A stretch of DNA of 64,000 nucleotides, from positions 1 through 64,000 of the forward strand of contig JAGQSC010000021.1 of NCBI GenBank assembly GCA_020439745.1, written 5' to 3'. Position numbers and translations under genes: made by a program. Shown here in pieces: positions 1-64,000 of the stretch. Positions within the stretch are counted from its first letter, which is position 1. Each line of letters opens with the position of its first letter. The notes under the pieces were generated by a model. That model ran no database searches. It had not been told where the DNA came from and saw only the letters and a program-made list of their open reading frames with translations. The stretch is from Acidobacteriota bacterium. GTDB lineage: Bacteria; Acidobacteriota; Holophagae; Acanthopleuribacterales; Acanthopleuribacteraceae.

Positions 1-1
1 A

Positions 2-163
2 AACTCAAAAAGAGCAGTTTTGACCCGCCACTTCAAGCATGAACTGCTTCCGTCGGGCTACGCCCTCCTCCACCAGTTCATGCTGAACCACATTAAGTGG
101 AATTTACAGAAACGATGTTACACCCCCTCACAGATTCTTAGTGTCATTGATAAGTCCTAATTC
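2..163 (+). CDS. Possible 3' end of an unidentified gene (cut by window start)
   Basis: One forward frame is open from the first bases to a TAA at 161-163, giving about 53 residues that end in SVIDKS. The codons look coding-like, but I recognise no family. It would overlap the 3' end of the convergent MORN gene by 36 nt. A strong inverted repeat (36-84) lies inside it, so the open frame could also be chance in a non-coding terminator or mobile-element end. Confidence 0.28.
36..84. repeat. 11-bp perfect inverted repeat with nested stem
   Basis: AGCATGAACTG (36-46) is matched perfectly by CAGTTCATGCT (74-84). The 27-nt loop contains a second small stem, GGGC/GCCC. It lies just beyond the stop codon of the minus-strand MORN gene. 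It could be a factor-independent stop signal without a U tract, or part of a mobile-element end. Confidence 0.5.
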
Positions 164-604
164 GGTACGACCATAAATTTCAGTGTACTTACCCATTACG
201 TAAATCCATTTCTGAAAAAGCACCCCGTCTTTGTCATACCTTAAGCTTACGCCGTTCAGCCTGCCTTTATAGTATTCGTTAACCTCGAAGCTGCCATTTG
301 GTTCGCACAATTTGCACCTGCCATGGTACTTGTTGTTTCTAAAGTAGCAGTCTTTGTGCAACGCTCCATTTTTGAACATATAGATCCAGTGGCCTTGCTT
401 CCTCTTATTGTAGATCCACCCCTTATATGCCAGCAGTCCATTTCCTCTACTCCTTTGCCTCCAAGACCCAAAGTCACCTATTTTTGAGTGTATGAATTCG
501 GTCAATGCGGGGTCCAACGGCCCTTCCAAATTATCCCAAATCAAATGTAGTACTTTTTCTCTGTTTGGAAGTAGTTCTAATATCTTGTCTTGAATGCTGT
601 CCAA
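128..604 (-). CDS. MORN/YwqK-like repeat protein
   Basis: A 158-residue protein with no signal peptide. From about residue 60 it has repeated strands of the type Y-x-G-x-x-x-G or W-x-Y-x-x-G, such as YKGRLNGVSLRYDKDG, the pattern of MORN_2 repeats in YwqK-like proteins. YwqK relatives are often annotated as antitoxins or immunity proteins, but MORN repeats alone do not prove that role. The only upstream in-frame start is TTG at 604, with a stop four codons further upstream. The gene is visibly more AT-rich than the rest of the window, which fits an accessory or transferred gene. No toxin partner is visible; it may lie to the left of the window. Confidence 0.6.
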   Translation of the reverse strand: MDSIQDKILELLPNREKVLHLIWDNLEGPLDPALTEFIHSKIGDFGSWRQRSRGNGLLAYKGWIYNKRKQGHWIYMFKNGALHKDCYFRNNKYHGRCKLCEPNGSFEVNEYYKGRLNGVSLRYDKDGVLFQKWIYVMGKYTEIYGRTELGLINDTKNL

Positions 605-695
605 TTTCGATGCCTACCTTTTTGTCTGCTTCGTGTCTGTTCTAGAGTCAAAATGTCTCTTCACCAAGCATTTCTGGCACATGTTTATCTTAATC

Positions 696-905
696 TTAAC
701 CCCGCCTTTTGGTGATCGAGAGGAGATCTTGGCCTGGCTGGCCCGACTCTCTTGAGAGGAGGAGGTGCATCCCGTTGAAAAGCGTCCAGCCCACCGACTC
801 GCGACAGTCATCGTAATTCTTAAGATACTTCGTTTCAATCTCGCCAAAGAAACCGCTGAATAGGGCCTTTGCCCCTTGAATGGTCTTTTTCGCTGGCCGA
901 TTCAA
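696..905 (-). CDS. Doubtful small ORF in the 605-957 gap
   Basis: The 353-nt gap between the MORN gene and the GntR gene holds no clear gene. The best candidate is this 69-residue frame with a TTG start. Its composition is protein-like (KTIQGAKALFSGFFGEIE near the start), but it matches no family I recognise. It could be a remnant of a longer gene; a stop codon lies four codons upstream of the start. The right end of the gap carries the promoter and operator of the GntR gene. Confidence 0.25.
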   Translation of the reverse strand: MNRPAKKTIQGAKALFSGFFGEIETKYLKNYDDCRESVGWTLFNGMHLLLSRESGQPGQDLLSITKRRG

Positions 906-942
906 TGGAACCTTTTACTGTGCAATTCATGTAAATCAGTTA

Positions 943-957
943 AACTGTTGAACAGTT
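943..957. promoter_or_regulatory. Probable GntR operator abutting the start codon
   Basis: AACTGTTGAACAGTT is a perfect 15-bp palindrome ending one base before the ATG of the GntR gene. It contains TGTnnnACA, the half-site arrangement typical of FadR/FCD-type GntR regulators. A possible -10 (TAAACT, 941-946) overlaps it, so a bound regulator should block its own transcription. No Shine-Dalgarno sequence fits between the palindrome and the ATG. Confidence 0.6.
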
Positions 958-1620
958 ATGAACGTGATTGGCCCTACTTCCATTGCCACTGCGGTGGCGC
1001 ATCAGATGCGGATCCATCTGTTTCAAGGGTCCTTTGAGCCGGGAGAGGTGCTGAAGGATACGGCACTTGCGGAACAGTTTGGTGTGGCCCGTGGCACCGT
1101 GCGGGCGGCCATCCAACAACTGGAAGCGGAGGGTTTGCTGGTTCGACTGCCCGGGCACAGTGCGCGGGTTCCTGAATTCGAGGCGCTGGATATTGTCGAT
1201 CTGTATCGGGTTCGGTTGCCCATTGAGTGGGCTGCCGTTGAATCAGTGGTGCGCCGAAATTTGGATCTTGATTTGGTACAAACAGCATTCGAAGAGATGG
1301 AAAAGGCCAGAAGCCAAGACCGAGCTCAATTGGTGTCTGCCGATTTGGCGTTTCATCGGGCCCTGGTGGTGTCTTCCGGAAGCACGAGACTGCTTCAGTT
1401 CTTTGACCAGATCAGCGGCGAAACGCAGCTCATGATGGCCATGCTGCAAACGCACTACGACCACGTGGACGACTTGATTGAGGAACACCGTGAGCTGCTG
1501 GAGCAATTGAAGCGCGGAAACTTGAAGAGCTGCCGCGCCGCGTGGAACGAGCACTTCCATTCTGCACTTGTGGCCCTGAATGCGATTCCAGATGGAGGAG
1601 ATGATGGCCTGTTTTTCTGA
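958..1620 (+). CDS. GntR-family transcriptional regulator (FCD/FadR subfamily)
   Basis: A 220-residue regulator. Residues about 8-70 form the GntR winged helix, with the signature LAEQFGVARGTVRAAIQQLEAEGLL split around the recognition helix. Residues about 80-210 are an all-helical FCD ligand domain, with candidate metal ligands in DLAFHRAL and later histidines (EEHRELL, NEHFHSAL). It is first in an operon with a HAD hydrolase and a PLP decarboxylase, so it probably senses a substrate or product of that pathway. The palindrome touching its start codon suggests autoregulation. The 3' end overlaps the next gene by 17 nt. Confidence 0.88.
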   Translation: MNVIGPTSIATAVAHQMRIHLFQGSFEPGEVLKDTALAEQFGVARGTVRAAIQQLEAEGLLVRLPGHSARVPEFEALDIVDLYRVRLPIEWAAVESVVRRNLDLDLVQTAFEEMEKARSQDRAQLVSADLAFHRALVVSSGSTRLLQFFDQISGETQLMMAMLQTHYDHVDDLIEEHRELLEQLKRGNLKSCRAAWNEHFHSALVALNAIPDGGDDGLFF

Positions 1621-2317
1621 CTTTGAGGCGTTGAGTTTTGATTGCTATGGCACCTTGATCGACTGGGAGACCGGGCTCACACAGGCGTTTCGTGAATGGT
1701 CGGATGCGATCGATGTGGAACGAGCGCTAGAACTTTTTGGATCGATTGAAACGGAAAAAGAGCAGAAATACCCCAGCGCCCCTTACCCGGAGATCCTCGT
1801 CCGTGTATGTGTCGCCTTGGGCGAGATGCTCGATGTACCCGTTAGCGCCGAACAGGCTGCCATCTTTGGTGCATCGGTAGGTCGTTGGCCCGCCTTCCCG
1901 GATTCCTCTGAGGCACTTGCCAAGTTGCAGCAGCGCTATAAGCTGATCATCCTCTCCAATGTCGATCGTGGCTCTTTTTTCTTGAGTGAGACACGTTTGG
2001 GCATTAACTTCGATGCCGTCATCACGGCTCAGGATGTTGGCAGTTACAAACCCGATCTGCGTAATTTCGAAGCCCTTTTCAGGTGCGCAGGGAAGATGGG
2101 TATCGCTCGAGATAAGATCCTGCATGTGGCGCAGTCGCGATTTCACGATCACGAACCCGCCCAAAAGTTGGGACTGAACTCGGTGTGGATTGACCGGCGT
2201 CATCACCTGGCTGGACCCGGCGCCACACCCGAATCCACCTTATCGGATGCCGACCTGAAATGGAGGTTCCCATCCATGAAAACGTTTGCCGATGCTGTTT
2301 TTGAGGTCCAGGCATGA
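1604..2317 (+). CDS. HAD-superfamily hydrolase, haloacid dehalogenase-like
   Basis: About 237 residues. The first HAD motif is FDCYGTLID close to the N-terminus, as in subfamily IA L-2-haloacid dehalogenases. The second motif is ILSNVD, and the conserved lysine lies in YKPDLRNFE. A late motif resembles the family's VAQSRFHDHEPA segment. I chose ATG 1604 because GGAGG lies 5 nt upstream inside the GntR gene; ATG 1601 is an alternative. The gene overlaps the decarboxylase by 4 nt. The substrate cannot be read from sequence: a phosphomonoester or a 2-haloacid are both possible, and its neighbours suggest an amino-acid-related small molecule. Confidence 0.82.
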   Translation: MACFSDFEALSFDCYGTLIDWETGLTQAFREWSDAIDVERALELFGSIETEKEQKYPSAPYPEILVRVCVALGEMLDVPVSAEQAAIFGASVGRWPAFPDSSEALAKLQQRYKLIILSNVDRGSFFLSETRLGINFDAVITAQDVGSYKPDLRNFEALFRCAGKMGIARDKILHVAQSRFHDHEPAQKLGLNSVWIDRRHHLAGPGATPESTLSDADLKWRFPSMKTFADAVFEVQA

Positions 2318-3753
2318 ACCATCTCGATTTCTCTCCGTCCGAGTTTCAAGCATTTGTTCAAAGCGCACTGGAGCTGGTTCAACGGCGCTATGACCATTTG
2401 GACCAAAACGTGTATTCGAATCTCAAACAAAGTCAGGTGCGCGAATGGTTTGATGAGGCGCTGCCCAATGAAGGCATGGCCTGGACCGATTTACTGGAGC
2501 AGGTGGAACAAAAGGTGTTCGACCGTGCCACGCTGAATATTGGCCCCAACATGTACGCCTATGTGGTGTCCGGTGGTAATCAGGTCTCGATGGTCGGAGA
2601 TTTCCTTGCATCGGCTATTGACCAGAATGTGGCCAAATGGCACCTGGCCCCCACGATCACCGAACTAGAGCAACGCGTGATTGCCTGGGCGGGTGAGTAC
2701 ATCGGCTATTCGTCCAGGGCAGGAGGGATGCTGGTCAGCGGAGGGTCCGCCGCCAATCTGTCTGGTCTTACGGTGGCCCGCAACCTTTTTCTGGAGAAAC
2801 AGCAGGTGCGGCGACGAGGGCTGTTCCAGCTTAAACCGATCATCGTGTATGGGTCAGACCAGACCCATAACAGCGTGGATAAGAGCATCCAAATGTTGGG
2901 CATTGGACAAGACAATTATCGCAAGATTGCCAGTGACGGGAAAGGTGCCATTGACTGCGACAAGCTTGTCCGTGCCATTGAGGATGATCTGGAGTCTGGG
3001 CTGATGCCATTTTGCATTGTGGGCAATGCCGGCACGGTCAATGCCGGTCACTTGGATCCCTTGGACACCCAGGCTGACATCGCCGAACGCTATGGGCTTT
3101 GGTTCCATGTGGATGGTGCATACGGTGGGCTTGCGGCTGCATTACCCGAGTTGAGACCCTTGTTCAAAGGACTTGAACGCGCCGACTCGGTGGCTTGCGA
3201 CTTCCATAAGTGGCTTTATCAGCCGTTTGAAGTGGGGTGCACCCTGGTCCGAGATTGGAAGGACCTCAACCGAACCTACCATGTGACTGCCGATTACCTC
3301 TCTCGTGTACCCGGCGCGGAAAACCGGCTGGACATTACGGAACATCATTTTCAGTTGTCTCGCAATGCCAAGGCATTGAAGGTGTGGATGACCTTCAAAG
3401 CGTTTGGCGCTGAGCGTTTGCGCGACATGATCCGCAAAGACATTGCGTTGCGAATCTACCTGGAAACCCTGATCAACGATGCTTCCGATTTCGAGTACGT
3501 GGCTTCCGGACCCTTGGGGATCGTCTGCTTTCGTTACCTTGGCAACGGAACAGGTGATTCACTGCAGGTGGATGATCTCAACCGCAAGCTACTGGCCGCA
3601 CTGGAAGCTGATGGTCGCGTCTTCATCACCGGCACCCAGTGGGCGGGACGCCAAGTGATTCGCGCCTGTATCATCAACCACCGAACACAGAAACAAGATA
3701 TTGAACACCTGGTTGGCGTTATTCGAGAGGTGGGCAGATCACTGCTCGCTTGA
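2314..3753 (+). CDS. PLP-dependent group II amino acid decarboxylase
   Basis: A 479-residue cytosolic enzyme of the DDC/glutamate decarboxylase fold. HVDGAYGG holds the aspartate that contacts the PLP ring nitrogen. DFHKWLYQPFEVG holds the lysine that forms the internal aldimine. SGGSAANL is the phosphate-binding region. Length and motifs fit aromatic-L-amino-acid, tyrosine or diaminobutyrate decarboxylases; the substrate is undetermined. ATG overlaps the previous stop (ATGA), so translation is coupled to the HAD gene. It is the last gene of the GntR-controlled operon. Confidence 0.85.
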   Translation: MNHLDFSPSEFQAFVQSALELVQRRYDHLDQNVYSNLKQSQVREWFDEALPNEGMAWTDLLEQVEQKVFDRATLNIGPNMYAYVVSGGNQVSMVGDFLASAIDQNVAKWHLAPTITELEQRVIAWAGEYIGYSSRAGGMLVSGGSAANLSGLTVARNLFLEKQQVRRRGLFQLKPIIVYGSDQTHNSVDKSIQMLGIGQDNYRKIASDGKGAIDCDKLVRAIEDDLESGLMPFCIVGNAGTVNAGHLDPLDTQADIAERYGLWFHVDGAYGGLAAALPELRPLFKGLERADSVACDFHKWLYQPFEVGCTLVRDWKDLNRTYHVTADYLSRVPGAENRLDITEHHFQLSRNAKALKVWMTFKAFGAERLRDMIRKDIALRIYLETLINDASDFEYVASGPLGIVCFRYLGNGTGDSLQVDDLNRKLLAALEADGRVFITGTQWAGRQVIRACIINHRTQKQDIEHLVGVIREVGRSLLA

Positions 3754-3760
3754 CCAATCC

Positions 3761-3795
3761 AAAAAGAAACCCGGACCCCATATGGAGCCCGGGTT
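3761..3795 (-). terminator. Rho-independent terminator of the secreted propeller gene
   Basis: Read on the minus strand, a stem AACCCGG/CCGGGTT, with an inner CCATATGG palindrome, is followed directly by TTCTTTTT. It lies about 65 nt after the stop of the 3860-7528 gene. On the plus strand no T tract follows, so it mainly serves the minus-strand gene, although the hairpin may also slow readthrough from the decarboxylase operon. Confidence 0.75.
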
Positions 3796-3859
3796 GGAGG
3801 GGTCACCTAGAGAACCGACCTCAGAAGGCGAACCTCAAAAGGCTAGTCTCCGATGATGG

Positions 3860-6800
3860 TCAGGGTGCGGCCAGTGGGACGGGCACCGTTTGATATAAGT
3901 AGCCCGGGCTCACGCCAGGCGGTGTACCGCGCAGGAAGATCACCATGGCGGGTTGGGTTGAAGTCAGGTAGATCTGCTGCGTCGGTCGGTTGGGGAAGGT
4001 ACTGTCGAACACCAGCAAGTGCTTGGCCTTAGGTGCGAGGCTGGGGTGGATCACCTGGCCAAACGTCTGGTTTCCTGCCGCGTCGAACTGGTACCCTGCG
4101 ATCTCTGCCGAACCGGAGCCCAGGTTGACGATGGCCATGCCGTCGAAGATGGTGTCCCATTCTCCTTGGTACAGGATGAAGTTTTGAACATCAGGGCCTG
4201 ACGTGGCTTGAGTCTCGTTGACGTGAGCCGTGGCCCCGGCGCCCTGGGCGATTTTATAGCCAATGGTCACCACGCATGTGTTGGGACCTTCAATTTTGCA
4301 GTGACTGACATTCACACCGCCAAACAACTGGTTGGCCCCCATCACCTGGTAGCTATTGCCACCGACGGTTACCGTTTTAGCGGCGCCTGCGTTGCCGCTA
4401 CTGTCATAGGGTCGAAGCGTCAATGTGGCGTTTGAAGACGCGCTATTGGTGAAGAAGAGGGTTGATGTGAAGGCAGCTGTTGGAGGCGTGATGTGCGTCA
4501 ACCAACGTTCACTGCTGGTAGCTTTGTCCAACACCGGCACCGTCTGGTACAGGTAGGCTTTTGGCGCACCGGGATAGGAACCCCTGAGAAAGGTCACAGC
4601 GGCTGGCTGGCTGGACGTAATCTCAATGATGGAACCGGCTACGTTGGGGAACTGGCTACCAAACACAGCTAAGGATTTCGCATAGGGTGCCAGCGAGTCC
4701 TTCATGCGGTATTCACTGAGCACTTTGCCGTCTTTGGCGTATTGAGTGGCATTGATGTCTGCGGGGGACGTACTCAAGTTGACCAACGCCATACCATCGA
4801 AAATCGTTTCCCACTCGCCCGGATAGATTAGAAACCGGTTGCCGATGGATGAAGTCTCGTTCACGTGTGCGGTGGCACCGGGCCCGGAGGCAATTCGGTA
4901 ACCTGCAGTCACCACAATGGACTTGGATCCGCTGATTGACAAGTGACTGACGTCGATCCCGGGAAATTGGCTAGTAGTCGTGAATGTTTGAAACGCCCAT
5001 GGTCCTAGATTGAACGTCTTTTCTGCCAATCGACCACCATTGCTGTCGTAGGGCTGCAGGGTAATACTGCCTGGGGTCTCCGAGTTATTGGTCAAGGTAA
5101 GGGTGGTTTGAAACAGACCGCCCAATTTGGTGACGTGAGGAATCCAGCGGGTGTTGGGATCGGGTGTAACCGTGCCACCGCCGCCGGCCTGTAGGGGAAT
5201 TTCCCACATGCCTCGGCCATAGGTGGCGGCGCGAAGGATCCGTGCGGACCGTTGGATTTCCAGGTCGCGAACGATGACTAAAGGCATGCCATCACCGTAA
5301 GGTGACCAATCCGAACCAGAGCTGGAGACAAACACGCCCAGATCCGAGCCGATATAGATGTCGTCAGGCCGATCGGGGTCAATCGCGATGCAATTGACAG
5401 GCATGTTCGGGATGGATCCGGAGATGTTGACCCACGATTGACCGCCGTTCGTGGATTGAAAGACTTTCTGCCCGGCATCAAACCCGCGCCGGGTCACGAA
5501 AACCACATCGGGATTCAGCGGATGCACCGCAATGGCACTCACACCGCCCGGTGTGTTGATTTGCGTCCAGTTCTGGCCATCTATGGTTTTGGCCATGATC
5601 TGTTGTCCCTGTACGTACCAAAGGTCAGCGACATAGACCACATTGGAATTGGAGGGTGCGACTGCCATGGACCCCAAGGGAACGGATGACAATTCGGGGC
5701 TGGCCTGATACCAGGTCTCGCCTCGATCTGGCGAATAGGCCACGAATTTCGACGCGCGAAATAGGCCGTTGGGATCATTGGGGTCTTGAACTAAGGGCGT
5801 AGACCAGGCGCCATCGGCTGGTAGACCCAGTCGTTTGAATGTCAATCCGCCATCGTCTGAGCGATTGTGGGCGCCATTGAAGGTGGATGCGTACACCACG
5901 TTCTCGTTGCTGTAGTCGATGATGGTCTCCAAGCCATCGCCACCAATCATTTGTCGCCATTGTCCGGCCAAAAGACGAGCACTGCCATTGTCTTGAGCGC
6001 CCGTGGTGGTCATGTCAGCTCGAGTCTGAGCCACCGCTGCGCGGTCAACTTGGTGGATACTAAGTCCCTGCGACAGGTCCTGCCACACGTTGTTTTGCCA
6101 CTTGTAAATGCCGCCGTCATTGCCGATGAATAAGGTCTTATTGGGCGAATAAACCATAGCGTGTTGATCTGCGTGTGCGTAGGGTCGTTGAAAGGTCTGG
6201 TCCTGGTCCAGCCAGTACGAGGCCAGGTCCCAATTGCCACCACCGTCATCGGATGTCCAAATGTTGACGCCACCCACCCAGATCTTGTTCGGGTTGTCGG
6301 GGTGAACCGCAATCGTTAGGTCGTAGCTGCCTTGGCCAGCCACATCCGGTTCGCCGTCAAACACCAGTCCGTTGTACCATCCCAGCAGATTGGGCCAGCC
6401 GTTATCCAGATTTTGAGCATGGACCTGTTCCCAAACGAAACCGCCATCGGTGGAGCGATAGACGCCATAAAGGCCGCCATTGTAACCAGAGTCTTCTTCG
6501 ATAGCTGCGACTGCGTACAGGTAATAGGTGTTACTTTCGCAGATGGTAAGTTCAATGCGACCGAATCCTGACCCGGCCGCAGGGAGACCCTGTGCTAGCG
6601 TCCAACTGTCGCCTACATCGCCCGACCAGATAATGCCTTGGCCATAGATGCTTGCATACCAGTAGTCCGGGAATGTGGGATCCACTTCCAAGTCGCTGAC
6701 CACGACCTGATCGACGATCACTTGCCACGAAGCTCCGCCATCCAGTGTGCGGTACAGGCCGAAGTTGGTTGCGGCCATCAGCACATTGGGATTTGTAGGA

Positions 6801-7528
6801 TGAATAACCAGTTTCCACACCCACAATTGTTGGTTTTCGGTGAGGCTGAGGCCCGTCGTATTCCAGGTGTTCCCACCATCTGTCGATTTCAGCACACCGA
6901 TGGAATAGGTACCCTGTTGGCCGTTGGAATCCGCATCGCCGGTGGCCATGTACAAGATATTAGGGTTGGCTGGGTTGACCACGATCGAGGACACACCAAG
7001 GTTGGGCAGGAAATCACTGATGGTGGTCCAGCTGTTGCCGCCATTGGTGGTCTTCCAAACACCGCCCGAAGGCGTGCCTACCCAAAACGTGTTTGGGTCA
7101 CTGGGGTGGAACGCGATGCAGTTGACGCGACCCGCTCCGCCATTGACTTTATAACCATGACCGTTGCCCGGAGAGGCGATCTGGGGACCGGGGCCCAAAG
7201 GTGTCCAGCTGCCGGCTTTGGCTAGCTCTTCTGCGCGGTCGCCGTACAGTTGTTTGTATTCTTGCCAGGCGTACCAAAGTCCATACATGTTGACCTGGCC
7301 GTTTTCGTCGAGGCGCGCACTGGCCAACTGCTCCCAACGCTTGAAGGGTTTCCAGCCCACGCCTTTGCGCGTGTAGTCGTGGTGACTCCAATAGGCATCG
7401 AACGAAGCTTGTAAGTCGTAAAAATTGGGTTGTTGTTTGTTGCTCTTTTGGCGCGCGTCTTTGACCCAGGCCTGCCCAAACGCAGGCGACAGGCAAAAAG
7501 CCGCAGCCAGTGTGATCAAATATTTCAT
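3860..7528 (-). CDS. Secreted Asp-box/BNR beta-propeller protein with tandem C-terminal modules
   Basis: A 1222-residue exported protein. A signal peptide (about residues 1-19, ending AFGQ) is followed by a short helical region. A long propeller region (about 90-780) has repeated Asp-box motifs such as STDGGNTW, TNGGNSW, LDGGASW and STNGGQSW, as in sialidase-like and sortilin-like folds. Two consecutive related modules of about 214 residues (about 794-1007 and 1008-1222) share NPYDS-like, GATAHVNET, GEWxTIFDGMA and YLYQTVPV segments. No catalytic residues can be assigned. Start ATG is preceded by GGAGGGG. A phased 11-bp repeat array lies upstream and a terminator downstream, so it is transcribed alone. 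The likely location is the cell surface or medium, with a binding or carbohydrate-related role. Confidence 0.82.
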   Translation of the reverse strand: MKYLITLAAAFCLSPAFGQAWVKDARQKSNKQQPNFYDLQASFDAYWSHHDYTRKGVGWKPFKRWEQLASARLDENGQVNMYGLWYAWQEYKQLYGDRAEELAKAGSWTPLGPGPQIASPGNGHGYKVNGGAGRVNCIAFHPSDPNTFWVGTPSGGVWKTTNGGNSWTTISDFLPNLGVSSIVVNPANPNILYMATGDADSNGQQGTYSIGVLKSTDGGNTWNTTGLSLTENQQLWVWKLVIHPTNPNVLMAATNFGLYRTLDGGASWQVIVDQVVVSDLEVDPTFPDYWYASIYGQGIIWSGDVGDSWTLAQGLPAAGSGFGRIELTICESNTYYLYAVAAIEEDSGYNGGLYGVYRSTDGGFVWEQVHAQNLDNGWPNLLGWYNGLVFDGEPDVAGQGSYDLTIAVHPDNPNKIWVGGVNIWTSDDGGGNWDLASYWLDQDQTFQRPYAHADQHAMVYSPNKTLFIGNDGGIYKWQNNVWQDLSQGLSIHQVDRAAVAQTRADMTTTGAQDNGSARLLAGQWRQMIGGDGLETIIDYSNENVVYASTFNGAHNRSDDGGLTFKRLGLPADGAWSTPLVQDPNDPNGLFRASKFVAYSPDRGETWYQASPELSSVPLGSMAVAPSNSNVVYVADLWYVQGQQIMAKTIDGQNWTQINTPGGVSAIAVHPLNPDVVFVTRRGFDAGQKVFQSTNGGQSWVNISGSIPNMPVNCIAIDPDRPDDIYIGSDLGVFVSSSGSDWSPYGDGMPLVIVRDLEIQRSARILRAATYGRGMWEIPLQAGGGGTVTPDPNTRWIPHVTKLGGLFQTTLTLTNNSETPGSITLQPYDSNGGRLAEKTFNLGPWAFQTFTTTSQFPGIDVSHLSISGSKSIVVTAGYRIASGPGATAHVNETSSIGNRFLIYPGEWETIFDGMALVNLSTSPADINATQYAKDGKVLSEYRMKDSLAPYAKSLAVFGSQFPNVAGSIIEITSSQPAAVTFLRGSYPGAPKAYLYQTVPVLDKATSSERWLTHITPPTAAFTSTLFFTNSASSNATLTLRPYDSSGNAGAAKTVTVGGNSYQVMGANQLFGGVNVSHCKIEGPNTCVVTIGYKIAQGAGATAHVNETQATSGPDVQNFILYQGEWDTIFDGMAIVNLGSGSAEIAGYQFDAAGNQTFGQVIHPSLAPKAKHLLVFDSTFPNRPTQQIYLTSTQPAMVIFLRGTPPGVSPGYLYQTVPVPLAAP

Positions 7529-7601
7529 GGTGCCCCTCCTACAAGGCGATCAGTTTTGCAGATGCAATACTTGAACCTTAGGAGGTGCGTCTTTACTTGT
7601 C

Positions 7602-7645
7602 CTGAAATACCACTGATATTTTGCTGATATTTGCCTGATATTCCC
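7602..7645. repeat. Four 11-bp-phased direct repeats, likely regulator binding array
   Basis: CTGATATT recurs at 7613, 7624 and 7635, exactly 11 bp apart; a diverged copy, CTGAAATA, starts at 7602 in the same phase. The array lies 74-117 bp upstream of the propeller gene's start codon and downstream of frr. One-helical-turn spacing is typical of sites bound on one face of DNA by OmpR-type or similar regulators. The last copy also takes part in an inverted repeat, TGCCTGAT (7632-7639)/ATCAGGCA (7659-7666). Confidence 0.6.
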
Positions 7646-7700
7646 GTAAGTATTTCTGATCAGGCATGTTATGTTTTCAGTCCGAATCTTTTTGAACCTG

Positions 7701-8255
7701 TCAGATGGTCATGATTTCCTTTTCTTTGGCGCCGACCAGCTCGTCGATTTTGCCTATTCGTGTATCGGTGAGTTTTTGGATTTCATCCAAGCCTGAGTGC
7801 ATTTGATCCTGAGAGATGTCCTTTTGCTTCTCCAGCTTTTTCAACTCGTCGTTGGCTTCTCGGCGATAACCCCTCACTGAATTTTTGTACTGTTCCCCGT
7901 ATTTGTGACACAGCTTGACGTATTCTTTACGACGCTCTTCCGTGAGGGGCGGTACGTGGATTCGAATTACCGTGCCGTCGCTGGACGGTGTGAGTCCAAT
8001 GTTCGCGGCAAGAATGGCCTTTTCGATTGCGCTGATCATACTGGCTTCCCATGGCTGAATGGTGATAAGTGACGGTTCCGGGTTTGCCAGTCCGGCTACT
8101 TGGTTGATGGGCATGGGCGAGCCGTAGTAATCCACCTTAATGCCATCGAAAATAGACAGCGACGCACGGCCCGTGCGAACGGTGGCCAACTCACTCTGAA
8201 GTTTCTTGACCGCCCCATCCATTTTCGACTTGATATCTTTAAATAGAGATTCCAT
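7701..8255 (-). CDS. frr: Ribosome recycling factor
   Basis: 184 residues, the normal length for RRF, which with EF-G splits post-termination ribosomes. Conserved segments are visible: LATVRTGRAS near residues 24-34, VDYYGSPMPINQVA, LTPSSDGTVIRIHVPPLTEERRKE, and the helical NDELKKLEKQKDISQD. It lies directly downstream of pyrH with a 4-nt gap, the usual order. The C-terminus (GAKEKEIMTI) is family-like. It is essential in most bacteria. Confidence 0.97.
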   Translation of the reverse strand: MESLFKDIKSKMDGAVKKLQSELATVRTGRASLSIFDGIKVDYYGSPMPINQVAGLANPEPSLITIQPWEASMISAIEKAILAANIGLTPSSDGTVIRIHVPPLTEERRKEYVKLCHKYGEQYKNSVRGYRREANDELKKLEKQKDISQDQMHSGLDEIQKLTDTRIGKIDELVGAKEKEIMTI

Positions 8256-8259
8256 AGAC

Positions 8260-8985
8260 TTACTGCTCCTTGACTAGGGTGCCAATTTTTTCACCCATAA
8301 CTGCTTTGTGGATATTTCCGCGATGATTGAGATTGAATACGAGGATGGGCATCTTGTTTTCCATGCACAGTGAAATGGCAGTGGCGTCCATTACCTTCAA
8401 TCCGCGACGTAGGACATCCATGTAATTTGTTTGGTGAATCATTTCCGCATCGTGGTGCTTGACTGGATCAGCGGTGTAGATCCCATCGACTTTAGTAGCC
8501 TTCATAATGATATCCGCTTGCATTTCAATGGCACGCAACGCGGCTGCAGTATCCGTGGTGAAATAAGGATTGCCCGTGCCAGCGGCGAAGATGACCACCC
8601 GACTGCGGTCCAGGTGCCTGAGTGCGCGACGGGGTATGAAGGGTTCTGCGATTTGACGCATTTCAATAGCCGAAAGCACTCTGGAATCCAGGCCGGTCCG
8701 CTCCACAGCATCTTGTAGTGCCAAGCAGTTCATGACCGTAGCCAGCATGCCCATATAATCAGCGGTGGCTCGGTTCATGCCCGATGCGGCTTGCGATAAT
8801 CCCCTGAAGATGTTGCCACCACCGACCACAATGGCAATTTCGACGCCCAATTCGTGCACGTCTTTGATTTCGCCCGCGATCTTGTTGATGGTATCGAGGT
8901 CGATGCCGAATTGACCGGGCCCCATCAGCGCTTCGCCTGAAAGCTTCAACAAAACACGTTGGTACTTAGGGGGGCCATCAGTCAC
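8260..8985 (-). CDS. pyrH: UMP kinase
   Basis: Phosphorylates UMP to UDP in pyrimidine nucleotide synthesis; bacterial hexameric amino-acid-kinase fold. Motifs: [13 protein letters not shown] at the N-terminus, [10 protein letters not shown], and the C-terminal [22 protein letters not shown] place the start at GTG 8985 (241 residues) because AAGGAG lies 6 nt upstream; an ATG at 9015 would add 10 residues without a ribosome site. Upstream there is no rpsB or tsf, unlike the common rpsB-tsf-pyrH-frr order. Confidence 0.96.
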
Positions 8986-9166
8986 GGGCATCTCCTTAAC
9001 GAAATCGACCCCCATTTTAGGCGGCCAAGCTCAAAGACACAATGGCTTTGACAACCGGGACCAGGTAGCGGGTGGTGATTTGAAGGGCGAATTTGAGGCG
9101 CTTACGGTGATGGATTTTGGCCTGTTTTTTCTTCGGTGACGAGGCCACCAATATGCTGCTTTCGTG

Positions 9167-9175
9167 TGGTATACT
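9167..9175 (+). promoter_or_regulatory. Extended -10 promoter of the GAPDH gene
   Basis: TGGTATACT (TGn plus TATACT) lies 52 bp upstream of the start codon, with no convincing -35. The 9016-9226 gap otherwise holds nothing convincing; a 77-codon minus frame there looks spurious. Confidence 0.5.
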
Positions 9176-9226
9176 TCGTTGCTTTTTTGCCCTGAACGGG
9201 CGTATTTCGATCAGGGGGGATGATGC

Positions 9227-10660
9227 ATGGGAAAGAACTACCAAGCCCATATTGACGACTGGAATGAGCGGGAGAAATTAGCCTTTAAAGCTGTGACGAT
9301 CGTCAATCAATTATGGCTGAACCGTTCCGTCGAATTGCTGTTGTTTCGCCGCAGTCTGTTCAACGAAGGGCCTGTGGAAATTCTCAAGCATCATCGGTAC
9401 GCGCGTGACATTTCACAACGCGATTTAGAGATTTTTGACTCGATCAAGATTATGGAAGCCTTGGTGGATTTGCCACTCCGTCCATCGCGCATAGATCTGG
9501 GTCGATTGACATTGGAATGGCTGGACGCGGGTCTTCCCGACGAGCAATTGCCGGCGTATCTTGAAAAAACACTCAAGCCGTTTCTCACCGATGGGCCCGT
9601 AACCATGCCCAAACGCGATGTGGTTTTGTACGGGTTCGGCCGAATCGGTCGCCTTTTGGCCCGCTTTCTGATTGAGACCCAAGGCCGCGGAAATGGCTTA
9701 AGGTTGCGGGCTGTGGTGTGCCGTGGACCCATGAACCTGGTGAAACGGGCCCAACTACTCAGACGGGACTCCGTTCATGGCTCGTTCAAGGGCAATATGA
9801 CCGTTCTTGAAGCTGAAAGCGCCATTCTTGCCAACGGCTGTTATGTCAAGTTTATCGAAGCCAATTCACCCAGCGACGTGGATTACACACAGTATGACAT
9901 CGAAAATGCTTTGGTCATTGACAACACGGGTGTCTGGCGGGACAGGGACGGCCTGAGCAAGCACCTTGGCGCCAAAGGCGTCGCCAAAGTGTTGCTCACC
10001 GCGCCTGGCAAAGGCGATATTCCCAACATCGTGTACGGCGTGAACACTCGCGCATTCGAACCAGACGAGAAAGTGTTCAGCGCCGCTTCATGTACCACCA
10101 ATGCGATTGTGCCGGTATTGAAGGTGATACACGAAAAATTCGGTATTGCGCATGGCCATATCGAAACCGTGCATTCATATACCAACGATCAGAACCTGTT
10201 GGACAACTATCACAGCAAGCCTCGCAGAGGTCGTTCCGCCCCCATCAATATGGTGATCACATCCACAGGCGCAGCCAGCGCCGTGGCCAAGGCACTGCCC
10301 GAATTGACAGGACGGATCACGGGCAACGCCGTACGCGTTCCCACCGCTAACGTCTCTTTGGCGATCATGAATCTGGAACTTGATCGAGATACAGATCGCA
10401 ACGCCATCAATGAATCACTACGCCAGGCATCATTGTTTGGTGAAATGGTGTCGCAGATAGACTATACCCGCGATGAGGAATTGGTCAGTACAGACCTTGT
10501 CGGAAACCGGCATCCCGCGATCGTCGATTCATTGGCTACCATTGTGGAAGGTCGTCGTGCTGTGTTGTATGTCTGGTACGACAACGAATTCGGTTATTCC
10601 GTTCAAGTACTGCGTGTGGCGCGAGCCATTGGCGATGTGGAAAAGCCAACCTATTTCTAG
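9227..10660 (+). CDS. gap: Glyceraldehyde-3-phosphate dehydrogenase, long form
   Basis: 477 residues, about 130 longer than classical GAPDH. The first ~125 residues form a mainly helical extension. The Rossmann motif YGFGRIGRLLAR follows at about residue 138. The catalytic cysteine is in SAASCTTNAIVP and the partner histidine in ETVHSYTNDQN. NEFGYSVQVLRVA closes the enzyme. Long GAPDH-like proteins of about 460-480 residues are known in gammaproteobacteria such as Pseudomonas. It probably runs glycolysis or gluconeogenesis. It is a single-gene unit with its own promoter and a following hairpin. Confidence 0.9.
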   Translation: MGKNYQAHIDDWNEREKLAFKAVTIVNQLWLNRSVELLLFRRSLFNEGPVEILKHHRYARDISQRDLEIFDSIKIMEALVDLPLRPSRIDLGRLTLEWLDAGLPDEQLPAYLEKTLKPFLTDGPVTMPKRDVVLYGFGRIGRLLARFLIETQGRGNGLRLRAVVCRGPMNLVKRAQLLRRDSVHGSFKGNMTVLEAESAILANGCYVKFIEANSPSDVDYTQYDIENALVIDNTGVWRDRDGLSKHLGAKGVAKVLLTAPGKGDIPNIVYGVNTRAFEPDEKVFSAASCTTNAIVPVLKVIHEKFGIAHGHIETVHSYTNDQNLLDNYHSKPRRGRSAPINMVITSTGAASAVAKALPELTGRITGNAVRVPTANVSLAIMNLELDRDTDRNAINESLRQASLFGEMVSQIDYTRDEELVSTDLVGNRHPAIVDSLATIVEGRRAVLYVWYDNEFGYSVQVLRVARAIGDVEKPTYF

Positions 10661-10692
10661 GCCGCGAGGACACGCGGACTAGGCCAGAACCG

Positions 10693-10737
10693 AAAAGAGC
10701 CCTCACATCCGCTTTGACGGGGAAGAGGGCTCAAGTT
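10693..10737 (+). terminator. Terminator hairpin after GAPDH
   Basis: GAGCCCTC (10697-10704) pairs with GAGGGCTC (10725-10732), followed by AAGTTTCG. A smaller hairpin, CCGCG/CGCGG (10662-10677), sits right after the stop codon. The weak T tract makes efficiency uncertain. Confidence 0.6.
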
Positions 10738-10754
10738 TCGTGCTTGATAGATAA

Positions 10755-10768
10755 AGTGTACGAACACT
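10755..10768 (-). terminator. Hairpin at the end of the minus-strand tldD-add operon
   Basis: AGTGT-TCGT-ACACT, read on the minus strand, begins immediately after the TAG of the 10769-10954 ORF and is followed by TTATCT. The short stem with a tight 4-nt loop suggests an operon end. Its position supports that small ORF as the last gene. Confidence 0.4.
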
Positions 10769-10954
10769 CTATTTTGCGGCTTTTACCGCTTCGGGGAACT
10801 CAGTTGTCAGCACCTTGTCCGGTGGGCTGATGGGTCCTCCTTGGCGCTTGTTTGACCTTAATATGTGTTCCCGATTTTGAAGAGTCAAGACGCCTTGCGG
10901 CACAAAGAACGCAACCATCTGAAACCCTTGATGATGGATGCCAAAAAAAATCAT
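10769..10954 (-). CDS. Small hypothetical protein coupled to add
   Basis: A 61-residue ORF whose ATG overlaps the add stop (ATGA) and whose stop codon abuts a hairpin; both suggest a real, translationally coupled last gene. It starts MIFFG, encoded over a run of eight T residues, and ends KVLTTEFPEAVKAAK. I recognise no family. The T run could be a slippage site that fuses or shifts frames near the add terminus. Confidence 0.4.
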   Translation of the reverse strand: MIFFGIHHQGFQMVAFFVPQGVLTLQNREHILRSNKRQGGPISPPDKVLTTEFPEAVKAAK

Positions 10955-11919
10955 TGACCGCCGATCTGCGGCCCTATTTTTGGGCTTAACTCCAATGAAT
11001 TCAATGCAATACGTTCAACTTGAGCAGGCTCAGTGAGTTGCGAAAAAAGTTGGTATTCATGGTACAGGTCGGTATTGAAGTAGAACGGATCGTCTGTGCT
11101 GAGACTGAATGGGACGTCGTAGGCAATGAATGCATGAACTGGGTGTGAAGTCAGCGTATCAACCACGCCTGTACAGAGGTTGCTTGTCAAGCAAACATCG
11201 ATACTGATTCCTCTCAAGGCCAGGGCCCGAAGCAGGGCCGGGTCTTCCGCGGCGGCGCATCCATGGGCAATGTGAAGGAGGTCGGTATGCTGCAATAAGG
11301 TCCAAATATTGGCGGTTCCGTCCACCTCGCCGGCATGGGCCACGCAGTAGAGACCGGATTGTTGCGCCTTTTCGAAGAGGGGTAAGAAAGGCACCATGCT
11401 CAAAGAGGCATCGCCTCCTCCCACACTGAATCCTCGTAGGAAGTCGCGTCGATCCGCAAGGGTAAGTGCCAAGGTGCGGCCCATGAATTCAGGGCCCAGA
11501 TTAAGCACCGTATCGAGCACCATGGAGACGGGAATCTGGCTGTGTCGAAGTGCGTGTTGAATGCCGTCGTGGATGTCGCGAATCGATACGCCCAAATTCT
11601 GGCAAGCCACGCCCGGCGAGTAGAGTACCTCTGCCGCAATGACGCCCTCTGTTTCAAACCGCGTCAACAGGTCTTCCATGACCACTTGATAGTCTCGAGC
11701 CGTGCGCAAAAGACGGTACCCCTGAATGAAGACCTCAAGAAATGCCGTAAAAGTACGAGCCCCAGCGACATGGGATTTCAGTTGTTGAACATTCAAGCCA
11801 CACCAGGGATGGTCGTTCTGTTGTGCCGCCAAAGCCAAAGCCGTATCGACTTGGAATGACCCCTCTAAATGCACGTGTCGTTCCGCCTTTGGCAATCTCA
11901 AAAACGATTGGCGGTCCAT
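10951..11919 (-). CDS. add: Adenosine deaminase family protein
   Basis: About 322 residues, metallo-dependent TIM barrel. Zinc and catalytic motifs of the ADA family are present: RHVHLEGSF near the start, HAGEVDG (catalytic glutamate), LLHIAHG, and STDDPFYF with a following HEYQL. It should deaminate adenosine or a related purine (adenine-type members exist) in purine salvage. ATG 11919 shares one base with the preceding stop (TGATG); a TTG three bases earlier is an alternative. It is third in the tldD operon, an unusual pairing. Confidence 0.85.
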   Translation of the reverse strand: MDRQSFLRLPKAERHVHLEGSFQVDTALALAAQQNDHPWCGLNVQQLKSHVAGARTFTAFLEVFIQGYRLLRTARDYQVVMEDLLTRFETEGVIAAEVLYSPGVACQNLGVSIRDIHDGIQHALRHSQIPVSMVLDTVLNLGPEFMGRTLALTLADRRDFLRGFSVGGGDASLSMVPFLPLFEKAQQSGLYCVAHAGEVDGTANIWTLLQHTDLLHIAHGCAAAEDPALLRALALRGISIDVCLTSNLCTGVVDTLTSHPVHAFIAYDVPFSLSTDDPFYFNTDLYHEYQLFSQLTEPAQVERIALNSLELSPKIGPQIGGQ

Positions 11920-12782
11920 CAAGACAGCACCATGTCAGGAACCACATAGTCGTCTTTTTGTAGGCTTACCCAATGCGAGTTGTTCGCAAAAGTGGCATCA
12001 CCAATCAGTTGGTAAAGCGGTTTTTGTGGTTGCCACAAAACCGCCTTTCTGCTTTGCCTATGAGCACATACAAAGCTGCTCGTTGCACTCAGAAACGCCA
12101 AAGTCTGCCAATTGGGGGTGCTCGGTTGGATACCTTTGGGTTCAAGAATCTTTGGTCCGGCCTGACGGAAAATGGTAGGTTCTCTTCGATGGTCGTCGCC
12201 CTCTCCGTCTGGCCCTGTTTCTGCCTTAAAGGTGTTGCCGCGCCAAGTGGCATGGCTGAAACCTCGTCTGTGAATGATTTCCATGGTCCCTTCAGCTGCT
12301 TCGACCCAGTCCTGAGCACAGAGCACTAAGGGTGATGGCATGGATTGGACGCGGTCAATCTCTCCGATTGCCAACAGGGCGCTCAGCCACTGGCGCATGT
12401 GGAGACCGGGAAACGCGTAGCTTCTGAACGTACGGGAGCTGCTCACGTGGCCGAGTGATGGATTGTCAAAGGTGAAAGAGAGCGTCCAGCAGGGCTCTAG
12501 CCAAGCAATGACCCGCGAATCCTCAAACAGTCGAAAAGAATGCTTCTGGTAGGTCAGATCGAGATCACTCACCCCGGCATGCTGTGTCCATCGAAACCAT
12601 TTCTTACATTCGCGTTCAAACACCACCGGCACCACCAACGATCTTTGAGGGGGATTGAGGCTTTGACCGCTCCACTCATTTTTTGCGTTCGGGTGCCACT
12701 GCGTCACTTCACGAGAGGCGTTATGGGTCCATTGGCCTTGTAGGTAGCGGACCTGGAATCGGTCGGAAAAGCGCGTCATCAT
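11919..12782 (-). CDS. Uncharacterised protein in the TldE/PmbA position
   Basis: 287 residues starting at tandem ATGs that overlap the tldD stop (ATGA). It is rich in tryptophan and histidine and lacks an HExxH motif. TldD normally acts with TldE/PmbA, a homologue without the zinc motif, so position and lack of HExxH suggest a very diverged, shortened TldE (typical PmbA is about 440 residues). I see no diagnostic PmbA motif, so this rests on context. No signal peptide or membrane segment. Confidence 0.45.
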   Translation of the reverse strand: MMTRFSDRFQVRYLQGQWTHNASREVTQWHPNAKNEWSGQSLNPPQRSLVVPVVFERECKKWFRWTQHAGVSDLDLTYQKHSFRLFEDSRVIAWLEPCWTLSFTFDNPSLGHVSSSRTFRSYAFPGLHMRQWLSALLAIGEIDRVQSMPSPLVLCAQDWVEAAEGTMEIIHRRGFSHATWRGNTFKAETGPDGEGDDHRREPTIFRQAGPKILEPKGIQPSTPNWQTLAFLSATSSFVCAHRQSRKAVLWQPQKPLYQLIGDATFANNSHWVSLQKDDYVVPDMVLS

Positions 12783-13849
12783 GTTGGACCCACCATGATC
12801 GAAGGACTGGTGAGGCTGATGGGCACCGCTTGCTTTTTCTTGACACACCAGTGCACATGCGGGTCCACGGTGCAATCGGTACCAATGCCCACCACCCGCT
12901 GTAGGACGTCGAGGGATTCCAATTCCAACACTAGCCAAGGGCGGTACCCAACTGGCCTGCCTTCTTTCAATTGAAAGCTTGGCCCACAAAGCAACTTGAT
13001 GCTTTGACTTCCCGGAATCCACTGTCCCCGCGTGATGGATGTGATGTAGGTGCTTGGCAGATCAAGCCAATCTTGAGGGTTGGATGTACCTTCGCGAACG
13101 ACAAAGTTACTAGCTCGCACCATGGGACAATCGCGGTAATCGCCACGTCTCCAGATACCTCGGCCTTGGGCCAAGTCACCCACCAGAATACCGCGGTGAA
13201 TGAGGGTGGTTCTGCTGGCAGCCACACCACAATCATCAACAAGCATGCTACCCGGCAGCTTGTCCAGATCGGGACAGTCCGCCACCGTGAGCTCTTCGTG
13301 ACTCACGCGAGAGCCTTGGACAAGGTTGAGTGGGCTGGAGGACAAATATTCGTCTTCCATGGCGTGGCCAACCGCCTCGTGTAGAAGGGTGCCGCAGTAG
13401 GGTGAAAAGATGAGGTGTTCCTGGTTGTTGGGCTCAAATTCAGGGTGGTCTGTAGACCACTCCTCCCAGACGCCGCGACGGAAAACAATTTTCGAAGGGT
13501 TTAAGCTGCCAAAGGCTGCGTCCAGATGTTCCGGGTGACTGAATTGTCCCCAAAAGGCCGTGTAGGACAGGGGTTCTTCTGCGTCGTCGATCCAACGGTG
13601 ACGGACCATGGCTCTTAGACTGACGACATGAGTTTCGAAATCGCGAAATGGTTTCAAACGTTCCGGTATTTCAGTCAGAAGATCATCAACGGCTTGCCGA
13701 TGTTGGTCTGGCAGATCGGTACTGCGATTGGTTTGAACCCAAGTCCTGCGTCGAAAGCGCATGCGGGAAACACCACAATTAGAAACCAGGCGCTTGGTCA
13801 TACTGGCCAGGGGGCCGTTCATCCAAATCAGCGTTTGGGCTTCGGTCAT
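12779..13849 (-). CDS. tldD: TldD-like metalloprotease
   Basis: About 356 residues; E. coli TldD has about 480, so this is a short form trimmed in the N-terminal half. GTLLHEAVGHAMEDE is the HExxxH zinc motif of the family. MLVDDCGVAASRTTLIHRG and MVRASNFVVREG match conserved TldD segments. TldD/TldE process small peptides, for example microcin precursors. I prefer ATG 13849 because a perfect palindrome (13857-13870) lies just upstream; a GTG at 13891 would extend the frame by 14 residues. No Shine-Dalgarno is evident for either. Confidence 0.82.
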   Translation of the reverse strand: MTEAQTLIWMNGPLASMTKRLVSNCGVSRMRFRRRTWVQTNRSTDLPDQHRQAVDDLLTEIPERLKPFRDFETHVVSLRAMVRHRWIDDAEEPLSYTAFWGQFSHPEHLDAAFGSLNPSKIVFRRGVWEEWSTDHPEFEPNNQEHLIFSPYCGTLLHEAVGHAMEDEYLSSSPLNLVQGSRVSHEELTVADCPDLDKLPGSMLVDDCGVAASRTTLIHRGILVGDLAQGRGIWRRGDYRDCPMVRASNFVVREGTSNPQDWLDLPSTYITSITRGQWIPGSQSIKLLCGPSFQLKEGRPVGYRPWLVLELESLDVLQRVVGIGTDCTVDPHVHWCVKKKQAVPISLTSPSIMVGPT

Positions 13850-13856
13850 GGTGTGG

Positions 13857-13870
13857 GGCGAATATTCGCC
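13857..13870. promoter_or_regulatory. 14-bp perfect palindrome between tldD and tmk
   Basis: GGCGAATATTCGCC is perfectly self-complementary and lies 8 nt before the preferred tldD start and about 48 bp before tmk. It may be an operator for the divergent pair or a hairpin at the tldD transcript start. Confidence 0.45.
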
Positions 13871-13901
13871 ATGTGACAAAGGAAAAACCACCTTGCGCGC
13901 G

Positions 13902-13910
13902 TGCTAAGAT
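13902..13910 (+). promoter_or_regulatory. Extended -10 promoter of tmk
   Basis: TGCTAAGAT (TGn plus TAAGAT) ends 8 nt before the tmk ATG. Transcription would start at or within two bases of the ATG, implying a leaderless mRNA. No ribosome site is visible. Confidence 0.45.
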
Positions 13911-13918
13911 GAGCGGCT

Positions 13919-14572
13919 ATGACGTTGAAACGCGGGAAGTTTATCACATTCGAAGGCGTGGAGGGCGGAGGCAAGTCCACTCAGATTCAGCGACTTGCAG
14001 ACTGGTTCCGAGAACAGGGCCGCGAAGTGCTGGTCACCAAACAGCCCGGTGGCACCGCCATCGGAAGCCAGATCCGACAGACATTGCTGCATGTGGATCA
14101 CGCGCACATGGAACCCTGGTGTGAAGCACTACTCTACCTTGCTGACCGCGCGCAACATGTCCGCCAAGTCATCGAGCCCCATTTGAGCCGCGGCGTGTGG
14201 GTGCTGTGCGACCGCTATCAGGACTCAACAGTGGTTTATCAAGGCGTGGCCCGCCAGGTGGATTCCGGGTTAATCGATGCGATCTATCAACAAGCCGCCC
14301 TGGGATTGAAACCCGATTTGACCATCATATTGGACCTGGATGTGACAACCGGCGTGGCCCGTGCCCGTAGCCGCAACGTCGAATTGCAGTTGAGTCAAGC
14401 TGAGGGTCGATTTGAAGAGGAAGATCTCTCTTTTCATCGCGCCGTTCGGGAAGGGTTCATTCAGTTGGCGGCTCGTGAACCCCATCGAGTTCGACTGGTC
14501 GATGCGACCGAAGATGCGGAACACGTCTTCCAATTAGTGCGCGACGCTTGCGAGGCTGTCGTTCATGTTTGA
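13919..14572 (+). CDS. tmk: Thymidylate kinase
   Basis: 217 residues; phosphorylates dTMP to dTDP. P-loop FEGVEGGGKSTQ at about residues 10-21, then TKQPGGTAIG (normally RxPGGT; here lysine replaces arginine), CDRYQDSTVVYQG (the DRY/F/H motif) and a LID region with EGRFEEED. It overlaps holB by 8 nt, the widespread tmk-holB pairing. Confidence 0.96.
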   Translation: MTLKRGKFITFEGVEGGGKSTQIQRLADWFREQGREVLVTKQPGGTAIGSQIRQTLLHVDHAHMEPWCEALLYLADRAQHVRQVIEPHLSRGVWVLCDRYQDSTVVYQGVARQVDSGLIDAIYQQAALGLKPDLTIILDLDVTTGVARARSRNVELQLSQAEGRFEEEDLSFHRAVREGFIQLAAREPHRVRLVDATEDAEHVFQLVRDACEAVVHV

Positions 14573-15566
14573 CGTCGTTTATGGCCACGGTCGGGTCAAA
14601 AAACAACTGGGGCACATGGTCAAAACCGGCAAAGTATCTAGATCGCTTGCATTTGTTGGACCGGACGGGGTAGGCAAGAGAATGCTGGCGATGGAGCTGG
14701 CTCGGGCCGTCTTGTGCGAGACCCAAACGGGTTGTGGTACCTGCCTGGCCTGCCAGAAGTGCCAAAAGGGTCTCCACCCTGATGTACAAGTGATCGCGCC
14801 CGAGACCACGCAGATCAAAGTGGACCAGGTTCGTCAGATTGCCGAGAATCTCCACTACAAGCCCTTTGAAGGGAGAGCCCGATTCATCGTCATCGATCGC
14901 GCGGAAACGCTTCGTGACGAGGCAGCCAACGCCTTTTTGAAATCACTGGAAGAGCCACCTGAGTACGTGCATTTTGTATTGGTCACCTCTGATTGGAACG
15001 CGCTCCTGGCCACCATCAGGTCGCGCTGCCAACGCTTGGCTTTTCAGCCGCTGAGACACGGGGACAAAGTGAAGATTCTGATGGAACGCGGTCTGGAAGA
15101 GGTGGCAGCTCACCAACTGGCCGGCATCTCTTGGCGACGCCTGCAGACGGATTTGGAAGCCTGGCAGACCTTCGAAAAACACGTTCAGTTGGCGCTTGAT
15201 TACTTGAAGCTTTGTTTGGCCGAGGGCGGTGTGCCCGGTGCCATGACCGCAACGGCGCGGGACAAGGCCAGCCTGGACGATTTTCTGGACGTCTTTGTAA
15301 ACCTCTTGCGGGCCTGTTGTCATGTGCGTCTCGGCCGAGAACTGGAACCTCCTTTTGATGCCTTCTTGGAGCCCATCACCCAATTGGCCGAGCAGGCGAC
15401 ACAGGGGCAGTGGCGCGAGGCCTGGCAGGAAGCCATGGCCTTCCAGGTGAGACGCGTGTTTAACCCCAATACGGCGTTATGGTTCGACACCTTCGCCACC
15501 CACCAGTTGGGTAACTTCGACAAGGCCGCCCAAGACTTCCGCGCCCGCATCCAATCCCGCGGATAA
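14565..15566 (+). CDS. holB: DNA polymerase III delta' subunit
   Basis: 333 residues; clamp-loader subunit. VGPDGVGKRM is a P-loop. CGTCLACQKCQKG supplies the four zinc cysteines. VIDRAETLRDEAANAFLKSLEEPP is the Walker B/sensor region split across helices, and TIRSRCQR is the SRC motif. The C-terminal collar domain is less conserved. It is translationally coupled to tmk. Confidence 0.93.
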   Translation: MFDVVYGHGRVKKQLGHMVKTGKVSRSLAFVGPDGVGKRMLAMELARAVLCETQTGCGTCLACQKCQKGLHPDVQVIAPETTQIKVDQVRQIAENLHYKPFEGRARFIVIDRAETLRDEAANAFLKSLEEPPEYVHFVLVTSDWNALLATIRSRCQRLAFQPLRHGDKVKILMERGLEEVAAHQLAGISWRRLQTDLEAWQTFEKHVQLALDYLKLCLAEGGVPGAMTATARDKASLDDFLDVFVNLLRACCHVRLGRELEPPFDAFLEPITQLAEQATQGQWREAWQEAMAFQVRRVFNPNTALWFDTFATHQLGNFDKAAQDFRARIQSRG

Positions 15567-15573
15567 GGTGGTT

Positions 15574-15648
15574 TGTAGTTCTGACTACAGAGCCTTAGGA
15601 GCGAGCTTCAGAGCGTTGTACAATATGTTGTTATTACTTGCGTAATAA
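15574..15648 (+). promoter_or_regulatory. Promoter and inverted repeats upstream of the AbrB-Doc pair
   Basis: A hairpin TGTAGT-TCTG-ACTACA (15574-15589) follows holB. A candidate promoter is TTAGGA (15595-15600), 18 bp, then TACAAT (15619-15624). At the predicted transcript start lies TTATTAC-TTGC-GTAATAA (15631-15648), a clean inverted repeat that could be the operator bound by the antitoxin. Confidence 0.5.
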
Positions 15649-15666
15649 CTATGGAGGTTGTATCAA

Positions 15667-15891
15667 ATGCTGAAAGTTAAGGTAACGGCAATCGGTAATT
15701 CAATGGGCATTCGACTACCAAAAGAGGCACTTGGTAAGCTGAATGCGGCCAAAGGCGATACGCTTTTCCTTGTCGAGAGCCCGCAAGGTTATTTGTTGAC
15801 GCCCTTTGAGCAGGATTTCGACCGCCAAATGACCAAAGCCAATGAAATCATGAAGCGATATAGGAACACACTGCGCGAACTCGCCAAATGA
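15667..15891 (+). CDS. AbrB/MazE-type antitoxin
   Basis: About 74 residues. The N-terminal swapped-hairpin domain is recognisable in KVTAIGNSMGIRLPKEAL and KGDTLFLVE. The C-terminal tail (QDFDRQMTKANEIMKRYRN) is helical and charged, as expected for a toxin-binding segment. ATG 15667 has GGAGG 9 nt upstream. Its stop overlaps the ATG of the Doc toxin. It probably binds the inverted repeat upstream and autoregulates the pair. Confidence 0.8.
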   Translation: MLKVKVTAIGNSMGIRLPKEALGKLNAAKGDTLFLVESPQGYLLTPFEQDFDRQMTKANEIMKRYRNTLRELAK

Positions 15892-16271
15892 TCGAATGGA
15901 TTCTTGAGGAAACTGTTTTGGCTACACACTCCGTGCTCCTGGCCGAGTATGGAGGAGGAGGTGGCATTCGAGACAAGGGCTTACTTGAATCTGCATTAGC
16001 TGAGCCGAAGCACAAATTAAGTTATGAACCGAACATATCTATGTTTGATTTAGGTGCGTCATATGGCTTAGGTCTCGTAAAGAACCACCCTTTTGTGGAT
16101 GGAAACAAACGAATAGCTTTTACGATAGCTGTCCTGTTCTTGGAGATAAATGGATTCTCCTTTCATGCCAGCGAAGCAGAGTCTGCTCTAGTATTTGAGG
16201 CATTGGCGGCAGGATCTATGAGCGAAGAGGCTTTGGCTCTCTGGTTGAGAGAGAACGCCTCGCCTGCTTGA
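15888..16271 (+). CDS. doc: Doc-like (Fic-fold) toxin
   Basis: 127 residues. The Fic/Doc active-site motif is HPFVDGNKR at about residues 65-73, with the Doc-type lysine instead of the Fic-type glycine-arginine pattern. Doc proteins phosphorylate EF-Tu and stop translation. ATG overlaps the antitoxin stop (ATGA). The gene is AT-richer than its neighbours and sits between two housekeeping units, suggesting a transferred cassette. Here the partner is AbrB-type rather than Phd. Confidence 0.85.
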   Translation: MIEWILEETVLATHSVLLAEYGGGGGIRDKGLLESALAEPKHKLSYEPNISMFDLGASYGLGLVKNHPFVDGNKRIAFTIAVLFLEINGFSFHASEAESALVFEALAAGSMSEEALALWLRENASPA

Positions 16272-16314
16272 AATCGCTGGGAGGCGTGAGAGACTCTTGA
16301 CTAGGTTCTTTGAG

Positions 16315-19146
16315 TTAGACGTTGGCGGTAAGTGATTGGCGCAGGTACTGGCCGGTATACGAGGCGTCCACTTCGGCGACCTGTTCAGGAGTTCCAGTTG
16401 CGATGACTTGGCCCCCTTTGTCGCCGCCTTCGGGGCCCATGTCGATGAGGTAATCGGCGCAGCGGATGACGTCCAGGTTGTGCTCGATGACCACGGCTGT
16501 GTTCTTTTGGCCAACTAGCCGTTGAATTACGTCCAGCAGTTTCTTGACATCGGCAAAGTGGAGACCGGTGGTGGGTTCATCCAAAATGTACAGGGTCTTA
16601 CCCGTCCCCCGCTTGGAAAGCTCTTTGGACAGCTTCACGCGTTGTGCCTCGCCGCCGGATAAGGTAGTGGCCGACTGTCCCAGGCGAATATAGGAGAGAC
16701 CCACATCCATCAGCGTCTGCAGTTTGCGGTGAATCGCCGGAATGTGCTGGAAGAAGATGTGCGCTTCTTCTACGGTCATGTTCAACACATCGTTGATGGA
16801 CTTGCCCTTGAAGTGAACGTCCAGAGTTTCCTTGTTGTAGCGTTTGCCTTTGCACTGTTCACACACCACGTAGACATCGGGCAGGAAGTGCATCTCGATT
16901 TTGATCAGGCCGCCGCCTTCGCAGGTTTCGCAACGTCCGCCTTTCACATTAAAGCTGAAGCGGCCCGCTTTGTAACCCCGTGCACGGGACTCGGGCAGCA
17001 TGGCAAACACGTCCCGCAGCGGTCCGAACAGACCGACATAGGTAGCGGGATTGGAGCGCGGTGTGCGGCCGATGGGTGACTGGTCGATTTCAATGATCTT
17101 GTCGATGTGGTTCAAACCCAAAACCGAGTCATGCACCCCCGTCCGTTGGCGCGTACCATAGACGTAATTGTGTGCCGCTTTGTAGAGGATCTGATGGACC
17201 AGTGTGGACTTGCCGGAACCGGATACACCGGTGACGCAGGTGAACACACCTGTGGGAAACGCTACATCTACAGATTTCAAGTTGTTCTCTCGGGCACCCT
17301 TAATTTCAATCATCTTCTTGGATTTGATGGCGCGCCTTTTCTCAGGCGTGTGTATGCGTTCGTTGCCACTGAGGAATTGCCCGGTCACGGATGATGAGCA
17401 ATCCAAGATGTCGTTAGGGTCACCGGCAAATACCAGTTCCCCGCCGTGTTCTCCGGCGCCCGGACCCAAGTCAATCAGGTAGTCAGCTTCACGGATCGTT
17501 TCTTCATCGTGTTCCACGACCAGGACGGTGTTGCCCAGGTCGCGCATGCCTTTCAGCGTGTCGAGCAGTTTTCGGTTATCTCGTTGGTGCAAGCCAATCG
17601 ATGGCTCATCTAAGACGTATAAGACACCCATCAGCTTGGAACCCAATTGGGTGGCTAGTCGGATCCGTTGACTTTCGCCTCCTGAAAGGGTGCCAGCATT
17701 GCGGTTCAGGGTTAAGTAACCCAATCCCACATCGACCAGGAACCGCAGTCGTTCCACCACCTCTTTGAGAATCTTCTCGGCAATTAGCGCTTCGTTGCCT
17801 TTGAGTTCAAGGGACGCAAAGTGTTGGTGCGCTTCCACCACAGAACGGCGGGTGGTCTCAGCAATGTTCAATTCCTGAATGCGCACGGCAAGGGGCAACG
17901 GCTTCAATCGGTTGCCATTACAGGCTTCGCAGGGGTTCATGGACATGTATTCCTGCAACTGTTCTCGGACCTTGGCTGAGGCGGTTTCCTTGTAGCGCCG
18001 TTTGAGGTTGGGGATCACACCCTCGTAAGTGGATTTGAATTGGAATTTGCTGTCGCCCTTTTCATAGACAAACAGAAGTTCTTTATCGTAGCCGTAGAGG
18101 ATGATTTTCTGGATCTCCGGGTCCAGGTCACGAAAGGGCTTGTCGATATTGAAACCGCCGTGAGCAGCCACCTTCTTGATCTGCGTGAACAACCAGCCAC
18201 CATCGCGGTCGCCCAAAGGGCCAATGGCCCCTTCGGCAAGCGCCTTCTTGTCATCGGTGATCACCATGCTCTCGTCGAAGGTGCGTGTTTCACCCAGCCC
18301 ATCGCATTGCGCACAGGCTCCGTGGGGCGAGTTGAACGAGAAATTACGCGGTTGCAGTTCGGGAAATGACACCTGACAGTCGAGACACACCAGGTGTTCG
18401 CTCATGAGGCGCGTGGGTTCTTCGCTCTTGGGGAACTCGATTTTCAGAATGCCTTCGGCCAATTGCAAGGCGTTTTCAACGGCGTCTGCTACTCGGTCCC
18501 GTTTCTCGGGATCTACCTTAATGCGATCGATCACGACATCTATGGAATGCTTCAGCTTTTTGTCCAGTGAGGGTGGTTGATCGAGACGAATCATCTCGCC
18601 ATCCACCACCGCTCGGCTGTAGCCCTTGCCTTTTAGTTCCACAAACAGTTTGCGGTATTCACCTTTGCGGTCGCGCACGACGGGTGCCAGCACCGAGATG
18701 GCCGTTCCGGGTTCCATATTGAGGATTTCATCGATGATCTGAGTAGCCGATTGACCGTAAATAGGTTTGCCGCACTCAGGGCAATGAGGTTTGCCGATAC
18801 GGGCAAACAACAAACGCAGATAATCATAGATCTCGGTGACTGTTGCAACGGTTGAGCGCGGGTTCTTACTGGTCGTTTTTTGTTCGATGGAGATGGCGGG
18901 ACTGAGGCCGTCTATGGATTCGACATCTGGCTTGTCCATCTGATCGAGGAACTGGCGCGCATAGGACGAAAGCGATTCTACATAACGCCGTTGCCCCTCG
19001 GCGTAGATGGTGTCGAATGCCAAAGACGACTTGCCCGAACCTGATAGGCCCGTGATGACCACCAACTTGTCTCGTGGAATGGATATGCTGATGTTCTTGA
19101 GGTTATGCTCTTTGGCACCTTTGACGTGAATATGCGTCAAGCTCAT
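16315..19146 (-). CDS. uvrA: Excinuclease ABC subunit A
   Basis: 943 residues, full length. Two ABC ATPase modules: Walker [15 protein letters not shown] (about residue 31) and [11 protein letters not shown] (about 640); signature sequences [12 protein letters not shown] and [11 protein letters not shown]. Zinc sites include CLDCQVSF...CAQCDG and CETCEG...CEQCKG. It recognises DNA damage in nucleotide excision repair with UvrB and UvrC. It lies 13 nt after topA, so dprA-topA-uvrA is probably one transcript. Confidence 0.98.
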
Positions 19147-19159
19147 GAATGACTGCTGC

Positions 19160-21466
19160 CTATTCTACGTGGGTAGGCTCTAGGGCCGATTCCTGCTCCT
19201 GGTAGGCACATTCCTTATTGGCACACACCACCAGGTTACCCCCGCGTTTGCGTTCCTTTAGAAAGGTGGTCTTTTCGTCGCAAGCCGGGCATGGGTTCCC
19301 GGTCGGTCGGTCCCAGGAGACGAAATCACATTTCGGGTAGGCGGAACATCCGTAGAACACCTTTCCCTTTTTCGATTTCTTAATCAGTATTTCACCGTCG
19401 CACGAGTCTTTGGGGCAGGGTACCTCCGTGGTTTCCTGGTGGATATAGGTGCAGTCCGGATAATTGGAACACGCAGTGAATTCACCGAACCGACCCTTCT
19501 TGCGAACCAATTGACCCTCACAACGCGGGCATTTCTGGTCGACTACGACCTGATCGGTCTTAACGAGGTTGATCAGCGCTTTGAGAATAGGTACGGCGGT
19601 GGAGGCAGGGTCCAAGTCGCGTAGCCGCTTGGCGTAGGTGCATTCGGGATAATTGGAACAGGAAAGGAACGTACCGTATTTGCCATTCTTGATCACCGTG
19701 GCCGAACCGCAGGACTCGCATTTCAGGTCCGTTTTCAGGCCCAGATGCTTAAGATCGGGCATCTTGTCTTCAGCCTGCTTGAGGAAATCGTTGAACGTGT
19801 CGTAGAAGTCGCCCAGCAGCGACTGCCAAGTACGCGTCCCTCGCTCCACCTCGTCAAGAAGTCCTTCCATCTTGGCTGTGTAGTGGATATCCATCAGGTC
19901 GGGAAAGGAGTTGGTGAGCAGATCGGTCACCAAGAAGCCGAGTTCTGTGGCCACAAAGCGACCCTGGTCCTTTTCCACATAGGTGCGGTTTTGGATGGTG
20001 GCGATGATGGTGGCGTACGTGGAAGGACGACCAATACCGTTTTCTTCCAGTGCTTTGACTAGGGAAGCCTCGTTATAGCGTGCAGGGGGCTTGGTGAAGT
20101 TCTGTGTTTTCGTCAGTGCTAGCAGGTCAAGCACAGCACCGGTTTTGACATCGGGCAGTTGGGCCTCGTCTTGAGTTGCTTCGCCGAAAACCGCCGAGAA
20201 ACCTGGGAAGGTAACCACCACGCCCTTGGTCTCAAATAGACCGTCACTGGCTTGCACTTGCAAGACTGTCTCGTCCATTTCCTTGGGTGCCATTTGCGAC
20301 GCCACAAAGCGTTTCCAAATGAGGGTGTACAGTCTCAATTCATCACGGTCCAGAAAGGGTGATGCCAGTTCGGGTGTCAGAGCCACCCGTGTGGGCCGAA
20401 TGGCCTCGTGACTGTCCTGCGCGTTCTTGCTTTGTTTGAAGTAACGCGGCTTTTCGGGCAGATACCTGTCGCCATAGGTCGTGTCGATGTACTGCCGCAC
20501 ATCGCGGATGGCATCATCGCTTACGCGGGTCGAATCGGTACGCATGTAAGTGATGAGACCACTTGTCTCGCCATCTATTTCCTTACCTTCATAAAGACGT
20601 TGTGCCACGGTCATGGTCCGCTTCACCGTAAATGAAAGAGAACGCGAGGCATCTTGCTGAAGTTTTGAGGTGGTAAATGGTGGTACCGGATTCTGCTTTT
20701 TCGCCTTGCGTTTCACGTCACTGACGACAAAGGAAGCTTGCTTCAACGCCTTTTCAATGGCAGCAGCTTGTGTTTCGTTCTCAATCGTGCACTTGGTGGG
20801 TTTCACGCCGCTGCGAACCGCATCTCCCTTCCATTTGACCAACTTCGTCTTGAACGGGGGCGGCCCTTCCAGTTCGGCCTCAAACGACCAGTACTCTTCT
20901 GAGTTGAAGGCAAGGATCTCGTATTCCCGATCCACGATCATACGCAAGGCTACAGATTGCACGCGGCCAGCGGAAATGCCCGCCTTGATTTTGGACCACA
21001 GGATGGGGCTGATCTTATAGCCCACCAAGCGGTCGAGGATGCGCCTTGCCTGTTGCGCGTCCACCAAGTTCATGTTCACCGAACCGGGCTTTTTGATGGC
21101 TTCCTGGATGGCGCGCTTGGTGATTTCGTTAAAAAGAACGCGGAACACGGGTTTGTTCTCGGGGACCACGGCTTCCTGGATGTGCCAACAGATGGCTTCT
21201 CCTTCGCGGTCAGGGTCAGACGCCAGGTAGACAGCGTCGGCCTTTTTGGCTGCGCTTTTGAGATCGGCCACCACTTTCTTCTTAGAGGGAAGCGTGACGT
21301 AATTGGGATGAAAGGTCGTATCGATTTCCACACCCAGGCGTTTGGTAGGTAAATCGCGTATGTGGCCCATGGAAGCCATTACTTGAAAATCTTTGCCGAG
21401 GTACTTGTTGATGGTCTTGGCTTTCGCTGGGGATTCAACGATGACCAGGGATTTACCCATGCGCAT
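19160..21466 (-). CDS. topA: DNA topoisomerase I
   Basis: About 768 residues, type IA. TOPRIM motif SLVIVESPAKAKT at the start and DPDREGEAI. The catalytic tyrosine is in GLITYMRTDSTR. The C-terminus carries four Cys4 zinc ribbons (CESCG, CPRCEG, CPKDSC and CPACDE units). It relaxes negative supercoils. I chose ATG 21466 (AGGAG 3 nt upstream); ATG 21460 gives the canonical MGKSLV start. The start lies inside the dprA 3' end (14-nt overlap). Confidence 0.97.
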   Translation of the reverse strand: MRMGKSLVIVESPAKAKTINKYLGKDFQVMASMGHIRDLPTKRLGVEIDTTFHPNYVTLPSKKKVVADLKSAAKKADAVYLASDPDREGEAICWHIQEAVVPENKPVFRVLFNEITKRAIQEAIKKPGSVNMNLVDAQQARRILDRLVGYKISPILWSKIKAGISAGRVQSVALRMIVDREYEILAFNSEEYWSFEAELEGPPPFKTKLVKWKGDAVRSGVKPTKCTIENETQAAAIEKALKQASFVVSDVKRKAKKQNPVPPFTTSKLQQDASRSLSFTVKRTMTVAQRLYEGKEIDGETSGLITYMRTDSTRVSDDAIRDVRQYIDTTYGDRYLPEKPRYFKQSKNAQDSHEAIRPTRVALTPELASPFLDRDELRLYTLIWKRFVASQMAPKEMDETVLQVQASDGLFETKGVVVTFPGFSAVFGEATQDEAQLPDVKTGAVLDLLALTKTQNFTKPPARYNEASLVKALEENGIGRPSTYATIIATIQNRTYVEKDQGRFVATELGFLVTDLLTNSFPDLMDIHYTAKMEGLLDEVERGTRTWQSLLGDFYDTFNDFLKQAEDKMPDLKHLGLKTDLKCESCGSATVIKNGKYGTFLSCSNYPECTYAKRLRDLDPASTAVPILKALINLVKTDQVVVDQKCPRCEGQLVRKKGRFGEFTACSNYPDCTYIHQETTEVPCPKDSCDGEILIKKSKKGKVFYGCSAYPKCDFVSWDRPTGNPCPACDEKTTFLKERKRGGNLVVCANKECAYQEQESALEPTHVE

Positions 21467-22559
21467 GTGCTCCTGAGGTGGGGGTGATTGGGTTGCGTAA
21501 CCAGCGTTGGCCTGGTAATTGTTCCACGAGCAGTTGCTGCTCAAGTTGGATCAGGGCGCTGGTCGCGATACCCGGATTGGTATCGAGCTCTGAGACCAAT
21601 TCGTCAAACGAAACGGGCTCAAAGGCGTCAAGCCTATCATAAATCTTACGAGCAAGGGGATCACTAATCTCGATCGCCAGATTCAATTCGTGTTGCATAG
21701 CTTGGTTGATGAATGGCTGTAATTCGCCAAAAACATCGGCGACAGCGTGTAAGAGTTGCGCTTCGCCGGAACGTATCAGTTCGTGGGTGCCCATGGACGT
21801 AGCGTGGTGGATGGGGCCTGGGACAGCGAACAATTCGCGTCCTTGGTCCAGGCAATGATGCGCAGTGGACAGGGAGCCACTTCTCGATTTTGCTTCTACG
21901 ACAATGGTCGCTCGACTCAATCCGCTGATGATGCGATTTCGAATGGGGAAGTGATGGCTTTTGGGCGGTGTGCCGGGCGGGAACTCGGTGACAACGGTTC
22001 CATTTTGTTTAACGATCGAACGTGCTAAGGGCACATGTTGCTTGGGGTAGACCGTATCGATTCCGCTACCCAAAACTGCCACCGTACGAGAGCCGGTTTG
22101 AAGGCAGGCTTCGTGGGCTGCCGCGTCAATGCCCAACGCCAATCCAGAAACCACCACAAATTGTGCCCGGCCGAGCTCTGCGGCTAGCGTCCGTGCGGTC
22201 TGCCGTCCGTAAATGGTACAAGACCGTGCGCCGACGATAGCGATGGCAGGCCTATGCAGGTTACTCAGGGGTCCACAATAAAATAGACCAACCGGAGGGT
22301 CTGGGATCTCCCGCAAAAGGGCTGGATAGCTCGCATCTGCCAGCGACACGAAGTGAATACCCGTGGCTTCGAGATCTTCTGCGATGCGCTTTCCCTTGTC
22401 GGGATTCGCTGTGACCGTATTGGCAAGGTGTTGCACCGCGTCCTTGGTCAAGTCTGAAAGACGTTCTTTACACAATCGTCGACACAGCGATTGAGGGTCT
22501 TCGCCGGTGATGATTTCCGCCAAGACGCCATAGGTCAGATCACAGATTTGTCTGGTCAT
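21453..22559 (-). CDS. dprA: DNA-processing protein DprA
   Basis: 368 residues. The Rossmann-like DprA core contains IVGARSCTIYGRQTA, VVSGLALGIDAAAHEA, VLGSGIDTVYP and FPIRNRIISGLS. A C-terminal winged-helix-like segment follows after residue ~290. DprA loads RecA onto incoming single strands in transformation. The promoter places the transcript start within about two bases of the ATG. It is first in the dprA-topA-uvrA operon. Confidence 0.95.
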   Translation of the reverse strand: MTRQICDLTYGVLAEIITGEDPQSLCRRLCKERLSDLTKDAVQHLANTVTANPDKGKRIAEDLEATGIHFVSLADASYPALLREIPDPPVGLFYCGPLSNLHRPAIAIVGARSCTIYGRQTARTLAAELGRAQFVVVSGLALGIDAAAHEACLQTGSRTVAVLGSGIDTVYPKQHVPLARSIVKQNGTVVTEFPPGTPPKSHHFPIRNRIISGLSRATIVVEAKSRSGSLSTAHHCLDQGRELFAVPGPIHHATSMGTHELIRSGEAQLLHAVADVFGELQPFINQAMQHELNLAIEISDPLARKIYDRLDAFEPVSFDELVSELDTNPGIATSALIQLEQQLLVEQLPGQRWLRNPITPTSGAHAHG

Positions 22560-22567
22560 ATGGAAGC

Positions 22568-22596
22568 AACATATGGGAATTGGACGATGTCGTCAA
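22568..22596 (-). promoter_or_regulatory. Promoter of dprA-topA-uvrA
   Basis: On the minus strand, TTGACG (22596-22591), a 17-bp spacer, then TATGTT (22573-22568). The expected start is about 2 nt before the dprA ATG, so the transcript is nearly leaderless. The rest of the 22560-22797 gap holds no clear gene. Confidence 0.55.
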
Positions 22597-22797
22597 GAAT
22601 CGGCGGTGTCCTATGTCGAGGACAACTGCCAATGCCGCATGTCTACAAAAGGGCCAATCGTGATAATCTGACGGGTGATTCTGTTCCTGATAACAAATGG
22701 TTTATGGGCGTTGCTCACGATTGTGGGTGCCGGCCGATGGCCTTTGGGTTTTGGCATAAACTTTTCAAGTAAGGTGTTCACCCTGAGAGGAGAAAAG

Positions 22798-23265
22798 ATG
22801 ACTGGCTTGGTTCGTTGGTTCGCGTTGAGCTTGAGTTTATGGGCATTGTTGGGCTGTGCCACCGCAACTCCGAAATCCAAAAAACTGGATCGACACATCC
22901 TGGGCGCTGAACTGGAGTTTGGACGCAAGGCCGCGGCGTTCGATCTGTGGAACGAAGCAATTTTTCGTTGGGAGAAGGTGGTTCAGTCAGATCCTGACAA
23001 TCAAGATGCCATCAATAATCTAGCCGTTGCCTATGAATCGGTGGGTAACTACGAACGGGCTCGTGATCTCTACCAACATGCCTTGGAAATGGATGAAGAC
23101 AACAAGTCCATTCGGCAGAACTACAAACGGTTTCTGAACTTCTATAAGAAACATCAACGCCAAATCAAGCGCGAAGAAGCTCGAAAGAACCGAGAGGCCA
23201 ATGATGAAGCCGACGAAGACACATCTGCCGACGCAGACGACGAAGAAGGGGAGGACGAATCATGA
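22798..23265 (+). CDS. TPR-containing lipoprotein
   Basis: 155 residues. A lipobox (ALLGC at about residues 17-21) follows a hydrophobic signal, so the mature protein is lipid-anchored. Two to three TPR helices-turn-helices follow (DNQDAINNLAVAYESVGNYE). The C-terminus is highly charged and acidic (EADEDTSADADDEEGEDES). ATG 22798 has GAGAGGAG upstream; the frame extends further up without a ribosome site. It overlaps the next lipoprotein by 4 nt, suggesting a shared envelope complex with the two downstream proteins. Confidence 0.75.
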   Translation: MTGLVRWFALSLSLWALLGCATATPKSKKLDRHILGAELEFGRKAAAFDLWNEAIFRWEKVVQSDPDNQDAINNLAVAYESVGNYERARDLYQHALEMDEDNKSIRQNYKRFLNFYKKHQRQIKREEARKNREANDEADEDTSADADDEEGEDES

Positions 23266-23918
23266 GATGGTTGGCCCTTCCACTGGCTTTATTGACCCTT
23301 GCCTGTGCAGGCGACAAGAAAGCGGTGCGCATAGATTTGCCGCTTCCTCCCAAGCTGGATCTTTCTGAGTATGACGCAGTCTACTTTTCCGGATTCATTT
23401 CCACGGAACAGAACCGTGAATTTGATACGGTCACTGAAGCCATAAACTTCTTTAAGAATGAATTTGCCCAGCGGGACAACATCGACACACTGGATCGTGA
23501 TCCCGTGGATCTATCTGAATACGATCCCCGCGAATTCTTTGAGGGCGATCAGCCGTTTTTTGGTAATTTGGATGTTGAAGATGGGGACCGGGTTCTGACG
23601 GTAACTGGGGTCGTCAACTTCGAGGTCCTTGACCGTTCTGGATTCCGCCAAGTCCAGGCAACCGATATCTCAGGACAGTCCTATTACCGAACACAGTTTG
23701 TGGAGATGACGGGATACGTCCTGCGCATGCGCGTGTATGTCTACGAACTAGGCGAAGGCAAGCTGCTCTTTAAGGAACTCATGCAGGATGAAATCGACGT
23801 CGAAGGTCCCCCTGGCGATACACGATTGGCCTTTTACACCCTTTTGGAACGTATGTCTGATCGAGTGATTGGGTTGTTTGCGAACACAAAAGTACGAGCC
23901 GAACGAACGCTGCTATAA
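23262..23918 (+). CDS. Hypothetical lipoprotein
   Basis: 218 residues. A signal peptide with lipobox LTLAC marks lipid attachment. The rest is a mixed alpha/beta domain with many acidic residues and no recognised motif. It begins within the previous stop (ATGA) and ends 19 nt before the large peptidase-propeller-barrel gene, so the three are one operon. Its role is probably structural or assembly-related at the envelope, but this is inference from context. Confidence 0.7.
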   Translation: MRWLALPLALLTLACAGDKKAVRIDLPLPPKLDLSEYDAVYFSGFISTEQNREFDTVTEAINFFKNEFAQRDNIDTLDRDPVDLSEYDPREFFEGDQPFFGNLDVEDGDRVLTVTGVVNFEVLDRSGFRQVQATDISGQSYYRTQFVEMTGYVLRMRVYVYELGEGKLLFKELMQDEIDVEGPPGDTRLAFYTLLERMSDRVIGLFANTKVRAERTLL

Positions 23919-23937
23919 GAGCATTTGGAGGAATCTT

Positions 23938-26778
23938 GTGAAGAATCTACGAATTTGGATGGCACTGATCACATGGATGGGCCTTTCGGCACCCGTGTGG
24001 GCGGGTGGTAAGAACAAGATCCCATACGATGATTTTGAATGGCAGATCTACCAATCGGAACACTTCAAGGTCTTCTTTTATGAGGCTGAACGACATCTGT
24101 TGCCACAGGTTGTCGACATGGCTGAGGCAGCCTATGCCAACAACTCCGAATTGTTGCAGCACCAAATCAACTTCAAGGTTCCCCTGGTCATTTATAAAAC
24201 CCATGAAGAGTTCGAACAGACGAACATTTTTTCAGGCTTTATCCCGCGATACGTGGGCGCGTTTGCCGAGCCGTTTCAGTCACGTATGGTGCTCCCAATT
24301 GACCTACCGGAAGAAGAACTCTATCAATTGATCGCCCACGAACTCACGCACATCTTCCAATACGACATGTTGTTCAACAACAAAATTTCGACCATCATCC
24401 GCGCCAATGCGCCTACCTGGTTTATTGAAGGCATGGCATCGTATGTGGCGGATGACGAAAGTAATCTCGATCGAATGGTACTTCGCGATTCGGCGATCAA
24501 TTCCAATTTTGCCAGCTTGTCGCAGTTATCCTCGCTTTCGTTTCTCGCCTACCGAGTGGGTCATTCGGCCTTTGAGTTCATCGAGAAAGAGTACGGTATT
24601 GAAGGTGTGCGAAACTTGCTATGGGAGTACCGCAAGAACATTGGCGGATCGGTAGAGTCTGCTATTCGCAAAGCGCTGGATATTGAACCTGAAGAGTTTG
24701 ATCGCAAGTTCAAGAAGTATCTGCGCAAGCGCTACATCGATCTCCTTCCCGTTAAGGAAGAACCCGATGACTATGCTCGGGAGATCCGTACGCGAAAAGT
24801 GTTCACCACGCTTTCACCCGACCTATCGCCCAGCGGTGATTTGTTTGCGGCTTTTGTGCCCCTCAAGAACTCACTGGATTTGGTTTTGATTTCGACGAAA
24901 GACGGCCGTCTGTTTAAGAACCTGACGCCTGGATACACCAACGTCTATACCGAATTGTCCGTGAATCCCTTTAATGGAACCAATGATTTGGCCTGGAGCA
25001 CGGATGGCAATGAGATTGCCTTCATGGCCCGACGCGAAGGCACCAACATTCTCTTGGTCGTGAATGTGCTCACGGCCGAGATCGTTGAAAACATCAAATT
25101 CCCCAACATTAAGAGCCTTGAGTCTCCTTGTTTTGGTAAGGACAGCAACGATCTGTATTTCGTCGGAGATGAAAATGGACAGACAGACGTATTTCGTTTG
25201 AATCGCGCTACGGGACAGGCGGAGAACTTGACCAGAGACACTGAGTCCGATAAGAACCCGCGCATCTCGCCTGATGGCAAAGAGCTGGTTTACTCTTCGG
25301 ATCGAGACGGGTTTCTCAAGATCATGGTGCTGGACCTTGAGACGGGTGAAAAGACACAGATTACATCCGGCCTTGGGAACGATATCCAGGCATCATTTAG
25401 CCAGGACATGAGCAAGATCTACTTCAGTTCGGACCGTTACGAAGATATCTACAACATTTTCGGTGTGGAATTGGAGACGGGCAAACTCTTCAACTACACC
25501 GATGTGCTGACCGGAGCATTCTCGCCCCAGGAACGGATTGTTTTTGACCATCGTGAAGGTGAGGAAACCAAACAACTCGTGTTTACGGCCTACTACGAAG
25601 GCCGTTTCAGAATCTATCGCATGGATGATTTTGCCACCCGCGAACGTCCCTACGATGTGGGAAGCGACTCGTATTCCAACGTCAAGGATCACAAGATGTC
25701 GGTGGGACATACGCTGGACATGGAAAACTTCTCAGCCTACCGACTGAAGTCTAACTTCACCGTCAGTGGCGTGGATGTTACGGCAGGTGTGACCGATGAT
25801 GGCAGGTTTGTATCCAATACGGCCGTCGCATTTGGTGATGTTCTGGGCAATCACAATCTGTCGGTAAGCGCCTACTCGGTCTCAAGCTACGAGAGCTACA
25901 ATGCCGCCTATATCAACCGCAAAAACCGGTTGCAGTGGGGCGCCCAGCTGGATTCTTTCCAGTATTTCTTGGTCGATCGATATTTCCAGCCCGGTGAACG
26001 CATCGACAGACTCTATAAATACAACACCTTGATTGGGTACCTTCGCTATCCGTTCAGTTTATTTAGCCGTGTGGACATTGGCGGGGGCGTCACAGACCAA
26101 GACACCTATCGCCCTGTTCCATTTCGCGTGGGCGATGACCTTTTCTTCAACTACGAACAAGCCGATTTCACGGTGCCTATTGCCTTTATTGGTTTTTCAC
26201 GAGACACGCTTCGTTATCAGAGCTTTGGTCCCATCCAGGGTATGGGCTTCGACGCCACTTACACCGAAGCGTTTGGTGAGTTTCGCGCGGCCAATCTTGA
26301 GTTCAGGGCCTACAAGGAACTATCTCGCCGTTCCCTTTTCGCGTTCCGCTTAAGAGGAGATGCCAGTGAAGGCGATACGCCACAGTTGTTTTACCTCGGC
26401 GGTAATAACAACTTGAGAGGCGACTACTTCTACAATGAATTTGTAGGCACACGCCGTCTCTTGTCGCAAATGGAATGGCGATTCCCTCTGATTGATGCAC
26501 TGGTTTTTCCCGGCTTCGCATTGCAACAAATTCGCGGCAGTGTTTTCGTCGACGTGGGTGGCACCTGGTTCGAAGATTCAGATTTTGAATTTGAGTTTGA
26601 AGGCGACACGTTTAACGGTGATGACCCCAATCCTAATTTCCTGTTGGGGACCTATGGCCTCGACTTGAGTATGTATTTCTTTGGGCTTGAACTTCACTGG
26701 ACATGGGCTCGCCGTACGAACTTTGAAGAGTTTCCGTCGAACAGTCGATTCAGTTTCTGGATCGGTAGGACCTTCTAA
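23938..26778 (+). CDS. Peptidase-MA/TolB-propeller/outer-membrane barrel fusion
   Basis: About 946 residues. A signal peptide (about 1-22, APVWA) is followed by a gluzincin-type domain with HELTH (residues 134-138) and WFIEGMASY supplying a possible third ligand. Residues about 260-570 have TolB/PD40-type propeller repeats (LSPDLSPSGD, ISPDGKELVYSSDRDG, FSQDMSKIYFSSDR). The C-terminal ~370 residues look like a beta-barrel with alternating aromatic strands and end in WIGRTF, an aromatic outer-membrane signature. GTG 23938 is preceded by GGAGG. It could be a surface protease that threads or matures partners. Confidence 0.78.
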   Translation: MKNLRIWMALITWMGLSAPVWAGGKNKIPYDDFEWQIYQSEHFKVFFYEAERHLLPQVVDMAEAAYANNSELLQHQINFKVPLVIYKTHEEFEQTNIFSGFIPRYVGAFAEPFQSRMVLPIDLPEEELYQLIAHELTHIFQYDMLFNNKISTIIRANAPTWFIEGMASYVADDESNLDRMVLRDSAINSNFASLSQLSSLSFLAYRVGHSAFEFIEKEYGIEGVRNLLWEYRKNIGGSVESAIRKALDIEPEEFDRKFKKYLRKRYIDLLPVKEEPDDYAREIRTRKVFTTLSPDLSPSGDLFAAFVPLKNSLDLVLISTKDGRLFKNLTPGYTNVYTELSVNPFNGTNDLAWSTDGNEIAFMARREGTNILLVVNVLTAEIVENIKFPNIKSLESPCFGKDSNDLYFVGDENGQTDVFRLNRATGQAENLTRDTESDKNPRISPDGKELVYSSDRDGFLKIMVLDLETGEKTQITSGLGNDIQASFSQDMSKIYFSSDRYEDIYNIFGVELETGKLFNYTDVLTGAFSPQERIVFDHREGEETKQLVFTAYYEGRFRIYRMDDFATRERPYDVGSDSYSNVKDHKMSVGHTLDMENFSAYRLKSNFTVSGVDVTAGVTDDGRFVSNTAVAFGDVLGNHNLSVSAYSVSSYESYNAAYINRKNRLQWGAQLDSFQYFLVDRYFQPGERIDRLYKYNTLIGYLRYPFSLFSRVDIGGGVTDQDTYRPVPFRVGDDLFFNYEQADFTVPIAFIGFSRDTLRYQSFGPIQGMGFDATYTEAFGEFRAANLEFRAYKELSRRSLFAFRLRGDASEGDTPQLFYLGGNNNLRGDYFYNEFVGTRRLLSQMEWRFPLIDALVFPGFALQQIRGSVFVDVGGTWFEDSDFEFEFEGDTFNGDDPNPNFLLGTYGLDLSMYFFGLELHWTWARRTNFEEFPSNSRFSFWIGRTF

Positions 26779-26878
26779 AAGCGGCTTGGTGCACATGCAT
26801 CAGGCACATATCGTGATGTTGACGACCCATCCTCATTGTGATGTAGTGAGGGCATCCCTACCGGAATCGAGGTGAACC

Positions 26879-27817
26879 ATGCCAGATAACGCGATGCCGC
26901 TGTGGGACGTGGTTTCCTGTCCTGCAACGGGCCAGTCTCTGATTGCTGATGACTGGTCTGCCCAATCCTTTGATGGTGAGCTTACCTATCCCATCATTTG
27001 CGGAACGCCGGTGCTGCAAGTGGATTTACATCGATACCTTCACGACGAGCAGGCATCGGTGGCTCGTGCCATGGCGCGCTGGGGCGAGCGAGCCGACGTG
27101 CGAAGCTGGTTTCAAGCCAATTTTGGAACGTTAGATGCCCCGGTTCCCATGCCCATCGACTCGGAATTGGAAGGCGAAGGCTTTCCTGGAGTTTGGGATG
27201 CATTGCCAAAACCTAATTACTTGGAATTCTATCGAGAAACAACGGACGACATGATCAATGACGTATTTTCCGATCGCCATCAAAAGCTCGCCTTGGACCT
27301 GGGGTGTGGGCAAGGTGGCATGATGCAGAAAATGGCGGCGACTTGTGTTCAAGTGATCGGTTTGGAAAATAACTTCTATCTGGCCAGTCTAGCCAATCAA
27401 CTACTCAAAGCTGAATCCATAGAAACGCGCGTGTTTGACCCCGTCCATGGATGGAAAACGGTGCAGGTCAAAAAGCCGGTCGCAGACAATGCTCAGGTTG
27501 TTTGTGCCAACATGCTGCATTTGCCCTTTCACGAGCCATTATTTGATTGGGTCCATTGCGGACATGCGTTGGATCTGGTGGATGATCCGGAGGATGTGAT
27601 TCACCGTGTCATGCGCATTCTGAAACCCGGGGGGCGGTTATCATTGTCCACGCCTTGGGACGTTGCGGCGCCTCACCATTTCAGCGGCTTACTCGAGTTA
27701 TTGGAAAACAACTTCACCACCTTGATGTCTCGCGATAATGTTCCCTGGGTCCGTTGGAACCATGCGCGACGGTACGTTCTGCACGATGACTGGATGTGGA
27801 TTGGAAAAATGCATTGA
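26879..27817 (+). CDS. SAM-dependent methyltransferase
   Basis: 312 residues. The N-terminal ~50 residues (SCPATGQSLI...YPIICGTPVL) resemble a Trm112-like lead segment. The class I SAM-binding loop is LALDLGCGQGGMMQK at about residues 139-153. A later loop is VVCANMLHLPFHEPLFDWVHCGHALDLVDDP, split around motif IV. The substrate is unknown; small-molecule or lipid targets are plausible given the downstream fatty-acid-type genes. ATG has GAGGTG upstream. Confidence 0.8.
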   Translation: MPDNAMPLWDVVSCPATGQSLIADDWSAQSFDGELTYPIICGTPVLQVDLHRYLHDEQASVARAMARWGERADVRSWFQANFGTLDAPVPMPIDSELEGEGFPGVWDALPKPNYLEFYRETTDDMINDVFSDRHQKLALDLGCGQGGMMQKMAATCVQVIGLENNFYLASLANQLLKAESIETRVFDPVHGWKTVQVKKPVADNAQVVCANMLHLPFHEPLFDWVHCGHALDLVDDPEDVIHRVMRILKPGGRLSLSTPWDVAAPHHFSGLLELLENNFTTLMSRDNVPWVRWNHARRYVLHDDWMWIGKMH

Positions 27818-27839
27818 GCGGCTCCAGACAAGAATGACG

Positions 27840-27848
27840 TGATATAAT
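27840..27848 (+). promoter_or_regulatory. Extended -10 promoter of the FabG-ACP-FabZ-KAS cluster
   Basis: TGATATAAT combines TGn with a perfect TATAAT, 36 nt before the fabG-like ATG. No good -35 at normal spacing is seen. Confidence 0.6.
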
Positions 27849-27884
27849 CCGGCGCTTTTGATGGTGCTTTGTGGGTGAAGATTA

Positions 27885-28613
27885 ATGACAGAACATGTGT
27901 TGGTTACCGGGGGTACGCGCGGAATCGGCGAAGCCATTGTGCGCAAGCTGGCAGGCCTCGGGTATAAGGTCAGTTTTACCTACAAAATGGACGATGCATC
28001 GGCCCGTGAGTTAGAGGAACAGCTGGGGGATTCGGTAAAAGGTTTTGAATTGGATCAAAGTGATTTTGCTTTGATTGAGCCTGAGTTGTCGAAAATCGTC
28101 AGTCACCGGGGCGAGATTCATCACTTAGTCAACAATGCTGGAATTGCCAAGGACGCTCATTTCGTGTTGCAAGCACAATCCTCGTTTGACGAAGTGATGG
28201 ACGTCAATCTAAAGGGTACGGTCATCGTCACACGCCAACTGGTTCGAGATATGATGCATCGACGTCAGGGCCGCATTGTAAACATGATTTCGAGTTCAGC
28301 GATTACCGGGCTACCGGGGCAGACTGCTTATGCAGCTTCCAAGGGAGCCTTACTCAGTTTTTCAAAGGCGCTGGCGTTAGAATTGGCGCGGTATGGCATT
28401 ATGGTCAATGCTGTGGCGCCCGGATTGATCGAAACGGCGATGACGCAAGAGTTACCTCCTGCGCGCATCGACAAGTTCTTGGCAAACATTCCAATGGGAC
28501 GCATGGGTCGTGCTGAAGAAGTGGCTCATGTTGTCGCATTTCTCTTATCACCTGAATGTCAATATATGACTGGCCAGGTCCTTCGCCTAGACGGCGGCAT
28601 GATCATGGCCTAA
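27885..28613 (+). CDS. fabG: 3-oxoacyl-ACP reductase (FabG-like SDR)
   Basis: 242 residues, classical short-chain dehydrogenase. TGGTRGIGEA binds NADPH, NNAGIAK follows, and the catalytic Ser-Tyr-Lys is in SSSAITGLPGQTAYAASKG. The C-terminus GQVLRLDGGMIMA is FabG-like. It reduces beta-ketoacyl-ACP. It is followed by an acyl carrier protein, dehydratase and ketosynthase in tight order, so it serves a dedicated chain-building set. Confidence 0.88.
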   Translation: MTEHVLVTGGTRGIGEAIVRKLAGLGYKVSFTYKMDDASARELEEQLGDSVKGFELDQSDFALIEPELSKIVSHRGEIHHLVNNAGIAKDAHFVLQAQSSFDEVMDVNLKGTVIVTRQLVRDMMHRRQGRIVNMISSSAITGLPGQTAYAASKGALLSFSKALALELARYGIMVNAVAPGLIETAMTQELPPARIDKFLANIPMGRMGRAEEVAHVVAFLLSPECQYMTGQVLRLDGGMIMA

Positions 28614-28626
28614 CTCGGAGGAAACG

Positions 28627-28881
28627 TTGCAACAGTTAGAACAAGAAATCAAAGAGCTGATTATTGAGCGACTCAACCTGGAAGGCATGAGCGCTGATGA
28701 GATCGAGAGTGATGCACCTTTGTTCGGGGAAGGACTGGGATTGGATTCAATCGATTCACTTGAACTGGTTCTGGGTATCGAAAAGAAATATGGCGTGAAG
28801 ATCCAGGACGAGGAGTTGGGTCGGCAGGTTCTGTCGTCGGTAGCGAGTCTGGCAGAGTTCATCGCTAAGAAAAGGGGATAG
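28627..28881 (+). CDS. Acyl carrier protein
   Basis: 84 residues, four-helix ACP. The phosphopantetheine serine is in GLDSIDSLEL. The start is TTG at 28627 with GGAGG 5 nt upstream; no ATG is available. It differs from housekeeping AcpP (usually 77-80 residues with GADSLD), so it is probably a specialised carrier for the adjacent enzymes. Confidence 0.88.
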   Translation: MQQLEQEIKELIIERLNLEGMSADEIESDAPLFGEGLGLDSIDSLELVLGIEKKYGVKIQDEELGRQVLSSVASLAEFIAKKRG

Positions 28882-28884
28882 GGC

Positions 28885-29328
28885 TTGGAACTCCAGAAAT
28901 ACCTGGACCATTTCAAACACCGTTATCCCTTTCTGTTCATTGATCGGCTGATTGAGGTGGTTCCCGGTCAGTCGTGTCGTGCACTTAAAAATGTGTCGAT
29001 GAATGAAAAGGTGTTTGTGGGGCATTTCCCAGATCGACCCTTGATGCCGGGTGTGCTGTTCATTGAAATGATGGCTCAAGCATCAATCATGATCTTCGCT
29101 TCGGAGCACAATTACCTGGATGCGCAGCACGGTGTTCTAGCACATGTGGACAAGGTGAAATTCCTCAAGACCGCCTCACCTGGCGATCAGTTGATCATCG
29201 ATGTGTCATTGGATGGCAAATTCGGAAAACTGGCCAAATTCAAAGGGACTGTGAGCTGTGATGGTGCCGTGATGGCAAAGGGTAGCTTCACGGTTTCTCT
29301 ACCGCGCAATCCCGCTGGGCGTTCATGA
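28885..29328 (+). CDS. fabZ: FabZ-like 3-hydroxyacyl-ACP dehydratase
   Basis: 147 residues, hotdog fold. HRYPFLFIDR matches the FabZ N-terminal motif, VGHFPDRPLMPGVLFIEMMAQ (split here: catalytic histidine in GHFP, glutamate in FIEMMAQ) the active site. The start is TTG 28885, 3 nt after the carrier-protein stop. It would dehydrate hydroxyacyl chains on the neighbouring carrier. Confidence 0.85.
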   Translation: MELQKYLDHFKHRYPFLFIDRLIEVVPGQSCRALKNVSMNEKVFVGHFPDRPLMPGVLFIEMMAQASIMIFASEHNYLDAQHGVLAHVDKVKFLKTASPGDQLIIDVSLDGKFGKLAKFKGTVSCDGAVMAKGSFTVSLPRNPAGRS

Positions 29329-29333
29329 TTCTC

Positions 29334-29342
29334 TGCTAGAAT
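29334..29342 (+). promoter_or_regulatory. Possible internal extended -10 before the ketosynthase
   Basis: TGCTAGAAT lies 16 nt before the ketosynthase GTG start, between the dehydratase and ketosynthase genes. It resembles the extended -10 elements at 13902 and 43220, but could be chance. Confidence 0.35.
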
Positions 29343-29358
29343 TGCCGCAGGAGGATAC

Positions 29359-30552
29359 GTGACTTCAGTGGCAATTACAGGATTGGGCTGTGTCTCTGCC
29401 CTCGGCGAGAATTTGGCCGTTGGTTGGCCAAAAGCGATGGCGGGAGCTGAGACGATTGCGACAATTGGTTATTTTGATGCCTCAGTTGAGCGCAGCGACA
29501 TAGCCGCTCAGGCACCAATCCATCAATTGCACTGGCCCTACGGCGATGAACCTCATTCTCGAACCGACTTAATGAGTCTCGTCGCTGCTGAAGAAGCCGT
29601 GTCGCAGAGCGGCTTACATGACCGCATTGCAGCGGCGGGCGTCTTCATGGGCGCAGGTACAGGGGGGCTGCACGTGACAGAACGCCTGTTCGAACGCGAC
29701 AGAACCCAAGTTGGGCGTCTCAATGGGCACGATTATCTGATTCATAACGGCGACGTGTCGGCTCAGTGGATCGCGCATCATTTCAGGCTTCGGGGCCCTG
29801 CGCGCTCGGTCATGACGGCATGCTCCTCTTCCGTTTTGGCCATCGGCGAAGCGATCGATCAGATCCGACTGGGTGAGCTTGAGATTGCGATCGCTGGGGG
29901 TGCTGACTCGATTACTCGATTGACACATTCCGGCTTCAATAGTTTGCAGGCTGTGGATGCCAAACCGTGTCGGCCCTTTGAAGTGAATCGAGCGGGTATG
30001 AACCTAGGTGAATGTGCCGCATTTATGATCCTGGAATCGGCCGAACATGCGCAGGAACGAGGCGCTCGAATTCTGGCTTGGATCCGTGGGTATGGACTGT
30101 CCTGCGATGCCCATCATATGACGGCGCCTCCCGACGATGGTAATGGTGCGGTTCGAGCCATCCGGGCGGCCCTGAAGGACGCTTGCATTGCGCCCGGTCG
30201 TGTCCAATTGGTGAATGCTCATGCCACGGCGACGCCTCTCAATGACATCGCAGAAACCCGGGCACTAAATACCGTCTTCGAGACACGCCAAGCGCCGCTT
30301 TGGGTGACCGGTACGAAATGCATGACGGGGCATTGCCTGGGCGCCGCTGGCGCCATTGAAGCCGTTTTGACGGTCATGTCGTTGCATGATCAATGTGTTC
30401 CGCCCACGCTCCGGTGCCATCAAAGTGAGCTGCAAGAGCCACTCAGGTTAGTCACGCAACCGCATTTTCACGCGAAGCTGGAATACGCGATCAGTAACTC
30501 ATTCGCCTTTGGAGGGAACAATGGGGTCCTTGTTTTTGAACGCGGGGACTAG
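29359..30552 (+). CDS. Beta-ketoacyl-ACP synthase (KAS II-like)
   Basis: 397 residues, slightly shorter than FabF. The catalytic cysteine is in TACSSSVLAIG. The two histidines are in NAHATATPLND (FabF has HGT) and TGHCLGAAGAIEA, and the lysine in GTKCMTGH. All catalytic residues are present, so it is an active condensing enzyme, not a chain-length factor. GTG 29359 has AGGAGG upstream. Together with FabG, carrier and dehydratase it could iterate chain extension but needs an outside starter and malonyl transferase. Confidence 0.86.
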   Translation: MTSVAITGLGCVSALGENLAVGWPKAMAGAETIATIGYFDASVERSDIAAQAPIHQLHWPYGDEPHSRTDLMSLVAAEEAVSQSGLHDRIAAAGVFMGAGTGGLHVTERLFERDRTQVGRLNGHDYLIHNGDVSAQWIAHHFRLRGPARSVMTACSSSVLAIGEAIDQIRLGELEIAIAGGADSITRLTHSGFNSLQAVDAKPCRPFEVNRAGMNLGECAAFMILESAEHAQERGARILAWIRGYGLSCDAHHMTAPPDDGNGAVRAIRAALKDACIAPGRVQLVNAHATATPLNDIAETRALNTVFETRQAPLWVTGTKCMTGHCLGAAGAIEAVLTVMSLHDQCVPPTLRCHQSELQEPLRLVTQPHFHAKLEYAISNSFAFGGNNGVLVFERGD

Positions 30553-31150
30553 TCTGCTGGCTCTTTCGTTGCTACTGGGATGTCAGAATCCCAATGCCCA
30601 GCTGACTGACGATTTGAAGCGCTGCTTCAACACCTACACTCAAGCCATTGAGAAACTGGATGGCGCGTTGCTCGCCAGTAGTGTCTATTTCCCCGATATG
30701 GAACCTGCGGCCTATCGCAACCACGTCAAAGAGCTGCTAGTGGACTACTTGTTGGCGCTGCAAAATGGAAAATTTGGGTTCGATCAGCAAGGTGTTCTGT
30801 TGATACGATTTCTGGGCGTAGGGCATCATCGATATGGTGTGGTTTCCGTGACGCCGAATGGGACCGACCAGGCGACCATGAGAATAGGCATCCATTTCGC
30901 CTACGATGCCAATATTCGGTTTTCGGATCTCGAGCCTGGATCGTTGGTGTATGTGCCCAAAAAACCGTGGCCCGAGTATTACACCATCGAGATAGGCGGT
31001 GAAAACGAGGTACCTAGGGAGCAGTTGAGCTATCTGGAAATTGATGTCGACTTTCAGCGGATGGCTCAAGAATGGCGCGTGATCCAATGTCGCGTGGTCC
31101 CCGAGACCATTGTTTACGAAGTATCTTTTGAGGCCCATGGATCCCCCTAA
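30521..31150 (+). CDS. Hypothetical lipoprotein of the FAS-like cluster
   Basis: About 209 residues. The signal ends in a lipobox LLLGC (about residues 17-21). The mature part is a compact alpha/beta domain without recognised motif. ATG 30521 has GGAGGG 4 nt upstream and lies within the ketosynthase 3' end (32-nt overlap), so the two are coupled. Its presence suggests the cluster's lipid product is delivered to or sensed at the envelope; this is inference. Confidence 0.68.
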   Translation: MGSLFLNAGTSLLALSLLLGCQNPNAQLTDDLKRCFNTYTQAIEKLDGALLASSVYFPDMEPAAYRNHVKELLVDYLLALQNGKFGFDQQGVLLIRFLGVGHHRYGVVSVTPNGTDQATMRIGIHFAYDANIRFSDLEPGSLVYVPKKPWPEYYTIEIGGENEVPREQLSYLEIDVDFQRMAQEWRVIQCRVVPETIVYEVSFEAHGSP

Positions 31151-31203
31151 AACTCCAATCTGCCCAAGAAACAAGAAAGACAACCTACGGCAAGGATTCA
31201 GCG

Positions 31204-32565
31204 ATGCGCGACATTGAATACGACAAGCCATGGATGCATTTAGAAGAACTGATTGAGGCATCCGATTTTGATTCGATTCGAGCCTTTCTCGATGAGCTTC
31301 CTGATGACCAGACCGCATTAGCGCTGTCTCGGCTCGATGAAGATCTGCAAGCTGTTCTGTTCTCGCAGATTCAACCGGATCACGCTGCTGTTCTGTTGAG
31401 GCATTTGCCCGAAGTGCAAGCCTATGAGTTGATGGAAGAGTTATCCACCGAAGCTGCAGCTGCCATTGTGGAAGCACTCCCTAGCGACGAGCAGGCCGAT
31501 TATGTGGGTGAGCTGGAACCCGAGCAGGCTGAGGAGATTCTCCAGCGGTTGGACGTGCAAACTGCACAGTCACTTCGGGCATTGGCGGAATATGAGGATG
31601 ACGAGGCTGGCGGACTTATGGTTCGCGAGTATGTTGCTTTTCCAGATAGTTACACGGTGAAAGACGCGGTCTCCGATCTGCAATCAAACGTGGACAAGTA
31701 CCGTGATTATGAAGTGCAGTACGCCTACGTGGTAACTGAAGAAGGCGTTTTGGCAGGTGTGCTTAAGCTGCGCGATTTGTTGCTCGCCAAACCGGTCCAT
31801 CGAATCACCAAATACATGGTGGAAGGGCCACAGACGGTCAGCGATCACGCCACACTTTATGAATTGAGAGATTTTTTTGACCGCACGGCGTTTTTTGGCG
31901 TGCCAGTTACCGACCACACGAACGTATTGCTGGGCATTGTGCGGCGAAGCTCTGTTGAAGAGGCTTTGGCTGATCAAAACGCAGATGACTATCGCAAAGC
32001 TCAAGGCATTATCCAAGAGGAACTGCGAACCATGCCGGTGATCACGCGTTCAAGGCGGCGTCTCGCCTGGCTGAGCGTGAACATCTTATTGAATGTTGTT
32101 GCAGCCAGTGTGATTGCCATGTACCAGGATACGTTGGCTCAAGTGATCGCCCTCACCGTGTTCTTACCGATTATTTCCGACATGAGTGGTTGCAGCGGTA
32201 ACCAGGCTGTGGCTGTCAGTATGCGCGAATTAGCATTGGGCGTGGTTCGCCCTTCAGAAGTCGCACGAGTTTGGTTCAAGGAGATCGCAGTAGGAGTGCT
32301 CAATGGGGCTGCCCTGGGCCTGATGATTGCGCTTGTGGCCTATGGATGGAAGGGCAATCCCTACCTCGGTCTGGTGGTGGGCTTAGCCATGGCGATTAAC
32401 ACCATGATCGCTGTGTCCTTAGGAGGTACGTTACCCCTGATCATGAGGCGATTGAATATGGATCCAGCGCTCGCGTCCGGTCCCATCCTGACTACCGTCA
32501 CCGACATGTTTGGCTTCTTCTTGGTCTTGAGCATGGCCGCCATGATGTTGCCGGTATTGGTGTAG
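31204..32565 (+). CDS. mgtE: Magnesium transporter MgtE
   Basis: 453 residues. The N-terminal MgtE_N superhelix (LLRHLPEVQAYELMEELS) has repeated leucine-rich helices. Two CBS domains follow (about 125-255), then five membrane helices (from about 285). The conserved pore region reads LPIISDMSGCSGNQAVAV. It imports magnesium across the inner membrane, gated by cytosolic Mg2+. AAGGA precedes the ATG. The next gene starts 2 nt after its stop. Confidence 0.94.
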   Translation: MRDIEYDKPWMHLEELIEASDFDSIRAFLDELPDDQTALALSRLDEDLQAVLFSQIQPDHAAVLLRHLPEVQAYELMEELSTEAAAAIVEALPSDEQADYVGELEPEQAEEILQRLDVQTAQSLRALAEYEDDEAGGLMVREYVAFPDSYTVKDAVSDLQSNVDKYRDYEVQYAYVVTEEGVLAGVLKLRDLLLAKPVHRITKYMVEGPQTVSDHATLYELRDFFDRTAFFGVPVTDHTNVLLGIVRRSSVEEALADQNADDYRKAQGIIQEELRTMPVITRSRRRLAWLSVNILLNVVAASVIAMYQDTLAQVIALTVFLPIISDMSGCSGNQAVAVSMRELALGVVRPSEVARVWFKEIAVGVLNGAALGLMIALVAYGWKGNPYLGLVVGLAMAINTMIAVSLGGTLPLIMRRLNMDPALASGPILTTVTDMFGFFLVLSMAAMMLPVLV

Positions 32566-32567
32566 GC

Positions 32568-34628
32568 ATGCATCGACTCAAACGCGACACATGGGTGGTT
32601 CTTTGCATCCTGGCTGTCTTTGCCTTGGGGGTATGGGCCTATTGGCCTGGTCTCACAGCGCCGTTCCAGTTCGACAGCGAAGCCCTCGTCTTGCGCAACC
32701 CCGAAATACAGGATCTCAGCCGCCCCGGCGATATCTGGCGCTTGAATGCGAAACGTTTTTTGAGTCAGCTCACATTGGCCCTAGATTTTTCTGTTCATGG
32801 CTCGGATGTAGTGGGCTTTCATGCAACCAACCTTTTGATCCATGCGTTGACATCGGTTTTGTTGGGTTTCTTTGTGTGGTACCTGTGCAAGAAGAGGCAG
32901 ATTCCCAACAGCCAGTGGGTTGGCGTCATTGCTGGAGCTCTATTTTGGATTCACCCTGTTCAAACTCAGGCAGTCACCTACATCTGGCAACGCAGCGTGG
33001 GTCTGGCAACCTTGTTCTTTGTGGCGGCCCTCTTTTGTCATGCGTGTTTTCGTTTTTCAGGGCGGCGACTATGTCTGATTGGGGCGTGGTCGTGTGCGTT
33101 TTTGGCCATGTTTTGCAAGGAGATTTCGTTTACGTTGCCCTTTGTGTTGTTGGCCATGGACGTCTTGTTGTTCGACCAGTCTTGGCGTACAGCATGGCGT
33201 TATTGGATTGCCTATGGGTGCCTGGTCCCCATCATCCCTGTTCTTTTTCTCATGGATTGGGATGCCCACCTGGTGAGTTTACACATGGAACAGGGGGTTT
33301 CCCTCTATACGCCATTGACTTATTGGCTGACGCAACTGAGTCAATTGCCGTCATGGCTAAGGCTAGGCGCGTTCCCGACAGGTCAACATCTTGACTATGA
33401 CGTAACGCCCATTGCAGGTTTACTAGATCCTGCTTGGTTTTTGGGCGGTGTGATAGCTGTTGCTTGGATGGGATTGATCGCATGGTTTTGGCGTCGCCAA
33501 CCACTGATTTCATTTCTTGGATTGCTTGTTTGTGGTGGGTTGGCCGTGGAGATGGGCACGTACCTTCTTCCCGATCTCTTTTTTGAACATCGCCTATATT
33601 TGCCCATGGCAGGCGCAACGGCATTGGTGGCCTTGCTTGCCTCTAAAACACCGCAAAAGTGGATGCCTGTGTTTGCCGTGATCGTGTGTGCCTTTGCTTG
33701 GTTGACCCATCAGCGCAATTTGGTTTGGCAATCTCGGGTAGACCTGTGGGCTGAGTCGTTTCGCTTTGCACCGCAAAAACCGCGTGTCATGGCCAATTAT
33801 GCGACGGCTCTGTTCGAGTCAGGCGATTCAAAACGTGCTGAAGAATTACTCCGCTCTGCCTGTGCCTTGGAACCCGCTCATCCAGACTACGCCAGTAAAC
33901 TGGGCTTGGTGTTGTTGGGCTTGGGTGAGAACTTCGAAGCCCTGTATTGGTTTGATAAGAGCCTGGCCTTGGACGGCAATCAAGCGCATGTGTTCAATCA
34001 TCGGGCCGGGCTGTTTATTCAAATGAAACAGTGGTCTCGGGCCTTGGCAGACGTGAAACGAGCCATCGACCTGAATCCGAATCTGCCATCTGCATGGCAA
34101 AATCAAGGGGTCGTACAGTCCATGCTTCAGATGACAGACGCGGCCATCGCGTCTTTTCAAGTCGCGATAAAGCTAGATCCGAAAGCCCACGAGCCTCATA
34201 CGAACCTGGGGGCCGTTTATTACCGCCAAGGTAAACGCGACCTGGCCAAGCGACACTTTGAGGCGTCGATTGCAATAGAACCTGAGCAAGCCAAGATCTT
34301 GGAGACTTTGGCAGTCATGTATAGCGATGAGCAAAAACCCGAACTTGCGCTGGACCATCTCAATCGCGCCATTGCGTTGGAACCAAAACGAGCTTCTGCT
34401 TATCTGAATCGCGGCATCGTGTTGACGAAAGTAAAACGGTTCAAGGATGCGATCCTTGATCTGGATCACTACCTTTCGTTGCATGCCAGCGGAGCCGGCT
34501 TTTTACATCGTGGTTTGGCATATTACTATCTGGGTGATCTCGGCAGCGCCACACGGGATTTGTCATACGCCATCCAGGATGGCCAGCGGGTGCCGCAAGA
34601 GGTTCGAAATGCGTTGCATTTGCCTTAA
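32568..34628 (+). CDS. Membrane GT-C-like/TPR protein (TMTC-like)
   Basis: 686 residues. The N-terminal ~390 residues hold about ten membrane helices. A periplasmic first loop with FQFDSEALVLRNP and later GFHATNLLIHAL matches the pattern of TMTC-type or PMT-like GT-C proteins. The C-terminal ~280 residues are about eight TPR units (VMANYATALFESGDSKRAEE; AHVFNHRAGLFIQMKQW). Such proteins are thought to transfer sugars, or organise protein complexes, at the membrane. No donor or acceptor can be named. Confidence 0.78.
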   Translation: MHRLKRDTWVVLCILAVFALGVWAYWPGLTAPFQFDSEALVLRNPEIQDLSRPGDIWRLNAKRFLSQLTLALDFSVHGSDVVGFHATNLLIHALTSVLLGFFVWYLCKKRQIPNSQWVGVIAGALFWIHPVQTQAVTYIWQRSVGLATLFFVAALFCHACFRFSGRRLCLIGAWSCAFLAMFCKEISFTLPFVLLAMDVLLFDQSWRTAWRYWIAYGCLVPIIPVLFLMDWDAHLVSLHMEQGVSLYTPLTYWLTQLSQLPSWLRLGAFPTGQHLDYDVTPIAGLLDPAWFLGGVIAVAWMGLIAWFWRRQPLISFLGLLVCGGLAVEMGTYLLPDLFFEHRLYLPMAGATALVALLASKTPQKWMPVFAVIVCAFAWLTHQRNLVWQSRVDLWAESFRFAPQKPRVMANYATALFESGDSKRAEELLRSACALEPAHPDYASKLGLVLLGLGENFEALYWFDKSLALDGNQAHVFNHRAGLFIQMKQWSRALADVKRAIDLNPNLPSAWQNQGVVQSMLQMTDAAIASFQVAIKLDPKAHEPHTNLGAVYYRQGKRDLAKRHFEASIAIEPEQAKILETLAVMYSDEQKPELALDHLNRAIALEPKRASAYLNRGIVLTKVKRFKDAILDLDHYLSLHASGAGFLHRGLAYYYLGDLGSATRDLSYAIQDGQRVPQEVRNALHLP

Positions 34629-34645
34629 ACAACCACTCGATTTTC

Positions 34646-34654
34646 TGCTAGGGT
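34646..34654 (+). promoter_or_regulatory. Possible extended -10 before the GFA-dtd-HDAC-pcm operon
   Basis: TGCTAGGGT lies 31 nt before the GFA start codon and resembles other extended -10 elements here, though the hexamer is weaker. Confidence 0.3.
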
Positions 34655-34685
34655 GGACCGCAACGATCTGCTCGCGGAGGTACGG

Positions 34686-35096
34686 ATGACGATCAAAGCT
34701 CAGTGTTTATGTAAGTCTGTAACGCTCGAGTTGAAGGACCCACCCACCAGGGTAGGCGTTTGCCATTGCAACATGTGTCGCAACTGGGGTGGCGGGCCCA
34801 TGATGACGATTGAGGCTGGATCGTCGGTGTCCATTAGTGGCGATCCGGTCAAGGTGTTCGATTCGTCGGATTGGGCAGAACGCGGCTTTTGCGGGTCCTG
34901 TGGCAGTCACCTTTTCTATCGCTTCAAGGCGACGGGTGACACCTATCTACCTGTTGGCTTGTTTGCAGTGGATCAGGTTCTTTTCGACCACGAGATCTTT
35001 ATCGATGAGAAACCCCAATGGTATGACTTTGCCAATGACACCAAGAAGATGACGGGTGCGCAGGTGATTGCCATGTTTACTGGTTCCGATCTTTGA
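34686..35096 (+). CDS. GFA (glutathione-dependent formaldehyde-activating)-like protein
   Basis: 136 residues, CENP-V/GFA fold. Zinc cysteines occur as CLC near the start, CHCNMCR, and CGSCGSH. ATG 34686 has GGAGG 5 nt upstream. Most GFA-fold proteins have unproven substrates, so a formaldehyde role should not be assumed. It is first in a tight operon; its stop overlaps the dtd start. Confidence 0.85.
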
Positions 35097-35551
35097 GAGC
35101 GGTTGTTCAGCGTGTCATTGAAGCTAAAGTGACCGTGGATGGTTCCGTGGTAGGGTCCATAGATAAGGGATTACTGATATTGCTGGGTGTGGCTGACGAC
35201 GATGATCCACAAACCGTAAACCTTATGGCGGAAAAATTGGTGCACTTGCGCATTTTTCCCGATGACGACGGGCGGTTCAATCACAGTTTGCTTGAAATAG
35301 GTGGGTCTGCTTTAGTGGTGTCACAGTTCACGCTGTTTGCTGATACCCGAAAGGGAAGACGTCCCTCCTTTTCAGGCGCGGGTCATCCCGATCATGCCGC
35401 ACCGCTTGTGGATGCCATGGTGCTGGCTCTAAAGGATCTACAGGTAGTGCACGTCGCATCAGGTCGCTTTGGTGCGGCCATGCAGGTGTCGTTGACAAAT
35501 GACGGACCAGTGACATTGGTGCTAGACACCAGTGAATGGCTGAGGAGATAG
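35093..35551 (+). CDS. dtd: D-aminoacyl-tRNA deacylase
   Basis: 152 residues. [16 protein letters not shown] at the N-terminus, [18 protein letters not shown] with the catalytic threonine region, and NDGPVT with the Gly-cisPro motif. It removes D-amino acids from tRNA. The start is TTG 35093, overlapping the upstream stop as TTGA, so it is read by coupling. Confidence 0.95.
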
Positions 35552-35553
35552 AC

Positions 35554-36489
35554 ATGACATTGATCGTGCACCATCCAGAATGCCTGGAACATGATACGGG
35601 CCCAGGCCATCCGGAAAATGCGAATCGTATCAAGGCCATTTATCAACAACTCAAGGCCTCAGGTGTCGCCGATGATTGCGAATGGACTGAAGCTGAGGAG
35701 GTGGACGATGCGACCTTGTTGGAGGTGCACTCGGAGGTGTATGTCGATCGCGTGGCAGATCGAATCGAAAGCGGAGCCGTAATCCTGGATGCCGGAGATA
35801 CGTCGGTCTGCCCCAACTCACATACGGCTGCGAGGCTTGCTGCCGGTGCCGCCAGAACAGCCTTAGATGCCATTGCCCGAGGAGATCACAATCACGCGTT
35901 TTTGTTGGTACGCCCACCGGGCCATCATGCCGAGAAGGCCCGGGCCATGGGTTTTTGTATATTCAACAACGTGGCCGTTGCCGCGCGCTATGCTCAAAAG
36001 TCAGGGTTGGCGGAACGAGTATTAATCGTGGATTGGGATGTCCACCACGGCAACGGAACGCAACATATTTTTGAAGAGGACCCCTCCGTCTTCTATTACA
36101 GCATTCACCAGTTCCCCTACTATCCTGGCACAGGGGCATCTACCGATCGCGGGAAGGGGGAAGGACTGGGCGCAACGCTGAATCGGCCCGTGCCACCTGG
36201 AACCCCGGCAAGTCAGTTCATGGGCTTTGTGGAAAAAGATCTTAAGCATATTGAGACCGATTTTAAGCCTGATCTCGTGCTGGTATCTGCGGGATTTGAC
36301 GCCCATCGGGCTGATCCTTTGGGTGGACAAATGCTCGATGAAGAGGATTTCAAAACCTTGACCGCCATGACCCTGGATATTGCTCGTCGTTGTTCCAAAT
36401 CACGTTACCTGTCGGTATTGGAAGGCGGATACGAACTGGATGCTTTAGGGCGTTCCGTTCAGGCGCATATTCAGGAATTGTTGTCTTGA
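35554..36489 (+). CDS. Histone deacetylase-family deacetylase (class II-like/AcuC-like)
   Basis: 311 residues. VRPPGHHAE holds the active-site histidines. [11 protein letters not shown] and [14 protein letters not shown] hold the zinc aspartates and histidine. GGYELDAL closes the active site. Bacterial relatives deacetylate acetyl-lysine in proteins (AcuC), acetylpolyamines or other acetylamines; the substrate is unknown. ATG 35554 follows the dtd stop by 2 nt. Confidence 0.9.
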
Positions 36490-37127
36490 ATGACCCCGAA
36501 GCCAGGTGGGACCGTCTACGTGCGGACATGGTGGCCCAACAAATTGAGCGCAGGGGCATCCAGTCAACTTCTGTGCTCAATGCCATGCGCAAAGTTCCGC
36601 GACACCGGTTCGTACCCCTCGACCAACGCGATCACGCCTATGACGATGGGCCGCTTCCCATAGGCTTGGGTCAAACGATTTCGCAGCCTTACATCGTGGC
36701 CTACATGACAGAGCAATTGCGGTTGGAATCCAATCACAGGGTTCTGGAGATTGGAACTGGGTCCGGTTATCAGACTGCTGTCTTGGCTGAGATCGCAGCG
36801 AGCGTATTCACCGTGGAGGTGGTACCGGAACTCCTCACCCGAAGTCGTCAGATTCTGGGCCAGCTGGGTTATGGTGATAGGGTTCAGTTTCGTGCCGGCG
36901 ATGGTGCCGAAGGTTGGCCGGAGCAGCAGCCTTTCGATGGGATTATTGCTGCGGCCGCACCTGCGGAAATCCCGCGCGCCCTACCGTATCAACTGAAGGA
37001 CGGCGGCAGAATGATCATTCCGGTGGGCAGTTTCTGGCAGGAACTAGTTCTCGTACGGCGAGACGGGGATCAATGGCATCGTGAAAACCTGATGCCGGTC
37101 AGATTTGTCCCATTTATACGGCCTTAA
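36486..37127 (+). CDS. pcm: Protein-L-isoaspartate O-methyltransferase
   Basis: 213 residues. VPRHRFVP and [15 protein letters not shown] are the substrate-side PIMT motifs, [16 protein letters not shown] the SAM loop, and GGRMIIPVG a late motif. It repairs isoaspartyl damage in proteins. The start is TTG 36486, overlapping the deacetylase stop as TTGA; AGGAA lies about 9 nt upstream. It converges with the next minus gene, overlapping by 4 nt. Confidence 0.94.
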
Positions 37128-37681
37128 TCTCCCGCTTTGGATTTGATGGCTGCCTTGTCATCTTTGACGACGATTTCGTATTCCACACTCTTGGCCTGCT
37201 TACGGGTCTGGATCGACTGAGTCTGCTGTTGAATAAAGGCCTGAAACTTGGTGAAACTGACTTGGTTGACCACGCCCAGCGATAAATTAGTGCGCGTGTA
37301 TTCGTCGTATAGAGCAACCACGGCATCGCGTTGACCTTGTGCGTCGGAGATCACCACGCGACGCTGTTGCGTTGCCGCTGGAACCGGATCCGGTGTTTCG
37401 GCGGCAGGGCGCTTCTTGCGGTGCGTACCCATTTTAGCTTGCAGTTGGCGCTCCCAAAGGGCCAGATGGGCATTGATTTTGGACGATATGTTATCGGCTC
37501 GAAAGATTTCAGATGCTTTGAGTTTGGTCAGATTGGTCAATTCACGCAACTTGCTCACAAGCCGATCTCGGGCATCCATGGGTTCGACAAGCGTGGTCCC
37601 GTTTAAGAATAGGATGTAATCCTTCTTCAGGCGATGCAGATCGGCTTCGAGTTGTTGGATCAGCGCCGTTGCGCGGGACAT
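37124..37681 (-). CDS. MXAN_5187 C-terminal domain-like protein
   Basis: 185 residues, cytosolic. The first part (LHRLKKDYILFLNGTTLVEP and later KINAHLALWERQL) and the second part (ALYDEYTRTNLSLG and KFQAFIQQQTQSI) match from memory the conserved helices of the MXAN_5187 C-terminal domain, known from myxobacteria. A proline-rich linker (PAAETPDPVPAAT) separates them. It lies 6 nt downstream of the zinc-ribbon gene, so the two probably work together. Function unknown. Confidence 0.6.
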   Translation of the reverse strand: MSRATALIQQLEADLHRLKKDYILFLNGTTLVEPMDARDRLVSKLRELTNLTKLKASEIFRADNISSKINAHLALWERQLQAKMGTHRKKRPAAETPDPVPAATQQRRVVISDAQGQRDAVVALYDEYTRTNLSLGVVNQVSFTKFQAFIQQQTQSIQTRKQAKSVEYEIVVKDDKAAIKSKAGD

Positions 37682-37687
37682 AACACC

Positions 37688-38689
37688 TCACTTGCCAAAC
37701 AATCGGGCAAAAAAACCCTTCTTCTTGCCACCGGTATTTGACGCGTCGCCGAAGTATTTACCAAAGAGGGCGGCGATCTCGGGATAGGCATCGGCTCGCT
37801 GATAGTCGGAAGATCCAGCTGTTGCGATTTGATCACTCTCCAACAGCCGGCATTCTTTGATCCAGCGTTCCAGTTTGTCCAGGGTTAGATCCGAGTAAGG
37901 TGTCCCTTCAATCATCGCGACATAGGTCCTTCGTTTGGGAAGACCCATCGACAGGGATGATTTCGGCATTTGTTCCGGCTCTGACGAGTGAGATGTACCG
38001 ATATCCGGAAATCCCTTCATTTCGTCGGTGATCGCTGGCATCGCCTGAGTGGCTAAGGACTCTTGCTCGGGTTCCCGGTCCAACTCATCTGAGAACGAAA
38101 AATCAGGCTGGCTACTCTGTTCAGAATACTGGGAGACTTCCTCTTTGTATTGATCGTCGGATGTTTCGAACGAGAGACGGTCAAAATCGGAATCGAGGGG
38201 CGCATCCAGTGCAGAAGGCATATTGGGTTGTTTCAATTCCTCGGGCACACGCATTTGCACCGTGCCAAAACGCTCATCCTGTTTGGGTGCTTCGAAGGGA
38301 TCATCGTCACCAAAGCCAAAATCGTCATCGGCCCCCAGGTCCGCGGAAAATGATTGGGCTGGGGGGGGAGGCTGCTGGGGTGCAGGTTGGGGAGTAGGAA
38401 CCGTGGACATGGGCTGCGTTTGAGCACCGCTGCCGGATCTTTGTTCGGCCACAATTCGTTGAATATGGTCTGCGTCAATCATCACTGTTGCGCTTGCGCC
38501 CTCGGTAGGCTGAGGAGCTGGCTTTGGAGCGGGCTGAGGTGTCACTGGGTCGCTCCCAAGCATGCGGCCGTCCAAATAAGCGCGGAATACGTTATTGCAT
38601 TTTTTGCATCGAACTTTCTTCCCTGATTCGGGGATTAACTCGTCGCGAACCTTGTATTTAGCCGAACATTCGGGGCACGTGATAATCAT
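37688..38689 (-). CDS. MJ0042-type zinc-ribbon protein
   Basis: About 333 residues. The N-terminus is a classical MJ0042 ribbon: CPECSAKYKVRDE, then KVRCKKCNNVF. A long proline/glutamine-rich and acidic linker follows. The last ~80 residues form a small domain (YVAMIEGTPYSDLTLDKLER; EIAALFGKYFG). ATG 38689 has GGAG upstream. Similar zinc-ribbon proteins occur in myxobacterial motility and regulatory systems. No membrane helix is evident. Regulation may involve the palindrome at 38700-38711. Confidence 0.72.
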   Translation of the reverse strand: MIITCPECSAKYKVRDELIPESGKKVRCKKCNNVFRAYLDGRMLGSDPVTPQPAPKPAPQPTEGASATVMIDADHIQRIVAEQRSGSGAQTQPMSTVPTPQPAPQQPPPPAQSFSADLGADDDFGFGDDDPFEAPKQDERFGTVQMRVPEELKQPNMPSALDAPLDSDFDRLSFETSDDQYKEEVSQYSEQSSQPDFSFSDELDREPEQESLATQAMPAITDEMKGFPDIGTSHSSEPEQMPKSSLSMGLPKRRTYVAMIEGTPYSDLTLDKLERWIKECRLLESDQIATAGSSDYQRADAYPEIAALFGKYFGDASNTGGKKKGFFARLFGK

Positions 38690-38699
38690 CGAAACTCCA

Positions 38700-38725
38700 A
38701 AACCGCGGTTTATCCTGTTATACCA
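38700..38725 (-). promoter_or_regulatory. Promoter and palindrome of the zinc-ribbon gene
   Basis: On the minus strand, TGGTATAAC (38725-38717) is an extended -10. AAACCGCGGTTT (38700-38711), a perfect 12-bp palindrome, lies at the expected transcript start, 10 nt before the ATG's position. It could be an operator. Confidence 0.5.
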
Positions 38726-38773
38726 TGAAATGGCGTTCATTGATCTGATTGGGAAATTGAAGGAGGCGAGGTG

Positions 38774-39946
38774 ATGTTATCGGTTGAAAAGGCTTATCAG
38801 GCCATGAAAAGTCTCGTCACACAATTGCCCGTTTTGGGGGGCGAGATGGTTTCTACATACGAGTCGCTAGGCCGAGTGCTTGCCCAGGACATTCATGCAT
38901 TGGCAGATCACCCATCCTTCGATCAGTCAGCTATGGACGGGTTTGCCTTCCAATGGCAGGAGGGGAAATTCGAATTTGCGTTAATTGGGACCATAGCCGC
39001 TGGAGATACGCCCAATCAATGGCTTCCTCAAGCAGATCAATGCGTGCGAATCATGACAGGTGCGCCCGTGCCTCAGAGCTGCGATACCGTTGTCATGGTT
39101 GAACATGCCACTGTCGCCGAGACCATACGCATGCCAGTTGGAACCAGACGGGGTCAACATATCCGGAAAAGAGGCTCGAACGTGACCTGTGGTCAAACCA
39201 TTTTCGCAGCGGGCACAAGAATTACGCCGGCCATCTTGGGTGCGCTGGCCACTCAAGGCATGACTCAGGTGCATGTCAGACAAAAGCTGACAGTTCAGGT
39301 CGCAGCGACCGGTAGCGAAGTGGTGGCATTGGGCGACCCACTGGGTCCTGGCCAGATCATCAACTCCAATAGCCCCATGATCGCTGGCATGCTCAGAGGT
39401 TTGGCGTCGGTGGTTGAGGGTGGCATTGTCGCAGATACCCTTGAAGGGCTGAGCGCCTATCTGTCCGCGTCAAAAGCATCCTTGAATGTGCTTTCAGGCG
39501 GCGTTTCAGCAGGTGATTTTGACTTTGTACCAGAAGCCGCGCGTCTCTCGGGTTATCGGCAGATCTTCCACAAAGTGGCCATGAAACCCGGGAAACCCAT
39601 TTGGCTCGGTGTCCATCCCGAAGGGCGTGTGTTGGTGGGGCTGCCGGGGAATCCAGTTTCCACCTGGGTCGCTACGCGACTGTTTGTGATCCCATTGATC
39701 GAAGCCTGGACGGGTGGGGCATGGTGCGATCCGCCTTGGATTCAGCTGCCACTTCTGGCCCCCCTATCCAATCGCGGTGACCGTGTCACATTTCTGCCGG
39801 CACATGTCAGTGGGCAGGGCGTAAATGCCATCCATACACAGGGTTCCGGTGATCTAATTGCTTTTGCTCAGGCGAATTCTCTGATGCGATTAGAACCGGC
39901 TTCATCGGCTGATGCGGGCACCATGGTTTCTGTACTTTGGTGCTGA
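38774..39946 (+). CDS. moeA: Molybdopterin molybdotransferase
   Basis: About 390 residues. DHPSFDQSAMDGFAF, IMTGAPVP, and GGVSAGDFDFV are MoeA motifs, with GLPGNPVSTWV near the C-terminus. It inserts molybdate into adenylated molybdopterin. AGGAGG lies 7 nt before ATG 38774; GTG 38771 is an alternative start. No other molybdenum-cofactor gene is visible. Confidence 0.95.
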   Translation: MLSVEKAYQAMKSLVTQLPVLGGEMVSTYESLGRVLAQDIHALADHPSFDQSAMDGFAFQWQEGKFEFALIGTIAAGDTPNQWLPQADQCVRIMTGAPVPQSCDTVVMVEHATVAETIRMPVGTRRGQHIRKRGSNVTCGQTIFAAGTRITPAILGALATQGMTQVHVRQKLTVQVAATGSEVVALGDPLGPGQIINSNSPMIAGMLRGLASVVEGGIVADTLEGLSAYLSASKASLNVLSGGVSAGDFDFVPEAARLSGYRQIFHKVAMKPGKPIWLGVHPEGRVLVGLPGNPVSTWVATRLFVIPLIEAWTGGAWCDPPWIQLPLLAPLSNRGDRVTFLPAHVSGQGVNAIHTQGSGDLIAFAQANSLMRLEPASSADAGTMVSVLWC

Positions 39947-39953
39947 TTCGCTG

Positions 39954-39973
39954 TGGTAAGCTATAGACGCTTA
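39954..39973 (+). promoter_or_regulatory. Extended -10 and inverted repeat before the cNMP-domain gene
   Basis: TGGTAAGCT gives an extended -10 (TAAGCT). The inverted repeat TAAGC-N7-GCTTA (39957-39973) covers the -10 and the probable start point, as an operator would. Confidence 0.4.
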
Positions 39974-40002
39974 TCACGGTCATTACAGACTTCGAGGACC
40001 CT

Positions 40003-40464
40003 ATGAATCAAGACTTCTTGAAGCAAACGCTGCTGTTCCAGGACCTCACTGAAGAGGAATTGGTTGAGATTATTTTGATCGGGCAGGTGATCGGTTTTAA
40101 GAAGGACCAAGTCATCTTCAGGGAAGGCGAGCCCGGTGACACCTTGTATCTCATCGTAGAAGGGTCAGTGCGAATCTCTAAAATGAGCAACAATTGTGAA
40201 GAAGCGTTGACGATTCTTGAGGCCCGATCCTTTTTTGGTGAAATGACGCTGTTTGATCAGGAACCTCGCTCTGCATGGGCCATCGCCCATGAGGACAGTT
40301 CCGTGTTTGCGATTCGGTCATCCGATTTGTTCTCCGTCTTCGAGAACAATCGCAGTATTGGATACAAGTTTCTGTGGGCCTTCTGCCAGACCTTGGCGAA
40401 GCGCCTGCGAATGACCAACGAAAAATTCAACATTATGATGAGCCTTGCCAACGTCGGTTTTTAG
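40003..40464 (+). CDS. Orphan cyclic nucleotide-binding domain protein
   Basis: 153 residues forming one Crp-like cNMP domain. FREGEPGDTLYLIVEGSVRIS is the entry to the beta-roll (glycine turn), and FFGEMTLFDQEPRSAWAIA is the phosphate-binding cassette, with the glutamate and arginine that usually contact cyclic nucleotide. A short helical tail follows with no DNA-binding domain. It may bind cAMP or c-di-GMP and act on a partner. It converges with the FadL-like gene with a 4-nt overlap. Confidence 0.85.
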   Translation: MNQDFLKQTLLFQDLTEEELVEIILIGQVIGFKKDQVIFREGEPGDTLYLIVEGSVRISKMSNNCEEALTILEARSFFGEMTLFDQEPRSAWAIAHEDSSVFAIRSSDLFSVFENNRSIGYKFLWAFCQTLAKRLRMTNEKFNIMMSLANVGF

Positions 40465-41762
40465 AAACGATAGATTCCGCTGAGAGTCCCGATCTCACCA
40501 ACGTCGCTGGTTTCAATGGCCAGATCTATCTGAATATGCTGGCCCATGGTCATACCCCAACCCAGTGAATAGTGGTCGGTGTCTTCAGCAAACTGATGCA
40601 GGAAAAAGATATCGCGAATGCCGGGGTCAACCGAACTGCCGCGCAAGATCTGACTGTCTTCAATATCGTTTACGGCGGCGTGATAGGGGTCCAACCAGTA
40701 ACCCAATCGAAGAAACCATGGATTTTGTGCATTGATAAAGGCTAACTCAAAGCCAATATGGATTTCGGTCACGTCGGTCATGGACTGGCGCACTTCGGGG
40801 ACATTGGCGAAATCCACCAGATTGTCGGTGATCTGTGAGTAGTACACTCGGTTGAAATCTGCATTGAATGTAGTTCGGTCCGACGGCCGGACACTTAGGC
40901 CCAGACCAAATGAATCGGGCACCCGAAAACGGGCCGATCGGCTGAAGTTGGGGTTGTCTTCGTTAGGACGCGTCGCCTCAAGCGATGCCTGATAGTCAAA
41001 CTCACCTTGACGCTTATAGGTAGCGCCCACGGAGAAAGCCTCATTGACCGTCCACAGCAAACCCAGAAACCCACCGACGTCTTGATCATCTCCATGGGCC
41101 AACTGAGCGACGGGTATCTGGGTACCAATCTGGTCGGTGAGGTGAATGGTGGAATTACTGCGGTAGCTCATGTCACTGTAAAAAAGGGAGCAACCCCAGG
41201 CCAGATGCGAGCCAATCTCCGAGCCTATGGAAACGCCGTAATTCGTCATGTCCAGCTGCAAGAGATCGCTAGATGGGGCATAAGAGTCTATGGAAGATGT
41301 GGGCGACAAAAGGTCCACCTCAATCCGGTCCGTCGTGTAGGCGCGCTTAAGGTCTGCTTGCTGGTGGACGAAAACCGACCAGCGCCATCGGCCTTTGGGG
41401 ATCACCACGGCCGCATAGGGCACGCGGAACTGATTATGGCTGGCTGTCTGAGGATTGAAATCAAAATCGAATTCAAACAGATTGGTTTGCGTGATGGATC
41501 CGCCTCCGAAAGGGATCGTTTCGGAACGGCTTTCGTACTGAACCTCCAAAGAGAGGGAGATCTTGGCCGTGCGCGCCATGCCAGCGGGATTGGCAACGGG
41601 TGCCGTGGCATCGTCGGCAAGGCCCAAAAAGGCTCCGCCAAACCCCAATGAACGAGCGCCAGGATTACCAAAACGGAACTGAAGATCGCGGGCAGAGCGG
41701 TTGTTGTGCTGTGCCATCACCAGTGGACTCAAGATGAACAGGCTAAGGATGATCGTCTTCAT
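40461..41762 (-). CDS. FadL/OmpP1-like outer-membrane protein, copy 1
   Basis: About 433 residues. A signal peptide (MKTIILSLFILSPLVMAQ) precedes the barrel. The family's N-terminal hatch motif reads NPGARSLGFGGAFLGLADD and NPAGMAR. The C-terminus ends GIYRF with a terminal aromatic residue, as expected for BAM insertion. FadL proteins import hydrophobic molecules. ATG 41762 has GAGGAC upstream and lies 8 nt after copy 2. Confidence 0.82.
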   Translation of the reverse strand: MKTIILSLFILSPLVMAQHNNRSARDLQFRFGNPGARSLGFGGAFLGLADDATAPVANPAGMARTAKISLSLEVQYESRSETIPFGGGSITQTNLFEFDFDFNPQTASHNQFRVPYAAVVIPKGRWRWSVFVHQQADLKRAYTTDRIEVDLLSPTSSIDSYAPSSDLLQLDMTNYGVSIGSEIGSHLAWGCSLFYSDMSYRSNSTIHLTDQIGTQIPVAQLAHGDDQDVGGFLGLLWTVNEAFSVGATYKRQGEFDYQASLEATRPNEDNPNFSRSARFRVPDSFGLGLSVRPSDRTTFNADFNRVYYSQITDNLVDFANVPEVRQSMTDVTEIHIGFELAFINAQNPWFLRLGYWLDPYHAAVNDIEDSQILRGSSVDPGIRDIFFLHQFAEDTDHYSLGWGMTMGQHIQIDLAIETSDVGEIGTLSGIYRF

Positions 41763-41770
41763 AGTTGTCC

Positions 41771-43126
41771 TCAAAACCTATAGATTCCAGAGAGGCTAAA
41801 CAGGGTGCTAACCGAGGAGGTGTCTGCTGCTGCATCAAGTGCAAAATGCTGGGTCAAGGTTAGGCCAAAACCCAAACTCAGGTGGTCGGTATCTTCTTCA
41901 AACTGTTGTAAGAACACGGCGTTGCGTATGTGTTGGAAGCCCTGATCGTCGGCATAAAGGATTTGGTTGTCCAGGTATGTGTTTTTCAGGGCATGATAAG
42001 GCTCAAACCAGTAACCGCAACGCAACGCAAGCGGTTTGGCGAAACGCGTGACAAACCATTCCAACCCCACTCGGTACTCGGTGGCGTCATCGACTGTCTG
42101 GGTCTCGCCACCCGAATCGAAGAATTGATGATACGTGTCGCTGAGCTCCGAATACTGAACGCGGTTCACTTCCAGGCTCACGACGACGGTGTCATTCGGC
42201 TTGATCGCCACACCCAAGCCATAGCTGTCGGGCGTGGCAAAGACTTGCCTACCCGAATCATCCAGTTCCAGTGTTTCGCTTGCAAAATCAAGCACATGCA
42301 CTTGGTAGTCATAGTCGAAATCCGGTTGGTACCGATACGCGGCACCGATGCTGAAACTCTCATTAGGACGGTACATGAACCCCGCACTTCCAGAGATGGT
42401 GCCATCATCGCCCTCTACTTCTATGGTGGCCCATTCTTGACCGACGAAGGCTGTGAGTGGATGTCCAGCTGGAAAAATGTCCGGTAGGACCAGGCCTGTT
42501 CTACCTTCATAGGTGAAGTCGGAATAGGCAAGCGTTACACCTACAGACCAGTTGTCGTTGAGCGAGATGCCGCCACTCATGCCCAGCATACGTAAGTTCA
42601 GGTCAATATGGTTGTTGCTGGGGAAAAAGTAGAAATCGGTGAAGTCATTGACGGGCCGGTCATCATCCGGCTCGTGCGGCAAATAAATGTCCTGGGTCTG
42701 AAAAGACCGTTCAAACTGAGCGCGCTCTGCGTAGACAACACCCCATTTCAATCGGTGGTTGGCGCTCAAGTACGCCGCAAATGGCACAGACTGGCCGTTC
42801 TCGGGAAAATCACGCGCGTCGAGGTTGTATTCGAAGTCCTGTAAACCTGTCTGGCGAATCGTGCCACCATAGAATGGGATCTCGTTGTCGCGTTCGGTGC
42901 GTCCCAATTCCAGGGTGATCAAATCACTTTTGAGTCGAGCCATCCCAGCTGGGTTTGAGAACACGGCCGTCGCATCGTCGGCCAAGCCCACAAATGCGCC
43001 ACCCATCGCGAGGGCTCGCGCACCTGGATTCGACAATTGGAATTGGAGGTTGATGTTGGCGATCATGTCGTTTTGAGCCCAACAGTAAGAGTCAACAAGC
43101 AGGGCGAGCCATAGCATTCTGCACAT
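41771..43126 (-). CDS. FadL/OmpP1-like outer-membrane protein, copy 2
   Basis: About 451 residues, paralogous to the downstream copy: the same hatch block, NPGARALAMGGAFVGLADD, then NPAGMAR, and the same GIYRF end. A short signal peptide (ending CWAQ) is present. The pair arose by tandem duplication and later diverged. It is first of the two-gene unit; GAGG precedes ATG 43126. Substrates are unknown; hydrophobic compounds are likely. Confidence 0.82.
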   Translation of the reverse strand: MCRMLWLALLVDSYCWAQNDMIANINLQFQLSNPGARALAMGGAFVGLADDATAVFSNPAGMARLKSDLITLELGRTERDNEIPFYGGTIRQTGLQDFEYNLDARDFPENGQSVPFAAYLSANHRLKWGVVYAERAQFERSFQTQDIYLPHEPDDDRPVNDFTDFYFFPSNNHIDLNLRMLGMSGGISLNDNWSVGVTLAYSDFTYEGRTGLVLPDIFPAGHPLTAFVGQEWATIEVEGDDGTISGSAGFMYRPNESFSIGAAYRYQPDFDYDYQVHVLDFASETLELDDSGRQVFATPDSYGLGVAIKPNDTVVVSLEVNRVQYSELSDTYHQFFDSGGETQTVDDATEYRVGLEWFVTRFAKPLALRCGYWFEPYHALKNTYLDNQILYADDQGFQHIRNAVFLQQFEEDTDHLSLGFGLTLTQHFALDAAADTSSVSTLFSLSGIYRF

Positions 43127-43219
43127 AAACAACCTCGGTCAGGAACGATGTTTTCATCATAACCGCTGCGAGGTCCGCCTGGAAAGACCTACAACCCGCG
43201 CATCAAACCGCTCGGCCTA

Positions 43220-43228
43220 TGCTAAAAT
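43220..43228 (+). promoter_or_regulatory. Extended -10 promoter of proS
   Basis: TGCTAAAAT lies 48 nt before the proS start codon, without a recognisable -35. The 43127-43276 gap holds nothing else apparent. Confidence 0.5.
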
Positions 43229-43276
43229 TCCGGCCATTTGGCGCAAAGCGTCATGCGTTAAGCATCAGGAGCAAGG

Positions 43277-44995
43277 ATGAGACGATCGCGTTATCTTTTG
43301 AACACACTCAAAGAAACCCCAAAAGAGGCTGTGGTTGTCTCCCATCAATTGATGTTGCGCACGGGAATGATCAAACAGCTCGCTTCCGGTATCTATACCT
43401 ATATGCCTTTTGGCTTACGTGCAATTCGCAAAGTGGAGCGCATTGTTCGCGAGGAGTTGGACCGGGCCGGATGCATTGAATTGTTGATGCCATCCGTTCA
43501 GCCGGCTGAGTTATGGGAAGAAAGTGGTCGATGGAAAGATTATGGCAAGGAATTGCTGCGAATTTACGACCGCAAGGATAATGCGTTCTGTTACGGACCG
43601 ACCCACGAAGAAGTGGTGACCGACGTGGTACGCCGGGAAGTGCGCTCTTATAAGGAACTTCCACTAAATCTATATCAAATTCAAACCAAGTTTCGCGACG
43701 AGATGAGACCGCGTTTTGGTTTGATGCGTGGTCGTGAATTCATCATGAAAGACGCTTACAGCTTTGATGTGGACGACACGGCATGCGATGCCAGTTATTG
43801 GCTGATGTTTGACGCCTACAAACGCATCTTTGAACGCTGTGGCTTGGAATTCAGACCCGTTGAAGCAGATTCGGGCGCAATCGGCGGCAGTTTCACGCAC
43901 GAGTTTCACGTGCTGGCATCCAGCGGCGAGGATCAAATTCTCAGTTGCAACCACTGCGACTACGCGGCCAATGTGGAACGCTGCGAGGTGGTAGAGCCAT
44001 CGCCTAGTTCGCCGGAAACAGCTAATGAACCGATTAAGGTTGCTACCCCGGGACAAAAGACCATTGAACAAGTGGCGGAGTTCCTGGGGGTGACTGCGAA
44101 GGACTGCGTGAAAACGCTCTTGGTGAAACGCGATTCCGATATGTTGGTTCTGGCGCTTCGCGGGGACAGAACCCTAAATGAGGCTGCGGTTAAGGCGGCG
44201 TTCAACCTGCCTGTTTTGGAGATGGTGGGCGAAGACGAGGCTCGCGCATTGGGTCTGGTGCCCGGTTATCTGGCACCCATGGGCCTTGACCCAAGTTTGA
44301 AGGTCGTTGTCGACCCTGAAGTCTTGGCCATGACCGAAGCTGTTGTCGGTGCTAACGAAGAAGATAGGCACGTCAAGGGTGTGTGTCCTGCGGTTCATTT
44401 CGACGCACACCAGGTGATGACGCTGCGCGAAGCGGAAGCCGGTGAGACCTGTCCCCGTTGCCGGGAAGGGATTCTTGAATCCTGGCGGGGCATAGAAGTG
44501 GGTCAAGTATTCAAGTTGGGTCTCAAGTATTCCACATCGCTTGGCGCCACCTATCTCGACGATCAGGGCAAGAGCCAGCCCATGGTGATGGGATGTTACG
44601 GTATTGGCATCACGCGAACCGTGGCTGCCGCCATTGAGCAGAACCACGACGAAAACGGAATCATTTGGCCGGCCCAAATTGCTCCGTTCCATGTGGCCCT
44701 ACTCAATTTGGATCCTGAAGACGAGCAGGTAAGTGCCGCAGCCGATTCGATATACAGTGCGCTCGGCAAACGTGGTGTCGAAGTACTGCACGACGATTCG
44801 ACGGAACGTCCGGGCTTCAAATTCAAAGATGCAGACTTGTTGGGCTTCCCGATTCAAGTGGTTTTGGGCAAGCGTTCGTTGAATCAGGGGCTCGTTGACC
44901 TTAAAATGAGGAGAACGAACGAGAAGCGCAGCATTGCCTTGGCAGAATGCGTGGATGCAGCCGTCGACGCCCTGCGGGAGCTTGGTTGGGAATGA
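43277..44995 (+). CDS. proS: Prolyl-tRNA synthetase
   Basis: 572 residues, the bacterial class IIa type. Motif 2 region RDEMRPRFGLMRGREFIMKDAYSF (split at the arginine), the GPTHEE loop, and motif 3 region GCYGIGITRTVAA are present. The insertion domain (about 225-400) used for editing mischarged alanine is intact in length. AGGAG lies 5 nt before ATG. Confidence 0.97.
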   Translation: MRRSRYLLNTLKETPKEAVVVSHQLMLRTGMIKQLASGIYTYMPFGLRAIRKVERIVREELDRAGCIELLMPSVQPAELWEESGRWKDYGKELLRIYDRKDNAFCYGPTHEEVVTDVVRREVRSYKELPLNLYQIQTKFRDEMRPRFGLMRGREFIMKDAYSFDVDDTACDASYWLMFDAYKRIFERCGLEFRPVEADSGAIGGSFTHEFHVLASSGEDQILSCNHCDYAANVERCEVVEPSPSSPETANEPIKVATPGQKTIEQVAEFLGVTAKDCVKTLLVKRDSDMLVLALRGDRTLNEAAVKAAFNLPVLEMVGEDEARALGLVPGYLAPMGLDPSLKVVVDPEVLAMTEAVVGANEEDRHVKGVCPAVHFDAHQVMTLREAEAGETCPRCREGILESWRGIEVGQVFKLGLKYSTSLGATYLDDQGKSQPMVMGCYGIGITRTVAAAIEQNHDENGIIWPAQIAPFHVALLNLDPEDEQVSAAADSIYSALGKRGVEVLHDDSTERPGFKFKDADLLGFPIQVVLGKRSLNQGLVDLKMRRTNEKRSIALAECVDAAVDALRELGWE

Positions 44996-45017
44996 AACAC
45001 AATTTGGTTTGGCGTTG

Positions 45018-45467
45018 ATGAAGAAGCGACAGCACAGGGTATCTGTCTATATCCTGGATCCAGACCGTCGCCGGTTGCTTTTGCACAAACCGTCGTCTGG
45101 ACCCTTTAAGGACAAGTACACCGCCCTGGCTACCAATCTGGTTCCTGACCAAACGCCCCATGAAACGCTGAAGCACTTTGTGCGCATGGAAATAGGCCTG
45201 GAAATCGACTTTGTCTCCTATGGCACATCCAGTCCGGTGGTGCTGGATGCGTATACGGTTAAACTCAACGCCCCTTTGCTCGTACAAGTCACTCGAGTGG
45301 GTGCTGATGCAGAATTTGTGGATCACGTGTATGTGGCTCGAGCGCGCCAATTTTGCAAATCCACGTCGGGTCTGATGTGGTTCAACACCGAAGAGTTGGT
45401 TGGCAATGCGGCACCGCGCCATGTGAAATTGCTGGTGCGAGAAATTTTGATGTTGGTCAACTCCTGA
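45018..45467 (+). CDS. Nudix-fold-like protein with degenerate box
   Basis: About 149 residues. The beginning (HRVSVYILDPDRRRLLLHKP) resembles Nudix or IDI-like proteins. The expected Nudix box is only partly kept: PHETLKHFVRMEIGLEI retains a glutamate and the EIGL end but not the RE...EE core. It may be inactive or bind nucleotides without hydrolysis. It lies between proS and hslV; ATG 45018 follows the proS stop by 22 nt. Confidence 0.5.
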   Translation: MKKRQHRVSVYILDPDRRRLLLHKPSSGPFKDKYTALATNLVPDQTPHETLKHFVRMEIGLEIDFVSYGTSSPVVLDAYTVKLNAPLLVQVTRVGADAEFVDHVYVARARQFCKSTSGLMWFNTEELVGNAAPRHVKLLVREILMLVNS

Positions 45468-45491
45468 CCTGAATTCCGGAGGAGCGTTTTT

Positions 45492-46037
45492 ATGGAGTCC
45501 ATCAAAGCGACGACCATTCTTGCCGTGCGTCGCGGCTCAAACACGGCTTTGGCCGGAGACGGGCAAGTGAGCCTGGGGCAAGTGGTCATGAAACAAACGG
45601 CACAAAAGGTACGGACCCTATATGGCGGCACCGTGCTGGCTGGCTTTGCCGGTTCGGCTGCCGATGCGTTCACCCTGTTTAGTAGGTTTGAAGCGAAACT
45701 GGAATCCCATAAGGGGAAATTGGTGCGCAGCGTGGTGGAACTGGCCAAAGACTGGCGGTCCGACAAGTTTCTACGCCAATTGGAAGCCATGTTGATTGTG
45801 GCCGACAGCGAACATATGTTTGTAGTCAGTGGGAACGGTGATCTGATTGAGCCAGACGATGGTGTGGTGGCAATTGGATCGGGGGGCAACTATGCCTATG
45901 CCGCGGCCCGGGCACTCCTGAAACACACGCAACTTGATGCGGCCACAATCGCCCGTGAAGCTATGTTAACCGCAGCAGATATATGCATTTACACCAACAA
46001 TCACATCACCGTGGAGGTGCTTGAACGTGACGCATGA
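45492..46037 (+). CDS. hslV: ATP-dependent protease subunit HslV
   Basis: 181 residues, proteasome-like peptidase. The catalytic N-terminal threonine is in [11 protein letters not shown] after a six-residue leader. [13 protein letters not shown] and [13 protein letters not shown]-like segments follow, and [14 protein letters not shown] is conserved. It forms the chamber of the HslVU protease. It overlaps hslU by 11 nt. GGAGG precedes ATG. Confidence 0.96.
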
Positions 46038-47412
46038 ACTGGTTGACCTGACTGCTTCGCTTCCCAACCTCTCCCCCCGTGAAATCGTTGCCCAGTTAGA
46101 TCGTTACATCATCGGTCAGCATGCAGCCAAACGGGCTGTGTCGATTGCCTTGAGAAACCGCCGCCGGCGGCAGCTGGTAGAAGGGGATTTGCGCGAAGAG
46201 ATCATGCCCAAGAACATTTTGATGATTGGTGCGACTGGTGTGGGAAAAACAGAAATTGCTCGGCGATTAGCGCGACTTGCTCACGCCCCGTTTGTAAAAG
46301 TAGAGGCCAGTAAGTTCACCGAGGTGGGCTATGTTGGGCGTGATGTGGAGTCCATGATCCGGGATCTCGTAGAGATTTCCGTGAATATGGTCAAGGAAGA
46401 GCAGGCGGCTCTGGTGGGGGAGCATGCACACCGCTTGGCCATCGAACGTGTGTTGGATCTTTACCACCCACCCCTTAAGAAAGCTAATAACTTGAGTGAA
46501 GCCGACCAAGCCGAAATTGATGCGCGCCATGAACGGCAACGCGAACGGCTTCGCGAAGAATTCAAGGCCGGTAACCTGGACGACATGAAAGTGGAGTTGG
46601 ACGTGACGGACAGTAACGTCCCTAAGGTGTCGGTCTTTAACGCCACGGGCATGGAGGAAATTGGGTTCCAGATCAACGATATGTTGCCGAACCTCTTCGG
46701 TGGTGGCAAAAAGAAACGAAAGAATATGAACGTCAAAGAGGCATTCGAGCGAATTCTGGCTGAAGAAGAACAGAAACTCATCGATATGGAAACCGTCACC
46801 AAAGTAGCACTGGAACGTGTACAAAGCTCTGGGATTGTCTTCTTGGATGAACTCGACAAGGTCGCTTCGGCAGGTAGCCGAGGAGGACCGGACGTGAGTC
46901 GCGAGGGTGTACAGCGCGACCTATTGCCGATCGTGGAAGGATCCACGGTCAACACCAAATATGGCATGGTCAAAACCGACCATATTTTGTTTATCGCAGC
47001 GGGCGCGTTCCATGTGGCCAAACCTTCCGATCTGCTTCCTGAACTGCAGGGCCGATTCCCGATTCAGGTGGACTTGGAAACACTGACTCAGGAAGACTTC
47101 CGCCGCATCCTGGTGGAGCCAAAGAATTCCTTGACGCGACAATACCAGGCGCTGATGAAAACGGAAGATGTCACCCTGAACTTTACCGAAGGGGGTATCG
47201 ATGCCATCGCGCAAGTGGCCTACCAAGCCAATGAGGCCACCGAGAACATAGGGGCGCGAAGATTACATACGGTGATGGAATCGGTGATGGAAGATTTGTC
47301 GTTTGAGGCCGACCGTATGGGTGGTCAAACCGTCGTGGTGGATGAGAACTATGTGACCCAAGCGCTTGGCGACCAAACCATGCGCAATGATTTCCGAAAG
47401 TACATTCTATGA
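46027..47412 (+). CDS. hslU: ATPase subunit HslU
   Basis: About 461 residues. Walker [11 protein letters not shown], Walker [12 protein letters not shown], and [18 protein letters not shown] identify this AAA+ unfoldase. The I-domain (about 115-240) is present. I prefer GTG 46027 with GGAGG about 9 nt upstream; TTG 46021 is an alternative. The stop overlaps the next ATG. Confidence 0.97.
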
Positions 47413-48290
47413 CAGCGCGTATTAGCTCTGTGATGGGCAATAGCCAGAAACTGGATGGCGGGGCCATGTTTGGGAATGCGCCCAAGGCGCTGTGGAGCCG
47501 ATGGGTCTCAGCCGATCAAGCGAACCGTATCGATCTAGCCTGTCGTGCCATGTTGGTCGAAACAAGCCACGAGAAGTGGTTGTTCGAAACCGGGATCGGT
47601 GCCTATATGCCGCCCCATCTCCGTGACCGATATGGTGTCCAGGAATCCCACCACGTGTTGTTGGCGTCGCTTAAGCAGTTGGACTTGGAGCCCGAGGACA
47701 TCGACGTCATCGTACTATCACACCTCCATTTTGACCATGCAGGTGGTCTTTTGACGCCATGGCAAAACCAGGAGCCCCCCGCTCTGCTTTTCCCCAACGC
47801 GCGGATCTTGGTGGGTCGTAAAGCTTGGCAGAGGGCATGTGAGCCGCATCCCCGAGATCGCGCCTCTTTTATTCCAGAACTGATGACACTGCTTGAGCGG
47901 GGCAACCGAACCCAGTTATTGGCAGGGGATGAGCAATTCGATCTGGGTGGGGTTACGTTGCGTTTCTTTGAAAGTAACGGGCATACGCCCGGTATGATGT
48001 GTTCGGAATTGGTGGGTGAAACAGGAACCTTGGTGTTTGCCGCGGACCTGATACCGGGTCAGCCCTGGGTACACGTACCCATTACCATGGGTTACGATCG
48101 TTTTCCTGAACAGTTGATCGATGAAAAACACGAGTTGCTGACCCGCTTGGCAGCGACACATGGCAGACTCTTCTTTACCCACGATCCCCATGTTGCGTCA
48201 GGATGTGTGACACGGGACGAGTCTGGCCGCAAGTTTCAGGTCACGAATAACCTGGAGTCACTGATACGCGTAGGCTTCACAGACCTCTAA
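47409..48290 (+). CDS. MBL-fold metallo-hydrolase
   Basis: 293 residues. HLHFDHAGGL is the HxHxDH zinc motif; NGHTPGMM and FTHDPHVAS supply later histidines. The arrangement resembles lactonase-like proteins, including AHL lactonases, but many have other substrates. ATG overlaps the hslU stop (ATGA), so it may share the proS-hslVU transcript. It converges with the following outer-membrane gene with a 4-nt overlap. Confidence 0.85.
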   Translation: MTARISSVMGNSQKLDGGAMFGNAPKALWSRWVSADQANRIDLACRAMLVETSHEKWLFETGIGAYMPPHLRDRYGVQESHHVLLASLKQLDLEPEDIDVIVLSHLHFDHAGGLLTPWQNQEPPALLFPNARILVGRKAWQRACEPHPRDRASFIPELMTLLERGNRTQLLAGDEQFDLGGVTLRFFESNGHTPGMMCSELVGETGTLVFAADLIPGQPWVHVPITMGYDRFPEQLIDEKHELLTRLAATHGRLFFTHDPHVASGCVTRDESGRKFQVTNNLESLIRVGFTDL

Positions 48291-49924
48291 AACAACATCC
48301 GTACGTAGCCTTCGTAGTACGTGGCTGAGGCTTCTGGGTTCCAGGGCAATTGACTCAACAGCCACCACATGGGGACTTCCGGTTGATCAGCGACACTGAG
48401 TTCAAGGGCAAATTGAAGCCCTTGTTGACCAAACGGCGACAGGGCCTGGGAATAGGTCACTTCCTTTTGTCTCACAAGTCCGTTGTTTGCCTGCCAACGC
48501 GCCATATCCACCCTCAGTTGGCGGTTACTCCGAGCAGACGAGAATGCCAGTGACCATCGGTCACCTGTCATTTCGGACTGGCCACTGAGGCGGCTATCGA
48601 CGCCATAGATGGGCGTGGCTTCGTGGGCTTGCCCCTGCCAATGCAATTGTGCGTTAAAGGAAAAGCGAGGTTTCCAGATCAAGCCCGCCGTTAATAACTC
48701 CTCTTCCATATCGATAAGACCAGAGAATTGGTAAGGCGTGAGCGTCGACCCATTGATCGATCCGTAAATGTCGGATTCAGTGACGCCCGACACCGCCCGA
48801 TGGTCGCTGTACTGACAAATCAGCGAGAGTGACCCCAATTGGGCGGTGATTTGATGGTCATGAAGGGCCTGTCCTTCGGTGGTGATGCCAAAACCCGCCT
48901 TGGTATTCACATTTCTTCCAAATTGTTTGGCAACCCTGAATGCAACGGAACCGCGATCCAGCCGCGAGTCTCCCTCCTGGGCCACCGCATAATGGGCGTC
49001 GACAGCGATGGGCATTTCTGTGGGTAATTCCATATGAGACGTGATCTGGGCAAGGCTGGCTGTGGTGTCGTCCTGGATCCATGCCTGGGCGTCCAGGGCG
49101 TGTTCTAAACGGTTTCTTGCCAAGTTGTGGCCCACCGCCTGGTTAATCTCGAAATGTTGTTCCTCGACCAGATCAGGCCTGCTCTCGCGGTAAATGACGC
49201 TTGACTTCAGGTTCACATCGCCGCTGCGACTAGTCGTGATGCCCACCGACTTCGTTCGACCATCATTTTCTTGAGACTCAATCGAATGGGCGGCAACCGC
49301 GATTTGCCACTGGTGCACGGGCACGTAGACCTCCGTATCGAAGTTCAAAGCATCGGCAGACTGCGACCCGCTGTGTTGTTTGACGGCCGTTTCGATTCGA
49401 ATCCCGTTGATCTCGGTTGTCATCTCGAAGGCAGATACGTAAGCCAATTCTCCATTCAGATTCTGAGTAGCGCGCGTGGACACAGAACCGAGCAAGCTCG
49501 TGTCCGGTTCAACCAGTGTCTCAAGATCAATGGTGGGTTGGGACAGTTCTTTGTGTGGCTCGCGATTGGAGTTACGCAGAATGTGCTTGATATTGGTGAG
49601 GTTGCGCTCGTTGGGGGCCGCCAGCTCGTTCTGCAATTGGTGATGCAGTTCCACGACACTTTGGTCGGCTGGCAATATCAAGTTCTCGACGAGCGGGAAA
49701 TAGCCCTTCTTGAGCACCATCACCCGGTAAGGGCCCGGTGGGAGCATGGCTTGATAGGATCCGTTGCGGTCGCTGGTGATGCGCTGCACCATCACCATGG
49801 AAAGTTCATGGACTATGACCACCTTGGCACCGCTCAACACGCGGTTGTTGTCACCTTCGACGGTGCCTCGTAGGGTGGCGCTCCATGCCAGGTTGCTCGC
49901 CAACGCGAGCAGCAACCACTTCAC
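48287..49924 (-). CDS. Outer-membrane barrel with carboxypeptidase-regulatory-like domain
   Basis: 545 residues. A signal peptide (ending AWS) precedes a CarboxypepD_reg-like beta-sandwich (TLRGTVEGDNNRVLSGAKV, then GSYQAMLPPGPYRVMVLKKGY). The remainder is a series of alternating hydrophobic strands ending VRMLF, as in outer-membrane barrels. I see no TonB box or clear plug domain, so it may be a reduced TonB-receptor relative. GTG start with GGGAGGG upstream. Confidence 0.68.
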   Translation of the reverse strand: MKWLLLALASNLAWSATLRGTVEGDNNRVLSGAKVVIVHELSMVMVQRITSDRNGSYQAMLPPGPYRVMVLKKGYFPLVENLILPADQSVVELHHQLQNELAAPNERNLTNIKHILRNSNREPHKELSQPTIDLETLVEPDTSLLGSVSTRATQNLNGELAYVSAFEMTTEINGIRIETAVKQHSGSQSADALNFDTEVYVPVHQWQIAVAAHSIESQENDGRTKSVGITTSRSGDVNLKSSVIYRESRPDLVEEQHFEINQAVGHNLARNRLEHALDAQAWIQDDTTASLAQITSHMELPTEMPIAVDAHYAVAQEGDSRLDRGSVAFRVAKQFGRNVNTKAGFGITTEGQALHDHQITAQLGSLSLICQYSDHRAVSGVTESDIYGSINGSTLTPYQFSGLIDMEEELLTAGLIWKPRFSFNAQLHWQGQAHEATPIYGVDSRLSGQSEMTGDRWSLAFSSARSNRQLRVDMARWQANNGLVRQKEVTYSQALSPFGQQGLQFALELSVADQPEVPMWWLLSQLPWNPEASATYYEGYVRMLF

Positions 49925-49951
49925 ACGTTCCCTCCCATTTCTGCAATGTCC

Positions 49952-49980
49952 AATATAGTGGAATGGCTTGGGGATCGCAA
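49952..49980 (-). promoter_or_regulatory. Promoter of the outer-membrane barrel gene
   Basis: On the minus strand, TTGCGA (49980-49975), a 17-bp spacer and TATATT (49957-49952), 27 nt before the GTG start. This is the best -35/-10 pair in the window. Confidence 0.6.
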
Positions 49981-50036
49981 ACGCCCTTCCACATCGGGAT
50001 GTAAAATTTACGTGAACTTGACTCAGCTCGTTGCGT

Positions 50037-52190
50037 TTAATCCCGCTTTTTTAGGGGGACGCGGTCCAAATAGAAGAGCTTGGTACCTTTTCCCTGAAAG
50101 TAGATACTCACCTTGGCAGCAGCACCTTTGCCGCTAAAACTGACGATGCGGCCTGCGCCGAATGTGGCATGTTCCACGATGTCGCCGATGCGATAGCGCG
50201 GCTTCTTGAGCTCGGGCCGAAACTGGATGTCCACCGATTGTTGGGCCAGCTTCTGCTCAATTAGTTCCAACTGTACGCCCAGGTCACCGATTCGGGTGCG
50301 TTGGTCCGTAACAGGCTGGCTCTGCCGCGCCTCTCTCAAGAATCGAGAAGGCATGGCCCGTGTGCGGCTGCCATAGATCTGGCGATACTGAGCATGGGTG
50401 AGGATGAGTGCTCGGCGGGCACGAGTGGCGGCCACATAAAAGAGTCGTCGCTCTTCTTCAATCGCCATGGCACTCTCATCTAGGGATCTTTGATTGGGAA
50501 ACACACCGTCTTCCAAACCCGCCACAATGACTGTGTTGAACTCAAGTCCCTTTGCCGCGTGCACCGTCATCAGATTGATTTTTTCAACCTGGTCATCCCA
50601 TTGATCTTGATCGGAAATCAGGGCGGTGTGGTCTAGGAACTGGGCGATGGAAGCCATGCCTTGCCGCTCTAGTTCGGCCATGGCGCTCAGCAGTTCATCG
50701 ATGTTTTGTGCACGGAATTCGGCCGTCACCTCGTCCTCTTGTTCCAAGTGAGTACGGTAATCCAGGATGCGAATGAGCTCTGTCAACCAGGAGGCCGGAC
50801 CTAACTCCTTGGCCGCATCCTCCAGTTGGCGCATCAGCGCCACAAAGGCTGTGAGTCCGTTGGCCTGGGTGGCACGCAGGACGTTGTCTTTGAGCGCAGC
50901 CTCCAGGCCTTCGAGACAGGTCCCATGTGTCACGAAGTAAGGTGTCAGTTTTTCAAGGGTCTTGGCGCCCAGTGACCGGGAAGGGACACCCATGGCGCGG
51001 CAACAACTGGTCCAATCCTTGGGATTAACCACCAATCGCGCGTAGGCCAAAAGGTCCTTGATCTCTTTGCGGTCATAAAAGCGCACACCACCCACGAGCT
51101 GATAGGGAATACCGCGACTGCGAAAGACTTCCTCGAAACTGCGCGTGAGATAGTTGGCACGAAACAAGATGGCACACTCACCATAGGCGTCGGGACTCAC
51201 CTTGCTGCTGATGTACTGCGCCGCGAACAGGGCCTCTTCACGCTCGCTGGCCGTGGGTACGACGCGTACCTGTTCGCCATCCTTCACCTCGGTCCATAAC
51301 TGCTTGGAATAACGACTGGTGTTCTTGGAGATTACTCGGTTGGAGAAGTCCAGAATGGCCTGGGTGGATCGGTAATTCTGTTCCAGCTTGAACGTTTCGG
51401 TGTTGGGGTAGGTCTCTTTGAAATCCAAGATGTTGTGGATATCAGCGCCGCGCCAGCCGTAAATGCTCTGATCCTCGTCACCCACCACACATAAGTCGGG
51501 ATTCTCGGGCGTCAACAACCGCAACAAGGCGAACTGTGCCTTGTTGGTGTCTTGGAATTCATCGATGAGCAAGTGCTGGTATCGGTGTTGCGTCCGTTCG
51601 CGGCAGTCTTCGAAGGTGTTCAAGATGTGACCGGTGAACAGTATTAGGTCGTCGAAATCCAAGGCATTTTGACGGGCTAAAAGGCGGTTGTAATCGCGAA
51701 ATAGGCTGGCGTAAAAGCTGTCCTCAGGTTCTGCTTCCATGTCGCCACTGTTCTTGACTCTGGAAAAAATGGCCCGTAACTTAACCGGCGGTTCCTTCTT
51801 ATCGTTGATCCGGCTCTCTTTCAAAATCTGTTTGATGGCCCCCAACTGGTCCTGGCTGTCGAAGATAGCAAAGTTGGTTTCCCGCTCCAGATACCCGATT
51901 TCACGTCGCAGGAATCGCGCGCAGAACGAGTGAAACGTGGTGATGGTGAGGTCCATGTGGTCGCCGAAGTAGGCTTCGATGCGACTCTTCATTTCCCGTG
52001 CGGCCTTGTTGGTAAACGTCATGGCCAACAACTGTCTTGGCGTCGCGATGTACTGTTCGATCTGATGGATGATGCGGGTGGTGATCACACGCGTCTTTCC
52101 CGAACCGGCGCCTGCCAGAATCAACAGCGGTGTACCTTGGTGCAACACGGCCGCGCGCTGCTGCTCGTTAAGACCTTCCAGATAGTTCAT
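50037..52190 (-). CDS. pcrA: ATP-dependent DNA helicase, UvrD/PcrA/Rep family
   Basis: 717 residues, superfamily 1A. Walker A LAGAGSGKT, motif II DEFQDTN, VGDEDQSIYGWRGAD, EQNYRST, and LMTVHAAKGLEF with VAATRARRAL. The C-terminal ~50 residues hold the YRIGDIVEHATFGAGRI segment used for RNA polymerase or DNA contacts in PcrA/UvrD. It acts in repair, replication restart and plasmid replication. ATG overlaps the dehydratase stop. Confidence 0.95.
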   Translation of the reverse strand: MNYLEGLNEQQRAAVLHQGTPLLILAGAGSGKTRVITTRIIHQIEQYIATPRQLLAMTFTNKAAREMKSRIEAYFGDHMDLTITTFHSFCARFLRREIGYLERETNFAIFDSQDQLGAIKQILKESRINDKKEPPVKLRAIFSRVKNSGDMEAEPEDSFYASLFRDYNRLLARQNALDFDDLILFTGHILNTFEDCRERTQHRYQHLLIDEFQDTNKAQFALLRLLTPENPDLCVVGDEDQSIYGWRGADIHNILDFKETYPNTETFKLEQNYRSTQAILDFSNRVISKNTSRYSKQLWTEVKDGEQVRVVPTASEREEALFAAQYISSKVSPDAYGECAILFRANYLTRSFEEVFRSRGIPYQLVGGVRFYDRKEIKDLLAYARLVVNPKDWTSCCRAMGVPSRSLGAKTLEKLTPYFVTHGTCLEGLEAALKDNVLRATQANGLTAFVALMRQLEDAAKELGPASWLTELIRILDYRTHLEQEDEVTAEFRAQNIDELLSAMAELERQGMASIAQFLDHTALISDQDQWDDQVEKINLMTVHAAKGLEFNTVIVAGLEDGVFPNQRSLDESAMAIEEERRLFYVAATRARRALILTHAQYRQIYGSRTRAMPSRFLREARQSQPVTDQRTRIGDLGVQLELIEQKLAQQSVDIQFRPELKKPRYRIGDIVEHATFGAGRIVSFSGKGAAAKVSIYFQGKGTKLFYLDRVPLKKRD

Positions 52191-53137
52191 GTGGCCGAAA
52201 TGAGCTTCCCGTAGGTTTGGGGAGAGATGTTACCGCCTGTGACCACCGTTGCCAGTTGCTTGCCGGCGAACTGATCACGGTGTTCCAGCAAGCACGCCAA
52301 GCCCAGTACGCCGGTGGGTTCCGCCACTAACTTCAGGTAGCGGTGACACAAACGCATGGCCTCAACAATCGAATCCTCCGAGCAGGTGAGTCCGCCCGTA
52401 ACCAACTGCGAAATAACGGGCCAAGTGAGATCGCCTAGCCGCACATGCAGTACTCCGTCTGCCATGGTCTTGGGGCCGGGAATTGTGACCGGCTCACCGG
52501 CCTGCAAGCTGAGTTGTGCGTCGTTTCCAGAAACAGGTTCACAGGCAAAGACCTGAGCATGTGGGCGCAAAGTGCGTAACACCGTGGCCACACCTGATAG
52601 CAGACCACCACCACCCGTAGGTACCAGCATGGCGTCCAAATGGGGCAAATCTTCCAGGATCTCGATCATGGTGGTCCCCTGACCGGCCATGATGGCGGGA
52701 TCGTCAAACGGCGGGATGACCAAGGCACGGCTTTCTTCGGCAAAATTCAGGCATGCCTGTTTACGTGCGTCCACCGTAGTGCCCGCAAATGTGATTTGGG
52801 CGCCATAGGCACGCATGGCATCCAGTTTGGCGTCGGGCGCGTGTTCCGGTACAAACACAAAAGCCTTGATATCTCTGCTCTGGGCGAGCCACGCCAGAGC
52901 CTGACCGTGGTTACCCGATGAATAAGTGGTGATGGCATAGGGCAACTCAGGTTGACTGAGCAGGGCATTCAATGCGCCCCTGGCCTTGAATGACCCTGTC
53001 TTTTGCAGCGCTTCGCATTTGAAACTGAGCGAGCACCCCAGGTGTTGGTTAAGGCGGCGCGAAGAGAGGATGGGTGTTTTGTGTATGTGATTAGCAATAC
53101 GCGACTTCGCAGCCAAAATGTCCATCAGTTGAAGCAC
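52187..53137 (-). CDS. Threonine/serine dehydratase (or serine racemase)
   Basis: 316 residues, PLP fold type II. KTGSFKARGA holds the PLP lysine. SSGNHGQALA, PTGGGGLLSG and VTGGNISPQ are the family loops. There is no ACT domain, so it resembles catabolic TdcB or serine racemase rather than full-length IlvA. GTG 53137 has GGGAG about 6 nt upstream. The stop overlaps the helicase start. Confidence 0.88.
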   Translation of the reverse strand: MLQLMDILAAKSRIANHIHKTPILSSRRLNQHLGCSLSFKCEALQKTGSFKARGALNALLSQPELPYAITTYSSGNHGQALAWLAQSRDIKAFVFVPEHAPDAKLDAMRAYGAQITFAGTTVDARKQACLNFAEESRALVIPPFDDPAIMAGQGTTMIEILEDLPHLDAMLVPTGGGGLLSGVATVLRTLRPHAQVFACEPVSGNDAQLSLQAGEPVTIPGPKTMADGVLHVRLGDLTWPVISQLVTGGLTCSEDSIVEAMRLCHRYLKLVAEPTGVLGLACLLEHRDQFAGKQLATVVTGGNISPQTYGKLISAT

Positions 53138-53176
53138 GACAATCTCCCAGAAAACGCTTCAACATAGCACAGGTAA

Positions 53177-53569
53177 TTAGATGGCGTCGGCTTGCGACTC
53201 CGTCTCCGTGGGCGCTTCGGGAACCTTTCCCAATGCCTGCCATACGCGAGCTGCTGAAAGTGGTTTACGTAAGACGGCCACCACCCCGGGCCATGACTCA
53301 AAATCCAAAGTCTTGGTGATCCGAGTGGTAAGGATGATGGGTATGTGGCGCGTCTCGGGTCTTCGATTCAGGTACTCGCAGATGCGATAACCCTTGCCCC
53401 CACCAATTTCGGCTTGCAACACAATGACGTCGGGGTTCACCACTTGCACTTGATGGACCAGGTCGCGGGGGTGTTTGGTGTAAAGCACACGATACCCCTC
53501 TTTCCCCAGAATCCGTTCCAGGATGAACTGCACAATAGAAGCTGAATCTGCCACAAGAACCGTTCGCAT
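53177..53569 (-). CDS. Degenerate receiver-domain protein
   Basis: About 130 residues, one CheY-like fold. The acid pocket is reduced (VLVADSAS) and the phospho-acceptor aspartate is replaced by glutamine (PDVIVLQAE). The threonine (ILTTR) and lysine (VLRKPL) are kept. It probably signals without phosphorylation, as a pseudo-receiver. ATG 53569 has GGGAG upstream. It is separated from the dehydratase and lies next to a long AT-rich palindrome. Confidence 0.75.
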   Translation of the reverse strand: MRTVLVADSASIVQFILERILGKEGYRVLYTKHPRDLVHQVQVVNPDVIVLQAEIGGGKGYRICEYLNRRPETRHIPIILTTRITKTLDFESWPGVVAVLRKPLSAARVWQALGKVPEAPTETESQADAI

Positions 53570-53600
53570 GGGCTCCCCCATCGATCTAACCATAAATCCT

Positions 53601-53637
53601 ATATATTGTATTATAACAATCCAATAATACTATATAT
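53601..53637. repeat. AT-rich imperfect palindrome upstream of the receiver gene
   Basis: ATATATTGTATTAT (53601-53614) and ATAATACTATATAT (53624-53637) are inverted with one mismatch around a 9-nt loop. The composition contrasts sharply with the GC-rich surroundings. It lies 32-68 bp upstream of the receiver start and could hold its promoter or a regulator site. Confidence 0.55.
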
Positions 53638-53894
53638 GAGAACCTGCATTAATTCAAACAAAGATTTCGTTACACGGGACAGGCAGTCATTTTTTTGAAT
53701 CGAGGGCCGAAGGTATTGAAGTGATGCTCCGACATGAGCGCAGCGAATGAGGTGCCGCTTTGAGGTGAGGTTGGCCACTGGTTTTCGAACCCAGAACGAC
53801 GCGACGCGATGCCAGCTTCGCGAATCCATCGTCGGGCACAGCGCTCTGGCTTCCCCTCAAATCCGACCCAGAGCTGCGCTCGACTAAGTGAGAA
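53638..53894. other. Non-coding, structured gap
   Basis: About 257 nt with no convincing gene; minus-strand frames of about 72 codons look spurious. It contains a short GGTT-TTCG-AACC hairpin near 53780 and copy A of the 44-bp stem-loop repeat (53839-53882). Confidence 0.5.
53839..53882. repeat. 44-bp stem-loop repeat, copy A
   Basis: CAGCGCTCTGG (53839-53849), a 14-nt variable middle, then a 19-bp arm beginning CGACCCAGAGCTG (53864-53882). CTCTGG pairs with CCAGAG and CAG with CTG, leaving a 2-nt bulge. A second copy with identical geometry lies at 54365. Confidence 0.65.
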
Positions 53895-54239
53895 CTACTG
53901 CACAAAAGGCAATATGACAGTAATGGGTGTGGCCAGTCCCAGAGCTAGGGCCATCAAGGCGTAGCGCCGATGTGTTTTTGTTTTTAGAGCCACGAACACG
54001 CCGGTCGTCGACAGCATCATCAGCAAGACCGTGAACAGGGTTGCGGTGATCTTAACCATAGGACCCACAAACGAGAGCCCTTGCTTCAGCGCGCGTTGGG
54101 TGTGCCAGGTGGAGAGGGTGACCGTGAAATCCAGTGGTGCGATATCCCAAAGCTGAAAGATGCCTGTGACGCAGTAGAGGAGAATCATCGGCACCAGAAA
54201 ACAGCCCAAATACGCGTGAAAACTCCGTGTCGCTTTCAT
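53895..54239 (-). CDS. Small membrane protein, possibly PepSY-TM related
   Basis: About 114 residues with three hydrophobic segments (about 10-30, 58-82 and 93-112). The start MKATRSFHAYLG recalls the first helix of PepSY-associated TM proteins, which often serve in iron-reduction or uptake. ATG 54239 has GGAGGTT upstream. It is flanked by two copies of a 44-bp stem-loop repeat. Confidence 0.6.
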   Translation of the reverse strand: MKATRSFHAYLGCFLVPMILLYCVTGIFQLWDIAPLDFTVTLSTWHTQRALKQGLSFVGPMVKITATLFTVLLMMLSTTGVFVALKTKTHRRYALMALALGLATPITVILPFVQ

Positions 54240-54510
54240 GGCAACCTCCCAACTGCTCAGTGCCATTCAATCTGCCTGTTTTCTTGAACGGAGTTGTCAC
54301 CAACATGTCAAGGGGCTGCAAATCTACTGTTTGGGACTACCTCGCCTGAAGTTGATCGCGCTGACAGCGCTCTGGTCTTTTGTCGGGCACGACCCAGGGC
54401 TGTACTCGGCCTGGCCTCGCTTACCCTGGGCCCTTATTGATTGGGCCTTTGGCACCCTTATTTGGCTGCCTGCTGGAATCTGGGTGCTGGCGGCTGGATG
54501 CTGGAAGCTG
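54240..54510. other. Non-coding gap rich in repeats
   Basis: 271 nt between the small membrane protein and the phosphatase gene. Frames here on both strands are low-complexity and unconvincing. The gap contains the 44-bp stem-loop copy B and a heptanucleotide tandem repeat. Confidence 0.5.
54365..54408. repeat. 44-bp stem-loop repeat, copy B
   Basis: Arms CAGCGCTCTGG (54365-54375) and a 19-bp arm beginning CGACCCAGGGCTG (54390-54408), again 25 bp apart start to start as in copy A. Changes keep the stem (one G-T wobble), while the middle is unrelated. Confidence 0.65.
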
Positions 54511-54513
54511 TCA
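54465..54513. repeat. Heptanucleotide tandem repeat (7 units)
   Basis: Seven units with exact 7-bp period and consensus GCTGGNN start at 54465, 54472, 54479, 54486, 54493, 54500 and 54507. The last unit contains the stop codon of the phosphatase gene. Confidence 0.65.
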
Positions 54514-55740
54514 GCCGGTGACCTCCCATAGGACAAAGGTTTGATCGTCGCTGATCTCGGTTTCACAGCGTTCCAACTGACGTAGGCGTTCTTGGCAGGT
54601 TTCCAGGGTTAATCGGGTGCCGCGTCGGGCCATGTGGGTGAAGATGGCGGCCAGATCGTGGTTTTCGGTCAACCCGTCGCTGGCAAACAAGACGATGTCG
54701 CCCGGACTCAAGACTTGCGATGCCACGGGGTACCGGGTCTCAGGCAACATGCCCAGGGGTAGCGCCGTTGCGGTCAACCAGGAGACGCTCTGCTGCCGGA
54801 TCACGAGGGGATGGGGCATGCCGGCATTTACGTATCGCAAGGTCATAGTGCCGGGATCAAAGCAGGTGAGGGTCATGGCTACAAAGCGGTTGGCAGGAAG
54901 GCAGCGATAAAGTGCCGTGTTCAGGTCTTCCATGACGTCGCCCGGGCAGGATGGCTGCTTGAGAAACTCGCTGCGCAACAATCCTTGAGCCAGGGCACCA
55001 TAAAGGGCAGCGGCGGATCCCTTGCCAGACACGTCGCCGATGGCATGGACCACGCCGCCTTTGGGATGAGGAAGTGCGTCGATAAAGTCGCCGCCCAGTT
55101 CGCGAGCCGGTCTCCAAGACCAGGTGGACTTGACGTAGGGATGCTCTTCGAATTGGGGCAAAAGGCCGTGCTGTGCCACCCGCGCGGCCTCCAGATCCGC
55201 CACCATGCTGCGTTCGCGGCGCTTGAGCTCGGAGAGTAAGCGTACGTTCACCACGGCGTTGGCGATGATGGGCGCGGCGGTATTGACGAACCACTCATCC
55301 TCTTCGGTAAAGGCGTCGGCCTGGTGTGCTTCCAGGTTGATGACGCCCACCAGTTGATCCTGATTGATCAGAGGGACGGCCAATTCCGAAGCGATTTCAG
55401 GGTCACATGCGACAAATCGAGGGTCGGTACGCGTGTCGGGTACCCGGATCGAGCGCCGCAATTTGGCGGCCGTTCCGGTTACGCCTTCTCCCAGTTGCAA
55501 GCTCTCTACCGCCGTCGAACTAGATCGTAAGCGGTTGGCCGGCGCATCGTAGAGAAACAGGTCGAAGCGGTCAAAATGAATCAGGTTCGCCATTTGGTGC
55601 CCGATCGCTGGACCCAATACCGACCAGTTTTGAATGGATGTGAGGTATGTTCCGATTTCGTAGAGCGCGTGCATGGCCTTTGCCGCATAACGCTCGTCCC
55701 TAACCTCAACCTGGTTTTGCCGTACAAGTGAAAGCGCCAT
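54511..55740 (-). CDS. GAF-SpoIIE serine phosphatase
   Basis: About 409 residues. A GAF domain (about 30-175: GEGVTGTAAKLRRSIRVPD) is followed by a short coiled coil and a PP2C-like SpoIIE domain (about 205-405) with ELGGDFIDA, GDVSGKGSAAALYGAL, NAGMPHPLV and LFASDGLTE, the metal-binding set. It probably dephosphorylates an anti-anti-sigma factor in response to a small molecule. ATG 55740 has GGAGG upstream. Divergent from a LysR gene. Confidence 0.88.
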   Translation of the reverse strand: MALSLVRQNQVEVRDERYAAKAMHALYEIGTYLTSIQNWSVLGPAIGHQMANLIHFDRFDLFLYDAPANRLRSSSTAVESLQLGEGVTGTAAKLRRSIRVPDTRTDPRFVACDPEIASELAVPLINQDQLVGVINLEAHQADAFTEEDEWFVNTAAPIIANAVVNVRLLSELKRRERSMVADLEAARVAQHGLLPQFEEHPYVKSTWSWRPARELGGDFIDALPHPKGGVVHAIGDVSGKGSAAALYGALAQGLLRSEFLKQPSCPGDVMEDLNTALYRCLPANRFVAMTLTCFDPGTMTLRYVNAGMPHPLVIRQQSVSWLTATALPLGMLPETRYPVASQVLSPGDIVLFASDGLTENHDLAAIFTHMARRGTRLTLETCQERLRQLERCETEISDDQTFVLWEVTG

Positions 55741-55777
55741 CCCGACCTCCTTCACACAATATGCATCGTTCCGGGGG

Positions 55778-55792
55778 ATTCCGGTATGGAAT
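55778..55792. promoter_or_regulatory. Candidate LysR operator (T-N11-A)
   Basis: ATTCC-GGTAT-GGAAT is an interrupted palindrome with the T-N11-A layout, 34 bp upstream of the LysR start, between divergent genes. Two CATATG palindromes (55804 and 55823) lie nearer the start. Confidence 0.5.
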
Positions 55793-55825
55793 TGTGCGAC
55801 CATCATATGTGAGAATAAGTAACAT

Positions 55826-56719
55826 ATGGAAACACTTCCTCCGCTCAACGCTGTGCGCGCTTTTGAAGCGGTCGCCCGTACTGGTGGCGTGGCGGCTGCA
55901 GCCAAATCGCTGTTCGTGACCCATGGCGCTGTGAGTAAGCAGATCCACCTACTTGAGGATCATTTGGGGGTGCGTTTGTTTATGCGAGAGGGTCGTCAGT
56001 TGGTCTTAACCGATGAAGGTCGCAGGTTTGCTGAACAAACGCAGCGGGCTTTTGCGGAATTGCGTAAGGGCGTGGAATGGGTGAAGCGACGGGCCAATCA
56101 GACGCGTCTGGTGGTATCGGTAGTGCCTTCCTTTGCGGCACGCTGGTTGGTACCTCGGCTGGTGCGATTTCAGGAACGCCACCCGGAACTAGAGCTGTTC
56201 ATCAACGCCACCATGGCCCTTGCCGACTTTTCTGATGGCAAAGTGGACGTGGCCATTCGTTACGGTCGAGGTAAGTGGCCCGGCCTGTTCGTGCAGCCGC
56301 TACTCGCACCTGAATACGTGCCCGTGTGTGCGCCTTCGCTCATCGACGCACCCATCCATGATCCTGAACAATTGGCCCAAATGCGCTTGATTCACGATGA
56401 TTCGCACGAGCAGTGGGTACGCTGGACTCAGATGGTGGGCACCAAAACAGTGGATCCCTACACAGGCATCGTGTTCGATGACTTCAATGTCGTGCTGGAA
56501 GCCGTCTTGCAAGGCCATGGTGTGGCCCTGGCCAATCGCCAGTTTGTAACACGAGAACTGGAGACGGGCAGCCTGGTGCAACTGATTCCAAACGCCTTGT
56601 GCGAGGCGGGATTCTACTTTGTGTGCGACCCGCTACGGGTTGATCGCGACCCGGTTCGGCTATTCCGAACCTGGCTGACCCACGAAATCCAACGCGATGC
56701 CGACCGCATCCGTTTTTGA
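55826..56719 (+). CDS. LysR-family regulator (GcvA-like)
   Basis: 297 residues. The N-terminal winged helix reads LNAVRAFEAVARTGGVAAAA with AVSKQIHLLEDHLGVRLF. The periplasmic-binding-like effector domain fills about 90-295. The TGGVAAAAKSL and GVEWVK details recall GcvA-type regulators. It is divergent from the GAF-SpoIIE gene and may control it. It converges with arnT. Confidence 0.88.
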   Translation: METLPPLNAVRAFEAVARTGGVAAAAKSLFVTHGAVSKQIHLLEDHLGVRLFMREGRQLVLTDEGRRFAEQTQRAFAELRKGVEWVKRRANQTRLVVSVVPSFAARWLVPRLVRFQERHPELELFINATMALADFSDGKVDVAIRYGRGKWPGLFVQPLLAPEYVPVCAPSLIDAPIHDPEQLAQMRLIHDDSHEQWVRWTQMVGTKTVDPYTGIVFDDFNVVLEAVLQGHGVALANRQFVTRELETGSLVQLIPNALCEAGFYFVCDPLRVDRDPVRLFRTWLTHEIQRDADRIRF

Positions 56720-56727
56720 GTTTGCCC

Positions 56728-56767
56728 CTATTTCTGCAAGGTCATGGGTGGACAGATTCAGAAATAG
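56728..56767. terminator. Inverted repeat between converging lysR and arnT
   Basis: CTATTTCTG (56728-56736) pairs with CAGAAATAG (56759-56767), a 9-bp stem with a 22-nt loop. The right arm includes the arnT stop. It may act as a bidirectional transcription stop, although no T tract follows. Confidence 0.4.
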
Positions 56768-58446
56768 AGCACTGAATATCCACGTTCTCCAGAATCAGCT
56801 TTGTTCAAGGCAGCTGGTAGGCTTTCTTCCCAAACCAGTGTGTGTTTTGTCCGTCCGACAATGATTACGGTTCCAGGTCGTTCTCGGATCAACGCTGACA
56901 CGTCGTCGATATTCAGATATCTGTCTGGTTGGAACTGGAGCCCATAATCCAGTTCGCCCTTATGTTCGAGAAGGTAGATGTCGCTTCGTTTGTAGTGCCA
57001 GGCAATGGATGATGCCGTGTCAATATCACAAATAAGCGTCGCGCCAGGTTCGACATGAATCTCCTGAAAGAGTCGTGCCGGTGCTTTTGATCGAATCGTA
57101 GGGTCGGGCAATACCTGATTGAGGACTGCAAACAAGCACATCGTTCCGAATCCAAGTGCGAACATTTGCGATGCCGAAAAGGGAAGTCTGGTTACCTTCC
57201 AGAATCCTGCTGAAACGGCAAGGAGTCCTCCGCTAAGTATGATCCATTTACCAGGTTGCTCATACACGTGTATGGTCTGGGGTCCCAATGTCTGAGAAAC
57301 GATCAGCAAAACTGCTAGCAGAAGAAAGAACATCGTCCCAAGCCAACCCCCTGTTCTAAACATGCGTGAAGGCTGTTTGGAGACGAGACTCAATCCGTGA
57401 GACACCAACAAGGCTAAGGCCGGGAAACAAGGCAAAATATAGGTGGCCAATTTTCCTTTTGAGATCGAGAAGAATATGAATGGCAGACCAAACCAGATCA
57501 TTGCGAAGATCATCAAACGGCCTTCACGGGAGGCAGCACGGAAGGTGCCCTTGAGGTTCATGAGTGCACCGGGAATCAAGAATGTCCACGGAAGGCACAT
57601 GAAGGGAAGCAGCACTAGGTAAAAGACCATGGGTTCGCGATGTTGGGCGGTCTCGGCCATGAATCGGTGCACATGTTCTTCCCAAAAAAAATAGCGCCAA
57701 AAATCAGGTGCTTTCATATGGATGGCGATGGCCCACGGTAGAACGATGAGAAGTGAAGTCAGAATGGGAAGCCAAGCCATTCGCAAGCAGTCTTTCCACC
57801 TGCGCATCCATGCCAGATAGGGTCCGAATACCATGCCAGTCAATGCAAACGCCAAGAACCCCTTTGTAAGGAACGCGAGCCCGCAAAAAAAGCCACAAGA
57901 AATCAACATAAACGTCTCGTATTTGGAGTGTTTGCGGCTTTCCGTGGCTAGGTAAAAACTGGCAAACGTTGCTGTGAGGAGCATTGCGAAGAGGCTGTCC
58001 AAGACTACGACTTTGGCGATGACCACCACCAGCAGCAACGTCAGAAAAACTAAAGCGAACAGATCAGCCCAATGTCTTCTTTTAGGTCCATGATGTGACT
58101 GGTGTAAGAGCCACCACATGATCAGCGTAGAAATGCCTACGCAAAGGACGGAGGGGAGTCTAATGGCCCATTCGGCCTGGTCAAAAACAGCAAGAGCAAT
58201 GGCGTGCACCCAGTAGCCCAGCACGGGTTTCTCAAAATAAGGAAGCCCGACTAACCGCGGTACCATCCAATCGCCTGTTGCCAGCATTTCGCGAGGAATC
58301 TCGGCGTAGCGCGTTTCATCGGGGACCATCAAGTAGCCGGCATTGATGGGCAAGATAAATATGATGAGAAACAAAGCCGCAAGCCAATAACGAGAACCTA
58401 GCTGCGATGATTCTTGGTTGATCTGGGTGGTATTCGCCTTATCCAT
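56758..58446 (-). CDS. arnT: 4-amino-4-deoxy-L-arabinose transferase
   Basis: 562 residues, GT-C membrane enzyme with about twelve helices. VPDETRYAEIPREMLATGDW and YFEKPVLGYWVHA hold the first-loop residues of ArnT. It transfers L-Ara4N from undecaprenyl phosphate to lipid A phosphates in the periplasm, lowering negative charge and polymyxin binding. It is last in the operon and overlaps arnD by 8 nt. E. coli ArnT has 550 residues. Confidence 0.93.
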   Translation of the reverse strand: MDKANTTQINQESSQLGSRYWLAALFLIIFILPINAGYLMVPDETRYAEIPREMLATGDWMVPRLVGLPYFEKPVLGYWVHAIALAVFDQAEWAIRLPSVLCVGISTLIMWWLLHQSHHGPKRRHWADLFALVFLTLLLVVVIAKVVVLDSLFAMLLTATFASFYLATESRKHSKYETFMLISCGFFCGLAFLTKGFLAFALTGMVFGPYLAWMRRWKDCLRMAWLPILTSLLIVLPWAIAIHMKAPDFWRYFFWEEHVHRFMAETAQHREPMVFYLVLLPFMCLPWTFLIPGALMNLKGTFRAASREGRLMIFAMIWFGLPFIFFSISKGKLATYILPCFPALALLVSHGLSLVSKQPSRMFRTGGWLGTMFFLLLAVLLIVSQTLGPQTIHVYEQPGKWIILSGGLLAVSAGFWKVTRLPFSASQMFALGFGTMCLFAVLNQVLPDPTIRSKAPARLFQEIHVEPGATLICDIDTASSIAWHYKRSDIYLLEHKGELDYGLQFQPDRYLNIDDVSALIRERPGTVIIVGRTKHTLVWEESLPAALNKADSGERGYSVLYF

Positions 58447-59350
58447 GTTGGGTTTCCGAGTGCGGTTGAACGGACTGGTAACTTACCCATCCGGCTCGCC
58501 CTGAGAATCGCTGTTTGTAAATGGTGTGCACAGGCAGTGCGTCCTCGCCCTGCAAAAGTTGTTGGAGTGGGCAAAAAGAAAGGTGTTTCTGGGCCGCGGC
58601 CTGGAGGAACTTGGAAAACATGTCCTTGCAGAATACGCCTTCCACTTCTGCGTGGATTGTGAGGACATTCAGTTGATTGGGCCTGATCTTTTGCAGTAGA
58701 AAACTGTTGTAATTCTCAAACTTCGTTTCGGTACCTACCACCTCATCGTAGGTTGGTAACGTGGTGGGGATTTGGGGTATATTTCGGGTTTTCCCCTCTA
58801 TTCGAGGTTGAAAAATTGAGTGACCGCGGCAGTCAGAAAGATAATCAAATGAAAAACGTTCCATTGCAGCCAACGCTTCGCCGGTAGTCATCCATGCCGG
58901 GGCTGCGGCTGCACCTGGTGGCTTTCCCAAGATTTCAGCAATCGTGTCGAAACCCTTCTTGATTTCACAGGCAATTCGATCTCCATGCATCCGTTCAACT
59001 CTGGCTTGCCAAAGGTGATGGTCCCAGGCATGGAGGCCGATCTCATGTCCGGCATGATCTGCTTCTCGAAGGATATGTGCGCAGCGCTTACCTATTAACG
59101 GTCCAGGCCAGGCAGTACCTTTCAGTAACACGTCCCATCCGTAAAGGGACGCAGCACGGGTTCGCAACATTTTGAACAGGAACTTAGGATTAAGCAGACG
59201 CCAAATGTGGCGGCCCATATTATCTGGACCCACGGAAAAAAAGAAGCTGGCACGAATGCCATGTTGAGAAAACACATCCAGCAGCGCAGGTACACCTAAT
59301 CGGGTTCCCCGTAGCGTGTCCACATCGACTCTTAATCCAACGCGAGTCAC
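58439..59350 (-). CDS. arnD: 4-deoxy-4-formamido-L-arabinose-phospho-UndP deformylase
   Basis: 303 residues, polysaccharide-deacetylase fold. [30 protein letters not shown] and [14 protein letters not shown] are ArnD hallmarks, holding the metal aspartate and histidines. It deformylates the undecaprenyl-linked sugar at the cytosolic membrane face. It overlaps arnA by 4 nt and arnT by 8 nt. Confidence 0.95.
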
Positions 59351-61338
59351 GCGAGCTGAACCGTTTGTTGCAAATATTCCATTACGAAATAGTGAAGCGT
59401 TTTTTCAATGGATTGATTGATCTGAATCTCTGGTTGCCAACCCAATATTCTTCGGGCTGTTTTGATCGAAGGAATTCGATGTTCTACATCTTGGTAGCCT
59501 GGGCCGTAATATGTTGCCGCCTCGATGGGGTGATAACCTGCAAAAGGTGGGAATGCAGCTCTTGAATCATGGCGTTCAAATTCACCAACCAGAAGCTCTG
59601 CCAATTCCGCCATACTCAGTTCATTGTGCGGATTGCCAATATTGAAGATCTTCCCGTTGCACCTGTCATCCGGGTTCTCAATGATTCGAAATAGACATTC
59701 AATCCCATCGTCTACGTCTGTAAAACACCGTTTCTGCTGGCCCCCATCTACGAGCTGTATCGGTGTTCCGGTTACCAAGTTCAGAATAAACTGGGTGATC
59801 ACGCGTGAACTGCCGATTCGAGCTGATTCCAGGGAATCCAGGCGCGGCCCAATCCAATTGAACGGACGAAAAAGGGTGAACGAAAGATGAGACTGCTTGC
59901 CGTAGGCCCAAATGACCCGATCCAGAAGCTGTTTCGAACAGGAATAAATCCACCGCTGTTTTTCGATCGGACCGAGCACAAAATTCGAATGCAATTCGTC
60001 GAACTCGGTGTCCTGACACATACCGTACACTTCAGATGTCGAGGGGAAAATAAGCCTTTTCCCGTATTTCACGCAGTAACGGACCACTCGAAGATTCTCC
60101 TCAAAATCGAGTTCGAAGACACGAATGGGGTTACGCACATATTCCTTGGGCGTCGCAATGGCCACGAGTGGCAGGACAATGTCACATTTGCTGACATGAT
60201 ATTCGATCCACTCGCGCATGATGGAGATGTCGCCTTCCTCAAAATGGAAGAAGGGGTGATTGAGTAAGTCCGCGATTTTGCTCGCGTGTAAATCCATACC
60301 AAAGACTTCGTAGCGGCCTGAACTGAGCAATCGTTCGCTCAAGTGACTTCCAATGAATCCATTGACGCCTAAGATCAGAACCTTCTTGCGTTTAACCGAC
60401 TCATTCTCCTGTTTTTGCTCGGTACTAAATCTCATGCCTACTTTCAGGTTGAGTTCGCTCGCCAGTTGGTGGCCCGAGCGGTAAATACCATCATCGAGTT
60501 GGCCTGATTGAACTGCGATCGAACCTGTCCCACATGCAATGCGCAATGGGTCCAGGCTAAGGACGGTTCCCGGTGTGACGTGGTTTCTTTGTGGCTCCGG
60601 CGTTACTTGCCAGAACAGGCATTTGCGGGTTCCTAAGAAACTGAAAGCACCGGGATATGGCCGAGTGACGGCTCTCACCAGGTTAAATATGGACCGAGCA
60701 TCTTGTTGCCAAAATATGGCGCCGTCTTGGGGCTTCCTCCCGCCAAAATAAGTAGCCTGACGGGGATCTTGAGGAACGCGAGTCACTTGATTGGTGAGGA
60801 TTCTGGGTAATACTTCCTGCAGAAGTTTGGATGATGCATGAGCCAGTTTTTCGAACAAGGTGTGAGCCGTGTCTGACTCCTGGATCGCTACCCTTTTTTG
60901 GGCCACAACATCACCATCGTCAGGTTTTTGGGTCATGTAATGGAGCGAAACGCCAGTTTCTTGCTCGCCATTCACAAGCACCCAATTCACTGGGCAACGT
61001 CCCCGGTATTTCGGCAACAATGAACCGTGAAGATTGAGACAACCCTTAGGGGGGACATCCAGGATTTCCTGACCGACTAGTTGCCGGTAATAGAAAGAAA
61101 ACATGATGTCAGGCTTCAATTGGCGAATGCGTTCTACCCATAAAGGATGATTGATGTCGTCAGGTGCAAACACAGGTATTTGATAAGAAGCAGCTTGTAC
61201 CGCCACTGAATCGAACCATATGTTCTCATCTGGTTTGTCCTTGTGAGTGAACACGGCTTGGATGTCGAAGCCGTTGTCCATGAGAGCCTTGATGCCGATG
61301 CATCCGACATTGTGGTATGCAAGAACAATCGTTTTCAT
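59347..61338 (-). CDS. arnA: Bifunctional UDP-L-Ara4N formyltransferase/UDP-GlcA decarboxylase
   Basis: 663 residues (E. coli 660). The N-terminal formyltransferase has [15 protein letters not shown] and the PDDGDVV loop (Asn-His-Asp catalytic set). The C-terminal decarboxylase has [15 protein letters not shown] for [11 protein letters not shown] and [18 protein letters not shown] with the Tyr-Lys pair. Both halves look intact. ATG 61338 overlaps the arnC stop (ATGA). Confidence 0.96.
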
Positions 61339-62342
61339 GAGTATTCCTCCATGTCTTGGCCGGTCATCGACGAAGTCATGAGCGATTCTTCTTTGATTAG
61401 AAACTGAGATTGGCTGCAAACCTCTTGCACAAAATAGCGCGGCCTACCACGCACGTCGTGGTAAATACGGCCGATGTACTCGCCCAGCAATCCCAGTCCC
61501 AGAAACTGGCAGCCCACAAAGACGAACAGCACTGCGAACAATGAGAAGACTCCTTCGGCTGCCCAAGTGGCTCCCAATCGTAATCTCAACACCAGCAACA
61601 ACACGCCGAACCCGATTCCGCCAGCCGCGATGATGGCACCCAAATAGCTGAGTATACGGAGGGGAAAAGTGGACATGGACGTCATCAAGTCGAACTGCAG
61701 TGCGATCAATTTGAGAAGACCGTACTTGGAGACACCTCCAGAGCGAGCGGAGTGAGACACCGGGATTTCGGTAGCTTTGCCGGCCAAACTGTTGGCCAGT
61801 ATCGGAATAAATGTGGACCTTTCGGCGCACCTCAACATGCGGTCCACTATCTCGCGTCGATAGGCGCGTAGCATACAACCATAGTCGCTCATCATGACGC
61901 CGGTCGTCTTTTGGACCATGCGATTGACCAAGCCGGACGCAAACCGTCTGAACACAGAGTCCTGTCTGTTCTGGCGCACGGTTCCGACCACATCAAATCC
62001 CCGGTCCAATTCAAGTAGTAGGTTGGGGATCTCTTCGGGTGGATTTTGCAGGTCGGCATCCAACGTGACGATGACTTCACCCGAACTGTACTCCAGGCCA
62101 GCGAAAATGGCCGCATGTTGCCCATAATTTCGATTGAGAAATATCCCCACCAGTTCAGGATGAATGCGAGATGCTGTCGAGATGATCTGCCGCGACTGGT
62201 CCTGACTTCCATCATCAACCAGAATGATCTCGAACGAGTGTTGCGTTGCTTGGCATGCAGCTTTGCAGCGCACGATGAGCTCGGTGAGATTTTCTTGTTC
62301 ATTGAAGACGGGTATCACCAAAGAAAGGTAGGGTCCCATCAT
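61335..62342 (-). CDS. arnC: Undecaprenyl-phosphate 4-deoxy-4-formamido-L-arabinose transferase
   Basis: 335 residues. A GT-A domain ([31 protein letters not shown] with the DxD) is followed by two C-terminal membrane helices (about 236-300). It moves the formamido sugar onto undecaprenyl phosphate. ATG 62342 has GGAGG 7 nt upstream and overlaps the arnB stop by 4 nt. Confidence 0.95.
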
Positions 62343-63487
62343 CTCAACACCTCCTTGATGGATTGCACCACCGTTTCCACATCTTCCAACCTCATGTCTG
62401 GAAATAACGGAAGGGAGACGATGCGTTCGGAATTCCACTCTGTGTTGGGCAATCTAGAGGACAGATTAGCCATTGAATCTCGGTAGTACTTCTGTTGGTG
62501 TACTGCCTTAAAATGAATACCAGTTCCTATGTTGCGCCGTTTGAGCGCTTCCATAAATGACAAGCGGTCCAGACCCGTGTTTTCGAGGTTCAGTCGGACA
62601 ATGAACAGGTGCCATGCATGTCGCATGGGATAGTCTGGTAGTCCCAGAGGTGTTACTTGGGGGACGTCTGAGAGTAGTTTCAGGTAATGTTCGGCTAATT
62701 CAGTCCTTTTCTCAATCAGCGTCTCGATGCGGCCAAGTTGGCTCAGCCCAAGGGCAGCCGCCAGATCGGTCAGGTTGTATTTGAATCCAGGTTCTAGCAC
62801 CTCGGCCTGAGGCGAGCGTCCTTGGATGCTGCGGTCAAACGCGTCCACGCCAAGGCCGTGAAATTTTAGTCGCCTGAGTCGTTCCAAAAGATGTCCGTCT
62901 TCCGTAGTGACGAGCCCACCCTCACCCGTGGTGATATTTTTGATGGGGTGAAACGAAAAGATCGTCGTCCCCGTGGAACCTACTAAGCGCTGTTTGTACT
63001 GGGTTCCAATAGCGTGAGCCGCATCTTCTACTAATGCAATGTCATGCTGGATTGCCAGCTCTGTGAGTGGATCCATGTCAAGTGCCGCACCTGCATAATG
63101 CACAGGTATGATGAGTTTTGTCCGCCTTGTAATCAGGGGCTCTACTGTGTTTCGGTCGATCATGAGCGTGTGTCGGTCTATATCCGCAAAAACGGGTTTG
63201 GCTCCTGCAAGTACGATTAAGTTCACAGTTGATACCCAAGTCAGTGAAGGAGTGATGACTTCATCGCCCGGCCCGATACCCAGCGCACGCAACATGAGGT
63301 GCATGGCGCCTGTTGCGGAACAAACTGCAAGTGCATTTTGAGCGCCGCAATACTCTTGGACGGCTTGTTCAAATTGGGCCGTAACTGGACCGGTTGTAAT
63401 CCAACCGGATCGAAGTACCTCGGTGACCGCTTGGATGTCGCGCTCGACAATGTTGGGTTTTGAAAACGGCAGAAATGTAGTTCTCAT
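62339..63487 (-). CDS. arnB: UDP-4-amino-4-deoxy-L-arabinose aminotransferase
   Basis: 382 residues, DegT/DnrJ/EryC1 fold. The PLP lysine is in [24 protein letters not shown] and [10 protein letters not shown] are family segments. It uses glutamate to aminate the 4-keto sugar. It is the first gene of arnBCADT. ATG has GAGG 6 nt upstream. The phased direct repeat at 63628-63648 lies about 140-160 nt further upstream. Confidence 0.95.
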
Positions 63488-63627
63488 AGTTACCTCATGG
63501 AGGGAATGGATTGGTTGCGGACTCGGAGACCTGCAGAGGCTGTCTTGGCCATGGCGTGGAGACGCGGAACATTCTTAGGTGAAACTTCGGGGGTCCGTAG
63601 GGCCCAATTGCGAAATCGTAGGGTGAA

Positions 63628-63648
63628 CTGAATGAAGGCTGAATGAAG
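63628..63648 (-). promoter_or_regulatory. Candidate response-regulator box of the arn operon
   Basis: CTGAATGAAG occurs twice with exact 11-bp spacing (63628 and 63639); on the operon strand this is a repeated CTTCATTCAG. OmpR-family regulators such as PmrA bind half-sites one helical turn apart. It lies between arnB and the 3' end of an OmpR-family regulator gene. The 63488-63718 gap contains no gene. Confidence 0.55.
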
Positions 63649-63718
63649 AAGAATAGGCTTTATCAATGAGAGTCGTTTGGCTCGGTATCATTTTTTCTCC
63701 AAGGCACACATGATGGTT

Positions 63719-64000
63719 CTAGTGCCTGCTTGACACGTAGTAACCGTACCCACGCTTGGTCCGGATGAGATTGCGAACGCCTCGATTATGAAATTTGCGC
63801 CTAAGTGAACACACGTGAACATCAATGGTATTGCTGCTCATTTCAGTGTCCATGCCATAGAGGTGCTCAAACATGAAATCACGACTGATCACCTTATCCT
63901 TGTTCATGGCGAGCAGTTCCAAGATGCTGAATTCCATTTTTGTGAGCTCCAAACGTTGATTGGCAATCTTCACGTTTTTTAGACTGATGTTGACTTCGAC
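63719..64000 (-). CDS. OmpR/PhoB-family response regulator, C-terminal part (cut by window end)
   Basis: The minus frame is open to the last base, so at least 93 residues of a longer protein are seen. They form the winged-helix output domain: LTKMEFSILELLAMNKDKVISR, DVHVCSLRRKF and a final RGYGYYVSS (the family's wing). The receiver domain must lie beyond the window. Position upstream of arnB in the same direction suggests a PmrA-like regulator of lipid A modification; this is inference. Confidence 0.85.
   Translation of the reverse strand, partial: VEVNISLKNVKIANQRLELTKMEFSILELLAMNKDKVISRDFMFEHLYGMDTEMSSNTIDVHVCSLRRKFHNRGVRNLIRTKRGYGYYVSSRH

Follow-up and report, generated by a model that had tools for sequence, protein, structure and literature searches.

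Three neighbouring open reading frames lie on the forward strand of the window, i.e. the whole 64,000-nucleotide stretch of acidobacterial DNA that was analysed, in the order P0002, P0003 and P0001. They span the range given in the original prediction, and their features are as follows.

22798-23265, + strand: P0002, 155 aa, TPR protein with a lipobox (Cys20), helper protein 1 (TPR_2, 1.1e-8)
23262-23918, + strand: P0003, 218 aa, lipobox-like Cys15, helper protein 2; a FlgT/PelC/CsgG/TolB-D1 fold is predicted for the homologous domain
23938-26778, + strand: P0001, 946 aa, peptidase-propeller-Omp85 fusion; GTG start, GGAGG upstream
24007-24747, + strand: zinc-peptidase domain of P0001 (residues 24-270), gluzincin-like and better conserved than the other domains
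24337-24351, + strand: residues 134-138, HELTH motif; H134, E135 and H138 invariant in 35/35
24427-24429, + strand: Glu164 (within PTWFIEGMA), taken to be the third ligand of the zinc, invariant in 35/35
24790-25626, + strand: residues 285-563, six-bladed TolB-like propeller (AlphaFold2 model; VIA-align Z 25.8 to TolB)
25627-25755, + strand: residues 564-606, poorly conserved linker in which no POTRA domain was recognised
25756-26775, + strand: residues 607-946, 16-strand Omp85-type outer-membrane barrel (model, profiles, structure comparison)
26413-26424, + strand: LRGD, lying between barrel strands 11 and 12; this is the VRGF-type motif of Omp85 loop 6, with R827 and G828 unchanged in 35/35

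The P0002 and P0003 frames overlap by 4 bp. The P0001 frame is not a chance one, since 35 homologues, sharing 34-79% identity with the window protein, could be aligned to it. Relative to its nearest relative, pN is 0.14-0.20 and pS 0.75-0.87 (near or at saturation), values that indicate purifying selection. No RNA genes were found within the window, and a phage origin was rejected, as none of the three proteins matches PHROGs.

Domain structure of P0001 and its helpers

The fusion of peptidase, propeller and barrel that had been read in P0001 proved real, the HELTH motif, the propeller and the barrel being recovered by the model, the structure comparison and the profiles. Concerning the peptidase, P0001 carries the HExxH motif plus downstream Glu of the gluzincins (peptidase MA superfamily), and all four residues are present in 35/35 homologues. 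The mean pairwise column identity is 0.54 in this domain, followed by the propeller (0.45) and the barrel (0.38). The Peptidase_MA_2 profile (PF13485) scores 24.0 bits on P0001 (E 3.8e-5), below its curated cut-off of 32.4, and P0001 is therefore called gluzincin-like only, rather than filed in that Pfam family; 26 of the 35 homologues match the profile at E <= 0.01. No M48 profile is among the Pfam matches listed to E 10, where weak ones may be dropped by the hmmscan filters, and the HtpX match in NCBIfam is sub-threshold (13.1 vs. 369 bits).

As for the propeller, the TolB equivalog profile TIGR02800 scores 128 bits vs. 343 required, and TolB_N is absent from P0001. That the protein might be a propeller alone, its barrel having been misread, was ruled out by the AlphaFold2 model and the profiles: the model (pLDDT 84.5) shows 16 barrel strands between residues 607 and 942, which aligned by VIA-align to BamA/TamA at Z 21-22.9 over 276-303 residues (22 to BamA). 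The Omp85 family PF01103 was passed marginally in the genome scan (24.2 vs. 24 bits) and reaches E <= 0.01 in 4/35 homologues (best 7.1e-13); the ShlB/FhaC profile likewise has four matching homologues, and the profile matches of P0001 include BamA 8xnb and the POTRA protein 9ccg. The loop-6 motif, which is LRGD in the window's family and mostly LRGY or LRGF in others, and strands 12-13 of the barrel are well conserved. By model and sequence, the barrel is of the Omp85 type, i.e. of the protein-assembly/translocation class. No profile matched a POTRA domain before it, and the model goes from the propeller through a short linker to the barrel, so that P0001 lacks the part which in BamA usually serves for client handling and docking.

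In the window, a PROSITE-type pattern found one lipobox in each of the two upstream proteins (LWALLGC and LLTLAC). The original prediction of two overlapping lipoproteins preceding P0001 therefore holds for the source genome and not for the system generally, the lipobox being patchy among relatives, where the counts given by this pattern are lower bounds. Generic TPR families dominate the profile matches of P0002, with no BamD/YfiO model among the Pfam (best 25) or NCBIfam matches listed. P0003 has no match in Pfam to E 10, nor in NCBIfam to E 1. The two are fused in one clade, where the fusion has a single origin (support 100/100), and a fused homologue was modelled (pLDDT 90.7), its P0003-type domain showing a FlgT/PelC/CsgG-type fold, with Z values of 15.2 for FlgT, 13.7 for PelC and 10.5 for TolB D1.

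Distribution and gene neighbourhood

P0001 homologues were found in 196 of the 396 sampled Acidobacteriota genomes. The gene is absent from the other half or so, including the two other families of the class, and is thus not essential to an outer membrane. P0003 homologues are present in 159 sampled genomes, 157 of which also hold P0001 (a raw count that ignores kinship). In the loci first examined (n=34), P0002 and P0003 homologues lie directly upstream of P0001; note that one of these loci ends at a contig end, its TPR gene being out of range. Of the 139 P0003-P0001 pairs that could be placed across the phylum, 105 have P0003 immediately ahead of P0001; the two are unlinked in the other 34, all from one group of families. 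In those families the set is only partly broken up: in the 7/7 read loci of this kind P0002 and P0003 are still together, and the pair co-occurs with P0001. The trio is conserved as a unit.

In the search for relatives outside the phylum, the scan of genome contigs had a same-genus genome as its sole match, and the plasmid search gave one Salinibacter relative, with peptidase and propeller but no barrel, and two propeller-only matches. The neighbours of the trio differ by clade (topA/dprA, ftsE-ftsX, purine genes, metallo-beta-lactamases) and are housekeeping-like; no client gene was found among them in the compared loci.

The source genome also encodes a canonical BamA (five POTRA matches), a second POTRA-Omp85, a patatin-Omp85 and, elsewhere than the trio, a complete TolB with TolB_N. 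Given this repertoire, the original suggestion of a self-contained trio is not supported; P0001 as the genome's own BamA or TolB was rejected, both being encoded elsewhere.

Comparison with known envelope systems

Members of the Omp85 superfamily are the builders of outer membranes in bacteria, mitochondria and chloroplasts alike. The propeller of P0001 lies directly N-terminal to an Omp85 barrel, which is the architecture of the WD40-Omp85 subfamily, so named by Heinz & Lithgow 2014 (PMC4104836); the subfamily shares with P0001 a propeller most similar to TolB before the barrel and the lack of POTRA. The main text of that paper presents the subfamily with neither N-terminal peptidase, partner proteins nor Acidobacteria, and in 2024 propeller-bearing Omp85 proteins were still 'not well characterised' (PMC11116518). 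Neither the peptidase domain nor the two partners were found described in the literature.

With BamA-BamB (and BamD), the trio has in common an Omp85 barrel, a propeller and a TPR lipoprotein in one unit; unlike in BAM, barrel and propeller are one chain, the propeller is of TolB type, POTRA is lacking, the peptidase is built in and the TPR protein is small. In working terms, the proposed machine resembles BamA, BamB and a BepA-like peptidase in one chain, with a TPR partner in BamD's place. BepA, an M48 zinc peptidase with TPR found at BAM, likewise brings an HExxH peptidase to an Omp85 barrel with TPR nearby, whereas the peptidase of P0001 is of another family and fused to propeller and barrel, the TPR being on a separate protein. 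PlpD (patatin-Omp85) also has an enzyme domain N-terminal to its barrel, but it is a patatin-like lipase with a POTRA domain, homodimeric and without propeller. TolB shares its six-bladed propeller fold with P0001, and its D1 domain resembles that of P0003-type proteins; in contrast, P0001 remains far below the TolB equivalog cut-off. Finally, the P0003-type domain has the fold of FlgT, PelC and CsgG-type proteins, from which it differs by its identity of only ~11-16%, by the lack of any profile match and by its gene context.

Possible roles of the trio

Our preferred reading, a tentative one, is that the trio may be an outer-membrane-tethered periplasmic zinc peptidase with its helpers, processing or clearing client envelope proteins. 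It draws on the domain architecture, the conserved peptidase residues and the conserved gene set. As is the case for other Omp85 proteins, the barrel would be embedded in the outer membrane and the N-terminal domains would face the periplasm; the precedent for the peptidase is PlpD, an Omp85 protein with a periplasmic enzyme domain (PMC11116518). P0002 and P0003 would act as a pair, docking on the propeller/peptidase side and recruiting or positioning clients. An envelope protein (outer-membrane, exported or surface protein) would engage the barrel and be cut by the zinc peptidase, which would serve for the removal of stalled clients or for client maturation. Between these two, quality control of outer-membrane proteins appears somewhat ahead of dedicated maturation, by analogy with BepA, a zinc peptidase which crosslinks to BamA, BamC and BamD and degrades stalled outer-membrane proteins (PMC13067283). 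The weak points of the preferred reading are the lack of POTRA in P0001, a peptidase outside BepA's M48 family, the 34/139 unlinked P0003-P0001 pairs and the absence of P0001 from about half of the genomes sampled.

What sets the present proteins apart is a propeller-Omp85 whose zinc-peptidase site is fully conserved and whose two constant partners are fused in one clade. A bolder proposal, which we regard as possible though doubtful, is that of a phylum-characteristic Omp85 system which would be proteolytic and separate from BAM, TAM and two-partner secretion. In it, barrel, propeller and active zinc peptidase would be one enzyme with a dedicated TPR/TolB-D1-like pair, cutting clients during insertion into the outer membrane or passage across it. 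If a machine of this kind is borne out, proteolysis and barrel-mediated assembly would be joined in one molecule. The locus makes specific genes, residues and interactions available for testing across a large phylum.

Dedicated secretion or maturation, in which the Omp85 barrel would export or insert a specific surface or secreted class in an FhaC-like way, the peptidase trimming in passage, is the strongest alternative and still rather unlikely. Translocases do exist among Omp85 barrels, the loop-6 motif is invariant in all 35 homologues and the ShlB/FhaC profile matches point the same way; however, no client is co-encoded, the conserved neighbours being unrelated housekeeping genes, and FhaC binds its client by the POTRA domains that P0001 lacks.

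A Tol-Pal-like or cell-wall-linked factor is considerably less probable. Here, the propeller and the TolB-D1-like P0003 would amount to a split TolB, with the peptidase acting on envelope regulators, as the closeness of the propeller to TolB, the TolB D1 fold (Z 10.5) and the abutting ftsE-ftsX in one clade would suggest; against this, a complete TolB is present, and ftsE-ftsX are convergent, do not share an operon with the locus and are not beside it in other clades.

More improbable still is a barrel serving as mere membrane anchor for a peptidase displayed at the cell surface or acting on extracellular proteins: the peptidase is indeed the most conserved part of P0001 and the Salinibacter plasmid relative dispenses with the barrel, but the PlpD precedent is periplasmic, and the conservation of the loop-6 motif and strands 12-13 exceeds the needs of an inert anchor. 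A peptidase-dead scaffold, its HExxH fold kept for structure or zinc alone, as the sub-cut-off Peptidase_MA_2 score might hint, is very improbable given that the four catalytic/zinc residues are invariant in 35/35 homologues, down to 34% identity.

The three-gene locus and the domains of P0001

As in the original prediction, the locus consists of two overlapping genes followed by the fusion gene, in the order and at the coordinates first assigned:

22798-23265, + strand: P0002, TPR protein of 155 aa; ORF with a 4-bp overlap with P0003
23262-23918, + strand: P0003, protein of 218 aa; ORF with a 4-bp overlap with P0002
23938-26778, + strand: P0001, peptidase-propeller-Omp85 barrel fusion of 946 aa; GTG start preceded by GGAGG, 19 bp past the end of P0003

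A scan for promoters and terminators found sites no more often than expected from shuffled sequences. The window belongs to an Acidobacteriota genome; in the only relative with a name, a Holophagae bacterium, the P0001 homologue is 79% identical. The architecture of P0001 is shown by profiles and by an AlphaFold2 model (mean pLDDT 84.5, pTM 0.80) with three parts:

Residues 24-270: N-terminal domain, mixed alpha/beta
Residues 285-563: propeller
Residues 607-942: barrel of 16 strands

In Pfam, P0001 matched PD40 propeller repeats (7.7e-15) and, under the curated cut-off, Peptidase_MA_2 (3.8e-5); NCBIfam gave a partial TolB match. Gluzincins are laid out as HExxH followed by WxxEGxA. Thirty-five homologues, 34-79% identical to P0001, were aligned, and all of them keep H134, E135, H138 and E164. 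Conservation is highest in the peptidase, with a mean pairwise column identity of 0.54; the propeller (0.45), the barrel (0.38) and the linker (0.24) follow.

By Foldseek and VIA-align, the propeller resembles TolB, superposing over 247 residues at 2.6 A (Z 25.8). For the barrel the matches were BamA and TamA, with Z of 21-22.9 and about 4-5 A across 276-303 residues. Strands 11 and 12 are joined by a long loop with an LRG motif, typical of Omp85 loop 6, and R827 and G828 are invariant in the alignment. Concerning the profiles, the barrel narrowly passed the Omp85 Pfam cut-off in the genome scan, four P0001 homologues matched this family (best E 7.1e-13), and the alignment profile retrieved from the PDB the POTRA-containing protein 9ccg (1.3e-6) and Deinococcus BamA 8xnb (0.0015). 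A POTRA domain was looked for in P0001 and none was seen.

Outside the phylum, a protein encoded on plasmid pSR116 of Salinibacter ruber (L092:7902-9803) is related to roughly the first 570 residues of P0001 (26% identity) and has the same FGKNK start, with HELVH and WLIEGMA motifs. It is barrel-less, so the peptidase-propeller module is separable from the barrel. The protein encoded beside it matches serine carboxypeptidase S10.

Distribution of P0001 and its helper pair

The P0001 system is real and conserved. Homologues well over the TolB background (E < 1e-30) were found in 196 of the 396 Acidobacteriota genomes searched. All seven genomes sampled from the window's own family have P0001; the two other families of its class gave TolB-type matches only. 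The P0003 profile was positive in 159 genomes, 157 of which also have P0001 (Fisher odds ratio 399, shared ancestry being ignored). Where the best matches of both could be placed (139 genomes), P0003 lies directly upstream of P0001 on the same strand in 105, with a gap of 20-389 bp.

The other 34 come from a single group of families (f16, f24, f29, f33, f44, f46, f58, f62, f75 and f84 among others), and here the best P0003 match lies away from P0001. Seven of these unlinked loci were read (L098-L102, L108 and L109): each has a P0002-type TPR gene ahead of P0003, and P0001 is absent from each stretch read, the P0001 of such genomes being found at L103-L107 (five genomes) and L110 (a sixth). An eighth pair locus, L111 (G339:C9), comes from a genome without a P0001 match; G339 and G286 both have a P0003 homologue with no P0001 detected. 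Since the pair stays together where P0001 is elsewhere, the two helper genes are linked more tightly to each other than to P0001, which regularly accompanies them. Separation of the genes in relatives, which the original prediction had set against itself, was found only between P0001 and the pair, and only in this group of families.

As for the pair itself, P0002 is a short TPR protein and P0003 has no family match in Pfam or NCBIfam. Their homologues form a single ORF in nine loci (L044, L045, L046, L047, L049, L050, L052, L058 and L059) of three families (f26, f56 and f65); as these group on a single supported branch of the P0001 tree, one fusion event suffices. The predicted structure of one fused homologue (L047:266-1312, pLDDT 90.7) has TPR repeats and then a second domain, nearest to part of FlgT (Z 15.2), followed by PelC (Z 13.7), and also resembling PqiC, CsgG and the TolB N-terminal domain (about 10.5). 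By homology to this protein (~28% identity), P0003 would have the same fold. The description of both partners as lipoproteins agrees with the lipobox pattern of the window's pair, but extends only to a minority of relatives (at least 14 of 43 P0003, 8 of 40 P0002 and one of nine fused proteins); many others seem to carry ordinary signal peptides, and lipidation is therefore not fixed.

Relation to known systems and proposed function

The window's genome also has genes for a canonical BamA, in which five POTRA matches were found, for a true TolB that includes the N-terminal domain, and for a second POTRA-Omp85 and a PlpD-like patatin-Omp85 (L095, G000:C2:225337-228582, on the window's contig beyond the window). 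With BamA and TolB encoded separately, P0001 is neither; it is an addition to BAM and Tol-Pal. We take PF00149 to be a calcineurin-like phosphoesterase family, not a peptidase.

The main text of Heinz and Lithgow defines ten Omp85 subfamilies, of which "Metallo" rests on PF00149 and WD40-Omp85 has a TolB-like propeller ahead of the barrel, termed reminiscent of a BamA-BamB fusion; that text mentions neither Acidobacteria nor a peptidase for the WD40 group (PMC4104836). The WD40-like subfamily was still not well characterised as of 2024, and in PlpD the enzyme domain is periplasmic (PMC11116518). A search of largely open-access literature gave no further description of a peptidase, propeller and Omp85 combination. 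The P0001 system shares propeller and Omp85 barrel with WD40-Omp85, whereas the peptidase and two constant partners are added; as such, it was not found described in the literature searched. The architecture is surprising and readily testable.

We infer the topology, complex, activity and substrate as follows: the barrel would lie in the outer membrane and the remainder of P0001 in the periplasm; an envelope protein would engage the barrel or its seam, be held or selected by the propeller and the helper pair, and be cut by the zinc peptidase. BepA, a zinc peptidase acting on outer-membrane proteins at BAM, offers a precedent for this (PMC13067283). As to purpose, maturation of specific proteins appears somewhat less probable than clearing of stalled ones.

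Neighbouring genes

Downstream of P0001 (window 26879-31150) lie genes for a methyltransferase, then an SDR, acyl-carrier-like and FabA-like proteins and a ketosynthase; a 213-aa protein without Pfam match is also encoded there. Together these genes resemble a small cluster for fatty-acid-type synthesis, which a same-genus genome has too, and the methyltransferase is kept near P0001 in five of the six other genomes of the family. At 35093-36489, a gene for a histone-deacetylase-family protein overlaps a D-Tyr-tRNA deacylase gene. In one large clade (L074, L076, L078 and L082), ftsE-ftsX adjoin P0001 in opposite orientation; in other clades topA/dprA or purine genes take their place.
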